A stretch of 64,000 bases of DNA from Sphingobacteriaceae bacterium (GTDB lineage Bacteria > Bacteroidota > Bacteroidia > B-17B0 > Aurantibacillaceae), in assembly GCA_002319075.1 (NCBI GenBank), contig NVQB01000001.1, positions 2,294,001 through 2,358,000 of the forward strand. Direction: 5' to 3'. Positions within the stretch are counted from its first letter, which is position 1; each line of letters opens with the position of its first letter. Below, one piece after another: positions 1 through 64,000 of the stretch. The notes beneath the pieces are model-generated. The model made no database searches. It was given only the letters and a program-made list of their open reading frames with translations, and had not been told where the DNA came from. A program made the position numbers and the translations under genes.

Positions 1-205
1 TATCTTCTTTGCCATAATAATAAGTTCCCTTACGACTGAGCTTTCCAGACTTGTAATATTCCCGATGCAAACCATGGGGCATACCTTTATAATAATCTGT
101 TTCTGTTTTTACTTTAGTTTGTTGTACATCGTGGTATTCTTTTTTAACCTGCGAAAGCAGAGAAAGACTAAGAAACAGAGAAGAAATAAGGAATAAAAAA
201 CGCAT
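1..205 (-). CDS. MORN-variant repeat protein, N-terminal part only
   Basis: This is the beginning of a minus-strand gene that runs off the left edge of the window. The ATG is at 205. The first ~19 residues (MRFLFLISSLFLSLSLLSQ) look like a signal peptide. After that, a GMPHGLHREYYKSGKL-type stretch matches the MORN-variant (YwqK-like) repeats that are common in secreted or envelope proteins of Bacteroidota. The function cannot be read from this fragment. The larger MORN protein at 35041 is of the same general kind. The divergent neighbour at 344 leaves a 138-bp intergenic region, which presumably holds both promoters. Confidence 0.6.
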   Translation of the reverse strand, partial: MRFLFLISSLFLSLSLLSQVKKEYHDVQQTKVKTETDYYKGMPHGLHREYYKSGKLSRKGTYYYGKED

Positions 206-343
206 AGGTTAAAATTACTCAGCATAATGAATAATCGGGCTTTTGGTTACGCGTTTTGTGAACAATTTTTTAGTGAAAAGTGGGGGCCGACATCGATAGA
301 AAATAATTTGTGTATTTTTAGAAGCCCAAGTGTGTAGAAAGAA

Positions 344-1588
344 ATGAAAAAAAACGCGTTAAAAATAAGCATTTCGTTTTTTCTTTTTCTATATCAAATT
401 GCCGTTTATAGTCAGGCAGCATCCTGCATCCATAGCGGAGGGATTCATTTTCTTTCTGATGCCTACCTAGGTGCATTGGGAGCTTGTGATTGCGTGAGAA
501 CGGGAGTTTTTTTAACTTCGTTTGCAAAGTGCAATTCCGATCCATATGAACTCGAATTCGAAGATAACTTTGATGGTGATTCAATTGATCTTTTGAAGTG
601 GCAACTTTCTCCGTCCACACAGGGCAATTATAAAGGCGGGCAAAGTCTTGAATTAAGAACCCTAAATAATGTGAGTGTTTCAAACGGGACGTGTCACATT
701 GTTGCTAAAAAAGAAACAGTTGTAAGCAGACTCATCAATTATAAACCGGATGCTGAAATTCTACAGGATGGAAAACAAAATCTAAGAACATTCGAATATA
801 CATCCTCACTTCTCGTCACAAGAAAGGATTTTTTCCATGGTAAATATGAGATCAGATGCAGGATGCCAGAAGGAAAAGGGCTATGGCCTGCTTTTTGGAC
901 ATTTGGAGGTAAACGATACAATGAAATAGATATTTTTGATTCATATTCAGGAACTAAAGAGTTAATAAACTGTATCTATCACGACTATGATGGAGATGGT
1001 AAGCCTTCCGGATGCAATGCGTCGTTTAAAAATTTCGATCTTTCACAGTGGCACACCTATAGCTGTATTTTTGAAACGGATCAAATAACCTTTTTAGTTG
1101 ACGATCGCCCTGTGAACAATATTTACCGCGTGATGTCTTCAGCAAAAGAACCAATTGTGTGTAACGACAACATTGGTAATGGAACATTTTTTCAATTAGA
1201 ATCTTATCCTTTAGAGCCAATGAAAATAATCTTTAACCTTGCTGTTACATCTAAAAAAGGTCCCGGCGGATCTTTTCCTGTGGATAACACAACACCTTTC
1301 CCAAGCTCTTTTGATGTGGATTACATTAAATTCTGGAAAAGGACGGAGAACACCTTTTATGTTTATCCAAATCCTTCTCATGAAAAAATTACCATTAAAA
1401 GTTCGAACAGCGCTATAACAGAACTTAAAATTTGTAATTTGCAGGGACTTAAACTTTATGATGCAGAGGTCAACACTTCTGACGTTGTATTAGACGTATC
1501 AGGACTTTCAGAAGGAGTTTACTTAATTGAGATTTTTTATGAGGGCGGGTCGCAAAGAAAAAAAATTGTGAAATTTAATTTACGCTAA
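344..1588 (+). CDS. Secreted GH16 (laminarinase-like) protein with T9SS sorting domain, altered acid/base residue
   Basis: This 414-aa exported protein has a signal peptide (~1-24), a glycoside hydrolase family 16 domain (~70-335) and a C-terminal T9SS type A sorting domain (~336-414, starting FYVYPNP). GH16 enzymes hydrolyse beta-1,3/1,4-glucans or galactans using the motif ExDxxE. Here the motif reads EIDIFD (E194, D196, D199), so the usual glutamate acid/base is replaced by aspartate. The flanking features (GKYEIRCRMPEGKGLWPAFW and the DYIKFWK strand) are normal. About 45 residues including four cysteines precede the domain. It could be a weakened enzyme or a glucan-binding protein. A GT39-like gene and a second GH16 gene with an intact motif follow. 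Confidence 0.85.
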   Translation: MKKNALKISISFFLFLYQIAVYSQAASCIHSGGIHFLSDAYLGALGACDCVRTGVFLTSFAKCNSDPYELEFEDNFDGDSIDLLKWQLSPSTQGNYKGGQSLELRTLNNVSVSNGTCHIVAKKETVVSRLINYKPDAEILQDGKQNLRTFEYTSSLLVTRKDFFHGKYEIRCRMPEGKGLWPAFWTFGGKRYNEIDIFDSYSGTKELINCIYHDYDGDGKPSGCNASFKNFDLSQWHTYSCIFETDQITFLVDDRPVNNIYRVMSSAKEPIVCNDNIGNGTFFQLESYPLEPMKIIFNLAVTSKKGPGGSFPVDNTTPFPSSFDVDYIKFWKRTENTFYVYPNPSHEKITIKSSNSAITELKICNLQGLKLYDAEVNTSDVVLDVSGLSEGVYLIEIFYEGGSQRKKIVKFNLR

Positions 1589-1633
1589 CATTATTCAGAA
1601 ATACCGATATAATTGATAATTTGAATCCGGTTT

Positions 1634-3085
1634 ATGATAGATAAAATAAATAGGCTGTTATTTAAACTGAATAGCCAGAAACAATTGCTGTTACTTACCC
1701 TTATACTTCTGGTTTTAATACTTTCTATTGTGAATAAAGGCACCCACAATCTGCAAGAATGGGACGAGTCGCGAAACGGAGTTAATGCCTACGAAATGTT
1801 ACATAACAACGATTGCATTAATCTTTATTATAACAACAAGCTTGACACCTGGAATGCTAAACCTCCCCTAATGATCTGGCTCATTGCTGCCTCTTACAAA
1901 GTGTTTGGATTTAATGAATTCGCGCTGAGATTTCCATCCACTATTGCTGCATTTTTATTTTTTATTATTTGTTTCTACACTGTATTATTATTAGATACAA
2001 CTTTAACAGCGTTTTTAACTTGTATGATTCTTATTGCAACAAAGGCAATTTTTGGAAATCATATTGGACTAACAGGTGATTTTGACGCTTTACTTTTGTT
2101 TTTCCTTACTGCCTCGGTCTACTCCTTTATACTTTATATAGAACGAGGAAAAAAATCTGCTATCTATTTTACGGCGCTATTTGTTGGTCTGGCTTTCTAC
2201 ACGAAAGGTCCTGCTGCTTTCGTCTTAATTCCGGGATTTGCTCTATACCTAACGTTTAAGAAAAAAATAATCGCTATTATAAAAGACAAAAATTTTTGGT
2301 TCGCAACGTTACTAATGTCTACCATAGTTGCATCTTGGTTTATGCTGGTTCTTATTTATGGAAAGACCAGCAACCAATCCGTTTATGGAAGTAAAAATTC
2401 TATCGAAACAATGTTAATTCACGATACCTTCAGAAGACTTACTGCAAGTGATTTCGAGCCCAATGGAACAAACGGTCATAGTCCCTTTTTCTTTTTTCAG
2501 GTTTTGGATTCCAGACTTAATTTGTGGAATTATTTATTTTATTTTGTCTTAGCCGTTGGGATTTTCTTTTCAATCCAAAAAAAGAATTTTATAAAATTTC
2601 TTTCTGAAAAATCGTCCCGGTTTATATTGTTGTCTTTTTGCCTTATTACTCCATTAACTCTCATTTTAAGTTTGTCTGCAAATCAGCATAATTGGTACCT
2701 CGCTCCCATTTTTATGTTTATTGCCTTTATAACCGCTAAAGGTTTGTGTATGATTGGCAAAAAGTGGAATTGGACTTACATAGTCGGTATTTTTTTACTT
2801 CTATTCACTCTTTCACGGCATGTGCATTATATCTATTCTCTTGATACAGACGTTCATGAAGCCCTGACCGAAAATAAGTTTCTAAAAAATAAACGACTCT
2901 TTGTTGTAAGTCCTTTGCGCCAAGACATTCTGCTTTACTTAAAATGGCTTAATGTCAGTATTTTTCGCACCGAAGACCCAAGTCAAAGTTTTCATCCGGG
3001 CGATCTTATCTTAAGCTCCGAACAATTGCCTGGTCTTAGCTCACTGCAAGAATTTGAGGGTTATTATTTGGGGATAAAAAATTAG
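1634..3085 (+). CDS. GT39/ArnT-like membrane glycosyltransferase
   Basis: This 483-aa polytopic membrane protein resembles dolichyl/undecaprenyl-phosphate-dependent glycosyltransferases of the GT39 (PMT/ArnT) type. Near the N terminus, after the first membrane segment (~17-34), comes a WDESRNG motif carrying the acidic pair typical of the catalytic periplasmic loop. It is followed by KPPLMIWL and ALRFPS, which are also typical of the family. About ten hydrophobic segments follow. Family members transfer a sugar from a polyprenyl phosphate to a protein or lipid on the periplasmic side; the acceptor is not evident here. The gene overlaps the convergent GH16 gene by 4 bp. Confidence 0.75.
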   Translation: MIDKINRLLFKLNSQKQLLLLTLILLVLILSIVNKGTHNLQEWDESRNGVNAYEMLHNNDCINLYYNNKLDTWNAKPPLMIWLIAASYKVFGFNEFALRFPSTIAAFLFFIICFYTVLLLDTTLTAFLTCMILIATKAIFGNHIGLTGDFDALLLFFLTASVYSFILYIERGKKSAIYFTALFVGLAFYTKGPAAFVLIPGFALYLTFKKKIIAIIKDKNFWFATLLMSTIVASWFMLVLIYGKTSNQSVYGSKNSIETMLIHDTFRRLTASDFEPNGTNGHSPFFFFQVLDSRLNLWNYLFYFVLAVGIFFSIQKKNFIKFLSEKSSRFILLSFCLITPLTLILSLSANQHNWYLAPIFMFIAFITAKGLCMIGKKWNWTYIVGIFLLLFTLSRHVHYIYSLDTDVHEALTENKFLKNKRLFVVSPLRQDILLYLKWLNVSIFRTEDPSQSFHPGDLILSSEQLPGLSSLQEFEGYYLGIKN

Positions 3086-4302
3086 TGAAGCGTTACTGTT
3101 TCATCCAATATTTTTTGGGCGGCCTCGATTCTTACCTTTATTTCTCTTTGAGATGACCGATTTGAAAAATCAAATTCTTCGAATTCTGAATTTATAGTTT
3201 TAGATAGAATTTCCGTGCCAGATAGTTCATAGAAAGTAATCTTATAGTTTATTTTTTTTCCTAAGCTCGTAACACTTATTTTCTTATTTAATGCTGGCAT
3301 GACAGATATAGTAAGGGAATCCTTACTAAACTCGCTTTTGCGATACATAAAACCGATTTTCTTTTTAAGCTTAGAAGTTCCCGCGCTTTCTGATTTTACA
3401 AAATCGAAAGATGTATGTTTTTTACCGGCTATTGTATCGTAATCATTCTTTTGTTTGTGCCAAATACGCACATAGTCTACCTGTAAGCTATTTGGAAAGT
3501 AGGACTGATCATTGACTCCTGGAGAAAAGGGCTCGCCGTCTTTTCCAGGGCCCGTTCCAGTGATCAAATGCATTTTTTCAGTTGCAAATTCGCCTTTATA
3601 ATAAGCTATGCCTACGCCATTTAAATACCATTTTACATAACCATCCTGCCATTCACCGGAAACAACATTGAAGCCATTTTTCAAATTCTCATTTGTTTTT
3701 ATCCAGCCGCCAAAGGATCTTGGAAAAAGATTATTTCCTTTGTAACCATGGTCACAACCTTCCTTGCAATGTACGTCCACATGAATATCATTGTTTCGCT
3801 CCCCTTTTAATTCGAAAAAATCTATTTCATCTTTATTCTGTCCATAAAGCCAGAAAGCCGGCCACATCCCATAGCTATCATCATGTTTGAAGCGTATTTC
3901 AAAATACCCTTTACCATAAGCGCGTTTGCTTCTTACAATACCTGAAGAAAAATAGTACTTGAATCTATTGCCGTCTACCAAAGAAGACTGATACTTTTTT
4001 TTGAATACCGAATCGAGCTGCCAGTCCGGAACGCGATAAAAACCTGTATCCCGAACACAATTAAATTTACAAACTCCATTTTCAAATTGAATTTGCTTTG
4101 GATTCATAAAGAAATCAAAGGAGTAGTTAACTTCTGTCCAGCTATACGAAGTCTGCCACTTCTCTTTATCTATAGCCGAATCATTAAATTCATCGCCATC
4201 GTGATAATACCACTTAATAACCGTGTCTTTTTTAATCTGCCACATAACTTGTGCATTTAAATAATGCAAGAGAAAGCAGAATATGAAAAGAGTGAATCTC
4301 AA
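3082..4302 (-). CDS. Secreted GH16 family glycoside hydrolase
   Basis: This 406-aa protein has a signal peptide (~1-17) and a GH16 domain (~30-285). The catalytic motif EIDFFE (E159, D161, E164) is intact, unlike the GH16 protein at 344. The predicted role is endo-hydrolysis of a beta-glucan or galactan in the periplasm or outside the cell. The last ~120 residues are of unknown type and show no clear T9SS signal. The start is a TTG three bases after the lepA stop. The only codon between the lepA stop and this TTG is AAT, so no ATG is available and translation may be coupled to lepA. Confidence 0.82.
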   Translation of the reverse strand: MRFTLFIFCFLLHYLNAQVMWQIKKDTVIKWYYHDGDEFNDSAIDKEKWQTSYSWTEVNYSFDFFMNPKQIQFENGVCKFNCVRDTGFYRVPDWQLDSVFKKKYQSSLVDGNRFKYYFSSGIVRSKRAYGKGYFEIRFKHDDSYGMWPAFWLYGQNKDEIDFFELKGERNNDIHVDVHCKEGCDHGYKGNNLFPRSFGGWIKTNENLKNGFNVVSGEWQDGYVKWYLNGVGIAYYKGEFATEKMHLITGTGPGKDGEPFSPGVNDQSYFPNSLQVDYVRIWHKQKNDYDTIAGKKHTSFDFVKSESAGTSKLKKKIGFMYRKSEFSKDSLTISVMPALNKKISVTSLGKKINYKITFYELSGTEILSKTINSEFEEFDFSNRSSQREIKVRIEAAQKILDETVTLH

Positions 4303-4305
4303 ATT

Positions 4306-6096
4306 TTAATCGTTCAACTTCAAAACCGCCATAAAGGCGCTTTGCGGAATTTCTACGTTACCAACAGACTTCATACGTTTCTTACCCTCTTTTTGTTTGT
4401 CGAGTAATTTACGTTTACGGCTAATGTCACCTCCGTAACATTTTGCTGTTACATCTTTACGGATAGCGCTAATGGTTTCGCGGGAAATAATTTTTGCTCC
4501 AATCGCTGCCTGAATAGGAATTTCGAATTGTTGCTTCGGAATTAATTCTTTTAATTTTTCACAGATCTTTTTACCAAATAAATAAGCGTTGCTTCTGTGA
4601 ATCAAACAAGACAAAGCATCCACTGGCTCACTCTTTAAAAGAATATCCAATTTCACTAAGTCCGAATCGCGCATGCCTATTGGATGGTAATCGAATGAAG
4701 CGTAACCTTTTGAAATTGATTTTAAACGGTCGAAGAAATCGAATACAACTTCTCCTAATGGCATTTCAAAAACCAGTTCAACACGGTCAGCCGTTAAATA
4801 ATTTTGTGTAACAATTTGGCCGCGTTTTTCAATACACAGACTCATTACAGGACCTATAAAATCAGACTTGGTAATAATGTTTGCTTTGATATACGGCTCT
4901 TCGATTCGATCAATACGACCCGGATCAGGAAGATCGCTCGGGTTATTTACCGTTACAACTTCACCATTCGTTTGGTAAGCAATGTACGACACGTTGGGAA
5001 CCGTTGTGATAACGGTCATGTTGAACTCACGCTCTAAGCGCTCCTGAACAATTTCCATGTGCAACATGCCCAAGAAGCCGCAACGGAAGCCAAAGCCAAG
5101 AGCTAAAGACGATTCCGGTTCCCAGGTTAAAGAAGCATCGTTCAGTTGAAGTTTCTCCATACTATAACGCAACTCTTCAAAATCCTCTGTATCTACGGGG
5201 TAAATACCTGCGAACACCATGGGTTTCACTTCTTCAAATCCTTGAATAGCGTCTTCACTTGGACGATCGAAATGGGTGATAGTATCTCCCACTTTAACCT
5301 CTTTCGCACTTTTAATTCCTGAAATAATATACCCTACATCTCCTGTGCTAAGTTGAGCGCGTGGCTCGGGTTTTAATTTTAAAACACCAATCTCATCTGC
5401 ATTGTAGAACGCGCCAGTATTTACGAATTTTACTTTCTCGCCTTTTTTGATTGTACCGTTCTCAATTTTAAAATACGCAATAATTCCTCTGAAAGAGTTA
5501 AACACCGAGTCGAAGATCAGGGCTTGTAAAGGTGCCGCTGGATCTCCCACAGGAGGTTTAATGCGTTCGATAATCGCCGACAAAATTTCTTCAATTCCTA
5601 ATCCTGTTTTTCCACTGGCAGGAATTACTTCGCTGCGATCGCAACCTATCAGTTCTACAATTTGGTCAGTAACCATCTCCGGCTCTGCACTCGGCAGATC
5701 CATTTTATTTAAAATAGGAATGATGGTTAGATCGTGTTCAAGCGCTAAGTATAAATTGGAAATAGTTTGTGCCTGAATTCCCTGCGCAGCATCTACGATT
5801 AACAAAGCGCCTTCGCAGGCAGCAATGGAGCGTGACACTTCGTAACTAAAATCTACGTGGCCGGGAGTATCAATTAAATTCAATACAAATTTTTCGCCTT
5901 TGTATTCATAGTCCATTTGGATGGCGTGACTCTTAATGGTGATGCCACGTTCTTTTTCAAGATCCATATCATCAAGCACCTGTGCCTGCATTTCACGGGA
6001 AGAGATGGTTTTTGTGAATTCTAATAAACGGTCAGCCAGGGTACTTTTCCCGTGGTCAATATGCGCAATAATACAAAAGTTACGTATGTTCTTCAT
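4306..6096 (-). CDS. lepA: Elongation factor 4 (LepA), ribosome back-translocation GTPase
   Basis: At 596 aa this is full length for LepA. All the GTPase motifs are present near the N terminus: AHIDHGKST (G1), RGITIKS (G2), DTPGHVDF (G3) and NKMDLP (G4). The EF-G-like domains II, III and V follow, and then the LepA-specific C-terminal domain ending in a lysine-rich stretch ([16 protein letters not shown]). LepA acts on ribosomes that are stalled or mis-translocated. A candidate promoter (-7 element at 6206-6213) would give a leader of about 100 nt containing the hairpin-forming repeat at 6117-6194. A GH16 gene follows almost without a gap. Confidence 0.97.
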
Positions 6097-6116
6097 TTTC
6101 TTTCTCTCACTTTTTT

Positions 6117-6194
6117 AACCACTAAGGCACGAAGAACACTGAGGGTCACTAAGTATTTCTTAGTGTTTCTTGTGGCCTTAGTGTCTTAGTGGTT
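6117..6194. repeat. Intergenic inverted-repeat element
   Basis: The element is bounded by the inverted arms AACCACTAAG (6117-6126) and CTTAGTGGTT (6185-6194). It contains a second perfect inner stem, CACTAAG/CTTAGTG (6147-6153 and 6159-6165), with a 5-base loop. It sits between the divergent lepA and hrpB genes, probably within the lepA leader. It resembles the dispersed ACTAAG-type intergenic palindromes found in many Bacteroidota genomes. That last point is from memory; only one copy is present in this window. Confidence 0.6.
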
Positions 6195-6205
6195 TTAAGG
6201 GGGCA

Positions 6206-6213
6206 CAAATATA
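6206..6213 (-). promoter_or_regulatory. Candidate lepA promoter (-7 element TATATTTG)
   Basis: On the minus strand TATATTTG matches the Bacteroidota -7 consensus TANNTTTG. A TTTC resembling the -33 TTTG lies about 20 bases upstream. Transcription would start near 6200, leaving a leader of about 100 nt that contains the hairpin element. Confidence 0.45.
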
Positions 6214-6313
6214 GTAAATTGCTGGAAATGAAAGGGATTGTCAAAGTGAATATTCCCTTAATTTCTGCCATTTAAGGTTTAGGTTTGTTAATTTTGTTTT
6301 CTAAATTTTTACT

Positions 6314-8800
6314 TTGTCTTTCGATCCTTTTAAAATAGACCTTCCCGTTACTGAAATTATTTCGCAGGTCCGCGAACTTTTGTCGCAACAAAATACACTC
6401 ATTGTAAATGCTCCCCCGGGCGCGGGAAAGAGTACTTTGCTTCCACTCGCTTTATTAGAGCAGGATTGGCTGCAAGGCAAAAAAATAATCATGCTGGAAC
6501 CGCGCCGACTAGCAGCAAGAACGATTGCAGCCCGCATGGCCTCCCTTTTAGGTGAAGAAACTGGCCAAACAGTTGGTTACCGCATACGTTTCGAAAATCG
6601 TGTCGGACCAAAAACTATTATAGAAGTTGTAACGGAAGGAATACTCACGCGCATGCTTCACCAGGACAATGCCCTTGAAAATGTAGCGCTCGTTATTTTT
6701 GATGAGTTTCATGAAAGAAGCCTGCATGCGGATGTTGCGATGGCATTGTGTCGCGAAGCACAACAGGTTTTGCGTCCTGATTTAAGGATTATGGTGATGT
6801 CGGCGACACTCAACATGCCTCAGTTAACCTCCCTTCTAAAAGCGCCGGTTGCGATAAGCGAGGGAAAACAATACCCGGTAGAGATTATTTATACCAATGA
6901 TGCAGATGAAAAACTTCTCCCCGAACTAACAGCAAGAACCGTAGCACGCGCAGCCACTGAGCATCCTGGCGACATTTTGGTTTTTCTCCCGGGCGAAGGT
7001 GAAATTAAAAGAACAGAAGAGCTTTTGAGAAATCAGTTGGATGGCTTTTTAATTCATCCCCTTTATGGCCAGTTGCCGCCGCAGGAACAATACATGGCTA
7101 TTATGCCAAATAAATTCGGAAAAAGAAAAATTGTTTTAGCGACTTCTATTGCCGAAACTTCTTTAACCATTGAAGGCATTAAAATTGTTGTGGATTCTGG
7201 TTTCGGACGAACATCTAAATTTGATTCTAAGTCAGGTTTATCGAGATTAGAAACGATTCGTATTTCAAAAGATTCGGCAGATCAGCGTGCGGGTCGCGCA
7301 GGGCGTTTAAGCGCAGGTGTTTGTTACCGCATGTGGACAAAAGCCACACATGAAAGATTATCTGAACACCGGGTTCCTGAAATTGTGGAAGCAGATCTGG
7401 CTTCACTGGTTTTAGATATGGCACAATGGGGCGTTACGAATATCAATGATCTGGCCTGGTTGAGTCCACCGCCAAAGTCGGCGATTGCGCAAGCCACCGA
7501 TACCTTGCAACAACTCAATGCCATTGAAAATGGCAAGATTACCGAGCATGGAAAACAAATTCATCGTTTGGCCTGTCATCCACGTATTGCGCATATGCTA
7601 CTTTTAGCACAGGAGGAAGCAGATAAACAATTAGCCACCGATATTGCAGCCATTCTGGAAGAGCGCGATCCTTTACCTAGAGACTCAGGTATCGATATTA
7701 ATTTAAGGATTGAAGCACTTCGCCGTGCCCGTAACAATTCGGGAAGTACTAATAAATTCGGGCGCATAGAAAAAGTGGCCGCCTCTTATCGCAAAATGTT
7801 AGGTGTTGAAATCAACAATGGTCCGGTAGATGTTTTTGAAACCGGCTTATTATTAGCTTATGCGTACCCCGAACGCATTGCATCTGCTCGTCCGGGCAAT
7901 AATGCCCAATTTCAATTAGCTAACGGTAAGATAGCTGCCGCAGGACATAAAGACGATCTTGCCCACGAGCCCTGGTTAGCTGTGGCGCATATGGACTTAA
8001 GAGAAGGTCTAGGCAAAATTTTTTTAGCAGCTCCGTTAAATCCAAAAGATCTGCGGGCATTAGTTAAGGAAAAAGAAGTCATAACATGGGACACACGTCG
8101 CGGTGGATTGATTGCTACCAAAGATCTCCGAATTGGAAGTATTGTTCTGCAATCAAAACCATTAGCTACACCAAGTCCGGAACACCTTGCAGAAGCAATT
8201 TCAAATGCCATCAAAACGGAAGGCGAAAGTCTTTTATCTTTTGATGAAAAGATGACTCAATTGCAAAACCGCATCTTAAGTTTAGCCAAATGGAATCCAG
8301 ATGAAAATTGGCCGGATGTAAGTACTTCCGAATTACTAGCAATAAATAAAACCTGGTTGGGTCCGTATTTAAAAGAGATTAAAAAACCCGATGATCTAAA
8401 AAAATTAGACCTCAGCGAAGCTTTGTATCATTCATTAGAGTGGGAAAAACAACAAGAATTAAATACTTTAGCGCCTGCTAAAATTGAAGTCCCCAGCGGA
8501 TCAAAAATTAATATCCAGTATTTCTCCAATGGAGCAACGCCAGTATTGTCGGTGCGTCTGCAGGAAGTTTTCGGTTTAAGTGATACTCCACTTTTAAATA
8601 AGGGAAAAAATAAAGTAGTGATGCATTTATTGTCTCCCGGATATAAACCCGTGCAGGTAACTTCAGACCTCAATAGTTTTTGGAACAATTTATATTTTGA
8701 GGTAAAAAAAGAATTGCAGAGGCGTTACCCAAAACATTCCTGGCCAGATGATCCATGGACGGCGGACGCTGTGGCGAAGGGACGAAGTCAGAAGAAATAA
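6314..8800 (+). CDS. hrpB: HrpB-like ATP-dependent RNA helicase
   Basis: This 828-aa superfamily 2 (DEAH/RHA) helicase has a full motif set: Walker A APPGAGKST (~35-43), DEFH in place of DEAH (~127), SATLN, and motif VI QRAGRAGR (~325). A helicase-associated region and the HrpB-specific C-terminal domain complete it. The length matches HrpB (~810-850 aa). Its biological role in bacteria is poorly defined. The start is TTG at 6314. An in-frame stop lies at 6302 and the next in-frame ATG is beyond Walker A, so a non-ATG start is required. Confidence 0.9.
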   Translation: MSFDPFKIDLPVTEIISQVRELLSQQNTLIVNAPPGAGKSTLLPLALLEQDWLQGKKIIMLEPRRLAARTIAARMASLLGEETGQTVGYRIRFENRVGPKTIIEVVTEGILTRMLHQDNALENVALVIFDEFHERSLHADVAMALCREAQQVLRPDLRIMVMSATLNMPQLTSLLKAPVAISEGKQYPVEIIYTNDADEKLLPELTARTVARAATEHPGDILVFLPGEGEIKRTEELLRNQLDGFLIHPLYGQLPPQEQYMAIMPNKFGKRKIVLATSIAETSLTIEGIKIVVDSGFGRTSKFDSKSGLSRLETIRISKDSADQRAGRAGRLSAGVCYRMWTKATHERLSEHRVPEIVEADLASLVLDMAQWGVTNINDLAWLSPPPKSAIAQATDTLQQLNAIENGKITEHGKQIHRLACHPRIAHMLLLAQEEADKQLATDIAAILEERDPLPRDSGIDINLRIEALRRARNNSGSTNKFGRIEKVAASYRKMLGVEINNGPVDVFETGLLLAYAYPERIASARPGNNAQFQLANGKIAAAGHKDDLAHEPWLAVAHMDLREGLGKIFLAAPLNPKDLRALVKEKEVITWDTRRGGLIATKDLRIGSIVLQSKPLATPSPEHLAEAISNAIKTEGESLLSFDEKMTQLQNRILSLAKWNPDENWPDVSTSELLAINKTWLGPYLKEIKKPDDLKKLDLSEALYHSLEWEKQQELNTLAPAKIEVPSGSKINIQYFSNGATPVLSVRLQEVFGLSDTPLLNKGKNKVVMHLLSPGYKPVQVTSDLNSFWNNLYFEVKKELQRRYPKHSWPDDPWTADAVAKGRSQKK

Positions 8801-8836
8801 GCAAAGTTTACGCAAACAGTATATCCCACTCTGTAA

Positions 8837-9118
8837 GTTGATCCCAAAGGGCGGACGAGTAAGCATAAAAATCTTCAACCTTATGCAATCAAAAATCGCA
8901 AACAGATGACGAAGGTAGAAGCTTGCTTATCAAATTACACTTTGCGCACCAAACAAATGGGTAATATGTTTAACCTTCAAAAGCCTTGGTTAAACTATGT
9001 AGCAGATTTTATGTGTAAAGAATCAAAACTAATCATTGAAGGTGACGGGTATAAACCTTTCCCTGAAGATGTTATTCCAAACCATAGAATGTGGCAAACC
9101 AGGGTTTACACCGAATAA
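8837..9118 (+). pseudogene. Remnant of a DUF559 (Vsr-like endonuclease fold) gene
   Basis: The frame is open from just after a stop at 8834-8836 and contains an ATG at 8906. Its translation holds the recognisable N-terminal half of DUF559 proteins: NRKQMTKVEACL, then LNYVADFMCKESKLIIEGDG. Intact family members read roughly RRNMTKAE ... NYIxDFxCxExKLxIExDGxxH. After GDGYKP the match is lost and a stop ends the frame at 9118, about half the normal length. Several consensus residues are changed (GDG instead of VDG, no following histidine). It looks decayed rather than functional. Confidence 0.6.
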
Positions 9119-9130
9119 GAGCTCAATGAT

Positions 9131-10522
9131 CTACTTCCGCTCCAAATCAATTTTCTCATCGCCCTCCCTATAAGTCATGTAAGTAAAAATAAACTGGAAC
9201 ATTTCTTCCGTAGTTTTCATGCTCTCTACCCCGTTGCCTTGAGTAATAGTTCTTGGCGGATGATAAGGATTTTCAGGATTTTTATTGGTGTTGTCGTAAG
9301 TTCCAAAAACATGAACGGTAGTTCCTGCTTCGAGTTTTAAAGGGTTTTTAAAAGTATAATAGTATTGCCAGCGAAAGTCCCACTTATTTATTTTTATGAT
9401 CGGGATTGTGTCTCCGTTTTGTTTTAAAGCAAAAGCCCAGAATTTTTTTCCTACCAGGTGCATGTGAGGGTTTACAGATAACATGGAGATTGTGGAAGAC
9501 AATGTCATGCTGGTATGAAATGTTTTTATTTCATTTGGAGGAATTATAAATTCGGGTTCGATCTTTGAAACTCCGAATGTTCCGAGTTGCGTTTCGCTGA
9601 CACGACGTTCTAATGGCGCTCTACGATAAAAAACATTTATATGGCTGCTATCGGTTAAATCTTTATTGCTCGGGCCATAATGAACGTTGTTTAATAAAAA
9701 CGCCCCATTCTTCTTAAAGCGATAACCTCCCACTTCTTTAGGATATGCGGGCGGAATATAGCCCGGTAAATAATAAACGGTGTTAGGTGTAAGTGTTGGA
9801 AATTCAGATTGTCTCCCGTCTATGTAAGGAATATGCATGGCCCTGTATACATCATTCAACTGTGAGCGGGTATCTGTATGTATTGATTCTCCCGACATGT
9901 AATTAAATTTCCGCCCTTCATCATAACTAATCAGATGGCCATTCACATGATGAATTAATTTTCTTTGATCCGGCACAAACTCTACAAAATCAATGAGCGT
10001 ATCTTTTTCGATCTGGTAAGGATACTTCATGATTAAAAAAACATCGCTGCCATTTCCTTTAACAGAGACGGCCTTTTGCGGATAGATGACCAAATCAGGC
10101 TTTCCAAAATAAGAACCTTTATAAAATTCAGGGGCTTTCGGTTCTTTTAGACTATCGCCGCGTTGTAAATTATTATCTACCCAATCTTTAATTAATTCTT
10201 TTTCTTCAGCTAAAAGAACTTTTTCTCCGATAAAATGAGAGTAGCTCGCATCTGCTGGCCATGGAGGCATGTAGCCACTCTGGGTAACGAATTTTATCAA
10301 TTTTGCTTTTTTTACCGCGTCTGAATAGCTGAGTAGATTAAAGGGCCCGCTTTCGCCCGGACGATGACAAGGAGTGCAATTTTTAAAAACTAGTGGGGCA
10401 ATATCTTCACTCCAGTTTATTTCAACTGCTTTTTTCTTAGCACGGTCATTACAGGAAGCAAACAAAAAAATGAGCACGGGTAGCCAGAGAAGAGTATGGT
10501 GCTGATTGTTTCTCATCGGCAC
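9131..10522 (-). CDS. Cytochrome c / copper type II monooxygenase-like lipoprotein
   Basis: This 463-aa protein has a lipoprotein-type signal peptide (FASC, Cys24) and an N-terminal heme-binding motif CTPCH (C49, C52, H53). The long C-terminal part resembles the two-domain peptidylglycine hydroxylating monooxygenase fold. All six residues expected to bind the two coppers can be found: H191-H192, H281 (VHYG), H353 and H355 (NPHMH), and M441 (TEEM). The substrate is unknown; this cytochrome-fused architecture occurs in environmental bacteria. The frame can start at GTG 10522, which overlaps the stop of the upstream kinase (TAGTG), or at ATG 10516. The two genes are probably co-translated. Confidence 0.75.
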   Translation of the reverse strand: MPMRNNQHHTLLWLPVLIFLFASCNDRAKKKAVEINWSEDIAPLVFKNCTPCHRPGESGPFNLLSYSDAVKKAKLIKFVTQSGYMPPWPADASYSHFIGEKVLLAEEKELIKDWVDNNLQRGDSLKEPKAPEFYKGSYFGKPDLVIYPQKAVSVKGNGSDVFLIMKYPYQIEKDTLIDFVEFVPDQRKLIHHVNGHLISYDEGRKFNYMSGESIHTDTRSQLNDVYRAMHIPYIDGRQSEFPTLTPNTVYYLPGYIPPAYPKEVGGYRFKKNGAFLLNNVHYGPSNKDLTDSSHINVFYRRAPLERRVSETQLGTFGVSKIEPEFIIPPNEIKTFHTSMTLSSTISMLSVNPHMHLVGKKFWAFALKQNGDTIPIIKINKWDFRWQYYYTFKNPLKLEAGTTVHVFGTYDNTNKNPENPYHPPRTITQGNGVESMKTTEEMFQFIFTYMTYREGDEKIDLERK

Positions 10523-12483
10523 TACTCTTCTTTTAATTTCAGATTAATATAAACGATAGTTCCTTCCTTAAGAATAGAATCCAGTTTAATGGTTCCATCG
10601 AGCATAGAAACCCTTGAATAGATACTCTTCCAGCCAATTCCTTTACTTTCGTTTATTAAGTTTGTATCAAATCCCACACCGTTATCGCTAATACTTATGT
10701 TTAAATTTGCGCCATTTTTTTCAATCTCCATAATGATATGATCTGCCTGAGCATGTTTTATCATGTTGTTCAAAACCTCCTGCACAATTCTGTAAATGGT
10801 AATATCCATCGATTTGCCGAGAGATGTCTCTACGTTTGTTGAAAAATCAATAGTCAGTACTTTTGCAGCATTGATGTTGCCTACAAGATCACGAATAGCC
10901 GGAATAAGACCTAAACGCATAAGAGCATCAGGCATCATGTTATGAGAAATATGGCGTACTTCGGTGTAAGCGTCATTCAAAATATCCATTGCTTTTTTTG
11001 CAAACTGCTTTTCTTTTTCACCTACCATACTCTGCAGGGCACTTACATGCATTTTTGAAGCTGCCAGCATCTGTCCTATTCCATCGTGTAAATCCTGTGC
11101 AATACGCGAACGCTCCTTTTCTTCTGCTTCTATAATAGCTCTAAAACGTATTTTTTCCTGTTTGGCAAGCTCTGCTGCCAGAACGGCTTCTTCTTTTTTC
11201 TTCCTGCGGTAATAAATAAAATAACCCAGCAAAAGTAAAAAAATGACAATCGAAAAAGCGATGATCAATTGTGTCCGTCTTTTCTGAGTTTCAGTTTTTA
11301 TAAGTAATTCCTGTACCTGATTTTTTCTTTTTAACTCAAGATTTTCTTTTTCCTTTTTTTCGGTTTCATACTTGGTTTGTATTTCTGCCGTTTGTTGAAT
11401 AAGGTTTTCACTGTAAAGCTCGCGTTGATTAGCTATATACAAAACGGAGTAACGTCTAGCTTCCTTATAATTTCCAATAGCTTCATAAAGCTCCGATAAA
11501 GAAATGTAAGTATCACCTAATATGCTCTTGTGCTGTGTATAGTTAAGACTTCTCTCGAGGTAACTGGCGGCGGTTTTATAGTCTTTTGCTATCTTATAAT
11601 AATATTGTCCAAGGTTGATACAAATGCTGGCAATGCCGTCTTCATTTCCATCGACCTCCCACACTTTTAAAGCCTTTAAATAGTTGTCCCTGCTTAAATC
11701 ATATTTTTCAAGATTATCGTAAATGCCGGCAAGGTTAGTGTAATTAACGCCTATCATATAGCGGTCGTTCAATTTAAACGCCATTTTCTGAGACTCTAAT
11801 TCATACTCAAGAGCTTTTTGGTATTCACCCGTCTCGTCATGCACGCTGGCAATATTATCCAGGGTCATTGCTATCTGTCCTTCATCGTTAATCTTCTTCG
11901 CCATATCGAGCGACAAAGTGTAATATTCAAGAGCCTTAGGGTAATTTTTTAGAGAGAGGTTTAAATTGCCAACATTATTGTAAGCTTTTAAAATGCCAAT
12001 ACTATCGTGAAGACTTTCTTTAATTTTTAATGAAAGAAAGTGGCATTCAATGGCTTTTTTATAGTCTCCAATGCGCTCGTAGCAAGCGCCAAGGTTATTG
12101 TAACTTTTTCCTAATTTCTTTTGGTGATTTTGATCTTTCCTGATTTTTATTGCAAGGAGATGACATTCTATGGCCTTTTGATAATTTCCTTTCAGATAAA
12201 AGGTATTTGCCATATCGTTGTAAACATCCGCAATACCTCTTTGATACTTTAATTCCTCGGCAAGCTTCAGTGCTTTGTTGGCGTAGTCCAGCGCCTCATC
12301 ATGTTTAGCAGCATTCTGGTATTTAACTCCGATAGTATTTAGAAGCAGTACTTTGTTTGTATCGTTGGCCGACGATTTTAAGACCTTCTCAAGACTATCA
12401 ATAGCTCGTTCCTGCTGCGCAAAAAGAAAAGAGGGCGCCAGGCAAACCAAAAAAAATAAAACGATTTTCATTACGGGTTTCAT
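10522..12483 (-). CDS. TPR-containing sensor histidine kinase (LytS/NarX-like HisKA_3)
   Basis: This 653-aa protein has a signal peptide (~1-23) and about eight tetratricopeptide repeats (~25-365). A coiled-coil (~370-405) leads to one membrane helix (~407-427). The cytoplasmic kinase has a HisKA_3 dimerisation domain with phospho-accepting H466 in DLHDGIGQM, and a HATPase_c domain with NGVGFD and GIGW boxes. The periplasmic TPR region is the likely sensor. No response regulator gene is adjacent, so the partner is unknown. The downstream heme/copper lipoprotein overlaps it, which suggests that regulator and effector are made together. Confidence 0.9.
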   Translation of the reverse strand: MKPVMKIVLFFLVCLAPSFLFAQQERAIDSLEKVLKSSANDTNKVLLLNTIGVKYQNAAKHDEALDYANKALKLAEELKYQRGIADVYNDMANTFYLKGNYQKAIECHLLAIKIRKDQNHQKKLGKSYNNLGACYERIGDYKKAIECHFLSLKIKESLHDSIGILKAYNNVGNLNLSLKNYPKALEYYTLSLDMAKKINDEGQIAMTLDNIASVHDETGEYQKALEYELESQKMAFKLNDRYMIGVNYTNLAGIYDNLEKYDLSRDNYLKALKVWEVDGNEDGIASICINLGQYYYKIAKDYKTAASYLERSLNYTQHKSILGDTYISLSELYEAIGNYKEARRYSVLYIANQRELYSENLIQQTAEIQTKYETEKKEKENLELKRKNQVQELLIKTETQKRRTQLIIAFSIVIFLLLLGYFIYYRRKKKEEAVLAAELAKQEKIRFRAIIEAEEKERSRIAQDLHDGIGQMLAASKMHVSALQSMVGEKEKQFAKKAMDILNDAYTEVRHISHNMMPDALMRLGLIPAIRDLVGNINAAKVLTIDFSTNVETSLGKSMDITIYRIVQEVLNNMIKHAQADHIIMEIEKNGANLNISISDNGVGFDTNLINESKGIGWKSIYSRVSMLDGTIKLDSILKEGTIVYINLKLKEE

Positions 12484-12539
12484 GTAACAATCAAACCTTA
12501 CTAAAGTAACATTTTATTTTAAAGACCGCCAGGCCTTTG

Positions 12540-13130
12540 CTAATAATTGTAGTAAGGGGAAATCATGAGGTAAACCACTACTCCTGTCACCGTAACATAC
12601 AACCAAATAGGATAGCTGAACCTTGTCAGCTTTTTATGTTTCTCACGTTGATCTGTAAGGCCGTAATAAAAAGACAAAAGAACCATTGGTAAAACAACAA
12701 TTGCTAAGAAGATATGCGTCAGAAGTATTACCACGTACAGTGGCTTTATACCGCTCACAGCTGCACTTTCGGCCGCTTCCATAACACCATCATGATTAAC
12801 ATCTCCATACTTGGTATCCGGAATAAAATAATGTGCCGTTACATAGCTTATTAAAAACAATGCGCTTAATACAAAAGCAGTAAGATTTAATTTTTTATGT
12901 AATTCGATATTTCTCTTTTTGATGGCCCAAAGCGAAAAAAGTAAAAGAATACTGCATGAACCATTTAACAGAGCATTCAGAGCAGGTAACTTGTAAATAA
13001 AATCAGGAAATACATCCGGGTGCGGAATCCATTTTTGATTTAAAATTGTAACCACCGCGCAAATTGCTATAGTAGTAACATAAACTGTAATCTTAACAGG
13101 CTTCTCGTTCGAAACGGATAAAATAGACAT
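12540..13130 (-). CDS. DUF420 membrane protein with an EF-hand-like loop
   Basis: This 196-aa protein has five predicted membrane helices and matches the DUF420 family (YozB-like), which is often found near cytochrome oxidase assembly genes. Family features visible are the PALNALLNG segment, the LHKKLN turn and the late SYPIWLYVTVTGVVVYLM helix. Between helices 3 and 4 there is a canonical 12-residue EF-hand calcium loop, DVNHDGVMEAAE (D110, N112, D114, E118, E121). No oxidase genes are nearby in this window. The function is unproven. Confidence 0.75.
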   Translation of the reverse strand: MSILSVSNEKPVKITVYVTTIAICAVVTILNQKWIPHPDVFPDFIYKLPALNALLNGSCSILLLFSLWAIKKRNIELHKKLNLTAFVLSALFLISYVTAHYFIPDTKYGDVNHDGVMEAAESAAVSGIKPLYVVILLTHIFLAIVVLPMVLLSFYYGLTDQREKHKKLTRFSYPIWLYVTVTGVVVYLMISPYYNY

Positions 13131-13177
13131 CGTGAAATTTTTTGTAAAAGTACGGGCTGGGGACTTATAAAAAAAGA

Positions 13178-13202
13178 AAAAGGCAGAATAAATCTGCCTT
13201 TT
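13178..13202 (-). terminator. Rho-independent terminator after fabI
   Basis: Arms AAAAGGCAGA (13178-13187) and TCTGCCTTTT (13193-13202) enclose a 5-base loop. On the minus strand the hairpin is followed by a T-rich run, correctly oriented for fabI. Confidence 0.85.
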
Positions 13203-13223
13203 AAAAATATAAATTCTGAACTC

Positions 13224-14027
13224 TTATTTGGTCAATTGCTCTGAGCTAACGCCTGTTGACGAATAACCACCATCATGATACAGATTCTGCATTGTAACCA
13301 TTCTGGTTAAGTCGCTGAATAAAGTTACGCAATAGTTCGCACAATCCTCTGCACTTGCATTTCCTAATGGAGATTGCATTTCTGCGAAGTCAAAAAAGTC
13401 CGTAAACCCTTTAATTCCGCCACCCGCAGTAGTTTTGGTGGGAGACTGTGAAACTGTATTAATACGCACTTGTTTGTGTTTTCCGTAATGGTAACCAAAC
13501 GTACGGGCAATGCTTTCTAACATAGCTTTAATATCGGCCATATCTGTGTAGAACGGATATACTTTTTGAGCTGCTATATACGTAAGTGCTACAACCGAAG
13601 CATGTTGATTTAATGCGTCTAATTTATGCGCCACAGCTAGCATTTTATGTAATGTTAGTGCCGAAACGTCAATCCCTTTTTGATAAAAATCGTAGTTTAA
13701 TTCTGTATAAGGAATGTTTTTACGAATGTTTACGCTCATACCTATGGAGTGAAGTACAAAATCAATTTTACCACCAAGGTGTTCCATCGATTCGGTATAA
13801 AGTTTTGTAAGATCTTCAACGCTGGTAGCATCTGCAGGAATAATTTTAGACCCTGTTTGTTCCGCTAATTTATTTATCTCACCCATGCGCATAGCAATAG
13901 GCGCGTTTGTTAATACAAAAGTTGCACCTTCTTCGTGTGCGCGTAAAGCTACTTTCCAGGCTATCGAATTTTCATCCAATGCCCCTGTAATAATCCCGCG
14001 TTTTCCTTTTAATAAATTATAAGCCAT
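13224..14027 (-). CDS. fabI: Enoyl-[acyl-carrier-protein] reductase, NADH-type
   Basis: At 267 aa this is full length for FabI, the short-chain dehydrogenase that carries out the last reduction of each fatty-acid elongation cycle. It shows the FabI-type nucleotide-binding start (GKRGIITGALDENSIAW), the HSIGMS motif (~93-98), and the catalytic residues Y150, Y160 and K167 (Y-x6-K), equivalent to Y146/Y156/K163 of E. coli. The YTDMADIKAMLES wording is typical of Bacteroidota FabI. It is a single-gene unit with its own candidate promoter (14046-14053) and terminator. Confidence 0.96.
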   Translation of the reverse strand: MAYNLLKGKRGIITGALDENSIAWKVALRAHEEGATFVLTNAPIAMRMGEINKLAEQTGSKIIPADATSVEDLTKLYTESMEHLGGKIDFVLHSIGMSVNIRKNIPYTELNYDFYQKGIDVSALTLHKMLAVAHKLDALNQHASVVALTYIAAQKVYPFYTDMADIKAMLESIARTFGYHYGKHKQVRINTVSQSPTKTTAGGGIKGFTDFFDFAEMQSPLGNASAEDCANYCVTLFSDLTRMVTMQNLYHDGGYSSTGVSSEQLTK

Positions 14028-14045
14028 AAGTTTTTTTTAATACTA

Positions 14046-14053
14046 CAAATATA
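14046..14053 (-). promoter_or_regulatory. Candidate fabI promoter (-7 element TATATTTG)
   Basis: TATATTTG on the minus strand lies 18 bases before the fabI ATG and fits the TANNTTTG consensus. A clear -33 TTTG is not seen, only a T-rich stretch. Confidence 0.45.
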
Positions 14054-14126
14054 ACATTATCACTCTAAAAAGATGATTCTCCGCACATAATAATCTCCTA
14101 TTGCCACTCATTTCAAAATCAGTTTT

Positions 14127-16091
14127 TCAATAAGAAAAGTACTCTTTCCTTATAAAATATTCTGCCGCGTCAAGCATCTGCAAAGCTCCCTTTTCCAGAC
14201 TATCAGCGCGAGATTTGTTTTTTTCGTAAAAATCTTCTTGATTGAGATGATCGTACTTTTTTAGTCGCTTCGTTTTTTGAGTGATCAGATTGTAAAAAAA
14301 ATATCCATCATCGCTAATACAACCAATTTTATCGTCAGCTGTAAAATAAACGAAGGGATGTTTTACTTTACGAATGTCTTCTCCAAAACTGCGGTTCGTA
14401 AAAGAGAGGTTTAAAATACCTGCTACAGTGCTAAGTACATCCGGTTGGTACCCTAAATTATGATTAGTGTCGGCTTTTAATGTGTTGGGCTTATATAACA
14501 CCAGTGGAACATGATTGTAACTTAAAGGCATTTCATAGGTTCCACCAATGGAATAACCATGATCTCCTAAAAACACAAATAAGGTATTGCTAAACCAACT
14601 TTCTTTTTTTGAATTTTTAATGAACTCACCAACCGCCCAGTCGGCATATTGTGTTGAACGTTTTTCTTCTGTATCGGCGTCGGGCTTAAATGGAATATCT
14701 TTCGGGATTTGCCATGGACCATGATCCGAACCTGTCATAATAAAACCAAGAAAAGGTTTCGATGGATCTGAATTGCTCATGTTTTTTATAAACAAATTAT
14801 AGATCTCATGGTCTGCAACACCGGTAACACTTATTGTTTTTTCTTTAGGAAGATCAAACGCACTATACGTTTCCTTGTATCCGTTCTGCGTAAAAAACCC
14901 TTCCATGTTGTCGAAGTGAGGATCGTGCGTGCTATAAAAATAGGTTTGGTAATTCTTTTGTAGAAGCAAATTGCCTAAAGTTGTGAATGGTTTTTTTGTA
15001 TAACGTCTCAGAGCATGTTCGGTTAACATCCCTGGATATCCCGAACAGGTGGAGAACAATCCATTGAATGTGTGAATACCGGAAGAAAAAAACCGGTCAA
15101 AATAAAGTGACTCTTTAATCAGCTTATTAAAATTAGGCGTCAGTACTTCATAATTATTTATACCCATTTTATAGGAACTCATACTCTCCATACAAACTAT
15201 AACTACATTGTAGGGCTTAAAAGCTGAATCGCTTTTTTGAATACGATCTATTGAACGTTGATACGGCTCATTTATTCCAAAATAGGTTCTTGCAAATGCA
15301 ATACTCTTATCAATATCTTCAGGGACTTTGTAATTTTTTATTTTCTGAAAAAATAAAGAACGAAACAAAGTAAAGTTAGCGTTTAGGGCCACCTGGTTAA
15401 TAAAAAGGTTGTCACTTACAATTGCCAATCCCTCGTGTGTTGTGCTTTTACTGGATGTGCGTCCACGTGCGCCGATAATTAAAAAAGGCACCAACAAAAT
15501 TACAGCACTGATTTTTTTTAGAATGCCCTGCGGATAATTCTGTAAACGAATAAGATGATCTGCATAAATTCTTTTTACCAGTTTGTAAAGAATAATTGCC
15601 AGAATAATAAAAAGAAACAGGTATCCGTAATAAGAAATGTTTCCGAAAATTAATCCAAAAACAAAAGATGGTGAGTCGGCCCACAAAAAAGCCTGACGGT
15701 TTAGATGGCTGCTAAACTGATTGTAATAGGGCAAATCGGCAATCGAAACAAAAGCATAAAGCCATAAAAATAGAATAGTGATCCAAAAACTTATTTTATG
15801 AATCCACATAGTGCGTTTAAACAAAAAATCATTTAGAGCCAACAATAAGGCTGGAAGCAACAAAGCATAAGTCGTTACCACCATGTCAAATTCAAAGCCC
15901 ATTCTGAAGGCTTTAAGAATAATAAAACCGTTTGTTTGTGAACTATCAATAGTTTTAAAACAATAATAAAAAACGAGTCTGAATAATGATAATGTAAAAA
16001 ACTCAAGCAGAAAAAGCTTTGCCAGGGTAATAACGAAAGCCGGTAAAAAATTAAAGATCTTTTTCAGCATAGGAAAACAAGTAACATTCAT
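14127..16091 (-). CDS. LTA-synthase-like membrane phosphotransferase/sulfatase-fold enzyme
   Basis: This 654-aa protein has five N-terminal membrane helices (to ~residue 205) and a large extracytoplasmic alkaline-phosphatase/sulfatase-fold domain. It resembles lipoteichoic acid synthase and related phosphoglycerol or phosphoethanolamine transferases. Expected catalytic residues are visible: E302 (CMES), nucleophile T341 (HTFNGLFST), MTGSDHGPW and GDHG. Gram-negative bacteria lack LTA, so it more likely modifies a lipid, glycan or lipopolysaccharide. ATG 16091 is used here, but the ATG seven codons later (MLKKIF) is an equally good start. A candidate -7 element lies at 16122-16129 in the end of recN. 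Confidence 0.8.
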   Translation of the reverse strand: MNVTCFPMLKKIFNFLPAFVITLAKLFLLEFFTLSLFRLVFYYCFKTIDSSQTNGFIILKAFRMGFEFDMVVTTYALLLPALLLALNDFLFKRTMWIHKISFWITILFLWLYAFVSIADLPYYNQFSSHLNRQAFLWADSPSFVFGLIFGNISYYGYLFLFIILAIILYKLVKRIYADHLIRLQNYPQGILKKISAVILLVPFLIIGARGRTSSKSTTHEGLAIVSDNLFINQVALNANFTLFRSLFFQKIKNYKVPEDIDKSIAFARTYFGINEPYQRSIDRIQKSDSAFKPYNVVIVCMESMSSYKMGINNYEVLTPNFNKLIKESLYFDRFFSSGIHTFNGLFSTCSGYPGMLTEHALRRYTKKPFTTLGNLLLQKNYQTYFYSTHDPHFDNMEGFFTQNGYKETYSAFDLPKEKTISVTGVADHEIYNLFIKNMSNSDPSKPFLGFIMTGSDHGPWQIPKDIPFKPDADTEEKRSTQYADWAVGEFIKNSKKESWFSNTLFVFLGDHGYSIGGTYEMPLSYNHVPLVLYKPNTLKADTNHNLGYQPDVLSTVAGILNLSFTNRSFGEDIRKVKHPFVYFTADDKIGCISDDGYFFYNLITQKTKRLKKYDHLNQEDFYEKNKSRADSLEKGALQMLDAAEYFIRKEYFSY

Positions 16092-16121
16092 TTAAGATTT
16101 GTGTGACCTTAAATTTACCGT

Positions 16122-16129
16122 CAAATGTA
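16122..16129 (-). promoter_or_regulatory. Candidate promoter for the LTA-synthase-like gene (TACATTTG)
   Basis: TACATTTG on the minus strand matches TANNTTTG and is placed to give a leader of about 25 nt. It lies in the short gap between recN and this gene. No clear -33 box. Confidence 0.35.
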
Positions 16130-16136
16130 AAGATTT

Positions 16137-17795
16137 TTAATGGAGGCTGAGTAATTCCTTCGCGTTTTTTAATGCTGATTGCGTAGGATTACTTGTACTT
16201 AGCATTTTTGCTATTTCAATAACACGATCCTCTTTGCTGAGTTGTTTAATATAAGAAACCGTCTTGTCTTCATCGTCTTTTTTATAAACGAATAAATGAT
16301 GCTGACCTTTGCTTGCCATTTGTGGAAGGTGTGTTATCGTAATAACCTGCATGGTACCGCCCATTTTTAATAAGATGTTTCCTATTTTGTCTGCAACATC
16401 GCCGCTAACACCGGTATCAATCTCGTCAAAAATAATAGTGGGTAATTGCTTTTTAGTAGCCAGCAAGGCTTTTAAACTTAGCATCAAGCGCGAAAGCTCT
16501 CCACCACTTGCTACTTTGTGCAACTCGTCAAGATGCCCGCCTTTATTTGCCGAGAACAAAAACTTAACCTGGTCAAATCCGGTTGAACCAATCTCTGTTT
16601 GCTGACTTAATTCAATTTTAAAATTTGCGTTCTCCATCGACAAGTCTGTGAGAATTTCCTTAACCTGCTTTTCAATACCAAGGGTCGCTCTAGTTCTAAG
16701 CTGCGTTAATTCCTTTGCAATTTTTGTACATCCAGCTGTTAACTTTACAATTTCCTTTTTATTTTTTTCAATCTCATTTTCCAACGACCCAAACTGGCTA
16801 AGCTTCTCTTCTATTTCTGTTTTTATTTTAACAAGATCTTCCTCTGTTGTTACCGCATGCTTTTTAAGCAAACGATTCATCTTGTCCATTTTAGAGTTAA
16901 CCTCCTCGAGTTTCGAATTATCGAAGTGTACCTGCCCCTCCGAATCTTCGAGATCCCCTGCTAATTCTTTTAATTCGATGTATACCGAATTAACGCGCTC
17001 ATAAAACTCAGCGTAATTTTTTCCGTATTTAGAAATGCTTTGAATAGCATTTTTTACACTGCTTAATGCGCTTAACACATTGGCATCGCCTCCGCTAATA
17101 GCTGTAGCTGCTTGTAACAAATTCCCTTTTATTGTTTCAGCATTTTCTAAAGATGTGCTTTCCTCTTCCAATGCATGTAATTGCCCCGGAACAATTTCCA
17201 CCTGCTCTAATTCATCGAACAAAAACTGGAAGTAGTCAAGTTCTTTTCTTGCTTGCGCTTCCTGATCTAATAAAGATTTCAGGGAACTTGTCAGTCTGTT
17301 TAGCTTTGTATATTCTGTTTTATATTCTTTAAATAAACCCAAACTTCCAGCGAAGGCATCCAGAACCTCTAATTGAAAGTTGCCTTGGTTTAATAAAAGT
17401 GTTTGATGCTGTGAATGGATGTCAATTAATTTTTCAGATAAATTTTTTAACGCTGCTAAACTAACAACAGAATCATTTAAAAAACTTCGTGATTTTCCAT
17501 CCACACTTATTTCGCGTCTTAAAATAATTGTAGGCTCGGGATCCAGATCGTTCTCTTCGAAGAAAGATGCCAGATCGAGTTCTTTAGCCTCAAATTCAGC
17601 TTCTACAATACATTTTTTGGTTTTATTTTTTAAGGCAGCGAGATCTGCCCTTTTGCCAAGCGCCAGCCCCAAAGCCTCAAGGAAAATTGACTTTCCTGCT
17701 CCTGTTTCACCGGTAATAACCGTTAGGCTACCTGGAAAAACAACATCCATTTCATTAATAAGTGCAAAATTACTTATGTACAATCTCTTTAACAT
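16137..17795 (-). CDS. recN: DNA repair protein RecN
   Basis: This 552-aa SMC-like ATPase is involved in double-strand break repair. Walker A TGETGAGKS (~29-37) is followed by long coiled-coil regions (~150-370), the ABC signature ASGGELSRLML (~450), Walker B IIFDEIDTGVSG, and the TITHLPQMAS switch motif. The length matches RecN. No LexA-type box was recognised upstream. It overlaps neither neighbour. Confidence 0.96.
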   Translation of the reverse strand: MLKRLYISNFALINEMDVVFPGSLTVITGETGAGKSIFLEALGLALGKRADLAALKNKTKKCIVEAEFEAKELDLASFFEENDLDPEPTIILRREISVDGKSRSFLNDSVVSLAALKNLSEKLIDIHSQHQTLLLNQGNFQLEVLDAFAGSLGLFKEYKTEYTKLNRLTSSLKSLLDQEAQARKELDYFQFLFDELEQVEIVPGQLHALEEESTSLENAETIKGNLLQAATAISGGDANVLSALSSVKNAIQSISKYGKNYAEFYERVNSVYIELKELAGDLEDSEGQVHFDNSKLEEVNSKMDKMNRLLKKHAVTTEEDLVKIKTEIEEKLSQFGSLENEIEKNKKEIVKLTAGCTKIAKELTQLRTRATLGIEKQVKEILTDLSMENANFKIELSQQTEIGSTGFDQVKFLFSANKGGHLDELHKVASGGELSRLMLSLKALLATKKQLPTIIFDEIDTGVSGDVADKIGNILLKMGGTMQVITITHLPQMASKGQHHLFVYKKDDEDKTVSYIKQLSKEDRVIEIAKMLSTSNPTQSALKNAKELLSLH

Positions 17796-17846
17796 TCGCC
17801 TAAAATTCGGAAATATCGCAGTAATTACATAAAATAGTTTTACATA

Positions 17847-18755
17847 TTAGGTAAACTCTTTTTTTTGTAAAACAATGCTAAGTTCCATGCCTTGTTTAGA
17901 AAGCTTCATATAAAAGCTCATTAGCCTTGACAAAAATTTATTGGAAATAAAAGTATTGCAGGGATAACTTTCAAGAACACAAAGATTCAAATTAGTCATT
18001 TTAGCATACACTTTAAACGATAAGGCCGAATACTCGCAACAAGTGAAAGGTTTACGAAGAGCCGAGGTGTAAGGCACGTGCTTTCTGAAAGTAATTCTAT
18101 ATAGAAAAGCGAGTGCTATTTTGTAGAGCCATCTGCTGTTTGTAACCTCCAGATGCAAGTAACCACCCGGTTTAAGCCATTGTAAAGTTTTTTGAATGGC
18201 CGCATCAGGATTTTTAAAGTGATTCAGTGGCTCTAAAAAAATAAAGTCGAATGACTCGGCAACAAATGCCGTTGTTTCAAACGAAGCGTGGCTAGACTTA
18301 TCGCGGTCAGTAAAGCCATTCTCAACCGAAAAATCAAAGAGTTCCTTCTTGGGTTCCACCGCATACACCTTATAACCAGCTTCCCTTAGCGCATAAGCCG
18401 TTATTCCAGTCCCTGAACCCATATCCAGTAGTTTTGACCCTTTTGCCATACGGGCAGTGTTTTCTAAAAAGTCAAGAATATCCTTGCATCCGGCCTCTGC
18501 TTTTAAACGTTCGGGATCTAGCAGGGTAAATTTCACTAAAGAGTCATCCTCATCAAAAATCTCCTTTTGATTTACAGGCGCCGGATAATTAAAGTAAAGT
18601 CCACACTTAAAACAACAATAAACTTTTGCGGCATTAGTATAATCCCTTTTAGGAAAAAGCCCTTGCTGGCCGTTTAATTTCAATCCTGCGAAACGGGCAT
18701 TATTTTCAGTTCTGCAAAGAGGGCAAATTAAGGTGGTCTTTTGGCTAAGTTCCAT
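17847..18755 (-). CDS. Class I SAM-dependent methyltransferase with N-terminal zinc ribbon
   Basis: This 302-aa protein opens with a zinc-ribbon-like pair of CxxC motifs (CPLCR and CCFKCG). A Rossmann methyltransferase domain follows, with motif I LLDMGSGTGITAYAL (~102-116), the acidic end of strand 2 (VEPKKE) and a FLEPLNHF motif IV region. The same layout occurs in the methyltransferase at 30579, so these look like distant paralogues. The substrate is unknown; the family includes enzymes acting on small metabolites, sugars and quinones. Confidence 0.75.
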   Translation of the reverse strand: MELSQKTTLICPLCRTENNARFAGLKLNGQQGLFPKRDYTNAAKVYCCFKCGLYFNYPAPVNQKEIFDEDDSLVKFTLLDPERLKAEAGCKDILDFLENTARMAKGSKLLDMGSGTGITAYALREAGYKVYAVEPKKELFDFSVENGFTDRDKSSHASFETTAFVAESFDFIFLEPLNHFKNPDAAIQKTLQWLKPGGYLHLEVTNSRWLYKIALAFLYRITFRKHVPYTSALRKPFTCCEYSALSFKVYAKMTNLNLCVLESYPCNTFISNKFLSRLMSFYMKLSKQGMELSIVLQKKEFT

Positions 18756-18986
18756 TTAACCTGAAATATACCTTGTACTATCTATCTCGTAAAAAATAGT
18801 TTTAAACATCCACAATTGCTCGCTGGTTTAATGATTTAGGTTGCGGTTAATTGTTCGTTTACTCAGTCAAAGTGGCCTTTCATAGGTAAAAAGGTATCAT
18901 TTACAAATTATAGTAAAATTTCACCCAACGTTCTGCCTTCTGTTATCGTATGTAATACAAACCCCCAGTTCTATTCAGCTAAATTT

Positions 18987-19856
18987 ATGAGACAGTTAAA
19001 AATTACCAAACAGATCACTAACCGCGAAACAGCGTCATTAGACATGTATTTGCAGGACATTGGACGCGTTGAATTAATCACGGCCCAGGACGAAGTTGTT
19101 TTAGCTCAAAAAATCAGAGCCGGGGACCAAAAAGCTTTGGATAAGCTTGTAAAAGCAAATTTGCGCTTTGTTGTTTCGGTAAGCAAACAATATCAAAACC
19201 AAGGTTTGAGTTTGCCAGATCTAATTAACGAGGGAAATTTCGGTTTAATTAAAGCGGCTCAGCGTTTCGATGAAACAAGAGGATTTAAATTTATCTCCTA
19301 TGCCGTTTGGTGGATTCGCCAAAGTATTTTACAGGCTTTGGCAGAACAAAGTCGTATTGTACGCTTGCCCTTAAATAAAATCGGCGCTATCAACAAAATC
19401 AACAAAACCATGTCTAAGCTTGAACAAGATTTAGAGCGCGAACCGAGTTATAACGAGTTAAGCGATGTGTTGGATATGTTGCCACAGGATATTCGTGATA
19501 CGATGCGTAATCAAAGCCGTCACATGAGTATGGACGCTCCTTTAAGCAGTTCTAACGAAGATGGAGGCAGCCTTTACGATCTCATGCAAAATGAAGCTTC
19601 GCAAAATCCTGATAGATTACTCTTAACAGAAAGTTTACAACTGGAAATTTTCAGAGCTCTAAATACCCTTACCGAAAGAGAAGCCGATGTAGTAAAATTG
19701 TTTTTTGGTTTAGCGGGAAAACATGCTCACTCTTTAGAAGAGATCGGTGAAAAATTTCAATTGACTCGTGAGCGCGTGCGCCAGATTAAAGAAAAAGCCG
19801 TGCGCCGCTTAAAACATGGCTCCCGCAGCCGTTTACTCAAAGCCTATTTAGGTTAA
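18987..19856 (+). CDS. rpoD: Primary sigma factor (RpoD/SigA)
   Basis: This 289-aa sigma-70 protein has regions 1.2 ([14 protein letters not shown]), 2 ([13 protein letters not shown], then [13 protein letters not shown]), 3 and 4 ([25 protein letters not shown]). Region 1.1 is absent and the spacer is short, as in the primary sigma of Bacteroidota. That sigma recognises TTTG/TANNTTTG promoters, consistent with the promoters seen in this window. A terminator follows at 19887. Confidence 0.95.
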
Positions 19857-19886
19857 AATAAACCCAACAAAACATACAATAAAACG

Positions 19887-19921
19887 AAAAGTCCTCATTA
19901 CCCAACGGTGAGGATTTTTTA
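19887..19921 (+). terminator. Rho-independent terminator after rpoD
   Basis: Stem TCCTCA (19892-19897) / TGAGGA (19909-19914), extended by A:T pairs on both sides and followed by a run of T. Correctly placed 30 bp after the rpoD stop. Confidence 0.8.
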
Positions 19922-19941
19922 TTTTCTATGCCTGGATTTAG

Positions 19942-19972
19942 TTTGCGAAAGCACTGAGTATTATTATATTTG
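19942..19972 (+). promoter_or_regulatory. Bacteroidota-type promoter for the acyltransferase gene
   Basis: TTTG at 19942-19945 and TATATTTG at 19965-19972 are separated by exactly 19 bp, a perfect match to TTTG-N19-21-TANNTTTG. The -7 element ends five bases before the ATG at 19978, so the transcript is predicted to be leaderless or nearly so. Confidence 0.75.
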
Positions 19973-19977
19973 ATTTA

Positions 19978-21150
19978 ATGACTGACAGAATTCGTTACCT
20001 CGATGGTTTGCGCGGCGTATTGGCAATAATCGTTTTTGTACATCATTATTTTTATGCCTTTTGTCCCGAGATGATCTTTGGTGGAACCTACCAGAATTTT
20101 CAAAATTCCGGACCATTTTCCTTTTATAAAATTATGGCCCTTACCCCGGTTAATGTTTTTTTTAATCCCGGTATGGCAATTCACTTTTTCTTTTTATTAA
20201 GTGGTTACGTTCAAACCCGAAATTATTTTATAAATCCTGATCTCAGCTTTTTACAGAAGAGTCTGTTAAAGCGCTACATTAGGCTGGCCCTTCCCGTCCT
20301 TCCGGTGCTAATTCTCGTTTACCTCTTCCACCATTTCTTTTTTATACGCAAAGATCTAATTCCCGCAAACCAACTAACATCCGATTGGATAAAAAGTTTG
20401 TTACCGAATAGTCTTCATTTTTTTAATGTTGTAAAAGAAGCGCTCGTCAATTGTTTTCGCGGCAATTCGCGCTACTATCAGGTATTGTGGACAATGCCCA
20501 CAGAGCTTGTAAATTCATTTGTTGTACTGGCGCTTTTGATGCTTCTTCATAATACAAAACACTCTGTAAAACTTATTGCAGGCGTCCTCTTTGTTCTGTT
20601 TATAATTCTGCAGGAATACTATAGTGTGGCTTTTGTAGCAGGAATGTTATTAGCGAAACTCGAAGTAAACTCTGAAAAATTTAGGGTGGTTTTAGCTAAT
20701 CCTTTTGTCCATTTTTTATGCTTACTCCTTGGTCTTTATTTTGGATCTTACCCTTTCACCGGATACCAAAACGCTGCAGCTAATTCTGTCTATGCTCCTA
20801 TTTCCTTTTTTGAAGTCTATCCGCACATAATAAGTTATCTTATTGGGGTTATCTTCCTTTTTTGTTTTCTTTTATACTCTGATTTTGTCCAGAGAATTTT
20901 GTCAGGAAAAGTGTTTTTATTTCTTGGAGAAATTTCCTTTATGTTCTACCTAATACATTTTTTACTGCTCCTTAGTATAAGTCCTGTACTTTATTCTTGG
21001 CTTACGAAACACTATAATAATGGCTTGAATCTATTAATTACAGGGGTAGGATCTTTTGCTGTAATAACTGTAACAGCCGGCGTTTTAACGCAGCTCTTTG
21101 ATAAGCCTGCCATTAAACTTAGCAAGCGCTTTGCAAAACTTTTTTTCTGA
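19978..21150 (+). CDS. Acyltransferase family 3 (OafA-like) membrane protein
   Basis: This 390-aa polytopic membrane protein begins with the family signature RIRYLDGLRGVLAI, followed by a histidine pair (FVHHYF) at the usual catalytic position. About ten hydrophobic segments cover the rest of the protein. Family members transfer acetyl or other acyl groups to sugars of surface polysaccharide or peptidoglycan. The predicted promoter leaves essentially no leader. It is convergent with the CHAT gene, 13 bp apart. Confidence 0.85.
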   Translation: MTDRIRYLDGLRGVLAIIVFVHHYFYAFCPEMIFGGTYQNFQNSGPFSFYKIMALTPVNVFFNPGMAIHFFFLLSGYVQTRNYFINPDLSFLQKSLLKRYIRLALPVLPVLILVYLFHHFFFIRKDLIPANQLTSDWIKSLLPNSLHFFNVVKEALVNCFRGNSRYYQVLWTMPTELVNSFVVLALLMLLHNTKHSVKLIAGVLFVLFIILQEYYSVAFVAGMLLAKLEVNSEKFRVVLANPFVHFLCLLLGLYFGSYPFTGYQNAAANSVYAPISFFEVYPHIISYLIGVIFLFCFLLYSDFVQRILSGKVFLFLGEISFMFYLIHFLLLLSISPVLYSWLTKHYNNGLNLLITGVGSFAVITVTAGVLTQLFDKPAIKLSKRFAKLFF

Positions 21151-21163
21151 AAAGTTGAGATTA

Positions 21164-23992
21164 TTACTTGCTTAGCATTACAAATGCGCTCCAGTAAAAA
21201 GGCTCTTTGTATTTTATTTTCAACTGTTTTATCGCATCTGAAAAAGCCTGGATTTTATTTCCACTCTTAGCGTAATTATTATAAAATAATGTCATCAGTT
21301 GCATTGTAGCATCATCACTTACACTCCACAAACTCATTACAATGCTTTTTGCCCCTGCAATTAAGAACGCCCGTTGCAAACCATAAACTCCCTCGCCTTG
21401 TTTAACGCTGCCAAGCCCTGTTTCACAAGCACTTAACACTACCAGGTCCGTTTTGTCGAGGTTCAAACTCATAGCCTCATAGGCCGTTAAAATGCCATTC
21501 TCGCTATTTGAAGCCGCGCGGTAACTTTCATCAAAAACATTGTCACAATTTGCAAGTAAAACACCACTTCTTAATAAAGGATTTTCTTTAGCAGCAGAGA
21601 TATCCACGCCTAAAACCTTTGTAGTTTCCATTTGACTAAGATCTGCTAAAAAATAGCCGTGTGTAGCAATATGTAAAATGCTGGGGGAATTGATTTCTTT
21701 GATTTTTGCCTCGGTAGCCTTGTCTCCGTATAGAGACGTTGTTTTCACTTTATAAGGCACCAGTAATTTGGTAATGTTTTTTACTTCAGCCTCGGTGCCT
21801 GGCAGCTGTGCAATCATCTCATGTTTTCCGTAAAGTGGATTTCCGATCATAAACGCCGTTGCCGGTTTAACTGAAGCGCTTTCATTTTGTTTTATGTCAA
21901 TAATGTCTTTAGTATTCCCAGCAAAAAGTAACGTATACCTGTCTACTAAATACTTTCCGTTTCCATCTTTTAAAGCGTTTATACTTAGCTGATGATAAGC
22001 CCCATCGAGTGACAAATATATTTTGGTTATGCCCTTCAACTGCTCATCCAGCACTTTCCAGGTTATGCCATAAGCTTCGTTCTCAGGTTTCATGTTAATT
22101 GTTTTCTCGCGGAAAGCACCAATAGCTGTTTCAATAGTCTTACCGTCGCCTAGGTCTATTAGTTTAATGTCTGCTACTGTTAAAGTAAGGGCTATGTAAT
22201 TTTGTTTGTCTGTGAACCCATTTTTATATTCATTCAGTTCAACAATCTCTATAGCACATTCATTTGTTTTTAATAATTTTTGAATGGTTTCATACGTTAC
22301 TGGTTTATCTGTCGTGGTTTCCTTAAACAACGCGCTTTTTTGAGAAAGCTCTCTTTCCAATTCGTCTGCTCTCCTTTTTAAACTATCCAGATTTACTTTT
22401 TCCTGTGCTAGTTCTTCTTTGCTCAACTGATAAGCTTGATTTAAATTTTCTTTAGTCTCAAGCCATTGCGAATAAGTTGTTTTTAACGACTCGTCGGTAC
22501 TGGATGAAATTATGTTTCTGATTTTTGAAGAGTTGCTTAATAAAAACCCTTTTGTATTTACTACGGTGTTGTAGAATAGTTTTATTAAATCAGCATCATT
22601 TTTATAATTGTTGTAAACAAAAGAATAAAAGCGTTGCAGGCGCGTGTTGGTTTTTTCCCAGTACAAAGTCTTTTCATTTTCATTTAAAGCATCAAAGAAA
22701 GTATTAATGTAGTTGAGCGTGTTATCAATTACTATCTTATAATTTGCCTTAGCCTCACTAATTTTGTTTACCTGCCATTGCGTTAAAGAAAGGTCTTCAA
22801 GCGCTTGTATATAGTTTGGATGTGCTTCTCCATAAATTTCCTTTTTTTCAGCAACCACTTTTGTGATCAGCTCCATTGCCTTGTCGTTGTTATTTGTAAA
22901 GCGGTAAAAATTTGCGAGCTCCTGTTGAACGGCAACTGTAGCGGGATTTTTTTCACCAAGCTTCTTTTTATTAATGTCGTAGGCACTTTGTAATAATTTT
23001 TCAACTTCAGCGGTCTTACCCATCTCCATGTATAGTTGCGCCAGACCTTTTTTAAGATGCGCAAGATCCGGATGCGCGCCTAATTTTTTTTCTTTAATAC
23101 CTATTGCTTTTTTATAAAGTTGCTCTGATTCTGTGTACTTTTTTTCGAAACGATAAATATTTGCCAGATTTATCTGAAGCTTTATAAAGTTGCTGGAGTT
23201 GTCTTTTAAAACTTCAGTAGCCTTTGCAATACTACTATTCATTGATGCTTCGGCTTCTTTAAGTTTATTCATGTCAAGGTAAGTCATGGCAAGATTGTTA
23301 TAAATCAATGCTATGGCCAACTCATCGTCTTGCTCCTTTGAAAGATCTAAGGCTTTTTTAAAATCCTTTTCAGCCTCTGTGTAAAATCCTGTCTCCTTTT
23401 TTAAAACAGCGTTGTTGTTAATAGCAACAATGATCATGCCTTTGTTATCAACCCTTTCATGCAAAACGATAGCCTGTTCATCCAAAGGTTTTGCCTTAGT
23501 GTATCTGCCGCGCGACTGATAAAGCAATCCAAGATCAGTAATGGTTTGTGCGTAATTTAAAGTTGATGTTTTTGAATCTTTTTCATACAAAAACTTTGCA
23601 AGTTTTAAGTTTTGCTCAGCGAGGTAAAACTTGTTACTCGCCATTAAAAGTTCTCCATTTTTTAAATTGGTATACGCCCTGTCTTCAACGCTCTTAGTCT
23701 CATCGTTAGCTAATTTGGCCGAGTTTAAAAGAGTGCTGCTAAAAGCATTTCCTTTTTCATCTGCTTCAAAAGTACCACTGTTGTCTAAAAAAGAAATAGC
23801 GTAATTAAAATTACTTTCATCATATTCTTTACGTTGCTTATCGAGACTTTCGGTCGCTTTTTCCCTCCCTTTTTCTTTTAATTTTACTTTAGAGTCGTTT
23901 GCTTTATCTTTTAAAAAGCCCCCTACGCTTTGTGAATACGAGGTAAAAGTCAAAATCATCACTATAAAAAAAGGCAAAATTTTTGGCATCAC
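21164..23992 (-). CDS. Exported TPR-CHAT (caspase-like) protein
   Basis: This 942-aa protein starts with a signal peptide (~1-20). A lysine/glutamate-rich stretch comes next, then at least eight tetratricopeptide repeats (~110-430) and a helical linker with coiled-coil (~500-560). It ends in a CHAT domain (~620-942). The caspase-type dyad is intact: H778 in IATHGYF and C856 in LSACETG, with SLWSVSDDAT and FYWSAF near the end as in other CHAT proteins. CHAT domains are cysteine peptidases or their inactive relatives. The signal peptide puts this one in the periplasm or envelope. It is divergent from the TPR and PorE-like genes. Substrate and trigger are unknown. Confidence 0.85.
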   Translation of the reverse strand: MMPKILPFFIVMILTFTSYSQSVGGFLKDKANDSKVKLKEKGREKATESLDKQRKEYDESNFNYAISFLDNSGTFEADEKGNAFSSTLLNSAKLANDETKSVEDRAYTNLKNGELLMASNKFYLAEQNLKLAKFLYEKDSKTSTLNYAQTITDLGLLYQSRGRYTKAKPLDEQAIVLHERVDNKGMIIVAINNNAVLKKETGFYTEAEKDFKKALDLSKEQDDELAIALIYNNLAMTYLDMNKLKEAEASMNSSIAKATEVLKDNSSNFIKLQINLANIYRFEKKYTESEQLYKKAIGIKEKKLGAHPDLAHLKKGLAQLYMEMGKTAEVEKLLQSAYDINKKKLGEKNPATVAVQQELANFYRFTNNNDKAMELITKVVAEKKEIYGEAHPNYIQALEDLSLTQWQVNKISEAKANYKIVIDNTLNYINTFFDALNENEKTLYWEKTNTRLQRFYSFVYNNYKNDADLIKLFYNTVVNTKGFLLSNSSKIRNIISSSTDESLKTTYSQWLETKENLNQAYQLSKEELAQEKVNLDSLKRRADELERELSQKSALFKETTTDKPVTYETIQKLLKTNECAIEIVELNEYKNGFTDKQNYIALTLTVADIKLIDLGDGKTIETAIGAFREKTINMKPENEAYGITWKVLDEQLKGITKIYLSLDGAYHQLSINALKDGNGKYLVDRYTLLFAGNTKDIIDIKQNESASVKPATAFMIGNPLYGKHEMIAQLPGTEAEVKNITKLLVPYKVKTTSLYGDKATEAKIKEINSPSILHIATHGYFLADLSQMETTKVLGVDISAAKENPLLRSGVLLANCDNVFDESYRAASNSENGILTAYEAMSLNLDKTDLVVLSACETGLGSVKQGEGVYGLQRAFLIAGAKSIVMSLWSVSDDATMQLMTLFYNNYAKSGNKIQAFSDAIKQLKIKYKEPFYWSAFVMLSK

Positions 23993-24114
23993 TTAGGGTT
24001 TAAGAGAATAAAATTAAGCAGAATTTTTATTAAAACCGTTTTGTTTAGAAGATTTTGAAGCGTCATTCTACAAGCAAGCTTCAATCTCTATTTTTAATAC
24101 TTGTTCCTATTCAC

Positions 24115-25167
24115 ATGAAATATTTTTTTGTTTTTATTTTTTCATCTCTCTGCGGGCTTTTACGCTCACAAGACACCGTAAAAGTGGCTCTGAATCTCGA
24201 TCCGCAGCAGCTCGCAGAATATGATTACAACAAGGGGCTAGATGCTTTAAAAGCGAAAGATTACTACTCTGCTTTTACTCTATTTTCGAAATGCCTGGCT
24301 GTAAAGCCTGATTTTGATAAAGCATATGCAAACCGCGCGATAGCATCAACCAATCTAAAACGATACGACGAAGCGCTTTCCGATCTTGATCGTGCGATCT
24401 CAATTTCGCCCCAAAATCCCGATAACTATTTTAATAAAAGCATTGTGTTTATGCGTTTAAATAAAAAAGACAGTCAGGATGTGGCGCTGGATGTGTGTTT
24501 AAGGCTCAACGGAGAACATGCCGAGGCTTCCTATTACAAAGGGCTTTTAGCATATGAAGCGGGTGATTTTGATAAGGCTATTGGATATTATTCTGTTTCT
24601 GTAGTATCCAATCGTAATTATTCGTTCGCCTATAATGACCGGGCCAGTGCCAAACGTGCAAAAGGAGATTTAGAAGGGGCTGTAGAAGATTATGACAAAG
24701 CCTTGATTATTGACACTACCCATGCCTTTATTTTTAACAATGCCGGGTCTGCCTATAGAGCAAAAAAGAGTTATGATAAAGCAATTGCAGCGTACACAAA
24801 GGCGCTTAAAATCGATCCTAAGTACCTTACAGCATTGCTTAATCGGGGGGCGGCTTACTTTGAGAACAATGACCTCAAGTCTGCTCAGAATGACTTTGAA
24901 GAGGTTTTAAGCCAAGACCCTAAAAGCTCTTCTGCTTATAACAATTTGTGTTCGATTGCATTAAAAAATAAAGATTATAAGAAAGCGCGTGAACTTTCAA
25001 CCAGGGCTATTGAATTGGATCCTAAGAATGGACCGGCTTATTATAATCGCGGTATTGCACGTCAACTATTGCGCGAAGAAGAAGGCTGCTGCAGCGATTG
25101 GAAAGCCGCCCTGGAGTTAGGTGTAAGTAGCGCCAAAGCCTTTATCAATGCATCTTGTACCGATTAA
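24115..25167 (+). CDS. Exported tetratricopeptide-repeat protein
   Basis: I place the start at ATG 24115 because it opens a good signal peptide (MKYFFVFIFSSLCGLLRSQ). The frame extends upstream to a TTG at 24055 but has no signal there. The 350-aa product is almost entirely tetratricopeptide repeats, about eight, with typical phrases such as AYANRAIAS, AYNDRASAKRAKGD and AYYNRGIARQ. It probably acts as a periplasmic scaffold. Twelve bases separate it from the PorE-like gene, so the two likely form an operon. Confidence 0.85.
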   Translation: MKYFFVFIFSSLCGLLRSQDTVKVALNLDPQQLAEYDYNKGLDALKAKDYYSAFTLFSKCLAVKPDFDKAYANRAIASTNLKRYDEALSDLDRAISISPQNPDNYFNKSIVFMRLNKKDSQDVALDVCLRLNGEHAEASYYKGLLAYEAGDFDKAIGYYSVSVVSNRNYSFAYNDRASAKRAKGDLEGAVEDYDKALIIDTTHAFIFNNAGSAYRAKKSYDKAIAAYTKALKIDPKYLTALLNRGAAYFENNDLKSAQNDFEEVLSQDPKSSSAYNNLCSIALKNKDYKKARELSTRAIELDPKNGPAYYNRGIARQLLREEEGCCSDWKAALELGVSSAKAFINASCTD

Positions 25168-25179
25168 TCAATTCAACGA

Positions 25180-27333
25180 ATGATGAAATTAAATTACTAT
25201 CTCTTTGCTTTTATTCTTGGATCTCTGCTAAGCACTGCACAAAGCGTTGCATTTGATAAAGCAAATTTTCCTGGGAAAAAAGATGAATTTAAAGATGCTG
25301 CCCGCAAGTTAGATGCAGGGACCGATTTTTACACTCAGGCGCGAAAAGAGTTTGACGAACAACGACGCTATTTTTTGATGACTAACCGGTATTTACCGGT
25401 TAGTCATCACGACCATCGTAGAGCGGGATACGCTCTTTTCAGAAGTGCCCTGAGCCCTCTTTCTGATGCCAACACCTTTAATCCAAATAATTTTGAGCTC
25501 AATTACATGCTGGGTTTCATCTGGTTTAATACCGATCCTGTTAGCAAGGAAACACTGAGATTTTTTGAAGCCGCTTATAAATTAAGACCCGAAAAAGAAA
25601 CAGATCTTTCATTTTGGTTAGCATGGACTTATCAATTAAACAATAATTGGAACGAGGCAATAAAACTTTACAATAGCTTTCTCCAAACGCTTCTTCCCAA
25701 AGCAAAACTTAATGCAGGAAATATTGAAGACATTAAAAAGAAAATTTCTGAATGCGAAATAGGTAAAAAGTTAAGCGAAAATCCGGAAAGAGTTTTTGTG
25801 GACAATCTTGGCAACACAATAAATACTGCCTACCCAGAATACGGGCCATCCATTTCAACAGATGAAGCTACGATCTTTTTTACCGCCCGTAGATCGAATT
25901 CTGTTGGGGGAAAAAGAGATCTTAGCGACAATGGGTTTTTTGAAGATGTTTATACCTCAGAAAAAAAGGATGGTAAATGGCTTCCGTCAAAACAACTTAG
26001 TAAAAACGTTAACACCGACGACCACGATGCTACTGCAGGACTCTCTCCCGACGGAAGCAAACTCTATGTATACAGAAACATTGGAAACGACGGTGGAGAT
26101 TTGTACGAAAGTGTACTATTTGGTCTCGACTGGGAAGAACCGGTGCGCATGAACAAAAACATCAACACAAAATACCATGAGTCTACTGTAAGTCTAAGCT
26201 TTGATGGCAAGCGTCTGTTTTTTGTTACGGATAGGGAGTCTGGGATTGGCGCCCAAGACATTTATTACAGCGATATGGATGTAAATGGCGAATGGGGCAT
26301 TTCAAAAAATATAGGTCCTGAGCTTAACACCAAATACAGAGAAGAGGGCGTTTTTATGCATCCAGATGGTGTAACTCTTTATTTCAGCAGTCAAGGACAT
26401 GGCTCTATGGGAGGTTTTGACATTTTCAAATCCACTTTAGAAAACGGGAAATGGTCCCCGCCAATAAATCTTGGTTATCCGATAAATGGACCTGATGATG
26501 ATGTTTTTTTTGTTGTAAGCGGAAGTGGTAACCGTGCTTACTTTGCCTCTGCTAAACAGGGAGGGTTTGGAGAGCAGGATATTTATAAAATCACTTTCCT
26601 GGGTCCGGAGAAACAACCCCTTTTAAACACACAAGATCAGCTTATAGCAGCAGTTGGTAATGCCGTGAGTAATTTTAAAACAGAAAGCGCTGTAGAGGTT
26701 AAATCGTCTAAATTGACCATTTTAAAAGGAATTATAACAGACGAAAAAAGCCAAAAGCCCATTGAGGCTACTATCGAATTAACCGACAATGAAAAAGGAG
26801 TTCTTCTTGCTACCTTTAAATCTAATAGGAGTTCTGGAAAATACCTCGTAACACTACCCAGTGGGAAAAATTACGGACTTGCAGTTAAAAGCTTTGGTTA
26901 TCTTTTTCACTCCGAGAACTTTAATCTTCCTGAAACCGCTGAATTCCAGGAGTTTAACCTGAACATAATTTTGAAGAAAATGGAAGTGGGAACTTCCGTA
27001 GTTTTAAAGAATATTTTCTTTGATTTCGATAAATCAACTATTAAGCCCGAATCCCAAAGCGAATTAAACCGGCTTATTAAACTCCTCAAAGACAATCCTG
27101 CGTTAAAGATTGAATTGTCAAGCCACACCGATGATGTTGGTTCTGACGAGTACAATACCCGTTTAAGTTTCTCGCGATCAAATTCGGTGGTAGATTATCT
27201 TATAGCCAAAGGTATTTCCCCTGCTCGTTTAATTCCTAAAGGATATGGAGAAAGTGCGCCTATCGATAAAAACGATACAGAAGAAGGCAGACAAAATAAC
27301 AGACGCACAGAGTTTAAAATTCTCTCTAAATAG
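25180..27333 (+). CDS. PorE-like TPR/beta-propeller/OmpA envelope protein
   Basis: This 717-aa protein has a signal peptide (~1-20) and a TPR-like segment (~90-190). A five-bladed PD40 propeller (~210-490) shows repeated SxDGxxLYF phrases. A carboxypeptidase regulatory-like domain (~510-600) and a C-terminal OmpA peptidoglycan-binding domain (~605-717, with IELSSHTDDVGS and NNRRTEFKI) follow. This order matches PorE of the type IX secretion system, although related proteins exist outside it. The N-terminal region carries an unusual in-frame palindrome at 25376-25409. The gene probably shares a transcript with the TPR gene upstream. Confidence 0.82.
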   Translation: MMKLNYYLFAFILGSLLSTAQSVAFDKANFPGKKDEFKDAARKLDAGTDFYTQARKEFDEQRRYFLMTNRYLPVSHHDHRRAGYALFRSALSPLSDANTFNPNNFELNYMLGFIWFNTDPVSKETLRFFEAAYKLRPEKETDLSFWLAWTYQLNNNWNEAIKLYNSFLQTLLPKAKLNAGNIEDIKKKISECEIGKKLSENPERVFVDNLGNTINTAYPEYGPSISTDEATIFFTARRSNSVGGKRDLSDNGFFEDVYTSEKKDGKWLPSKQLSKNVNTDDHDATAGLSPDGSKLYVYRNIGNDGGDLYESVLFGLDWEEPVRMNKNINTKYHESTVSLSFDGKRLFFVTDRESGIGAQDIYYSDMDVNGEWGISKNIGPELNTKYREEGVFMHPDGVTLYFSSQGHGSMGGFDIFKSTLENGKWSPPINLGYPINGPDDDVFFVVSGSGNRAYFASAKQGGFGEQDIYKITFLGPEKQPLLNTQDQLIAAVGNAVSNFKTESAVEVKSSKLTILKGIITDEKSQKPIEATIELTDNEKGVLLATFKSNRSSGKYLVTLPSGKNYGLAVKSFGYLFHSENFNLPETAEFQEFNLNIILKKMEVGTSVVLKNIFFDFDKSTIKPESQSELNRLIKLLKDNPALKIELSSHTDDVGSDEYNTRLSFSRSNSVVDYLIAKGISPARLIPKGYGESAPIDKNDTEEGRQNNRRTEFKILSK
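25376..25409. repeat. Near-perfect palindrome inside the PorE-like gene
   Basis: Left arm TGATGACTAACCGGTA (25376-25391), a 2-base TT spacer, and the exact reverse complement TACCGGTTAGTCATCA (25394-25409). It is read in frame as part of RYFLMTNRYLPVSHHDH, just before the TPR region. Confidence 0.9.
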
Positions 27334-27612
27334 CATAAGTATTTTTCTCGTTAAAAATCTCTTAGTGTAAGCGTTCAATTTGTATTGGCAGACTTACACT
27401 TTTACATCCCCTGGATCTTGCGTTTTTTTAAACCATATAGATACCTTGACTGCCAGGGCTTACGATTAACATTATGGCGTTAGTGTATTCTTAAGTATAT
27501 ATCGCCCCTCTTCCATCTGGATCATGATTTTGCCCATATGATCAAATTAAGACCATTAGAAGCCCCAGAAGGTGCAAGCTGAATTGGCCTTTACTCATTG
27601 ATTAATTTGTTG

Positions 27613-27628
27613 CGTTCCACGTGAAACA
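27613..27628. promoter_or_regulatory. parS-like ParB-binding site (15/16)
   Basis: The 16-mer CGTTCCACGTGAAACA differs from TGTTCCACGTGAAACA only at its first base. It lies in the desert, 280 bp after the PorE-like gene. Confidence 0.8.
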
Positions 27629-28504
27629 ATTGCGTTGAGCATTGATGGATTTAAAGAATAAAAACCGCATTAAATCTCTGGCGAATGAAGTCAAAATCCT
27701 TACTAATCCTTATTCGTGGGATTATTTTATACCATACCTTATTGATTAACGCTTCATAGATTCTCCCAAAACTCGGTCTTCCATCAGACATATAAGTTGC
27801 CTTTTGTTGTATTTAAGTCCTCGTCGTGCATATAGGAACAGCTAAAGTGTATTAGAGACCTTGGCAAAGGCTTAATGGCAAAAATATGAGCATTGCTACC
27901 AATCGAAAACCTCGGGTCAGACTATCCCAATGAACGTTATCGTTTCAGGAAATCTTTATGAGCTGATAAAAACTTTGCGCCGCTTGTACACTTTAGGATA
28001 AGTGATAAAAAATTGCTGCACTAACCATTCCGAGACAAAGTATCGGGTTATGCTAAACTAGGCCCCTCTAATAACCACCTCCTATTGTTTTGAATGATTT
28101 TCTTGTTGAGCTTATTCACTAACAGGTAATCGAAATCGGTATTATTTTCCAGCCACTTTCCTTTATAATTCCCGGTAGAATTTAAACGACTAAATAATCG
28201 GTACAAACATCAATTTAGATTCTAGCACGTCAAAACGCCAACCTACCACCTTCTAGAACCTCTACAATTGAATTTACCGACGTCGATACAATGTGTTCTA
28301 ACATATTACCAATTTTAAACTCAGATCAAGTAACTAACAGAGTTATACGCCTCATAGCAACTTTCGTTTAACAAGACATAATTATATAAAGAGCCTTTTG
28401 CCCAAAAACGAACCAAGCTCTTCGAGCATATATCGACAACACATTGATTCAATACGAACTCACGGGAATTAGTCGTAACGATATTTTCAGGGATACAAAA
28501 AAGA

Positions 28505-28520
28505 TGTTCCACGTGAAACA
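28505..28520. promoter_or_regulatory. parS ParB-binding site (16/16)
   Basis: A perfect TGTTCCACGTGAAACA in the gene desert, 390 bp left of the tandem array. The sequence is the conserved chromosomal parS site bound by ParB/Spo0J. Confidence 0.92.
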
Positions 28521-28906
28521 AATGCACGAAAAAACGCGATATGCTCTTAATGATAGAGGGGGTTCTGTGTACGAGAATAAACGCATTCCATTTGTAGAAC
28601 AGACCAAAAGCAGGAAGTGTTGCCATTAACTCTAATGCACTTCACATCTATTTTCAGGTTTTGATAAAAAATGCCCACCCAGCTATAATGAAATCCCACC
28701 CCTCTTCCAGTAAAGCACACTTCTTTCATGATTGTACTAGGCGCTATATGGATCATAAACCACAATGCATTTAAATAACTATTAAATGATTTGCAAGGAA
28801 TGCTAGCATCTTTTATTTAAGAAATTCATAGGAACGCCTCTGGTTGAGCTCCACTAATAGACAAAAAGCTAACCGCGCTAAGTATGGAATACAAGCAAAC
28901 AAACCG

Positions 28907-30245
28907 ACTTTGTATCATGGGTGAATCAACACAATTATTCCGCTGCTTACTATGCTTGAAGACATCGAAGTTTACCTTCAATAGTCTTTCCTTGTACAAG
29001 AAGGCAAAACCAGCTAAGCTTAAAATACAACCAAACAGAACTATAGGGAATGATAGGTATAAGGCAAACGTGTCTATGGCAATCATTTTGGAGGCAGGGC
29101 AGGTTTGATTCGATACAACTACGATGTACAAAAAAAGAAACGGGGTACGAAAATTAAACACAACCACACAGAACTATTATGGATCGGTAACTCAACACAA
29201 TCTTCTCTGTGTTGATCATACTGGGAGATATCCAGGTTAGCTTCGATACATTTTCCTTATGCATAAAAGCGAAGCGTGTTAGGAGACTTAAACAATACTA
29301 TTCTGGATCGGAACTTAACACAATCTCATCTGTTAAACATGATGGGACAACTCCAGCTTCGCTTCGATAAACTCCCTTTTACATAAAACCGGGGTAAGAA
29401 TTAAAGATAATCAAACAGAACTATTCCGGATCGGTAATACAAGACCATCTTCTCTCTGTTGATCATATTACAGAAATCCATCATTGTAAAAAACTTAACC
29501 CAGCCAAGTTCATACGAACCAAACTTTACTATAGTGCATAATGGGTAATCTAGCTCAAACATGACTCTGCTGATCATTGTGGGAGACATCCAGTTGCTTC
29601 GATATATTTTCCTGCTGCATAATAGGGAAGTGGGTTAGGAGGCTTAAACTATCCGACAATACTATTCTGGATCGATACTCAACACAATCTTATCTGTTAA
29701 TCATGATGGCACAAATCCAGCCTCGCTTCGATAAACTTCCTTGTTACAAAAAACCGGGTAAGAGAACTAAAGACATTCAAACAGAAGTATTCCGGATGGG
29801 TAAAACACGACCACCTTCTCTCTATTGATATTAAAAAAACCCAGGCTTGTTCTATATACTTTCCTTGTACAAAAAACTAAACCCATCTAAGTTTTAAACT
29901 CAACCAAACTTTACTATGGTAGGTAAGCTAACGCAAACTTGTCTCTACTGATCATGATGGGAGAGATCCCGGTTTGCTTCGATACATTTTCTTTATGCAT
30001 AAAAACGATGGGGGCTAAGAGAATTAAACAGACCATTCTGGATTGGTAACTCAGCGCAATCTTCTCTGTGCTGATCATCATGGAGACATCCAGTTGCCTC
30101 AACACATTTTCCTGCATAAAAGCAAAGCCGGGTAAGAGAATTAACAGAGTTGTTCTGGATCCCCTAAGTCCACACAATTATCCTATCTGTTGATCAAGCT
30201 GTGAGAAATGTATATTTCGTTCCCAGAGTCTATCTTTATACAACC
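28907..30245. repeat. Degenerate tandem array, 11 units of about 106-136 bp with higher-order period
   Basis: Unit boundaries read by eye are 28907, 29039, 29172, 29297, 29419, 29525, 29661, 29785, 29910, 30032 and 30148; the last is partial. Shared words are TATTCTGGATCGGTAA, AACACAATCTTCTCTGTTGA, TGATCATGATGGGAGA, ATCCAG, GCTTCGATACATTTTCCTT and GCATAAAAGC. Units fall into three types in order a-b-c, so units 4/7, 5/8 and 6/9 match best, at offsets of 364, 366 and 385 bp. Unit lengths are mostly not multiples of three and no frame is kept, so the array is not coding. Confidence 0.85.
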
Positions 30246-30526
30246 CTAGGTTTTGCTAAACAAACTACAAATGTTAGGAAAAGATCCACAGACATAAGTA
30301 CCCCAACTCTCTTACGTTAACACAAAGTGGCAGACTAAGTTTAGCTTGATTAATCACTCACGAAATTCTAAATACATAGACCGTTATCGAAAATCTTCCC
30401 TCTGCGGTTAAATAAAATAAGCTGGACCTATCTCTTAATAAGAACTTGGTTCACAAAAATAGAATACATTTAAGTGAGCGTGGTAAGGTTAAGCGTGAAA
30501 CAAGTTCTCCAGATACCCCCATAAAA

Positions 30527-30551
30527 AAGCTCCAACAAATTGTTGGAGCTT
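30527..30551 (-). terminator. Rho-independent terminator of the mnmG-side minus-strand genes
   Basis: Arms AAGCTCCAACAA (30527-30538) and TTGTTGGAGCTT (30540-30551) form a strong stem. On the minus strand it is followed by TTTTTTAT. It ends transcription of the methyltransferase gene and marks the right edge of the desert. Confidence 0.88.
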
Positions 30552-30578
30552 AATAAAGGAATCTAGCTAATACACCTT

Positions 30579-31463
30579 CTATTTGAATCTAAACATGTAT
30601 ATAACGCTAGAGTAATCTCCAGCATCCTTAGCCTTAAGGTTTGATTTAAGGCCATTTAAAAAGGCACTAAAATACCTTATAGATCCTGTTTTGTATTTCT
30701 CACTAAGCATGCTTACATAAAAGCTATCGAATTTCATGGGAAGCTTTTGTGATAAAGTAAAGCCGTATTCTGAAAGAAGCGCTGTTATACTTATTGGGTC
30801 AAAATGATAAAGATGCCTTGGAACATCATAAGCTGCCCAAAATTGTTTGTAATGATTTGCATCATAACTTGTATGATTAGGAACCGCGATTATTAGAACC
30901 CCATCGCGATTCAATCTCGCTTTCAAAAAGTTGAGTGTATCTTCAAGGTCTGTCACATGCTCCAGTACGTGCCATAAAGTAATTGCGTCAAATTTCTCAT
31001 CCGGATAAGCTTTGCTCAATTCAGTCTTATCGGCGTGTACCTTAAGATTCATATCCCGGGCAATTTTTCTTGCACCGGAATCGGGCTCCATGCCTATAGA
31101 TCTCCAACCAGCATTTTGACATACATCTAAAAACATTCCTGTTCCACATCCATAGTCTAAAATTGTTCCACGTGAAACATTTGATGATACGAGTGCGAGT
31201 TTGTTCTTTAGTGTGTAATTTCTAACCAAATGATAAAGCCTCGATATGATTCCTTTTTTTGTATTAGAATGCGAAATATAATCTTCCGATTTATAATAAT
31301 TTCCCAAATCCGAAAACTCTGGAATGGGGTTAGTAAATTTAAAACTGCATTGCTTACACGAAACAATTTCAAATTTTTCATGACTTACTGTGTAATCTTC
31401 GCAAGTAATAAAGTGCTCGAAGTTTTGGTTTTTACAAACCGGGCAATGGGTATGATTATGCAT
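30579..31463 (-). CDS. Class I SAM-dependent methyltransferase with N-terminal zinc ribbon; contains a parS site
   Basis: This 294-aa protein has an N-terminal zinc ribbon (HCPVC and CKQC) and a Rossmann methyltransferase domain. Motif I is ILDYGCGTG (~106-114), with GMEPDSGARK at the end of strand 2 and ALTLWHVLEHV at motif IV. It is similar in layout to the gene at 17847. The substrate is unknown. A perfect parS site (31164-31179) is embedded in the coding sequence, encoding VSRGT directly before motif I, and a second sits just upstream of the start codon. It follows mnmG with a 24-bp gap and shares its direction. Confidence 0.8.
   Translation of the reverse strand: MHNHTHCPVCKNQNFEHFITCEDYTVSHEKFEIVSCKQCSFKFTNPIPEFSDLGNYYKSEDYISHSNTKKGIISRLYHLVRNYTLKNKLALVSSNVSRGTILDYGCGTGMFLDVCQNAGWRSIGMEPDSGARKIARDMNLKVHADKTELSKAYPDEKFDAITLWHVLEHVTDLEDTLNFLKARLNRDGVLIIAVPNHTSYDANHYKQFWAAYDVPRHLYHFDPISITALLSEYGFTLSQKLPMKFDSFYVSMLSEKYKTGSIRYFSAFLNGLKSNLKAKDAGDYSSVIYMFRFK
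31164..31179. promoter_or_regulatory. parS ParB-binding site inside a coding sequence (16/16)
   Basis: A perfect TGTTCCACGTGAAACA within the methyltransferase gene. On the coding strand it specifies V-S-R-G-T. Confidence 0.92.
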
Positions 31464-31471
31464 AATAGAAT

Positions 31472-31487
31472 TGTTCCACGTGAAACA
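31472..31487. promoter_or_regulatory. parS ParB-binding site between mnmG and the methyltransferase gene (16/16)
   Basis: A perfect TGTTCCACGTGAAACA. It fills most of the 24-bp gap between the mnmG stop (31488) and the methyltransferase start (31463). Confidence 0.92.
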
Positions 31488-33389
31488 TTAACGGCCAAGG
31501 TGGATTAAAAGAACTGAAACATCAGCAGGATTGATTCCCGAAATTCTACTTGCCTGACCGATTGTGGCTGGTTTAAATTTATTAAGTTTTTCTTTTGCTT
31601 CCGCGCCTAAACCACCAACGGTATCAAAATTGAATTCAGAGCTTATTATTAGGTCTTCTAATCTTTTAAGTTTGTCGGCGTTCTCTCTCTCTCTTTCAAT
31701 ATATCCTTCATATTTCATTAAAATCTCAGCTTGCTCTAAAACGTCATTGCTAAAATTTTTCATAGCTGAAGCAAGAACAGGATCATTGTTTTTAATATCC
31801 GGAATTCCGATGTTGGGGCGAGAAAGGATGTTTGTATATCTTAATTTTTGATTGATAGGGGCGGAGCCTATCGACTCTAAAAACGGATTAATAACTTCAG
31901 GTTCTACACTCGTATTTTTAAAATATGAAATTACCTTATTGTAGTTTTCTACTTTCTCATTTACGGCATTAAATCTTTCTTCACTTGCCAAACCTATAGT
32001 TCTTGAAATTGGAGTAAGACGAACGTCTGCATTATCTTGTCTTAACAACAAACGGTACTCTGCTCTAGAAGTAAACATACGATAAGGCTCATCGGTTCCT
32101 TTTGTAACAAGGTCATCAATTAAAACTCCTATGTAAGCTTCATAACGATTTAAAACCAGTGGTTTCTTATCTGATATTTTAAGATGTGCATTTATACCTG
32201 CCATTAAACCCTGGCAAGCCGCTTCTTCATATCCGGTAGTTCCATTAATTTGTCCTGCGAAATAAAGATTATCTACCAGATGTGTTTCGAGGGTTAATTT
32301 TAATTGTGTAGGTGGAAAATAATCATATTCTATGGCGTATCCAGGACGAAACATTTTTGCATTCTCGAGTCCAGGGATTAAGCGCAACGCTTTTTGCTGA
32401 ACATCTTCGGGTAGGGAAGAAGAAAACCCATTCAAATAAATCTCAACAGTGTTCCAACCTTCAGGCTCAACAAATAATTGATGTCTTTCCCTTTCGCTAA
32501 ATCTCGTAATTTTATCTTCAATGCTTGGACAATACCTTGGCCCAAGCCCTTGAATTCTTCCTTGAAACATAGGCGATTTTTCAAACCCGGTTTTTAGAAT
32601 ATCGTGTACTTTTTGATTTGTATATGTTACGTGACACGGAAGTTGCTTTTTTGGGTTAGCTCCTATAAAAGGAGATGTTCCGTCTAAATAAGAAAATTTA
32701 TCAATTACTTCGTCACCACCTTGTTCTTCCATTTTGGAATAATCTAAAGATCTTCCATCTATCCTTGGAGGGGTGCCGGTTTTCATTCTTCCACTTTCAA
32801 ATCCTATTTGGACTAGTTGTTCCGTTATTCCATGGCTTGCCGACTCTCCAGTTCTCCCTCCTCCTAATTGTTTTTCTCCAATATGAATAATGCCGTTTAA
32901 AAAAGTTCCATTTGTAAGAACCACCGCTTTGGCTCTAAATTCCATTCCCATTCCCGTAATAATTCCTTCTACGCGTTTTCCGTCTTTCGAAATTATTAAT
33001 TGTCTCACCATGTCCTGCCAGAAATCTACGTTTGGAGTTTGTTCCAACATTTCGCGCCATAAACCTGCAAACATCATTCTGTCATTTTGCGTGCGTGGAC
33101 TCCACATAGCAGGACCTTTACTTCTGTTTAGCATACGAAATTGTATCGCACTTTTATCCGAAACAATACCACTATAACCTCCAAGTGCATCAATCTCTCT
33201 AACAATTTGTCCTTTAGCAATTCCACCCATTGCAGGATTGCAACTCATCTGTGCGATGGTTTGCATATTCATAGTAACCAATAAAACCTTGGATCCCATG
33301 TTGGCCGCAGCTGCAGCTGCTTCACAGCCTGCATGTCCCGCTCCAACTACTATAATATCGTAAGAATTTTGCAAGATAATTTTTTGCAA
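31488..33389 (-). CDS. mnmG: tRNA uridine-5-carboxymethylaminomethyl modification enzyme MnmG (GidA)
   Basis: At 633 aa this is full length for MnmG, the FAD enzyme that with MnmE modifies wobble uridine U34 of several tRNAs. The FAD-binding motif [19 protein letters not shown] (~15-33) and the conserved [36 protein letters not shown] and [16 protein letters not shown] segments are present. No ATG exists between the upstream in-frame stop and the FAD motif. The start must be TTG at 33389 or, more likely, TTG at 33374 ([11 protein letters not shown]), because a -7 promoter element overlaps the first TTG. mnmG (gidA) is a classical neighbour of oriC in other bacteria. Confidence 0.96.
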
Positions 33390-33394
33390 AGATA
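33387..33394 (-). promoter_or_regulatory. Candidate mnmG promoter (-7 element TATCTTTG)
   Basis: TATCTTTG on the minus strand matches TANNTTTG. Its last three bases are the upstream candidate start codon TTG (33389). Transcription would begin near 33382, so translation from the TTG at 33374 with a leader under 10 nt is predicted. Confidence 0.45.
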
Positions 33395-33474
33395 TAGATT
33401 TATTCCGCCACTAAGACGGTGATAGACAAGCTATTTAAGCTATTTGGGAATTATTTGATTTAATCTCTAATTAT

Positions 33475-33500
33475 AATATAGGAACGATCGTTCTTATATT
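33475..33500. repeat. 26-bp palindrome between the thioredoxin-fold gene and mnmG
   Basis: The perfect 12-bp core GAACGATCGTTC (33482-33493) is flanked by one G/T mismatch pair and then AATATA/TATATT. It is centred about 100 bp upstream of mnmG and touches the stop codon of the upstream gene. There is no T-run after it, so it looks more like an operator than a terminator. Confidence 0.7.
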
Positions 33501-34024
33501 TATTCAATAGCATCTTCGATCTTTTCTAATTTGTCGTCAGTAAATTTTCCACTAACCATTTCCACTATTTTTCCATCTTTATTTACAACAAAAAAATAGG
33601 GGATTTTATTATCTTCAACACCTAACTGTTTTTGAAGTTCGTTGACATCTGTTTTTTCTGTGTCCATTATATGTGGCCAGAATTCTTTATCTGTACCTTT
33701 TTTAAAATCCTGCGCTATTTTCTTAAACCCAGAGATCATGGGTACAAAAATGAAATTAACATCATAAAGTTCAGCCATATCAAAATTCCCTGTTTTTTCT
33801 TTCTTCATGAAATTATCATAAAGCGGATTTAACCACTTCTTAAGATCTTCTTCTGCGCTCCGGTTAAAAGCGATGGCTATAATAGTAGACTTTCCATTTT
33901 CCATTGGTAAATTTGCCTTTTTATCGTCAAGAGTGGTTCCGATCACAGAAGGGAACATTTTTCCTTTTTGGGCAGTAGCATTAAAAGCTAGAATTGCGAA
34001 ACTTATAATCAGAATTTTTTTCAT
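33500..34024 (-). CDS. Exported thioredoxin-fold protein lacking CxxC
   Basis: This 174-aa protein has a signal peptide (MKKILIISFAILAFNATAQ) and a thioredoxin/redoxin-like fold. Visible signs are KSTIIAIAFNRSA after the first strand, a cis-proline-like NKIPYFFVVNKDGKIV near the C terminus, and a final helix. The mature protein has no cysteine, so classical disulfide chemistry is impossible. It may be a chaperone-like or regulatory member of the family. The start is 10 bp from the rpiB stop, so the two are probably co-transcribed. Confidence 0.6.
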   Translation of the reverse strand: MKKILIISFAILAFNATAQKGKMFPSVIGTTLDDKKANLPMENGKSTIIAIAFNRSAEEDLKKWLNPLYDNFMKKEKTGNFDMAELYDVNFIFVPMISGFKKIAQDFKKGTDKEFWPHIMDTEKTDVNELQKQLGVEDNKIPYFFVVNKDGKIVEMVSGKFTDDKLEKIEDAIE

Positions 34025-34034
34025 GCAGACAAAT

Positions 34035-34469
34035 TTAAATGTCTATTTTTTCTACGCGAGCCTGGTGACGTCCGCCTTCAAATTTTGTGCTTAAAAAAAT
34101 ATCAAGGCATTTCTCTGCTTCTTCCATTGTTATGTACCTGGCAGGTAAAACAAGTATGTTAGCATCATTATGTAAACGGGCCAAACTTGCTATTTCTGAA
34201 TTCCAACACAATGCAGCTCTAATACCAGCGTGTTTATTGGCACTCATATTAATACCATTACCGCTTCCACACATTAAAACACCAAAATCTACCTCTTTAT
34301 TAAGAACAGACATAGCCACTGCATGGCCAAAATCAGGATAATCAGCTCTTTCCGCTGAATAACATCCTTTGTCATTAACTGAATAAGTTTTAGACTTTAA
34401 ATAATCCAGTAAATGTTGTTTTAAATCAAAACCTGCATGATCAGAGCCTATTGCAATTTTTATACTCAT
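34035..34469 (-). CDS. rpiB: Ribose-5-phosphate isomerase B
   Basis: RpiB interconverts ribose 5-phosphate and ribulose 5-phosphate. The 144-aa product has the family start (IAIGSDHAGFDLKQHL), the active-site cysteine motif CGSGNGINMSANK, and the HNDANILVLPAR segment; all agree with RpiB. I chose ATG 34469 because the family starts directly before IAIGSDHAG and the bases before it are A-rich. The open frame also extends to a GTG at 34490. The promoter probably lies at 34506-34513, at the left edge of the AT-rich region. Confidence 0.92.
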   Translation of the reverse strand: MSIKIAIGSDHAGFDLKQHLLDYLKSKTYSVNDKGCYSAERADYPDFGHAVAMSVLNKEVDFGVLMCGSGNGINMSANKHAGIRAALCWNSEIASLARLHNDANILVLPARYITMEEAEKCLDIFLSTKFEGGRHQARVEKIDI

Positions 34470-34505
34470 ATTTTTTATATCTAAATGCACTTATAAATGA
34501 TTGTT

Positions 34506-34513
34506 CAAAAATA
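34506..34513 (-). promoter_or_regulatory. Candidate rpiB promoter (-7 element TATTTTTG)
   Basis: TATTTTTG on the minus strand matches TANNTTTG. It would give a leader of about 30 nt to the ATG at 34469. No clear -33 TTTG. Confidence 0.4.
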
Positions 34514-34849
34514 CTAATCAACGCTAATTAACACTAATAAATTAACTAACTGATAATGAACCATACGAAATACCTATTAATGAACATTATGTATGTTAGT
34601 TACTTTAATTAACGTTAATAAGTAAAAGCAACATTTTTACCATTTATCCAATACTACTTCTGCATGCATTATTTCTTTTCATTTCCTAGCAAAGTTATCA
34701 TTATCCATCATAATTTATCAGAGTGTTTTTTAGGTTTCTAACATTCATACAAAGCCTTTATTTATTAAGACTCATAAGTACTAACTAATGTTAATAGTAG
34801 TTACGAGTACTGGTAATCAGCTTTTTAAATTATTAAATTTGTTTAAGAC

Positions 34850-34907
34850 CTGTTAACTAGTTTTCATAAACTTAAAAAACGAATTAAAAACAAAAACTAG
34901 TTAACAG
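34850..34907. repeat. Perfect 15-bp inverted repeat in the AT-rich region
   Basis: CTGTTAACTAGTTTT (34850-34864) and AAAACTAGTTAACAG (34893-34907) are exact reverse complements separated by 28 A/T-rich bases. Confidence 0.9.
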
Positions 34908-35040
34908 TATTAACATCTTATATATAGTAATACATACTTTTTAAAAATTTTAAAAAAATAAAATATATATATTATATATAGGATGAGTAATTATAAAATT
35001 TATCTCTATTTGATTTATATTTTTTTTGAACTACATTTAA

Positions 35041-36723
35041 ATGCTGAAGACAATGATTAAGTACCATTTTCATATAATTTACTTTTCCTTATTATTTTTC
35101 TTCAATTCTTTCTTTTTAAGTTCCCAAACCACTAATCCGAATGGCTACAATAAATTTTACTACGAAAATGGTAAAATAAGTAGCGAAGGTCTAATGAAGG
35201 ATGGTAAACCTAATGGTTATTGGAAGAATTATTACAAAAATGGAAAAGTGAAAATTGAAGGAAATAGAAAGAACTTTCAATTAGACAGTATCTGGAAATT
35301 TTATGATGAGAAGGGTAGAATAACAAAATCAATTGATTATAGGGATGGCAAGAAAAATGGCGTAAGTGCCACATATGATACTTTAGGAAAAGTGACATTG
35401 ATTGAAAATTACGCTAACGACGTAAAAGAAGGATTAACAAGGAATTTTTATAAATCGGGAAAGACAAAGTCTATTACTCCATTTATTAAAGGCAGACAAG
35501 AAGGCATTGCATATGAATTTAGCCAGGATTCATTAATTACCGGTATATCAACTTACAAGGGTGGAATTTTACAGGGTTATGAAAAAATAAATCAGTTGGA
35601 TGAAAATAATAAGAAGCAAGGTATCTGGAAGGAATTTTATGACAATAAAGAAGTAAAAAAAGAACAAAAATTCAATGATGATTCGTTAGATGGGTATGTA
35701 AAGGAATTTGATAGTAAAGGCAATCTCTTGTCAACTAAAAAATTCAATTTAGGAAAGCAAATATTTAACGCCCCTGAAATTGCTAACGTAGAGGTGTACA
35801 GAGAAGTATTCGAAGACGGGACTTTAAAATATGAAGGAGTTTACAGTGATGGTGTAGCTATTGGTACACATTTTAAATACATTCAAAAAAGAAGATGTGA
35901 TAGTAGCTCATTCAGAAGAGATGATACAACTGATATTTTTGTAAGAAGACTTGTTTGCAGAAATGTTCCTATTCCTGATAGTGCTATAGAATATTTTGAT
36001 GGAACACTTGTAGCTAAAGGAGCCGTTGATAGTATGAGAAACAGAATTGGTGTCTGGACAGAATATCACAATACTGGTGAATTTAGAGGAAAAGGTGTTT
36101 ATAAAGAAGGTAATAGAACAGGAGACTGGAAGTTCTTCTATGCTTCGGGTAAATTAGAACAAGAAGGTAAATATGATAAAAAAGGGAGAGCGCAAGGTCC
36201 CTGGAAGTGGTATTACGAAAGTGGTAAATTATGGCGCGAAGAAACTTATATTAATGGCAGACGCGACGGTGAAATGAAAGATTACGATGAAGAAGGAAAC
36301 GTAATAATGCAGGGAATGTACATTGACGGAAAAAAAGAAGGCAGATGGACATATGAGAATGCGGATTACAAAGAATTTGGTAATTATGTAAATGATGAAC
36401 CGGATAGTTTATGGAAAAGCTATACTATGCCGGGAAAGATAAAAAGGTTTGAAGGAAGGTTTTTAGCAGGTGAAGCAGTTGGATTGCATCAAGGATATCA
36501 CACAAACGGCGCGCGCGCTTATGTTGGGAACTATGTAAATGGTATGAAGGACGGGGATTGGAAATACTATGATGAAAATGACTTTAATTATTTGGTTGTA
36601 ACTTATAAAAATGATATTGAAATAAAATGGCAGGGTGAAAAGATTCGTCCAACCTATGAAGAAAGCTTACGTACTTATACTATAAAAATTAATGAAAACA
36701 AAACTCAGACAATAAGAAAATAG
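35041..36723 (+). CDS. Exported MORN-variant repeat protein
   Basis: This 560-aa protein has a signal peptide (cleavage near residue 28, SSQ) and is then almost entirely MORN-variant repeats of the YwqK type. Typical phrases are YYENGKISSEG, GYWKNYYKNGKVKIEG, GDWKFFYASGKLEQEG and WKWYYESGKLWREE. Such repeats form an elongated beta-hairpin stack; their roles are mostly unknown. Eight bases separate it from the PAS kinase gene, and eight more separate that from the LytTR regulator. The three therefore look like one operon and this protein could be its sensory or output partner. Confidence 0.85.
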   Translation: MLKTMIKYHFHIIYFSLLFFFNSFFLSSQTTNPNGYNKFYYENGKISSEGLMKDGKPNGYWKNYYKNGKVKIEGNRKNFQLDSIWKFYDEKGRITKSIDYRDGKKNGVSATYDTLGKVTLIENYANDVKEGLTRNFYKSGKTKSITPFIKGRQEGIAYEFSQDSLITGISTYKGGILQGYEKINQLDENNKKQGIWKEFYDNKEVKKEQKFNDDSLDGYVKEFDSKGNLLSTKKFNLGKQIFNAPEIANVEVYREVFEDGTLKYEGVYSDGVAIGTHFKYIQKRRCDSSSFRRDDTTDIFVRRLVCRNVPIPDSAIEYFDGTLVAKGAVDSMRNRIGVWTEYHNTGEFRGKGVYKEGNRTGDWKFFYASGKLEQEGKYDKKGRAQGPWKWYYESGKLWREETYINGRRDGEMKDYDEEGNVIMQGMYIDGKKEGRWTYENADYKEFGNYVNDEPDSLWKSYTMPGKIKRFEGRFLAGEAVGLHQGYHTNGARAYVGNYVNGMKDGDWKYYDENDFNYLVVTYKNDIEIKWQGEKIRPTYEESLRTYTIKINENKTQTIRK

Positions 36724-36731
36724 ATAAAATT

Positions 36732-39700
36732 ATGGCAGTAAAGCACCCATTCCAGGTTGATGAAAACACTCTTAATTTACTGCCTGTTGCTGTTATATTA
36801 TTTGATGAAAAAAGATTTTATTTTTTAAATAAAAAAGCAATAGAAATTTTAGCTATTCCTGTAAAGCTTCTAAAAACAAAAGATACACTTTCTATATTTC
36901 AATTTATCAGTGAAAAAATTCATCCTGAAGTAAGGAAGAATATAAAGCTTGTACTCAAAGGTAGCGAACTTCCGGCTATGGAAGTGAAGGTTATTAATTA
37001 CAAGAAAAAGAATATTTTTATTGAAGCAAATTCGAATTTAGCTTTTTATAACTCTAAGAAAGTAGTACAAACAACTTTTTCAGAAATATCTGTCAGGAAA
37101 AATCTTTCTATTGAAGGAGAAAATGCCAGAGATATTTTACAAAAAATAAGTAGTAACAGTGAGGATGTTATCTTTCATCTGAGTTTTTTTCCACATCCAA
37201 AACTAAAGTTTATAAGTGATTCTTCAAAAAAGATACTTGGGTATACACCAGAAGAGGTTTATAAAACAAATGGTTTGATAGAATCAAGCATTCACAAAGA
37301 CGATAGAGCTTTAATTGTTACTACAAAAAAAGAGTATTTAGAGAAAAGCAAAGCAAAAAACGAACATAAAGTTATAGTTCGCTTTAAGCACAAAAAAGGA
37401 AAAGAAAAAAAGCTTGAAATAGCTGTCAACCCTGTATTTAATAGTCAAAAAGAACTTAGTGGACTTATTGGCAATATGCGGGATGTTACAGATAGTATAG
37501 AAACAGAGAGTTTATTGATTGAAACAAAAAATAAGTTCGATCTCATTACCAATAATGGGAATGATATTATAGCGTTTTATACTTACTATCCAAAGGAAAA
37601 ATATCTTTATGTAAGTCCAAATATTAAGAAAATACTTGGATATGATTACAAGGAACTACTCAATGATCACACTTTCTTTTCGAGGTATTTACTTGGAGAT
37701 AAAGAAGTGTTTTCTAAAACTGAAAAATTAATAAAGGGGTATCAGAAAAAAAACATAGTAAAAAACCACCATTTTTCGTTTAAAATACTTAAAAAATCGG
37801 GAGAGGAAGTTTGGCTGGAAAATAGCCTTGTTCCAATAACGAATGCAAAAGGAAAGATTGATTTTTTCATAAATATTTTAAGAGATATTACCGAACAAAA
37901 AGAGGCTGATATTGAAATTGAAAATCAATATTTTAATTATAGAAATTTACTCGATTATTCACCAGTAGCTTACGTAATTCACGATCATGGAGTTTGTTTA
38001 TATGTGAACAATGCTCTTATGGATCTTATGAAGGTGAAGAGTAAGAACCAGATCCTTGGCAAATTCATGTTGGATTTTTTTAAGCAATCTGACCGAAAAA
38101 GAGGCATGGAACGTATGCAGGAAATTTATACAAGAAAAAAGGGCCTGGATAAATTTTTTAATTATACTATAAAGGATGCCGAAAAAAATGAGATTGAAGT
38201 AGAGATAAAATCTGTACAAATTAAATTCAATAATAAAGATTGCGTTCTTTCTCTTGTAAATAACTTAACGGAGCAACAGCAGAGAGAAAACGAAAAAGTA
38301 AAAGCACAAATTACTGAGAGTACAAATAAACAATTACAAAAAGAGATTAAAGAAAGAAAAGACGCAGAGAAAAACTTAACCGATAAAACGGCCCATCTTT
38401 CAGCTATTTTTGAAAGTTCTACCCATCTAATTTGGTCCGTTAACAGTGATTTTAAGGTAACCTCATTCAACAGAAATTTTTTCAGTACTGTAAAGCTTCA
38501 GCAAGGAATTACAATAAAACCCGGGTATAAGATTGACGAACATCTTATAAAAAATCGCGATCAGTATATTCAATTTTGGTATACTAAGTATGCTGAAGCA
38601 TTTAAAGGAAAAAAACTTGAGTTTGAGAAGGATGACATTAATAATGGAAGAAAGGTTTACAGGAAAGTTTTTATAAATCCCATTTTTAACGAGCTTAACC
38701 AAGTTAAGGAGATCAGTTGCATAGCCAGTGATATTACTGATTCGAAGATTTATGAACAAAAACTCCTGAATCAAACAGGAAAACTGAGCGCTATTTTCGA
38801 CAGTAGTCATCATTACATTTGGACCATTGATCATGATGGAAAACTAACCTCTTTCAATAAAAATTATTATGACCTTATCACCAGTATTTATAATACAAAA
38901 CCGTTTCTTGGTATTGTATTAAACAGGGGGGTTTTAGCTAATGATAAAGAATACACCGAACTTTTACAATTTCACTATGACAAATCTTTTCGGGGATTGG
39001 CAACAAATTTTGAAATAGAAACAAGAGATAAGGACAATAAGAATATTTATCTGGAGGTGTTTTTTAATCCGATATACGAAAATGAAAGAGTAGTAGAAGT
39101 TAGCGGTATAGCTCATAACATTACCGAAAAAAAACATGTACAGCAAAGAATGGAATTTTCTTTGAAAGAAAAAGAAGTTTTACTCAGAGAGGTGCATCAC
39201 CGTGTTAAAAATAATATGCAGGTTATCAGTAGTATTCTAAACTTGCAGTCCTCTTACGTTTCTGACGAGTATGCCTTAACGCTGTTAAAAGAGAGCCAGA
39301 ACCGCATAAAAACCATGGCTTACATTCACGAGAGTTTATATCAGAATAAGTCTTTCAGTTCAGTTGATTTTTCAGACTATGTTTACACGCTGGTGAATAA
39401 CATTGTTCAGTCTTATTCGGCTTCCAGCGAAAAAATTAAACTGGAGCTTAATATTGAAAAAGTATCACTCTCCCTAGATAGCTCTATACCTGCAGGGCTT
39501 ATTATAAACGAACTTATCACCAATGCTATAAAACACGCTTTCCCCGGGGAGAAACAAGGAATAATTACCTTTAATTTACGGTGCGAAAATAATTTTGTAT
39601 TTTTAGAGTTGAAAGATAACGGCGTTGGATTTGCTCCAGGGATCGATTTTGAGAATAGCCACTCGCTTGGTTTACAATTAGTTAACACTCTTATAGAACA

Positions 39701-39773
39701 GATAGAGGGGAAGTTAAAATTTAAATCAAAAAAGGATATGGGTACCGAAGTTTTAGTTACTTTTAAAATGTAA
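36732..39773 (+). CDS. Multi-PAS cytosolic sensor histidine kinase (HisKA_2 type)
   Basis: This 1013-aa protein has no signal peptide or membrane helix. Five to six PAS domains can be placed at about 12-125, 135-255, 265-390, 400-520, 555-680 and 690-815, several ending in typical PAC phrases such as FFINILRDITEQKEA. A HisKA_2 domain with phospho-acceptor His823 (VHHRVKNNMQ) and a HATPase_c domain with DNGVGF and LGLQLVNTL boxes complete it. It probably senses an intracellular signal such as redox state or a ligand. It pairs with the LytTR regulator immediately downstream. Confidence 0.9.
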   Translation: MAVKHPFQVDENTLNLLPVAVILFDEKRFYFLNKKAIEILAIPVKLLKTKDTLSIFQFISEKIHPEVRKNIKLVLKGSELPAMEVKVINYKKKNIFIEANSNLAFYNSKKVVQTTFSEISVRKNLSIEGENARDILQKISSNSEDVIFHLSFFPHPKLKFISDSSKKILGYTPEEVYKTNGLIESSIHKDDRALIVTTKKEYLEKSKAKNEHKVIVRFKHKKGKEKKLEIAVNPVFNSQKELSGLIGNMRDVTDSIETESLLIETKNKFDLITNNGNDIIAFYTYYPKEKYLYVSPNIKKILGYDYKELLNDHTFFSRYLLGDKEVFSKTEKLIKGYQKKNIVKNHHFSFKILKKSGEEVWLENSLVPITNAKGKIDFFINILRDITEQKEADIEIENQYFNYRNLLDYSPVAYVIHDHGVCLYVNNALMDLMKVKSKNQILGKFMLDFFKQSDRKRGMERMQEIYTRKKGLDKFFNYTIKDAEKNEIEVEIKSVQIKFNNKDCVLSLVNNLTEQQQRENEKVKAQITESTNKQLQKEIKERKDAEKNLTDKTAHLSAIFESSTHLIWSVNSDFKVTSFNRNFFSTVKLQQGITIKPGYKIDEHLIKNRDQYIQFWYTKYAEAFKGKKLEFEKDDINNGRKVYRKVFINPIFNELNQVKEISCIASDITDSKIYEQKLLNQTGKLSAIFDSSHHYIWTIDHDGKLTSFNKNYYDLITSIYNTKPFLGIVLNRGVLANDKEYTELLQFHYDKSFRGLATNFEIETRDKDNKNIYLEVFFNPIYENERVVEVSGIAHNITEKKHVQQRMEFSLKEKEVLLREVHHRVKNNMQVISSILNLQSSYVSDEYALTLLKESQNRIKTMAYIHESLYQNKSFSSVDFSDYVYTLVNNIVQSYSASSEKIKLELNIEKVSLSLDSSIPAGLIINELITNAIKHAFPGEKQGIITFNLRCENNFVFLELKDNGVGFAPGIDFENSHSLGLQLVNTLIEQIEGKLKFKSKKDMGTEVLVTFKM

Positions 39774-39781
39774 TTGTTATT

Positions 39782-40540
39782 ATGGAAAAGCTAAACATAT
39801 TTATTGTTGAAGATGAGAGTATAGTTGCTAAAGACATTCAAAATAGCCTCACTAAATTAGGTTATAACGTGATTGGATTTGCAAATAACGGGAAGGATGC
39901 TATTGATAAAATTACAGAGTTGATGCCCGATCTTATTTTGATGGATATCATGATAAAAGGTCCATTGACTGGCATTGAAGTGAGCGAGAAAATTAAGGAG
40001 AAAATGAATGTGCCGGTTATTTTCTTAACGGCGTATGCAGATGAAGGAACGCTTTCAAGAGCAAAAATAACTGAGCCATACGGATATATTTTAAAACCTT
40101 TCAAGGAAATTGACCTGCATTCTACAATAGAAATGGCGGTTTATAAACATCAGAAAGATTCGGCTTTATTAAAGGAAAGAGACTTTTTATATTCGCTTGT
40201 TGAAAACAAAGACGAAAAAGCAAAAGATATTTTGTTTGTAAAATCAAACAGTCGTTTAGTAAAAGTTTATTTGAAAGATATTTATTTTGTAGAAGCCCTT
40301 AAAGACTATGTGATTATAAATACAGAGTTTGCAAGATACACAGTGCATAGTACTATGAAAGAGCTGGATAAGAAACTTGGAAACGTTGAGTTTGTGAGGG
40401 TTCACCGTTCGTTTATTGCACGTCTTGATAAAATTCAAAGTATCGACAATCAGAATGTTGTTCTTGAAAACGAGAAAAAAATTATTCCGGTTGGTGGCTC
40501 TTATAGAGAAGAGTTGATGCAAAAGCTTAACCTGCTTTAA
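39782..40540 (+). CDS. LytTR-family response regulator
   Basis: This 252-aa protein has a receiver domain (1-~125, acidic pocket E10/D11, phospho-acceptor D55 in LILMDIMIKG, K at ILKPF) and a C-terminal LytTR DNA-binding domain (~150-252, with FVKSNSRLVKVYLKDIYFVE and FVRVHRSFIA). It is the expected partner of the PAS kinase 8 bp upstream. LytTR regulators bind DNA upstream of target genes; the targets are not visible here. Confidence 0.93.
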   Translation: MEKLNIFIVEDESIVAKDIQNSLTKLGYNVIGFANNGKDAIDKITELMPDLILMDIMIKGPLTGIEVSEKIKEKMNVPVIFLTAYADEGTLSRAKITEPYGYILKPFKEIDLHSTIEMAVYKHQKDSALLKERDFLYSLVENKDEKAKDILFVKSNSRLVKVYLKDIYFVEALKDYVIINTEFARYTVHSTMKELDKKLGNVEFVRVHRSFIARLDKIQSIDNQNVVLENEKKIIPVGGSYREELMQKLNLL

Positions 40541-40616
40541 AATTACTAAAAGACATACTACAATTAATAGCAAGCGATTGCAGCAATAGGCTGTAAATTT
40601 GTTTCTTAATTTAGTT

Positions 40617-41999
40617 ATGTCAAAAACCAAAACAACTTATTTTTGTCAGAATTGCGGGGCTCAGTCGGCTAAATGGATAGGAAAGTGTCCGAGCTGCAAT
40701 GAGTGGAATACTTATGTGGAGGAAGTGATTCACAAAGAATCAAAGAATGACAGGCTACAATTATTTTCAGCTAATAAAAATCCAAAGAACACTTCGAATA
40801 AGTCTATCCTTTTACAAGACGTAGGACTCCAGGATTTTCCCCGCATTGCCGTTCCGGGAAAAGAATTAACGCGTGTGTTGGGTGGCGGCATTGTTCCGGG
40901 AAGCCTTGTTTTATTTGGTGGAGAGCCAGGTATTGGAAAATCCACCCTAATGCTACAGCTAGCTTTACGTTTAAAAAATTTAAAAATATTATACGTTAGC
41001 GGCGAAGAAAGCGAACAACAGATTAAGATGCGGGCGGAACGCATTGGCGTAACTACAGAAAGTTGTTTTATCCTGCAGGAAACAAATACTCAAAATATTT
41101 TTCAGCAGATCGCAGAAATACAGCCGCAACTTGTTATTATTGATTCCATTCAAACACTGCATACAAGCTATGTAGATAGCAGTCCGGGTAGTGTGAGCCA
41201 GGTGAGAGAATGTGCTGCGGAGTTTTTACGTTTTGCAAAAGAAACCAATACGCCAGTGTTTATGATCGGTCATATAACCAAGGAGGGAAGCCTTGCCGGG
41301 CCAAAAGTACTTGAGCACATGGTGGATACTGTTTTGCAATTTGAGGGAGATAGAAATCACATATACCGCCTTTTAAGAGCTACCAAAAATCGTTTTGGAA
41401 ATACCAACGAAATGGGCATTTATGAGATGAATGGTGACGGGTTAAGGGAAGTTACCAATCCCTCAGAGATCTTAATTACAGATAGAGAGAATCCTACCAG
41501 TGGTGTTGCTATTTCTGCCACAATGGAAGGGAATCGTCCGATGTTGATAGAAACACAAGCTTTGGTAAGTAGTGCCGCTTATGGCACGCCACAACGCTCC
41601 TCTACCGGGTTTGATCTTCGTCGTTTGTCGATGTTGCTGGCGGTACTTGAAAAACGCTGCGGATTCAAGTTAGGAATCAAAGATGTTTTTATCAACATAG
41701 CTGGTGGTATTCGCGTGGAAGATCCGGGCATTGATCTTGCGCTGGTGTGTGCGATTTTAAGCAGCAACGAAGACCTGCCTATTCCTCAAACTGTTTGTTT
41801 TGCAGCAGAAGTAGGTTTAACCGGCGAGATACGTCCTGTAAGCCGGGTAGAGCAACGCATTATGGAAGCGGAAAAATTAGGCTTTGAGAAAATATTTATT
41901 TCTTCCTTTAATTTGAAAGGATTGAACACCAAAAATTTTAAAATAGAAGTTGTTGCGGTGTCTAAAATGGAAGAGGCTTTTAGCGCTTTGTTCGGATAG
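40617..41999 (+). CDS. radA: DNA repair protein RadA
   Basis: RadA is a RecA-like branch-migration ATPase. The 460-aa product has an N-terminal zinc finger (C10, C13, C24, C27), Walker A GGEPGIGKST, the RadA signature KNRFG, and a C-terminal Lon-protease-like domain. ATG 40617 is preferred over an upstream TTG at 40599 because the zinc-finger domain begins directly after it. The gap to the response regulator is 76 bp, so it may have its own promoter. Confidence 0.95.
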   Translation: MSKTKTTYFCQNCGAQSAKWIGKCPSCNEWNTYVEEVIHKESKNDRLQLFSANKNPKNTSNKSILLQDVGLQDFPRIAVPGKELTRVLGGGIVPGSLVLFGGEPGIGKSTLMLQLALRLKNLKILYVSGEESEQQIKMRAERIGVTTESCFILQETNTQNIFQQIAEIQPQLVIIDSIQTLHTSYVDSSPGSVSQVRECAAEFLRFAKETNTPVFMIGHITKEGSLAGPKVLEHMVDTVLQFEGDRNHIYRLLRATKNRFGNTNEMGIYEMNGDGLREVTNPSEILITDRENPTSGVAISATMEGNRPMLIETQALVSSAAYGTPQRSSTGFDLRRLSMLLAVLEKRCGFKLGIKDVFINIAGGIRVEDPGIDLALVCAILSSNEDLPIPQTVCFAAEVGLTGEIRPVSRVEQRIMEAEKLGFEKIFISSFNLKGLNTKNFKIEVVAVSKMEEAFSALFG

Positions 42000-42015
42000 T
42001 TAGTAATAGTTAAAC

Positions 42016-42972
42016 TTAATAAAGAAGCGGCTTTATTTTGCTGTTAATACGGTTTACATCTGGTTTGGGATATTCTTTAAATGTTTCGTACAAACTGATA
42101 TTTAGCTGACTGATTGAAGAAGAAATTTTCTCATAGGTATATTCTTTTTTCAACTTAACTTTTGTTACAACATTTACATCATTTTTTGTAAGAACGGTTT
42201 TATTATCTGGATTTTCTTTCAAATCTCTCAGAAAAGTTCTATTCACCGGAAAATAGATAGCTGTAGCGAGCCCATTTTGGGCTGGTGTATAGCTGACTGG
42301 AAAAAAATAGTTTGTTGGACTAAAATTAATATCGCGTGTAGCATATGGCATAGGACTTTTAAGCTGATGACCATATTTATTTTTTAAAACCACGGCCATC
42401 AATTTTATTGGATTCCCAGTTTCCTTGATTGTACGAGCAGAATCTTCAGGAACAAAACCTATTGAAGAACTATAAGCAAAATCACTTTCAGCAATGATGT
42501 AAAATTCCTCTTTCATTTTAATGGAAGGGTCAATAACAAGATTTGTATCTAGAAAAATTCCGTCTCGTTTACCATTTAATAAACTATCGCTATAGTTGCT
42601 ATACATAAAATAAACCTTGCAAAAATTCAAATTCTCCTTATAAGCAAATAGGGTGTTTCTGTTTACGGCAAAAAGTTCAAGTTGTTTTTCAAGAGCAAGA
42701 CTTTGATTTCCTTGTTTTAGAAGCTCATCTATTAACAACTTGCTTGTTTTTAGTTTCACAACGATGGCCCCTTTTTCTTTAAGCGTATTAATCTGCCATG
42801 CGCCAACCACTAATCTCGTTCTACGAAAATTATCAAACTGCTCCGGATCTTTATAATCCTTATAAACAGCCGGCTCCGTTCCTATTTGTGCGAATAGAAA
42901 ATTTCCTGAGAACAAACAGAAAAATAAAACTGCAAATTTATTATTTAACCAATGAGCCATTTTGAAAGTCAT
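42016..42972 (-). CDS. Exported protein of unknown function
   Basis: I do not recognise this 318-aa protein. It has a signal peptide (cleavage near SGNFLFAQ, ~residue 29). A mixed alpha/beta body begins with [21 protein letters not shown], and the C-terminal ~60 residues are lysine-rich. No catalytic motif or sorting domain is obvious. Its start overlaps the end of metG by 32 bp in another frame (ATG 42972; ATG 42960 is an alternative), so it is expressed with metG. Confidence 0.6.
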
Positions 42973-44983
42973 TTAATATAGGAGAAACAAAACATAATTC
43001 TCCTTTTGCATTTTCGGCCATTAAAATCATACCCTGACTTTCGATGCCTTTTATTTTACGTGGTGCAAGATTCGCCAGCAGGCACACCTTTTTACCAATA
43101 ATGTCCTGAGGCTTATAATACTGGGCAATTCCGCTTACTACCGTTCTTTTATCCACACCCGTATCCAACAAAAGCTTTAAAAGTTTATCCGTTTTTGGCA
43201 CAGCCTCTGCCTCTATGATAGTAGCTGTTCTGATATCCATTTTTGAAAAATCGTCAAAAGTGGTTTCTGATTTAATTGCTTCAACAGGTTTATTTTGTTC
43301 GTTTTCCAATTTGCTTTGTTGGAGCTTGTCTAATTGAACTTGAACTTCCGCATCTTCAATTTTAGAAAAAAGCAACTCGTCTTTATTGATCAAATGGTCT
43401 TGCGCCATATTAGACGTTTGTTTGGCTGAATTCCATTTTAAAGGATGGACATTAAGCATATCGAATAACTTCTTGGAGGTAAAAGGAAGAAAAGGTTCTG
43501 AAAGGATTGCAAGGTTACAGGAGATTTGGAGTGCGATATTCATAATGGTTTTTACGCGCTCTTCATCGGTCTTAATTAATTTCCAGGGTTCTGTTTCGGC
43601 CAGGTATTTATTTCCGAGCCTTGCTACATTCATTAGTTCACTAACTGCTTCTCTGAACTTAAATTGTTCTATAGCTTTAGAAATTTTTTCCGGAGCCTTC
43701 GCCAACTCCTCTAATACTACTAAATCTTCTTTAGTATAAGAGCTGGTATTGGGCACTTTGCCATTATAATATTTGTGTGTTAAAACAAGTGTGCGATTAA
43801 TAAAGTTTCCAAAAATAGCAACGAGTTCGCTGTTATTTTTTGTCTGAAAATCTTTCCAGGTAAAATCGTTATCTTTTGTTTCCGGGGCATTTGCGCAAAG
43901 TGTGTAACGCAGAACGTCTTGTTTGTCCTTAAACTCAACCAGGTATTCATGAAGCCAAACAGCCCAGTTACGGGAGGTAGAAATTTTATCGCCTTCTAAA
44001 TTTAAAAATTCGTTTGCAGGAACATTGTCAGGCAAAATAAAGCCACCGTGTTCCATAAGCATAGCAGGAAAAATGATGCAGTGAAAAACGATGTTGTCTT
44101 TTCCAATGAAATGAATTAAACGCGAATCGTCTTTTTTCCAATAATCTTCCCAGGTATCAGGTAGCAATTCTTTTGTTGCTGAAATATATCCGATAGGTGC
44201 ATCGAACCATACATACAAAACTTTTCCTTCAGCTCCTTCAACAGGCACCGGTATTCCCCAATCAAGATCACGTGTCATAGCACGAGGTTGCAAGCCGTCA
44301 CCGCTTTCTAACCAGCTTTTGCACTGCCCGTAAACATTGGGTTTCCAATCGCTATGTTTATCAAGGTATTCTTTAATCTGCGGTTGTAACTTATCAAGTG
44401 GGAGAAACCAGTTCTTTGTTTGTTTCAAAACAGGTTTGTTACCAGAAAGAGTAGACCTTGGATTGATAAGGTCGGTAGCGTTTAAGGTAGAGCCACATCT
44501 TTCGCACTGATCTCCGTAAGCATTGGGGTTAGCGCAATTAGGACAGGTTCCAACAATATAACGGTCTGCAAGAAATTGCTGAGCGGCTTCGTCGTAATAC
44601 TGTTCGGTAACTTGTTCGGTAAAGCCATGCTTTTCGTACATTACCTTAAACATGTCTGAGGCCGTTTGATGGTGTACTTTTGAAGAAGTGCGAGAATAAA
44701 TATCGAAAGAAATACCAAATTCTTTAAAGGCATCGCCCATAATTTTATGGTATTTGTCTACCACTGCTTGTGGCGTTGTATTTTCTTTTTTTGCTTTAAT
44801 GGTAATAGGTACGCCATGCTCATCGCTTCCGCAAACGAACTTTACGTCTTGTCCCGAGCTGCGCAGGTATCTTACGTAAATGTCTGATGGAAGATAGCAA
44901 CCGGCAAGATGGCCAATGTGCACTGGGCCGTTGGCATAAGGTAAAGCAGCTGTTATTAGTGTTCTTTTAAATTTTGAGTTCAT
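42941..44983 (-). CDS. metG: Methionyl-tRNA synthetase
   Basis: This 680-aa class I synthetase has the HIGH motif (H22-H25 in PVHIGHLAG), the zinc-binding insert ([17 protein letters not shown], ~145-162) and the KMSKS variant DKISTS. A C-terminal OB-fold tRNA-binding domain (~575-680, with [11 protein letters not shown] and [17 protein letters not shown]) is also present, as in E. coli-type dimeric MetG. A candidate promoter lies at 45059-45066, adjacent to the start of the divergent HNH gene. Confidence 0.97.
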
Positions 44984-45058
44984 ATACCTGTAGACCCTTT
45001 GAATCTTAAAATAAAGGCCTGTTTATTTCTTTATGTGTTATAAATTATTACTTTTATA

Positions 45059-45066
45059 CAAAGGTA
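45059..45066 (-). promoter_or_regulatory. Candidate metG promoter (-7 element TACCTTTG)
   Basis: TACCTTTG on the minus strand fits TANNTTTG, with a TTG about 18 bases upstream inside the first codons of the divergent HNH gene. The metG leader would be about 70 nt. Confidence 0.4.
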
Positions 45067-45079
45067 AAATAAATCTATC

Positions 45080-45769
45080 ATGAGCAATAAAAAAGAAATT
45101 TGGAAAGCTATAAGCATTGATGGGAAAAAGCCCACAGTACCTTACATGATATCTAACCACGGAAGATTTGGCGTTATGGTTGATGGCAAAGTGGAAGTGA
45201 GGCATTTTAAACCTACGGCCGGCAATTATCGCTATAACACACGTCAGAACGGTAAAAATAAGGCTATCTTTTTATCGCGTGAAGTGGCAAGACATTTTCT
45301 TACAAAGCCCTCAGCTAAACATAAATTCATTATTCATAAAGATCATAATTATCTGAACGATCACGCGGATAATTTAAAATGGTCTACCAACGAGGAGCAT
45401 AGGGCGCATACTTCCCAGAGCCCAAGGTCAATTTTATCGCGACAAAAGAAGGCCATTACAAAAAGCACACATTCAAAAGTACTAACTGAAAAAAATGTTA
45501 TTGCTTTAAAAAAAATGATTTGGGATCCAAAACGCAAACTATCTTTTAGTAAAATCGCTGAGAAATTTGGAGTTTCAGATATGCAGGTGTACCGTATAAA
45601 AAGCGGCGAATTCTGGTATCACTTAAAAGTAGATAACGAGCCTGAACATAAAAAATACAAACAGAACCTGAGTAATATTTCTTTCCACGCGAAGGCTGCA
45701 GCCAAGCAGACAAAAAATGATTCTAAGAAAAAAGCATCTCCAAAAAAAGTAGTAAAGAAGAAACGCTAA
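45080..45769 (+). CDS. NUMOD4/HNH-type DNA-binding protein (homing-endonuclease-like)
   Basis: This 229-aa protein has an N-terminal NUMOD4-like segment (WKAI ... YMISNHGRFGV) and an HNH_3 core (H86, D88, N90, N93: IHKDHNYLND, then NLKWSTNEEHRAH). A helix-turn-helix (~138-172, SFSKIAEKFGVSDMQVYRI) and a lysine-rich tail (~200-229) follow. Such proteins derive from phage or intron homing endonucleases. Here it is a free-standing gene directly joined to an LD-carboxypeptidase gene (stop 45767-45769, ATG 45770), which points to a stable chromosomal role, perhaps regulatory. Nuclease activity is not proven. Confidence 0.75.
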   Translation: MSNKKEIWKAISIDGKKPTVPYMISNHGRFGVMVDGKVEVRHFKPTAGNYRYNTRQNGKNKAIFLSREVARHFLTKPSAKHKFIIHKDHNYLNDHADNLKWSTNEEHRAHTSQSPRSILSRQKKAITKSTHSKVLTEKNVIALKKMIWDPKRKLSFSKIAEKFGVSDMQVYRIKSGEFWYHLKVDNEPEHKKYKQNLSNISFHAKAAAKQTKNDSKKKASPKKVVKKKR

Positions 45770-46666
45770 ATGTTACTTGCACCATCGTATTTAAAGAAAG
45801 GCGATACCGTTTTAATTATAGGAACTGCCCGCGCCAGGAGTAAAGATCAAGTTGAACCCGCCATAGAAATTCTTAAAAGTTGGGGACTTAAAGTTGAAGC
45901 TGGAAAGCATCTTTACAAAAAGCACAATCAATTTGCGGGAACCGATAAGGAGCGGGCGCATGATTTACAATGGGCGCTCGATCACATAAGCGCAAAGGCT
46001 ATTCTAATTGCAGGGGGAGGTTACGGCACTTTGCGAATTATCGATCTTATTAACTTCGAAAAATTTAAAAAAAATCCGAAATGGATCATTGGTTATAGTG
46101 ATACCACTGTGATTCAGAGCCGCCTTACAAAATTAAAGGTAGCCAGTATTCACGGAACAATGGCTTTTCAGTTTACCAAAAACGCAGAGGCAACAGAGTC
46201 TCTAAAAAAGGCTTTATTCGGAGAGAAGTTAGAATACGAAATTCAAAAAAATAAATTGAACAGAAGTGGCAGCGCAGACGCAGAAGTCGTTGGCGGAAAT
46301 CTTTCGTTGCTGTATGCTTTGAGTGGTAGCGTGGATGACATTTCCACAAAAAATAAAATCCTTTTCATTGAAGATCTCGACGAGCAACTTTATCATATTG
46401 ACAGAATGATTCTTCAATTAAAACGCAGCGGCAAACTAAAAGATCTGAAGGGCCTTATAGTCGGTGGAATGAGCGAGATGAAAGACAACGCAGTTCCTTT
46501 CGGCAAAACAGCCGAAGAAATTATTAAAGATGCTGTGAAGGAATATAAGTATCCTGTTTGCTTTAGTTTTCCTGCAGGACATATTGAAAACAACATGGCC
46601 CTTTACTTTGGAAAGAAGGCACGCCTTTCAATTACAAAATCAAGAATTAAATTTGAGTACCTATAG
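45770..46666 (+). CDS. LD-carboxypeptidase (peptidase family S66)
   Basis: This 298-aa protein matches the LdcA/MccF family, which cleaves the L-Lys/DAP-D-Ala bond of muropeptides during peptidoglycan recycling or inactivates peptide antibiotics. Visible are AGGGYGTLRIIDLI, the nucleophile motif IGYSDTT, the glutamate in FIEDLDEQLYHIDRM and the histidine in FPAGHIENN, i.e. the Ser-His-Glu triad. No signal peptide, so it acts in the cytoplasm. It abuts the HNH gene and is two bases from the next gene. Confidence 0.88.
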   Translation: MLLAPSYLKKGDTVLIIGTARARSKDQVEPAIEILKSWGLKVEAGKHLYKKHNQFAGTDKERAHDLQWALDHISAKAILIAGGGYGTLRIIDLINFEKFKKNPKWIIGYSDTTVIQSRLTKLKVASIHGTMAFQFTKNAEATESLKKALFGEKLEYEIQKNKLNRSGSADAEVVGGNLSLLYALSGSVDDISTKNKILFIEDLDEQLYHIDRMILQLKRSGKLKDLKGLIVGGMSEMKDNAVPFGKTAEEIIKDAVKEYKYPVCFSFPAGHIENNMALYFGKKARLSITKSRIKFEYL

Positions 46667-46668
46667 AA

Positions 46669-47466
46669 ATGATTTGCAAAACAGCTGACAATCTAAATCT
46701 CTATTATAAAATTACCGGTAACGAGAACGCCTCTCAAACACTTGTTTTTTTAAATGGGTTAACACAATCTACCGACTCGTGGATATTGATGCTTCCACAC
46801 TTTAAAGACAAGTATAAAATTTTATTAATGGATTTTATTTTTCAGGGACAAAGTGATAAGTTGGGTGAGTGGCGTGATTTTGATACACATGCGAAAGATC
46901 TTAAGGCGATTCTTGACCAGGAAAATATGCAAGAAATAAGCATTGTTGGAATTTCATACGGCAGTATGGTAGCTCAGCATTTTGCAGTTAACTATCCATC
47001 TTATCTGAAAAAATTAGTACTGGTTTCCACTTTCGCCCATAAAACGCCTTATTATGAGGCAATAGAATTGAGTTGGTGGCGGGCTTTGGAAATGGGAGGT
47101 TATAGCTTAATGCTGGATATTATGTTGCCAAGTATTTTAAGCGAAAATTACTTTTCTAATCCCATGGTTTCTATTGCTAATTTAAAAAAGGGGCGTAAAG
47201 ATCTTCAATTAAGTTCGGAGGCGATTTTTAACTTAATGAGGGCCACAAAAGAAAGAAAAGACTTTAGAAAAAATCTTCAAAAAATAACAGCTCCAACGTT
47301 AATTATTCAAGGAGAGAAAGACATGTTAGTTCCCGTGCATTTAGCAGAAGAGGTGAATAAGAGTATTCAAGGCTCAAAACTTATAGTGGTAGCAAACGCT
47401 GGCCATACACTTAATTTGGAGCACGTGGAGGAGGTTTGCAGAGATATAACTGATTTCTTAGATTAA
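46669..47466 (+). CDS. Alpha/beta-fold hydrolase
   Basis: This 265-aa protein has the alpha/beta hydrolase fold. It shows an oxyanion region (FLNGLTQSTDSW), the nucleophile elbow GISYGS, an acid in QGEKDMLVP and the catalytic histidine in AGHTLNLE. It resembles 3-oxoadipate enol-lactonase-like or PcaD-like enzymes, but the substrate is unknown. It is the third gene of the HNH-LdcA unit and overlaps the convergent bshB1-like gene by 9 bp. Confidence 0.85.
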   Translation: MICKTADNLNLYYKITGNENASQTLVFLNGLTQSTDSWILMLPHFKDKYKILLMDFIFQGQSDKLGEWRDFDTHAKDLKAILDQENMQEISIVGISYGSMVAQHFAVNYPSYLKKLVLVSTFAHKTPYYEAIELSWWRALEMGGYSLMLDIMLPSILSENYFSNPMVSIANLKKGRKDLQLSSEAIFNLMRATKERKDFRKNLQKITAPTLIIQGEKDMLVPVHLAEEVNKSIQGSKLIVVANAGHTLNLEHVEEVCRDITDFLD

Positions 47467-48174
47467 ATCAAACAAACTATTTACACCAGGATAACGACCC
47501 ACCGTAAAGCCTTCTGCATAACGCGTCCCGATGGCGCGCCCCCAAAGGGCCATTTTACTATCCAGGGTTTCCAAAAATTCTTTGCTTGAAATGGGCGTTT
47601 GTGGCTCATTAGAACCGGCGCTAAAAAACTGCGAAGAAAAAGCCATAATTGATTTATGTTTGATATCATAAAATTCACTGATATCAATAACAAAATCAGG
47701 ATGAATGTAATGATCCTGTATATAATGATATACTGCTTTTGGTCGCCAAGTCTTTTGTAATTTTCCTTCAAAAGACGTTTCGATCTTCATTAAACCACTG
47801 TAAAAACAAGCATCGGCAGTAAGTTTTGCTGCTCGCCCATGATCGGGATGCCTGTCACTGACTGCATTACAGAGAACAATTTCTGGCTGGTATTTCCTGA
47901 TTTGCTGAATTATTTTTTTGAGATGCTCTTCATTGTTTTGGAAGAAGCCGTCTTTAAAATCTAATTGAGTTCTCGAACTCACTCCTAATAATTTTGCGGA
48001 GGCTGTTGCTTCAATGGTTCTGAGTTCGGCACTACCACGGGTTCCAAGCTCGCCTAGAGTAAGATCTAAAACAGCTACAGTTTTACCCATCGCAATGTGT
48101 TTTGCAATGGTGCCGCTGCAGCCAAGCTCTACATCATCAGGATGCACTCCTATTGCAAGCACGTCCACTTTCAT
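47458..48174 (-). CDS. bshB1: Bacillithiol biosynthesis deacetylase BshB1-like (PIG-L family)
   Basis: This 238-aa zinc deacetylase of the PIG-L/LmbE family has the metal-binding motif HPDDVELG (H12, D14, D15) and the later histidine in DRHPDHGRAA. The C-terminal RYAEGFTVGRYPGVNSL wording is typical of BshB1, which removes acetyl from GlcNAc-malate in bacillithiol synthesis. bshA and bshC are not in this window, so the pathway is inferred. It overlaps lpxD by one base. Confidence 0.82.
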   Translation of the reverse strand: MKVDVLAIGVHPDDVELGCSGTIAKHIAMGKTVAVLDLTLGELGTRGSAELRTIEATASAKLLGVSSRTQLDFKDGFFQNNEEHLKKIIQQIRKYQPEIVLCNAVSDRHPDHGRAAKLTADACFYSGLMKIETSFEGKLQKTWRPKAVYHYIQDHYIHPDFVIDISEFYDIKHKSIMAFSSQFFSAGSNEPQTPISSKEFLETLDSKMALWGRAIGTRYAEGFTVGRYPGVNSLFDLI

Positions 48175-49211
48175 TACTTAGAATTTAATTTTTTAGTGAG
48201 ATCCGATATTTTGTCGTTTAATTTAGGAAGACTTCTGAATAAAACGTATGAGCGTTTGTAATCGCCAATACTAAAGGCCGGAGAGCCCTGAACGATTTCG
48301 CCTTCTTTGTCAATATTAGAACCTATACCAGACTGGCCTGCAATTTTTACGCCGTCTGCTATTCTTAAATGGCCAGCAATGCCCACCTGTGCGCCGATCA
48401 TACAATTTTTTCCAACTTTGCTTGAGCCCGCAACTCCTGATAAACCGGCGATCACAGTATTTTCTCCCACCTCGGCATTATGAGCTATCTGCACAAGGTT
48501 ATCTAGTTTTACGCCTTTACGTAAAATGGTAGAACCCATCGTAGCACGATCTATAGAAGCATTAGAGCCAATTTCTACATTATCCTCAATAACAACATTA
48601 CCAATTTGCGGCACTTTTGCAAACGTTTGTCCTTCTGAATTTGGAGCAAATCCAAAACCATCGCTACCAATAACTGTGCTGGCGTGAACCGTGCAATTAG
48701 AGCCAACAACACATTCATGATAAATTTTAACTCCTGAAAATAAAGTGGTGTTATCTCCAATAGTGACATCGTCTCCCAAATAAACGTGGGGGTAAATCTT
48801 TACGTTGTTTCCAATTTTTACGTTTTGTCCGATGTATGCAAATGCACCTACATAACAATCGGTGCCCAAAACAGCATTACCTGAAATAAAACTGGGTTGT
48901 TCAATACCTGTCTTATTTCCTTTTATTTGCGTGTAAAGCTCTAACAATTTTGCAAAAGACTCATAAGCATTTTCGACACGAATAAGCGTACAGGTTGATT
49001 TAACCGGCTTGTCGAGAACTAAAGTAGTATTAACGATAACAATACTAGCATCGGTTGTATAAATATAATTTGTATAAGCAGGATTTGCAAGGAATGATAA
49101 GGTTCCAGACTTCCCTTCTTCAATTTTAGAGAGGTTGGTAACAACGCTGTTTTCGTCACCTTCTACAACCCCATGTAGTAAACCTGCTATTTGCTGTGCT
49201 GAAAATTCCAT
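48174..49211 (-). CDS. lpxD: UDP-3-O-(3-hydroxyacyl)glucosamine N-acyltransferase LpxD
   Basis: This 345-aa lipid A enzyme has an N-terminal uridine-binding domain (~1-100) and a long left-handed beta-helix built of hexapeptide repeats (~110-290). The catalytic-histidine region [16 protein letters not shown] and the C-terminal helical extension are present. ATG 49211 ([10 protein letters not shown]) is chosen; the frame extends six codons further upstream. It adds the second acyl chain to the glucosamine precursor, showing that the organism makes lipopolysaccharide. The stop overlaps the bshB1 start. Confidence 0.94.
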
Positions 49212-49265
49212 AGTCGTATAACTTCTCAAAATTAAGTAAATTAATAGAATGAAGATTTAATTTTA

Positions 49266-50390
49266 TCACCGGGCCTGGTTAATAAGGTCAAGAAGCTTTA
49301 TTTTTTCCGTCGACCAGTTAAGTTCGATTTTTGCCTTTTGTGTATTGTTTTTATAGTCTGTAAGTCGCGAAGATGCAATAAGGTTGGTTATTGCTGAGGC
49401 AATTGTTTTAGGTTGATGATCTGTTATAAATTCTCCCACACCATAAAAGGCAACGATATTTTCTATTTCCGGTAAATGGCTTGCTAATATGGGAACTCCG
49501 GCATTTATGTAATCAAAAATTTTATTTGGAAGGCTGTAGTGATAATTGAGATTTGTGTTTTTATCGATACTCAGCCCAAGATCAGAATTATAGGTATAAT
49601 GCATCAGTTCAGTTTTGGGAATTTTCGAGATCAATCTTACTTTACCGGATAAGGATTTAGTTTTTATTTTTTCTTCAAGTAGTTTCCACACATCACCACT
49701 GCCAATAATTAAAAGAAGGGCGTTTTCTACCAATGCCATTGCATCAATTAACTCTTCAGCACCCCGGTCAACGTTAATACCCGCACCTTGTAAAAGCAGA
49801 ATTTTTTTATCAATAGGAAGATTAAGGTCTTGTCGTGATTTTGGAATAAATGATGATTGGTATTCTGAAATGTTCCTGATGCTGTGAAACGGTACCCCGT
49901 ATTTTTGGCTGAACACTTTCGCTATACTGTCGTTAACGGTAATGCAGGTTTTTAATTTAGGCACAATTGATCCTTCTATTTTCAGCCAGATAGTTCTTTT
50001 AAAAGGTGCATCTTGTAATTCAGGCACTTCACAAAACAATTCATGACTATCGTAAATAAGTGGAATTTTTTTAAGTTGAGAAATAAGATAGTTAGGAAGT
50101 AAAGTATCGAGATCGTTTGAATAGAGCAGGTCAGCCCTTTTAAAAAGCAACTTTAAAAAAAGTCTCAGGTTGAAAAAGAGGTAAAATAAAGGGCCTGTTT
50201 TAAAGAGCAAGTTCATTCGGATTGCTCTAAAAGGCCAGCTTGGAAGTTCTAAAGAAGAGGGTAATTTTCGCCCAATTAAGACGACATCATAACCCGATTC
50301 TTTGAGAGCAAAACAAGTTTTATTTACACGGTTGTCGGTTACAAGATCATTTATAACGCTAACAATTGCTATTTTTTTTGTTGTAAACAA
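49266..50390 (-). CDS. GT4-family glycosyltransferase
   Basis: This 374-aa protein has the GT-B fold: an N-terminal IVSVINDLVTDNRVNK start, DSHELF at mid-protein, and a C-terminal GT4 motif region (LPNKIFDYINAGVPILASHLPEIENIV). That places it with exopolysaccharide or LPS glycosyltransferases. The sugar specificity is unknown. The start codon is TTG (50390); no in-frame ATG was seen just upstream. It is divergent from murB, with 67 bp between the two start codons. Confidence 0.8.
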   Translation of the reverse strand: MFTTKKIAIVSVINDLVTDNRVNKTCFALKESGYDVVLIGRKLPSSLELPSWPFRAIRMNLLFKTGPLFYLFFNLRLFLKLLFKRADLLYSNDLDTLLPNYLISQLKKIPLIYDSHELFCEVPELQDAPFKRTIWLKIEGSIVPKLKTCITVNDSIAKVFSQKYGVPFHSIRNISEYQSSFIPKSRQDLNLPIDKKILLLQGAGINVDRGAEELIDAMALVENALLLIIGSGDVWKLLEEKIKTKSLSGKVRLISKIPKTELMHYTYNSDLGLSIDKNTNLNYHYSLPNKIFDYINAGVPILASHLPEIENIVAFYGVGEFITDHQPKTIASAITNLIASSRLTDYKNNTQKAKIELNWSTEKIKLLDLINQAR

Positions 50391-50443
50391 ATACTTTGTT
50401 GATATTGGCTTAAAGATAGAAATATTACACCTAATTTATTACA

Positions 50444-50451
50444 TATTTTTG
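50444..50451 (+). promoter_or_regulatory. Candidate murB promoter (-7 element TATTTTTG)
   Basis: TATTTTTG matches TANNTTTG and ends seven bases before the murB ATG, again predicting an almost leaderless message. No TTTG is found at the right distance upstream. Confidence 0.35.
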
Positions 50452-50457
50452 CTGCAG

Positions 50458-51477
50458 ATGCTGCAGATTAAAGAAAAGGTTAACCTGAAATCCTACAATA
50501 CGTTTGGTATTGAAGTTTATTGCGATTACTTCGCGGAAATAAATTCGGTAGAGGATTTTCAGGAATTAGTTTCTAACCCGCTTTATAAATCGAACCAAAA
50601 ATTAATTATAGGGGGCGGTAGTAATCTGTTATTTACAAAAGATTTTAAGGGGATTGTTCTTAAAAACAATTTGAAAGGGATAAGCCTTGTTTCTGAAAAT
50701 GAAGATGAGGTGATTGTAAAAGTAGCGGCAGGTGAAGTGTGGCACGAGTTTGTACTTTACTGTATTTTAAATAACTATTCAGGACTCGAAAATTTGTCTT
50801 TAATTCCTGGATGCGTGGGTGCCAGTCCTATGCAAAATATAGGGGCCTATGGAGTTGAAATTAAAGAGGTTTTTGATTCTCTGGAAGCTCATGCTATGCT
50901 GGATGGAACGCGAAGGGTTTTTAGCAAAGCAGAATGCGAATTCGGATATCGGGAAAGTGTTTTCAAACACAAATACAAAAGCGAGTTTTTTATAAGTTCG
51001 GTGAGCTTTAAGTTAAAAAAGCATGCTAAAATCAATACTAGTTACGGTGCTATTAACACGGAATTACACGCAATGAATATTTCGGAGCCCACTATTAAAG
51101 ATGTTTCTAATGCTGTTATTCATATCCGTCAAAGTAAATTACCTGATCCAAAAATAACAGGCAATGCCGGTAGTTTTTTTAAGAATCCCGAAGTTCCAGC
51201 GGCAAAATTTCAAAGCCTTAAAAATACGTTTGAAGGATTAGTTGCCTACCCTTTGGATAATGGAAATTATAAATTGGCTGCCGGCTGGATGATCGAACAA
51301 AGCGGCCTAAAGGGATATGAGCGTAAAGGGGCGGCAGTTCACGACAAACAGGCACTTGTTTTAGTGAATAAAAACAACGCAAAAGGCGAGGATGTTTTAG
51401 AACTCTCGGCCTATGTTATTAAAGCTGTTCAGGATAAATTCGGAGTTACCCTTGAGCGAGAAGTAAATATTATTTAA
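50458..51477 (+). CDS. murB: UDP-N-acetylenolpyruvoylglucosamine reductase MurB
   Basis: This 339-aa flavoenzyme reduces UDP-GlcNAc-enolpyruvate to UDP-MurNAc in peptidoglycan synthesis. Visible are LKSYNTFGIEVYCDY, the FAD-binding IIGGGSNLLF, LSLIPGCVGASPMQNIGAYG, FGYRESVFK and GNAGSFFKNP (serine proton donor), and a C-terminal type I extension. ATG 50458 is chosen because the conserved domain starts there; the frame runs ~150 bp further upstream with no family match. The stop overlaps the next ATG (TAATGA). Confidence 0.95.
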   Translation: MLQIKEKVNLKSYNTFGIEVYCDYFAEINSVEDFQELVSNPLYKSNQKLIIGGGSNLLFTKDFKGIVLKNNLKGISLVSENEDEVIVKVAAGEVWHEFVLYCILNNYSGLENLSLIPGCVGASPMQNIGAYGVEIKEVFDSLEAHAMLDGTRRVFSKAECEFGYRESVFKHKYKSEFFISSVSFKLKKHAKINTSYGAINTELHAMNISEPTIKDVSNAVIHIRQSKLPDPKITGNAGSFFKNPEVPAAKFQSLKNTFEGLVAYPLDNGNYKLAAGWMIEQSGLKGYERKGAAVHDKQALVLVNKNNAKGEDVLELSAYVIKAVQDKFGVTLEREVNII

Positions 51478-52526
51478 TGAAAGTCCTTTTTCTATATACT
51501 GAGCTTGCAGATTATTTTTTAAAATGTTGTGAAGAACTTGCTAAATCAGCTGAGGTACACATTGTTCGATGGCCGGTGAATAAAGAAGCTCCTTTTCAGT
51601 TTGACTATTCTGAGAAAATAAGAGTTTACGATAAAGACAAGTACAGCTTCCAACAATTGCAGGAACTGGTAACAGATATTAATCCTTCGCTGATTATTTG
51701 CAGCGGTTGGATCGATAAAGACTATTTAAAAATTACAAAACCCTACTTTAAAAAGATTCCAACTATTTTAACCTGCGACACTCATTGGAGAGGTGATTTA
51801 AAGCAATACGTGGCTATAATATTAAGTCGTTTCTTTTTATTAAATACCTTTTCACAGGCTTGGGTGCCGGGGCAGCCTCAAAGTACTTATGTAAAAAAGC
51901 TGGGGTTTAAACCATCAAAAATCGCAACGGGATTTTATTGCTGCGATCTTCTAAAGTTTAACCGCATTTATTCAGCTCAGAAGAAAACAAAACAAGAAGA
52001 TTTTCCTAAGCGGTTTTTATACGTGGGCAGGTACTACGATTTTAAAGGCGTTCACGATTTATGGCAGGCTTTTATCGAATTGCAGAAAGAGAATGCCAGT
52101 GAATGGGAGCTTTGGTGTTTGGGCACCGGAAATTTAAAACCCCTGGAGCACCCAAAAATAAAACATTTTGGATTTGTTCAACCTAAAGATTTGGAACCTA
52201 TCCTCGAAAAAACGGGTGTGTTTGTATTACCAAGTCGGTTCGAGCCGTGGGGTGTTGTAGCTCATGAGTACGCAGCATCGGGTTTTCCTCTGCTTTTAAG
52301 CAAAGCGGTGGGAGCCGGAGAGGCATTTCTTGAAGAAGGAAAAAATGGTTTTTCTTTCAACCCTCAGAATGTACCAAATCTGAAAAAAGACCTAAAAAAA
52401 ATAATGGATTTAAACCATAAAGAGTTAATTTTAATGTCAGAACACAGTCATTTATTGGCTCAAAAACTGAATCCTGAAAAGTGGGCAAATACTGTGTTAT
52501 CCTTCTATGAAAGCAGCAAAAAATAA
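51477..52526 (+). CDS. GT4/GT1-type glycosyltransferase
   Basis: This 349-aa GT-B fold protein has an N-terminal nucleotide-free half and a C-terminal donor-binding half. The latter has RFLYVGRYYDFKGVHDLW, LPSRFEPWGVVAHEYAASG (the E-x7-E region) and LLLSKAVGAGEAF. It starts a run of surface-polysaccharide genes and overlaps murB by 1 bp and the epimerase gene by 20 bp. Confidence 0.85.
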   Translation: MKVLFLYTELADYFLKCCEELAKSAEVHIVRWPVNKEAPFQFDYSEKIRVYDKDKYSFQQLQELVTDINPSLIICSGWIDKDYLKITKPYFKKIPTILTCDTHWRGDLKQYVAIILSRFFLLNTFSQAWVPGQPQSTYVKKLGFKPSKIATGFYCCDLLKFNRIYSAQKKTKQEDFPKRFLYVGRYYDFKGVHDLWQAFIELQKENASEWELWCLGTGNLKPLEHPKIKHFGFVQPKDLEPILEKTGVFVLPSRFEPWGVVAHEYAASGFPLLLSKAVGAGEAFLEEGKNGFSFNPQNVPNLKKDLKKIMDLNHKELILMSEHSHLLAQKLNPEKWANTVLSFYESSKK

Positions 52527-53463
52527 AATTTTAGTAACCGGGGGTGCAGGCAATATTGGCAGTGCTTTAGTAGAAAGACTTATCAAAGACCCTTCGAACT
52601 TCGTTGTTATAGTAGATAACCTATCTACCGGTTTTTTATCTAAACTTCCTTCGAAGGAAATTGCGAATTGGAAATTAATTAAAGCCGACGTAAATAACTT
52701 TAATGATATTTCAGCGGTGATGCTCTCCTATAATTTTGATTACGTGTTCCATTTTGCTGCAGTAGTGGGAGTTATCAGAACACAGGAAAATCCAATTGAT
52801 GTTTTAAATGATATAGAGGGTATAAAAAACATCCTGAATTTATCCAAGAACTCTTCGGTAAAGCATGTTTATTTTTCTTCAAGTTCTGAAGTATATGGCG
52901 AACCTGTTGAGCTTCCTCAGAATGAACATCGTACACCTCTTAATTCGCGCGTTCCCTACGCTGTTGTAAAAAATGTAGGAGAATCTTTCTTTAGAAGCTA
53001 CTGGCAAGCCTATGGTTTACCCTATACAATTTTTAGATTCTTCAATACATACGGGCCAAATCAAAGTACCGATTTTGTAGTAGCTAAATTTTTGGCAGCG
53101 GCATTAAAGAATAAGGACATTTCTATTTATGGTGATGGCTCTCAAACCCGCACTTTTACTTATGTTGAAGATACCGTTGAAGTTTGCAATAAGATTTTTG
53201 AAAATCAGCTCTTATCTAATGATGTAATCAACATTGGTAATGATGAACTTATGACGGTTAAAGAACTTGCGGAACTTACTATTAAAGTTACGGGCTCTAC
53301 TTCCAAGATTGTTTATCAGGCACCTTTGAAAGAAGGCGATATGACACGTCGCCAGCCCGATAACACCAAGATGCGCCAGATACTCAACAAGGGCTTAATT
53401 GGGATTGAAGAAGGTTTAAAAAAAATGATTAAAAATGAACGCTTCCTAAAATCTATAGAGTAG
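52507..53463 (+). CDS. NAD-dependent nucleotide-sugar epimerase/dehydratase
   Basis: This 318-aa extended short-chain dehydrogenase has the glycine motif TGGAGNIG (~11-18), DNLSTG, the serine in SSSSEVYG, the catalytic YAVVK (Y-x3-K, ~151-155), and the FFNTYGPNQ substrate loop. It most resembles UDP-glucuronate decarboxylase or UDP-glucose 4-epimerase-like enzymes; the exact reaction is uncertain. Its start overlaps the upstream glycosyltransferase by 20 bp, and asnB follows after 6 bp. Confidence 0.85.
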   Translation: MKAAKNKILVTGGAGNIGSALVERLIKDPSNFVVIVDNLSTGFLSKLPSKEIANWKLIKADVNNFNDISAVMLSYNFDYVFHFAAVVGVIRTQENPIDVLNDIEGIKNILNLSKNSSVKHVYFSSSSEVYGEPVELPQNEHRTPLNSRVPYAVVKNVGESFFRSYWQAYGLPYTIFRFFNTYGPNQSTDFVVAKFLAAALKNKDISIYGDGSQTRTFTYVEDTVEVCNKIFENQLLSNDVINIGNDELMTVKELAELTIKVTGSTSKIVYQAPLKEGDMTRRQPDNTKMRQILNKGLIGIEEGLKKMIKNERFLKSIE

Positions 53464-53469
53464 AAATTT

Positions 53470-55359
53470 ATGTGCGGGATTAACGGATTTATTTCTGATC
53501 GCTTTTCGAATGAAGAAAAACTTCCAATAGTCCGGAAGATGAATGCTACGCTCTCTCACCGAGGTCCTGACAATGAGGGAAGTTGGCAAAGTGACAATAT
53601 TTGTTTAGGACACAGGCGCCTTTCTATTATTGATCTGAGCCCGGAAGGAAACCAGCCATTTTTTTCAGCTGACAAACGCTATGTTATCGTATACAATGGA
53701 GAATTGTATAATTATAAAGAGCTAAAACTTGATTTGCAACGTTCTGTTCATGGGTCCAATACAGCACCCTATTTTTTTCAAACCAGCTCTGACACCGAAG
53801 TAATCCTTGCGGCCTTCATTAGGTGGGGAATTAAGTGTCTGGACTATTTTAACGGGATGTATGCTTTTGCTATTTATGATAATCAAGAAAAAAAGCTTAC
53901 GATAGCAAGAGATAGAATAGGGGTAAAGCCTTTGTACTATTATTATGGTGACGAAGGTCTAATGTTCTCTAGTGAGATGCGGCCCATTATTCATTCAGGA
54001 ATAAAGGCATTCAAACTTAATAAAGATGTGTTAGCCGAGTACGCCATGTACCAAACGGTGTTTGCTCCGAATACAATTGTAAAAGGGATAAAGATGTTAC
54101 TGCCGGGACATCTCATGGAATATGAAAACGGCAAGGCTACTGTTACAAAGTATTATAACCTCAATAAAATTGACAACACTTCGCGAGATCTTTCTTATAA
54201 AGACATTTGCAAAAATGTGCATGACCTGTTGGGTCAATCTGTTCAAAGAAGGCTGGTTGCGGATGTGCCCTTTGGCGCTTTTCTTTCGGGAGGCATCGAT
54301 TCCAGTGCTATTGTTGGTTTAATGAGTCAGGTAAGTTCTGAGAAAATACAGACTTTTAATATCAGCTTTGATGAAAGTGAGTTTTCGGAATCTAAGTATG
54401 CACAACTCATAGCAAAAAAATTTAATACTCAACATCACGAAATAAAATTAACACCAGAAGAATTTTTAAATCAATTACCGGAAGCTCTTGCTGCAATGGA
54501 CCATCCTAGTGGCGATGGACCGAATACCTATATCGTTTCAAAAGCAACTAAACAAGCCGGTGTAACTATGGCGCTGAGTGGTATTGGGGGAGACGAAATC
54601 TTTGCAGGTTATGACGTTTTTAAACGTATGGCAGAGTTGCAAAAAAAATCGTGGTTAAATGCAGTTCCCGGTTTTGCACGAAAGGCAGTAGGTTTTGCTA
54701 TTCAGCAACAAAAGAAAAGCATCAGTGGAAATAAAATTCAAGAGCTCTTAGCGCAGGATAAAATTGATTTTGAATCGGCTTATCCTCTGAACAGAAGTTT
54801 ATTTACGCAAAAGGAATTGAACAAGCTGGTAATGGACGCCCACCCCTTTTCAAATATTGCAAAGCTGGTTTCTGAAGTGCAGCAAAAGGAAAATTATCTT
54901 TTAAGTGCGGTATCTATCGCAGAAATAAACACATATCTTCAAAACACTTTATTACGTGATGCTGATCAGATGAGCATGGCTGTAGCTTTAGAAGTTCGGG
55001 AACCCTTCTTGGACTATAAGCTCATAGAATTTGTTTTAGGCGTAACGGATGAACATAAATTTCCTCACACGCCTAAAAAGTTATTAGTTGATAGTCTTGG
55101 AGATTTACTTCCAGGGGAGGTAGTAAACCGCACGAAAATGGGCTTTACACTGCCTTGGAAGAATTGGCTTAAGGACGAATTAAAGAGTTTTTGCGAAATG
55201 AATATAAATGCCCTCGAAGACAAAAATCTTTTCTTAAAAAACAGTCTAAAAGATTTATGGAAAAGATTTTTAAATGGTGATATTACTGTTACCTGGGCAA
55301 GGATATGGCATTTGGTAGTATTAAATAATTGGATGGATTCAAATAAGATTGAGCAGTAA
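53470..55359 (+). CDS. asnB: Glutamine-hydrolysing asparagine synthetase family protein
   Basis: At 629 aa this has a class II glutaminase domain with the N-terminal nucleophile Cys2 (MCGINGF), RLSIIDLS and YNGELYNY. A synthetase domain follows with the PP-loop SGGIDSSAI (~274-282) and the late RDADQMSMA and RTKMGFTLPW segments. Within a polysaccharide gene run such AsnB-type enzymes often amidate a sugar acid or glycan rather than serve amino-acid synthesis. That role is an inference from context. Confidence 0.9.
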   Translation: MCGINGFISDRFSNEEKLPIVRKMNATLSHRGPDNEGSWQSDNICLGHRRLSIIDLSPEGNQPFFSADKRYVIVYNGELYNYKELKLDLQRSVHGSNTAPYFFQTSSDTEVILAAFIRWGIKCLDYFNGMYAFAIYDNQEKKLTIARDRIGVKPLYYYYGDEGLMFSSEMRPIIHSGIKAFKLNKDVLAEYAMYQTVFAPNTIVKGIKMLLPGHLMEYENGKATVTKYYNLNKIDNTSRDLSYKDICKNVHDLLGQSVQRRLVADVPFGAFLSGGIDSSAIVGLMSQVSSEKIQTFNISFDESEFSESKYAQLIAKKFNTQHHEIKLTPEEFLNQLPEALAAMDHPSGDGPNTYIVSKATKQAGVTMALSGIGGDEIFAGYDVFKRMAELQKKSWLNAVPGFARKAVGFAIQQQKKSISGNKIQELLAQDKIDFESAYPLNRSLFTQKELNKLVMDAHPFSNIAKLVSEVQQKENYLLSAVSIAEINTYLQNTLLRDADQMSMAVALEVREPFLDYKLIEFVLGVTDEHKFPHTPKKLLVDSLGDLLPGEVVNRTKMGFTLPWKNWLKDELKSFCEMNINALEDKNLFLKNSLKDLWKRFLNGDITVTWARIWHLVVLNNWMDSNKIEQ

Positions 55360-56506
55360 ACCCAACATACTTGTTTTTATAGATTGGTTCTGGCCTGGTT
55401 ATCTGGCAGGGGGACCCGTTCAGTCAATAGTTTCGCTGGTTAACTATTTAGGAAATGATTTTAATTTTAAAATTATTACTACCAACTCTGATCTTAATAG
55501 CGAAAAGTCATATCCCGGGATTGAATCGAATAAATGGACAAAGTCCTTTATGGGTTGTGATGTTTTTTATGCCGACGCAAAGACACTTAATGCCGACGCT
55601 ATTAAAAAAATAGTTGATGGAATTACTTTTGAAAAAGTTTATATCAACAGTTTTTTTTCGAAACACTTTTCTATCGTACCCTTACAGATTCTCAATAAGT
55701 ATTATAAAAACACACCTGTTGTTCTTGCTCCAAGGGGTATGCTTGGAGATGGCGCCCTTGCTATAAAAAAATTCAAAAAGAAATTATTTCTGATTTATTC
55801 AAAACTTGTTGGCCTTCATTCAAAAGTAATTTGGCATGCAACCTCTACACAGGAAGAACAGGAAATTAAGAAGAATTTTCATCCAAAACGGATCGTCAAA
55901 ATCTCTAATCTTCCTAAAAAACTTAGCTCTACTTATAAGAAAACAAAGAAGCCAGGAAGTCTTCATCTCTGTTTTATCTCACGAATTAGCGAGAAAAAAA
56001 ACCTTCTTTTTGCCTTACAGATTTTAGAGAAAATAGAAGACATTAACATTCGGTATAATATTTACGGGCCTTTGGAAGATCAACTTTACTGGGAGAAATG
56101 TGAGTTTGTAATAAAAAGGATGCCCTCAAATGTATGTGTAACTTATAAGGGAAGTATTGATCCAACCGAAATTGAGACTGTATTGGCAGATGAACATATG
56201 ATGTTTCTTCCAACCTTAAACGAAAATTTTGGCCATTCGATCGTCGAAAGTTTATTATGCGGATGTCCGGTAATAATTAGCGATCAAACGCCCTGGAACG
56301 ATTTAGAAGAGCACGGCGCTGGATATGCGATAAACCTTAGCGATAAACAAAAATTTAGGGAAGCTATAAAAAAATCGGCCGCTTTAAACGAGCAGGAATT
56401 TTTGAGCAGTAGTAAAAAAGCAATTAGTTATATTAGCGATAAAATTGATTTGCAAAGTATAACAGAACACTATAAAACACTATTTAATGAGTCAATTAAA
56501 GACTGA
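55349..56506 (+). CDS. GT4-family glycosyltransferase
   Basis: This 385-aa GT-B fold protein carries APRGML in the middle, FISRISEKKNLLFALQIL at the start of the donor domain, and LPTLNENFGHSIVESLLCGCPVIISDQTPW. The last is typical of WcaC/colanic-acid-type GT4 enzymes. The start is TTG (55349), overlapping the asnB stop by 11 bp. No in-frame ATG precedes the conserved NILVFIDWFWPGY segment, so a TTG start with translational coupling is likely. It overlaps the next gene by 20 bp. Confidence 0.82.
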   Translation: MSSKPNILVFIDWFWPGYLAGGPVQSIVSLVNYLGNDFNFKIITTNSDLNSEKSYPGIESNKWTKSFMGCDVFYADAKTLNADAIKKIVDGITFEKVYINSFFSKHFSIVPLQILNKYYKNTPVVLAPRGMLGDGALAIKKFKKKLFLIYSKLVGLHSKVIWHATSTQEEQEIKKNFHPKRIVKISNLPKKLSSTYKKTKKPGSLHLCFISRISEKKNLLFALQILEKIEDINIRYNIYGPLEDQLYWEKCEFVIKRMPSNVCVTYKGSIDPTEIETVLADEHMMFLPTLNENFGHSIVESLLCGCPVIISDQTPWNDLEEHGAGYAINLSDKQKFREAIKKSAALNEQEFLSSSKKAISYISDKIDLQSITEHYKTLFNESIKD

Positions 56507-57044
56507 TCTTTCAACATTCAATAACGATTGGTACAAGCCGGGTAAGAATTTATTTTACAGGGTAATGTGGTACACTATTAATCTTTGTTTCTTCCGCTCA
56601 CCTTTTCCTTTCTATGGCCCGAAACGATTTCTTTTGCGCTTATTTGGCGCTAAAGTTGGCAAGGGGCTTATCATTAAACCCCATGTGTCTATCAAATATC
56701 CATGGAGACTGGTGGTTGGTGATCATGTGTGGATTGGCGAGGAAGTATGGATCGATAATCTTGCTAAAGTAACTTTAAAAAGTCATTCCTGCATTTCGCA
56801 GGGGGCCTTGCTTTTATGCGGCAATCACAATTATAAAAAAACAACGTTCGATCTTATTGTTGGTGAAATTACTTTAGAAGAAGGTTCGTGGGCGGGAGCC
56901 AAGACAGTAATTTGTCCCGGAGTGCGACTGGGCAGTAACAGCCTGCTAACAGTGGGTAGCATTGCAACTTCAAGCATCGAGGCGAATTGGATTTACCAGG
57001 GTAATCCCGCCAAAAAATTGAAAATCAGGGAAATTAAATATTAA
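56487..57044 (+). CDS. WcaF-like hexapeptide acetyltransferase
   Basis: This 185-aa left-handed beta-helix acetyltransferase resembles colanic-acid WcaF. A FYRVMWYTINLCFFRSPFPFYG region is followed by hexapeptide repeats (VWIGEEVWIDN, LLLCGNHNY with the catalytic His, VICPGVRLGSNSLLTVGS) and the closing YQGNPAKKLK. It would O-acetylate a sugar of the polysaccharide made by this gene run. It is the last gene of the run and ends 3 bp from the convergent rel gene. Confidence 0.88.
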   Translation: MSQLKTDLSTFNNDWYKPGKNLFYRVMWYTINLCFFRSPFPFYGPKRFLLRLFGAKVGKGLIIKPHVSIKYPWRLVVGDHVWIGEEVWIDNLAKVTLKSHSCISQGALLLCGNHNYKKTTFDLIVGEITLEEGSWAGAKTVICPGVRLGSNSLLTVGSIATSSIEANWIYQGNPAKKLKIREIKY

Positions 57045-57047
57045 GTT

Positions 57048-59258
57048 TTAAACTATTTCCTTCTGCTTCTCATCAATACGCTCCACATTATTTACACCTT
57101 TTACTTTTTTTAGATTTGAAATAAGGTGGTTTAAGTGTTTAGTATCGTGCACGTAAATCATAATAGTTCCTTCGAAAAGACCATCGTCCGTATCAAAGTT
57201 AATAGAGCGCATGTTCACGTTGTTTTCATTTGAAATAACTTTCGTGATATTGTTTACAATTCCTAATTCGTCTGTACCGGTAATTTTTAAGCCAGCTAAG
57301 AAAGAAATAAGCTGATCGTTAACCCACTTGGCTTTTACAACGCGATAAGCATAGTTGGAGAGTAATTTAATAGCGTTTGGACAATTTACACGGTGTATTT
57401 TTATGCCTTCTCCTACAGTAATAAATCCAAATACGTCATCGCCAGGAATAGGATTGCAGCAGGGCGCAAGATTATAATCGAGTTTTTGAAGATCATCTCC
57501 TATAACAAGCATATCTGTTTTTCCACGTGCGCTTGTAACGAGTTGCTCAATTTTCGGAGCTTCTTTCCTTCTTTTCTTTAAAGGGTTTTCTCTGAATTTT
57601 ACAAAATCTCTTATTTCTTTCTGGTCAACATTTCCAAGGGCTGCTCGGTAAAAAAGTTCCTGCGAAGAGGGTAATTTTAAGAAAGTGCAAAACTCGTTTA
57701 TGATCTGGTTATTAAATTCGAGTTTGTGACGATCGAACTTACGACTCATAATTTCTTTTCCTTCTTCGGCAATTTTTTTGCGTTGATCTTTTAAGCTATT
57801 CTTAATCTTCGACTTTGCCTTTGCTCTTATTACAAACGATAGCCAATCATCCTTAGGAACTTGTTTGCTACTGGTAAGAATTTCCACCTGGTCGCCGCTC
57901 GAAAGATGATGACTCAATGGAACCAACTTATGATTTACTTTTGCACCAATACAATGTTCTCCCACCTTGGTATGAATCTCAAAAGCGAAATCCAGGGCAG
58001 TAGAATTTACCGGAAGAGTCTTCATATCTCCTTTCGGAGTGAAAACAAACATTTCATCACTGAATAAATTCAGTTTAAAGTCATCAATAAATTCCAAAGC
58101 ATTTGGATCGGGATTTTCCAGCATCTCGCGAATTCTTAATAACCAGTTTTCGAGTTTACTTTCTTTTTCCGCCGCACTATCCTTGTATTTCCAGTGCGCC
58201 GCATAGCCGTTCTCAGCAAGGTCATCCATACGCGTAGTACGAATCTGTACTTCTACCCATTTACCCTGTGGCCCCATAACTGTGGTATGGAGACTTTCGT
58301 AGCCATTGCTTTTAGGCGTGCTTATCCAATCTCGCAAACGTTCAGGACTAGGGTGATAAAAGTCGGTTATAATAGAGTATACTTTCCAGCAATCAGATTT
58401 TTCCTGGTCGAATGGCGAATCAATTACAATACGAATAGCAAACAAATCATAGATCTCATCAAAAGAAACATGTTTCGTTTTCATTTTATTGTAGATCCCG
58501 TAAATCGATTTCGGTCGGCCGAATATTTTCACTTTTAAACCTTGCTCAACCAGAATTTCTTTGAGGGGTTCAATAAATTTTTGAATGAATTTTTTTCTTT
58601 CGGGCTCGCTTTCCTTTAAACGAAGGGCAATTTCATTGTAGGATTCGGAATCTGTATATTTTAAACCTAAATTTTCAAGTTCGGTTTTAATGGCATTTAA
58701 TCCCAGGCGATGAGCTAAAGGACCATACAAATAAAGTGTTTCACTGGCAATCTTCATTTGTTTGTCACGCTTCATGTGTTCAAGCGTACGCATATTATGA
58801 AGTCTGTCGGCAAGTTTTATGAGGATCACGCGAATATCCTCACTCATGGTCAGGAGTACTTTACGGAAGTTCTCAGCCTGTATGGATGAGGTATTGTCAA
58901 TTACACCTGAGATCTTCGTAAGACCGTCTATAATCTGCGAAACTTTTTCTCCAAATAGGCCCTTAACATCTTCCAGCGTTAAATCAGTATCTTCGACGGT
59001 ATCATGCAACAACGCGCATACTATGCCAGTACTTCCAAGGCCAATTTCTTCAGCACAGATTTGCGCAACAGCTATAGGATGGTAAATGTATGGTTCGCCA
59101 CTTTTACGGCGCATTTCTTTGTGCGCTTCTACAGCTACCTCAAAGGCTTTGCGGATAATCTCCTTATCACCTTTTTCTAGTCGGCGTTTACAGGCGATGA
59201 TAAGGTGTCTGTAGCGTTTTAAAATTTCTTTTCTCTCTGCTTCTAAGTCAATCTGCAT
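57048..59258 (-). CDS. rel: Bifunctional (p)ppGpp synthetase/hydrolase (Rel/SpoT)
   Basis: This 736-aa stringent-response enzyme has an HD hydrolase domain (LLHDTVEDTDLT, ~84-95, active HD intact) and a synthetase domain (GRPKSIYGIYNKMK, then YESLHTTVMGP). TGS (~400-460), a helical/zinc-like region (CCNPIPGD) and a C-terminal ACT domain (~660-736) follow. With both HD and synthetase residues present it is predicted to be bifunctional. No second long Rel homologue is in this window. Confidence 0.95.
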   Translation of the reverse strand: MQIDLEAERKEILKRYRHLIIACKRRLEKGDKEIIRKAFEVAVEAHKEMRRKSGEPYIYHPIAVAQICAEEIGLGSTGIVCALLHDTVEDTDLTLEDVKGLFGEKVSQIIDGLTKISGVIDNTSSIQAENFRKVLLTMSEDIRVILIKLADRLHNMRTLEHMKRDKQMKIASETLYLYGPLAHRLGLNAIKTELENLGLKYTDSESYNEIALRLKESEPERKKFIQKFIEPLKEILVEQGLKVKIFGRPKSIYGIYNKMKTKHVSFDEIYDLFAIRIVIDSPFDQEKSDCWKVYSIITDFYHPSPERLRDWISTPKSNGYESLHTTVMGPQGKWVEVQIRTTRMDDLAENGYAAHWKYKDSAAEKESKLENWLLRIREMLENPDPNALEFIDDFKLNLFSDEMFVFTPKGDMKTLPVNSTALDFAFEIHTKVGEHCIGAKVNHKLVPLSHHLSSGDQVEILTSSKQVPKDDWLSFVIRAKAKSKIKNSLKDQRKKIAEEGKEIMSRKFDRHKLEFNNQIINEFCTFLKLPSSQELFYRAALGNVDQKEIRDFVKFRENPLKKRRKEAPKIEQLVTSARGKTDMLVIGDDLQKLDYNLAPCCNPIPGDDVFGFITVGEGIKIHRVNCPNAIKLLSNYAYRVVKAKWVNDQLISFLAGLKITGTDELGIVNNITKVISNENNVNMRSINFDTDDGLFEGTIMIYVHDTKHLNHLISNLKKVKGVNNVERIDEKQKEIV

Positions 59259-59329
59259 ACTAGCAACTAATTTATTCGGAATATAATGATGAAGGTATTA
59301 ATTTTAGAGCATATTTAAAACCTAATAAA

Positions 59330-59980
59330 TTGAAAATTGCGCTATATATCTATTACTTTTTTCGATCTATTATCTTGCGGGGACTGTTCAATAGCCTGGC
59401 ATTGCTGAGAGCAGAACAGTTGTACGAAAAGAAGTTCGGCATAAGAACGTCTAAAATAAAGCGGAGTGATTCGGCAGAGTATTTTCATTACCAGGGCGCA
59501 AGTTATCAGCAGTTAAATCGTATTCTTACAGAGATCTACCCTTTTACAAAAGGCTTTCAATTTGTTGACATCGGTTGCGGCAAGGGGCGTGCTGTTTTTG
59601 TTGCTGAGTCGATAGGTTTTAATGATATAGCCGGCATAGAGCTGGATGAATCATTGCTGCATGAAGCCATCGAAAATCTAAAACTTTATCCTATGAAAAG
59701 GAAAGAATCTCACATAGAATTTTTGCAGGCAAACGCTTTAGATTATCATTATAAAAATATCAAGACTGTTTATTTTTTGTTTAATCCTTTTAATGAGGAG
59801 ATTTTAAATAAAGTAGTGGAAAAAATAAAAGCAGAAAGCGCATCCGAAACCTGGTTTATTTATATGAATCCTCTCTACCCAAAACCTTTTGAAAACAGTG
59901 GAATAGAGCTGGTTAGGAAATTTAAAACAAGATTTTATACCGAGGCCAATGTATACAGAATGAATAACAAATTACATTAA
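59330..59980 (+). CDS. Class I SAM-dependent methyltransferase
   Basis: This 216-aa protein has a hydrophobic N-terminal segment (ALYIYYFFRSIILRGLFNSL) that may touch the membrane. A Rossmann methyltransferase domain follows, with motif I FVDIGCGKGRAVFVAES (~73-89), AGIELDESLL and FLFNPFNEEI in the motif IV position. The substrate is unknown. The start is a TTG at 59330. The gene overlaps dprA tail-to-tail by 9 bp. Confidence 0.72.
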   Translation: MKIALYIYYFFRSIILRGLFNSLALLRAEQLYEKKFGIRTSKIKRSDSAEYFHYQGASYQQLNRILTEIYPFTKGFQFVDIGCGKGRAVFVAESIGFNDIAGIELDESLLHEAIENLKLYPMKRKESHIEFLQANALDYHYKNIKTVYFLFNPFNEEILNKVVEKIKAESASETWFIYMNPLYPKPFENSGIELVRKFKTRFYTEANVYRMNNKLH

Positions 59981-61093
59981 CTCGTACAATTTGCCCGGCT
60001 TGCTCTTGATTATGTTGCTAAACTCCAATTGTAACAAATAACCCGAAACCTTGCTAACAGGTAATTGCGTGGCCTGGCAAATTTCATCAATATGAATGCT
60101 TTTCTTTTCAGAAAACAAACTCACGATAATTTTTTCTTCTTCAGAAAGGTTTAACAGCAAGGGAACCTGTTTGGACTTATTTTTTGGTTTGTCTTTTTCC
60201 TGCCACTGCATCGCATATAGAAGATCGTCGGCATTTTCGATAAGTGCAGCGCGGTTTCTCTTTATAAGTCCGTTGCAACCTTCCGCCAGCTCATCTCCTG
60301 CTCTTCCGGGAAAAGCAAAAACATCTTTATTATAACTGTTTGCTATGGTGGCAGTAATTAAACTACCACCTGTTCTTTTACTTTCAATAACAACCAGCGC
60401 GTCGCATAAACCAGCAACAATACGATTGCGTTTTGGAAAATTAACAGCGTCGGGGTTGGTGCCGCTCATAAAATCAGTTAACAGTCCTCCTTGATTTATC
60501 ATACGTTTGGCCACCTTATCATGTATCTGTGGATACATACGATCTAAACCATGGCCAACAACACCCACTGTTTGTAAGTTATGGTCAAGAGCTGCTTTGT
60601 GAGCCAATACATCTACACCATACGCAAGCCCGCTTAGTATAAGCGCGCCACTCTCGCTTAAGCCTTCTACCAGTTCCCTGGTCATTTGTTTACCATAATC
60701 ACTCGGCTTACGCGTTCCTACAATGCCGATTATTTTTTCGCAATTGAGATTCGCATTACCTTTGTAATACAATAGAATTGGACCATCGCTGCAGTATTTT
60801 AGTCTTGAAGGATAATCTTCATCCGTAAAAAACAAAGGCTTGATCTTGTATTTCTCAATAAAACGTAATTCTTCTTCGGCACGGGTTAGAACAGAATGGC
60901 TGGCAATGATGGACTTTGCGTTGATTTCGCCTATACCGGGAATTTTCTGCAAATGTGATTTTTTCTGACGAAAAATTTCTTCGGCGTTTCCACAGTAGGC
61001 GAGCAGCGCTTTGGCGTTTATGTCACCAATCCCCTCAATTAAAGTAAGTCCAACTTGATAAAGGAGTTCAGATGATATTTGGGTTACTTGCAT
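59972..61093 (-). CDS. dprA: DNA-processing protein DprA
   Basis: This 373-aa protein has an N-terminal helix-hairpin-helix pair (LIEGIGDINAKALL, KIPGIGEINAKSI) and a DprA Rossmann-like domain (IGIVGTRKPSDYG, LSGLAYGVDVLAHKAAL, FPKRNRIVAGL, RTGGSLITA). A C-terminal winged helix (~310-373) completes it. DprA protects incoming single-stranded DNA and loads RecA during natural transformation. A candidate -7 element lies at 61110-61117. Other competence genes are not in this window. Confidence 0.95.
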   Translation of the reverse strand: MQVTQISSELLYQVGLTLIEGIGDINAKALLAYCGNAEEIFRQKKSHLQKIPGIGEINAKSIIASHSVLTRAEEELRFIEKYKIKPLFFTDEDYPSRLKYCSDGPILLYYKGNANLNCEKIIGIVGTRKPSDYGKQMTRELVEGLSESGALILSGLAYGVDVLAHKAALDHNLQTVGVVGHGLDRMYPQIHDKVAKRMINQGGLLTDFMSGTNPDAVNFPKRNRIVAGLCDALVVIESKRTGGSLITATIANSYNKDVFAFPGRAGDELAEGCNGLIKRNRAALIENADDLLYAMQWQEKDKPKNKSKQVPLLLNLSEEEKIIVSLFSEKKSIHIDEICQATQLPVSKVSGYLLQLEFSNIIKSKPGKLYELM

Positions 61094-61109
61094 TTAAATG
61101 TAATCTCAA

Positions 61110-61117
61110 CAAATCTA
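61110..61117 (-). promoter_or_regulatory. Candidate dprA promoter (-7 element TAGATTTG)
   Basis: TAGATTTG on the minus strand matches TANNTTTG and would give a leader of about 10-15 nt to the dprA ATG. No clear -33 box. Confidence 0.35.
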
Positions 61118-61200
61118 AAATAAATGATGCTCGCCTCTTGCTTTAATTTGTAGCATTTTTTATACTTAAATAAATTAATTAAGTTCGTTCAAAAATTCCT

Positions 61201-62625
61201 GTGGTATTCAGCAGCATCACCTTTCTGGTTTATTTTCTACCCTTTGTGATCCTGCTCTATCATTTTGTCGGAAAGCGCTTTAAGAACACATTTCTACTCA
61301 TTGCCAGCATTGTTTTTTACGCCTGGGGAGCTCCGCGTTTTATCTTCGTTATTTTGGGTACAACCCTGCTTGATTTTTTCCTTGTTAGCGTCATGGATAA
61401 TAGCCATAGCGAACGAAGACGTAAACTCATGATGATCTTTTCTATCTGCATGAATCTTGGGCTTCTATTCTATTTTAAATACTGCAATTTCTTCGTTGAG
61501 AATATAAACGCTGTTTTTTCCCTGGTGGGAGTTGAGCCTATAAAAATGCTGGAAATTGTTTTACCAATTGGCATCTCCTTTTATACTTTCGAGAGTCTTA
61601 CCTATGTCATTGATGTTTACAGGCGTGTACATAAACCATTAAAGAATTTTTGGCACTATCAATTGTATATTATTCTTTTTCCAAAATTAATCGCCGGGCC
61701 AATTATTCGTTACCACGAAATAGCCGATCAGATCACAGATCGCAGCGCACAGGAAACGGTAGACAACAGGCTTGCGGGGTTTTTCCGTTTTGTGATCGGA
61801 CTTTCCAAAAAAGTCTTTATCGCCAATACCATGGCCGTTTTTGCAGATTCAACTTTTAATGTCCCGGCTGATACATTAACCGCTGCTACAGCCTGGACAG
61901 GAATGCTGGCCTACACTTTTCAAATTTATTTTGACTTTAGTGGCTACAGTGATATGGCAATTGGACTTGCAAAGATATTTGGATTTCGGTTTCCTGAAAA
62001 CTTTGACAATCCTTACACCTCGCAGAGTATCACAGAATTTTGGCGGCGTTGGCATATTACTTTGGGAAGTTGGATGAAAAATTATTTATACATCCCGCTT
62101 GGTGGTAATAAGGTTAGCAAAGCACGAATGTATTTTAATTTATGGCTGGTTTTTCTCGCTTCTGGTTTCTGGCATGGCGCTTCCTGGACCTTTATCATAT
62201 GGGGGATTTATCATGGAACGTTTCTTGTTTTAGAAAGACTTTTTTTGTTAGAATTTTATAAGAAAATCGGAAAAATTCCATCAACCGCTTTTACTTTTTT
62301 ATTAGTAGCCATTGGTTGGGTGTTCTTTCGCGCAGACTCGGCTTCCAGCGCCATTGGTATTCTAACAAAGTTGTTTAGTGTTAACTATACTTTACCAATT
62401 GGCTATTACACCAATCAATTTATTTTTTACTTTGGGCTAGCCGCGGTCTTTTCTTTTTTTACACTGGTTAAAGGCGCAGAAAAGCTTCAGATAAAAATTT
62501 TTGAACCCAGGGCAGCACTGGGAGGAACTTTGATTTATACTGTCACGGCTTGTATTTTATTTACTGTAGCCGTTGCCAGCATTGCGTCAAGTAGCTTTAA
62601 TCCATTTATTTATTTTAGATTTTAA
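61201..62625 (+). CDS. MBOAT-family O-acyltransferase (AlgI-like)
   Basis: This 474-aa polytopic membrane protein of the MBOAT family has PIGISFYTFESLTYVID, FPKLIAGPIIRY, FQIYFDFSGYSDMAIGLA, FWRRWHITLGSWMKNYLYIPLGGN and the conserved histidine in GFWHGASWTFIIWGIYHG. It closely resembles AlgI, which moves acetyl groups across the membrane for polysaccharide O-acetylation. The start is GTG (61201). Its stop overlaps the ATG of the AlgX-like gene, so the two form a functional pair. Confidence 0.92.
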   Translation: MVFSSITFLVYFLPFVILLYHFVGKRFKNTFLLIASIVFYAWGAPRFIFVILGTTLLDFFLVSVMDNSHSERRRKLMMIFSICMNLGLLFYFKYCNFFVENINAVFSLVGVEPIKMLEIVLPIGISFYTFESLTYVIDVYRRVHKPLKNFWHYQLYIILFPKLIAGPIIRYHEIADQITDRSAQETVDNRLAGFFRFVIGLSKKVFIANTMAVFADSTFNVPADTLTAATAWTGMLAYTFQIYFDFSGYSDMAIGLAKIFGFRFPENFDNPYTSQSITEFWRRWHITLGSWMKNYLYIPLGGNKVSKARMYFNLWLVFLASGFWHGASWTFIIWGIYHGTFLVLERLFLLEFYKKIGKIPSTAFTFLLVAIGWVFFRADSASSAIGILTKLFSVNYTLPIGYYTNQFIFYFGLAAVFSFFTLVKGAEKLQIKIFEPRAALGGTLIYTVTACILFTVAVASIASSSFNPFIYFRF

Positions 62626-63929
62626 TGGAGCAAGAAAAAATAGAAAGAAGTGGTAAAATCATAATCCTATTTGGATTACTGGCCTTTCTTTTTATTCCAT
62701 TGATTCAAAATGTCACCCACATTAAAAAGTACGAAAAACCTCTTGAAGGCGCTTTCTATCCAGAGAGCGACACTGATATTTCATGGTTAAACTGGTTTAG
62801 CGGCGACTATCAAGCGCAGAAAGATAAATTTATTAAAGAAAATTTTGGCCTTCATAATTATTATATCCGGTTAATATGCCAGATAAATTTTTCGTTGTTT
62901 AAAAAAGCAAGCGTTTCTTACGTGGTTGTGGGTAAGGAGAATTATCTCTATGAAACTGGCTACATAGATGCTTATTACGGTAGAGATTTTATTGGACAGG
63001 CGAAGGTAGACAACTACATAAATAAGCTTAAGAGAATACAGGATACACTTGAAAAACAAAACAAGTTAATCTTTGCCGTATTCGCTCCAGGAAAAGCTTG
63101 TTTTTATCCAGAATTTATTCCTGACAATTACAAAAGTGAAAAAACAATAAGCAACTATCAAGCATTCAGAGACGCAGCTTTTAACAAAGGCCTTAACCAC
63201 ATAGATTTCTATAAATTTTTTCAGGACCAAAAAATAAAAAGTAAGTACCCTTTGTATCCACAATTAGGGATTCATTGGAGCAATTATGGCGCAATTTTAG
63301 CTTTTGATTCCATGGTTCACTATACAGAGAAAAAATTAGATATCGCTTTGGCGGATATCCAACTTACAAACATTGAACTTAGCGACTCCTTGCGAAATAC
63401 AGATGATGATGCCATTAGAAGTTTAAACCTTTATAAGAATCCAAAGACTTTTAAAATGGCCTATCCGGACTTGAAAGTAAACTATGATTCGTTAAAACAT
63501 AAAAAGCTTAGATTACTGGTTATATCCGATAGCTTCTGGTGGTACATTTATAGCACAGGACTTCCGGACAACATCTTCGCTCCAGCAAGATTCTGGTATT
63601 ACAATAAAGAAATGTATCCTGAATCATTTACATCGCCCGTGCATGTTTCTGAAGTAGACTATGCAGCAAAAATACGGGAAGCAGATGTAATAATTATCAT
63701 GCATGCAGAAGCAACATTGCATAAGTTTGGAGGGGGATTTGTAGATATGTGCTACGATACATATTACAAACCAAACAAACGGAAAGAAGAATTGCAGGCT
63801 ATCAAAGAAAAAATAAGAAGTACGCCTGCGTGGTTTAAAGAAGTCTCTGAAAAAGCACAGAATAGTGGTTTGGAAGTTGATTCGATGTTAACCCTGGATG
63901 CCATCTACATGCTGGATCATAAAAAATAG
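62625..63929 (+). CDS. AlgJ/AlgX-like SGNH O-acetyltransferase
   Basis: This 434-aa protein has one N-terminal membrane anchor (~13-30) and an SGNH-like acetyltransferase domain of the AlgX/AlgJ type. Visible are GKENYLYETGYIDAYYG, FAVFAPGKACFYPEFIPD, the His motif GIHWSNYGAILAFDSM and the catalytic serine block LLVISDSFWWYIYSTGLP. Paired with the MBOAT protein it would complete O-acetylation of an exported glycan in the periplasm. The glycan may be the product of the 51-57 kb gene run, but this is inferred. Confidence 0.85.
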   Translation: MEQEKIERSGKIIILFGLLAFLFIPLIQNVTHIKKYEKPLEGAFYPESDTDISWLNWFSGDYQAQKDKFIKENFGLHNYYIRLICQINFSLFKKASVSYVVVGKENYLYETGYIDAYYGRDFIGQAKVDNYINKLKRIQDTLEKQNKLIFAVFAPGKACFYPEFIPDNYKSEKTISNYQAFRDAAFNKGLNHIDFYKFFQDQKIKSKYPLYPQLGIHWSNYGAILAFDSMVHYTEKKLDIALADIQLTNIELSDSLRNTDDDAIRSLNLYKNPKTFKMAYPDLKVNYDSLKHKKLRLLVISDSFWWYIYSTGLPDNIFAPARFWYYNKEMYPESFTSPVHVSEVDYAAKIREADVIIIMHAEATLHKFGGGFVDMCYDTYYKPNKRKEELQAIKEKIRSTPAWFKEVSEKAQNSGLEVDSMLTLDAIYMLDHKK

Positions 63930-63936
63930 AGGCCAT

Positions 63937-63970
63937 AAAAAAGCCCTTCTGATTTCAGAAGGGCTTTTTT
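63937..63970. terminator. Bidirectional Rho-independent terminator
   Basis: Arms AAGCCCTTCTGA (63941-63952) and TCAGAAGGGCTT (63955-63966) with a TT loop, A-run before and T-run after. It can serve the AlgX-like gene and a minus-strand gene to the right. Confidence 0.9.
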
Positions 63971-63972
63971 AT

Positions 63973-64000
63973 TTAATTCTTAGCTCCGGGTTTAGGTGCC
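63973..64000 (-). CDS. Possible C-terminal end of a minus-strand gene, cut by the window edge
   Basis: Reading the minus strand gives APKPGAKN and a TAA stop (63973-63975), directly beyond the bidirectional terminator. Only eight codons are visible, so this is a guess based on position and a plausible low-complexity tail. Confidence 0.3.

Follow-up and report, generated by a model that had tools for sequence, protein, structure and literature searches.

The gap between rpiB and a MORN-repeat gene

We analyzed a window of 64,000 nt from a Sphingobacteriaceae genome (positions 2294001-2358000 of contig NVQB01000001.1, which has 5,648,308 bases). Unless another sequence is named, coordinates refer to this window. 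The gap under study and the adjacent genes are:

34491-35040, no strand: candidate oriC (sampled GC-skew minimum, conservation across 39 homologous gaps, and single genomic match of model R1)
34035-34490, minus strand: rpiB (Pfam LacAB_rpiB, E 7.1e-58)
31488-33389, minus strand: mnmG (gidA; Pfam GIDA, E 1.2e-161)
35041-36723, plus strand: gene for a MORN-repeat protein (Pfam MORN_2, E 1.1e-31)

As a preliminary description of this DNA had noted, the genes on both sides point away from the gap. On the left, the genes for RpiB, an ATP10-like protein, MnmG, and a methyltransferase are all on the minus strand. On the right, the genes for the MORN protein, a histidine kinase, a LytTR regulator, and a RadA-like protein are all on the plus strand. 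(The RadA name was read from Pfam domains.) The gap is not adjacent to dnaA, as an oriC may be: dnaA is at C1:1232907, 1.1 Mb from the window.

To compare this locus with its relatives, we searched for RpiB, which was found in 55 of 60 relatives; the named loci are the best 80 of 475. Among loci L102-L170, 62 extend 1,400 nt or more upstream of rpiB (some genomes contribute two loci). In 43 of the 62, including L104 and L121, nadA or a nadA-like ORF lies next to the gap, between the candidate origin and the MORN gene. The MORN gene follows directly in 12 loci, and it does so in the window genome, where nadA is absent from this place. (The ORF in L104 is NadA by Pfam, E 4.9e-123. Four other nadA-like ORFs were recognized by eye and the rest by a short motif in a script.) Farther to the right in the window, 36732-40540 holds a PAS-rich histidine kinase gene and then the LytTR regulator gene. 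The order MORN, PAS-rich histidine kinase, LytTR recurs in 24 of the 56 named loci that have at least 7 kb on the right side. In L137, L145, L148, and L157, mnmG lies on the opposite side of the candidate origin, past the LytTR gene, as after an inversion around the origin.

The gap itself is AT-rich (GC 0.21) and contains these features:

34500-34620: left module, in which ATTAACA-like words form a conserved cluster on the two strands (39-gap alignment)
34608-34619: 12-bp palindrome ATTAACGTTAAT, formed by two box-like words in head-to-head orientation
34625-34755: spacer of about 130 bp that separates the two modules, poorly conserved (39-gap alignment)
34850-34907: perfect inverted repeat with 15-bp arms at 34850-34864 and 34893-34907, each of which contains a GTTAAC word
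34916-34985: putative unwinding tract, TATATATA plus T/A runs, nearly pure A/T

In the left module, ATTAACA-like words are at 34522(-), 34527(+), 34580(+), 34594(-), and 34613(-). The right conserved module spans about 34760-34960 in the same alignment, and the A/T tract is conserved in its first part, to about 34960. An AT-rich tract adjoining the boxes is expected of an oriC, and the tract at 34916-34985 has this position; its melting is putative. The AT richness, the inverted repeats, the palindrome, and the nearly pure A/T tract had all been reported in the preliminary description, and we recovered each of them.

That description had also drawn attention to two short words. TTAAC occurs 10 times on the two strands of the gap, versus 3.85 in shuffles, and none of 300 shuffles reached this count. 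TTAAC/GTTAA led to the right element: the repeated word is ATTAACA (see below). TTATC occurs six times (plus strand 34644, 34695, 34701, 34715, and 35000; minus strand 34552) versus 1.95, a count reached by 1.7% of the 300 shuffles. So the TTATC words are present (four had been counted), and so are two 7-of-9 matches to the DnaA box, but these matches are no more than chance would give: when up to two mismatches to TTATCCACA are tolerated, the gap has 2 words, versus 2.37 expected. We therefore rejected the TTATC words as DnaA boxes. Genome-wide, TTATCCACA occurs 62 times, versus 57 for the reversed control.

Exact DnaA boxes had been described as missing, and neither exact TTATCCACA nor TTWTNCACA occurs within 34491-35040. 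Hence, the window's gap does not have a cluster of E. coli-type DnaA boxes. Since DnaA boxes are often species-specific (PMC10225481), their lack does not exclude an oriC. Across the window, no RNA family matched at the gathering threshold (Rfam).

GC skew and parS sites

We computed cumulative GC skew, with interpolation, from the window and 100 stretches of 20 kb each, which together cover 2.06 Mb of the 5.65-Mb chromosome. In this sample of the chromosome, the minimum is inside the window, and the maximum is at the stretch beginning at 4,984,001, about 2.66 Mb away. A minimum far from 27-35 kb would have refuted the preliminary description, but the sampled minimum falls in the window, close to 35 kb. 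Negative skew persists across 28-34 kb, and the turn comes at about 35 kb; the running sum reaches its lowest value at 35,163 and has a flat course from about 34,750 to 35,250.

The skew minimum at the rpiB gap is repeated in a second complete genome of the genus, G001, which is a single contig. In G001, rpiB is at 956,882-957,313, the gap begins near 957,314, and parS sites are at 953,000-954,346. The sampled skew (40 stretches) is lowest at the stretch ending at 957,000, with a fine minimum at 957,971, and peaks near 3.1 of 4.6 Mb. The fine minima of the two genomes are each roughly 100 bp into the gene to the right of the gap; we infer that this offset is noise.

The exact parS sequence GTTNCACGTGAAAC occurs four times in the whole genome, always within 27614-31486 of the window and 3-7 kb from the gap (reversed control, 0). 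The proximity of mnmG and parS that had been described thus extends to all four sites:

27614-27627, plus strand: parS 1, exact match
28506-28519, plus strand: parS 2, exact match
31165-31178, plus strand: parS 3, inside the methyltransferase gene
31473-31486, plus strand: parS 4, between the methyltransferase and mnmG genes

Four further members of the genus all have exact parS sites, about 2.5-6.4 kb from rpiB (with one reversed-control match, in G006). In a wider search, parS was found in 40 of 42 genomes; among the 29 of the 42 genomes listed, parS is on the rpiB contig in 24 and within 30 kb in 23. In another search, 13 of 16 genomes have parS, which is within 15 kb of rpiB in six and about 60-130 kb away in four. 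In the other three, the two are far apart (1.4 Mb in G180 and about 2 Mb in G074) or on different contigs (G101). The link between rpiB and parS is common, not general, within the class.

The first two parS sites lie in a stretch of about 3.2 kb (27333-30579) in which no listed ORF exceeds 113 aa. The only ORF that was scanned there, 28321-28626, has no Pfam match, and the stretch has no Rfam match. It contains degenerate direct repeats with spacings of mostly about 246-380 bp, and TRF finds no tandem array in it. It looks like a decayed repeat region.

Conservation of the gap

We aligned 39 distinct gaps, out of 55 up to L170. (Loci without a recognizable nadA or MORN start were dropped.) From 35 of these sequences (L126, L130, L166, and L167 were left out), we built a sequence-only model, R1, of the region 34836-34964. 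We searched 43 genomes with R1 and found matches in 31 of them, once in 30 genomes and twice in G002. Most of the matching genomes supplied rows of R1, so for them this is a test of uniqueness and not of discovery. (The second match in G002, which is a draft genome, is C94:736-853; duplication and contamination are both candidate explanations.)

In 27 genomes, R1 matches immediately upstream of rpiB; four of these genomes are outside the family (G056, G077, G150, and G153). By handle, the four are not rows of R1 (species identity was judged by handle only), and the match in G153 is weak (E 0.0055). R1 had no match in 12 of the 43 genomes: G020, G025, and G033, which belong to the genus, and G042, G057, G095, G124, G141, G146, G151, G166, and G171. 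Elsewhere, the element is separated from rpiB. In G034, the match and rpiB are 1.9 kb apart, and a 487-residue ORF separates them. In G004, it is on the parS contig, 2-3 kb from parS, and rpiB is on another contig. In G005, the match and rpiB are on separate contigs, and G008 has a match to R1 but none to rpiB.

These arrangements bear on another reading, in which the gap is a divergent regulatory region for rpiB and nadA or MORN, and the origin is nearby, for instance at 27.3-30.6 kb. The gap is indeed placed between divergent genes, and that 3.2-kb stretch has two parS sites and no listed ORF over 113 aa. But the element is conserved whichever gene follows, nadA or MORN; it is away from rpiB in G034 and G004; and the skew stays negative through 28-34 kb and turns only at about 35 kb. 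We consider this reading quite improbable. The 27.3-30.6 kb stretch itself was rejected as the origin, with both skew and conservation against it.

We instead favor the gap as the oriC, because the skew minimum is there in two complete genomes of the genus, parS is 3-7 kb away, and the element is kept despite the change of neighbor. The preliminary description had proposed the same, and the skew minimum within the window, its agreement with a second genome, and the nearby parS sites all support that proposal.

ATTAACA is the repeated word

Across the 39 homologous gaps, ATTAACA is the top-scoring 7-mer. It occurs 160 times, versus 20.5 in dinucleotide shuffles, and is present in all 39 gaps. 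We then considered 27 gaps from other Bacteroidota, outside the 39-gap set. (These were mechanically defined gaps of at least 400 bp from the 41 loci L171-L211; the other 14 were shorter and were left out.) ATTAACA was again the top 7-mer, with 83 occurrences versus 15.0 (sd 3.9); 25 of the 27 gaps have at least one and 17 have at least three. For comparison, TTATNCACA occurs 3 times in these 27 gaps, versus 1.2.

When 208 TTAACA sites are extended to nine bases, place 1 is T, C, or G, place 2 is A (0.54) or T (0.42), and place 3 is A (0.77). The commonest nine-base form in the 39 gaps is TAATTAACA (65 versus 3.3); TTATTAACA occurs 10 times, versus 3.3. TWATTAACA is found in 38 of the 39 gaps.

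Several of the words are kept in place:

34527-34533, plus strand: box ATTAACA, exact in 30 of 39 homologous gaps and with at most one mismatch in 32
34789-34795, minus strand: box TGTTAAT (ATTAACA on the minus strand), exact in 29 of 39 and with at most one mismatch in 38
34898-34915, plus strand: tandem pair of abutting 9-mers TAGTTAACA-GTATTAACA, beside the AT tract

The second 7-mer of the tandem pair (34909) is exact in 30 of the 39 gaps and has at most one mismatch in 38. In most sequences, the proximal box of the pair starts with G or C; compared with TWATTAACA, it has one mismatch in 29 of 35 and zero mismatches in none of the 35.

The exact count of ATTAACA in the window genome's gap, taken alone, is unremarkable. 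There are only three exact words (2.0% of shuffles reach this) and one TWATTAACA, and in the 2.06-Mb sample, 33 of 40,169 overlapping 550-bp segments reach three. If one mismatch is allowed, the gap has 15 words, a count reached by 14 of the 40,169 segments; seven of these overlap the gap, and the other seven are in L075. (L075:9551-10400, which has 55% GC and is possibly repetitive, contains as many as 18 one-mismatch ATTAACA words in 550 bp.)

Since A+T makes up 79% of the gap and the sequences share ancestry, the cluster of words might be a by-product of AT richness and shared descent, with the skew minimum marking an approximate origin zone. Just 10 sampled segments are as AT-rich as the gap (GC up to 0.25), and three of them reach its count, so the AT-matched control is thin. 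Nevertheless, dinucleotide shuffles yield one eighth of the ATTAACA observed, and ATTAACA is kept at the same place in other families. Also, the mean majority-base fraction is 0.88 in eight boxes, versus 0.61 in the other 416 positions to 34960 (this contrast is biased towards the boxes, since their selection used the same alignment). We regard a by-product as very improbable; a cluster of a conserved, repeated initiator-box word is what an oriC should contain, and ATTAACA, found in every homologous gap and swapped with canonical boxes, appears to be such a word.

Canonical and variant boxes at the same places

Although the window's gap has no canonical TTWTNCACA box, 14 of the 39 homologous gaps do (26 boxes, versus 4.5 expected, sd 2.2). 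Exact TTATCCACA is in none of the 39. Most of the canonical boxes (20 of 26) are at four aligned places where other sequences carry the ATTAACA form. One of these is:

34594-34602, minus strand: aligned box place, canonical TTWTNCACA in 7 of 39 gaps and the ATTAACA form in 9 of 39

At the other three, the numbers of canonical and variant sequences are 4 and 4 at 34502(-), 1 and 1 at 34861(-), and 8 and 4 of 39 at 34898(+). (The last is the first place of the tandem pair, where the canonical box is TTTTACACA and the variant is the exact ATTAACA form.) The remaining six canonical boxes are at two places, 34733 and 34762, that have no exact variant box. A caveat is that the canonical boxes are concentrated in a single set of similar sequences (L137, L145, L148, L157, L158, and L161-L163), so they represent few independent events.

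Because canonical and variant boxes interchange at four aligned places, the ATTAACA form is probably a variant of the DnaA box. This interchange is the best sequence evidence, and we infer DnaA binding from it. The commonest form, TAATTAACA, differs from TTWTNCACA at positions 2 and 6. The form with A at position 6 (A6) is dominant in the 39 gaps but not exclusive. It seems that searches for the usual words would overlook such variant initiator-binding sites.

Alternatively, the gap could be the oriC, with the ATTAACA words as binding sites for some other conserved protein (nucleoid or regulatory) and DnaA using different sites. The region upstream of dnaA is compatible with this: ATTAACA, TTAACA, and TTATNCACA are all absent from the 1,077 bp there, and a box upstream of dnaA was accordingly rejected. 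Furthermore, about half of the TTAACA sites have A at position 2, and position 6 is A, where the nine-base boxes in the published reports that we cite have C. Against this, ATTAACA is the dominant repeated word of the homologous gaps, and 20 of the 26 canonical boxes share aligned places with it. We think that a different binding protein is unlikely, and that ATTAACA is instead probably a box for DnaA.

We also considered a DnaA-trio element (at least three trios, starting 0-16 nt from the box). The pattern is present in 12 of 35 sequences, including the window's own, and the shuffled fraction is 0.56 (as a control, the letters of the next 40 nt were shuffled). Trios were rejected, since the pattern is below the shuffled fraction.

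The DnaA protein

The residues of DnaA that contact bases are at positions 399, 423, 432-435, and 438-439 (PMC5043019). In an alignment to domain IV of the E. coli protein (1j1v), the DnaA of this genome has LATIG for LPEIG and GGKDHATVLHAC for GGRDHTTVLHAC. In the numbering of that alignment, the changes are P423A, R432K, and T435A; R399, H439, and the DH pair are kept. We also searched 40 genomes of the class with a 35-residue query from this region, and 38 gave a match, with identities of 35-100% (this is overall identity, not residue by residue). We hypothesize that the changes at 423, 432, and 435 allow A at position 6 of the box.

A model for initiation, and comparison to known origins

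In our proposed mechanism, which we consider highly likely overall, the gap is the chromosomal oriC. DnaA, encoded 1.1 Mb away, would bind an array of variant boxes in the two modules, whose core is ATTAACA and whose commonest nine-base form is TAATTAACA. It would then oligomerize from the tandem pair at 34898-34915, which would place the oligomer against TATATATA and the T/A tract. The AT tract at 34916-34985 would melt, and two forks would leave it in opposite directions.

Much of this resembles other bacterial origins: the skew minimum, nearby parS sites, an intergenic AT-rich tract, divergent genes, mnmG/gidA close by, and a clustered, repeated, non-palindromic word on both strands. What differs is that dnaA is 1.1 Mb away, that the repeated word is of the ATTAACA type, and that canonical boxes are absent from this gap, although 14 of 39 homologous ones have them.

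An oriC far from dnaA is reported to be common in the phylum (PMC4755523, on Prevotella intermedia). The oriC predictions for P. intermedia (PMC4755523) and Elizabethkingia meningoseptica (PMC8994065) were made with Ori-Finder, both with the E. coli box, which is the program's default (PMC10225481), and a tolerance of one mismatch. These origins are also distant from dnaA, but boxes of that kind are absent here. For Blattabacterium, whose genome has no dnaA, DnaA boxes were looked for and not found, and skew was used (PMC2768785).

The boxes of Epsilonproteobacteria (PMC5043019) are similar in that a lineage-specific core is coupled to variation at DnaA positions 432 and 435. Their core is TTCAC, with T at position 5, whereas here it is TTAAC, with A at position 6. 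According to PMC4285127, the boxes of H. pylori are the most distant nine-base boxes among the origins studied; "bacteroid" does not appear in its main text. The basal unwinding system of boxes and DnaA-trios, as outlined in PMC8287927, also has tandem boxes beside an AT-rich tract, but unlike in that system, the trio pattern here is not above chance. Our searches of open-access literature turned up no prior statement of a TTAACA-type DnaA box.

Implications

Chromosome replication in this bacterium very probably starts in the gap between rpiB and the MORN gene. More broadly, we lean slightly towards the view that in much of the class Bacteroidia, the main DnaA box is the A6 variant with an ATTAACA core. 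This variant and the canonical C6 box could replace each other at a given origin position, and the variant would be matched by the changes at DnaA 423, 432, and 435; the origin would be beside rpiB in many lineages, with dnaA moved away. If that variant is the main box, then the swap of canonical and variant boxes at aligned sites offers a direct test of the change in DnaA's specificity. (Plasmids carrying the oriC of Cytophaga hutchinsonii are reportedly the subject of a paper.) If the ATTAACA type is indeed the main box, then origins in this phylum could also be located from sequence, and oriC plasmids could be designed for hosts with few genetic tools.
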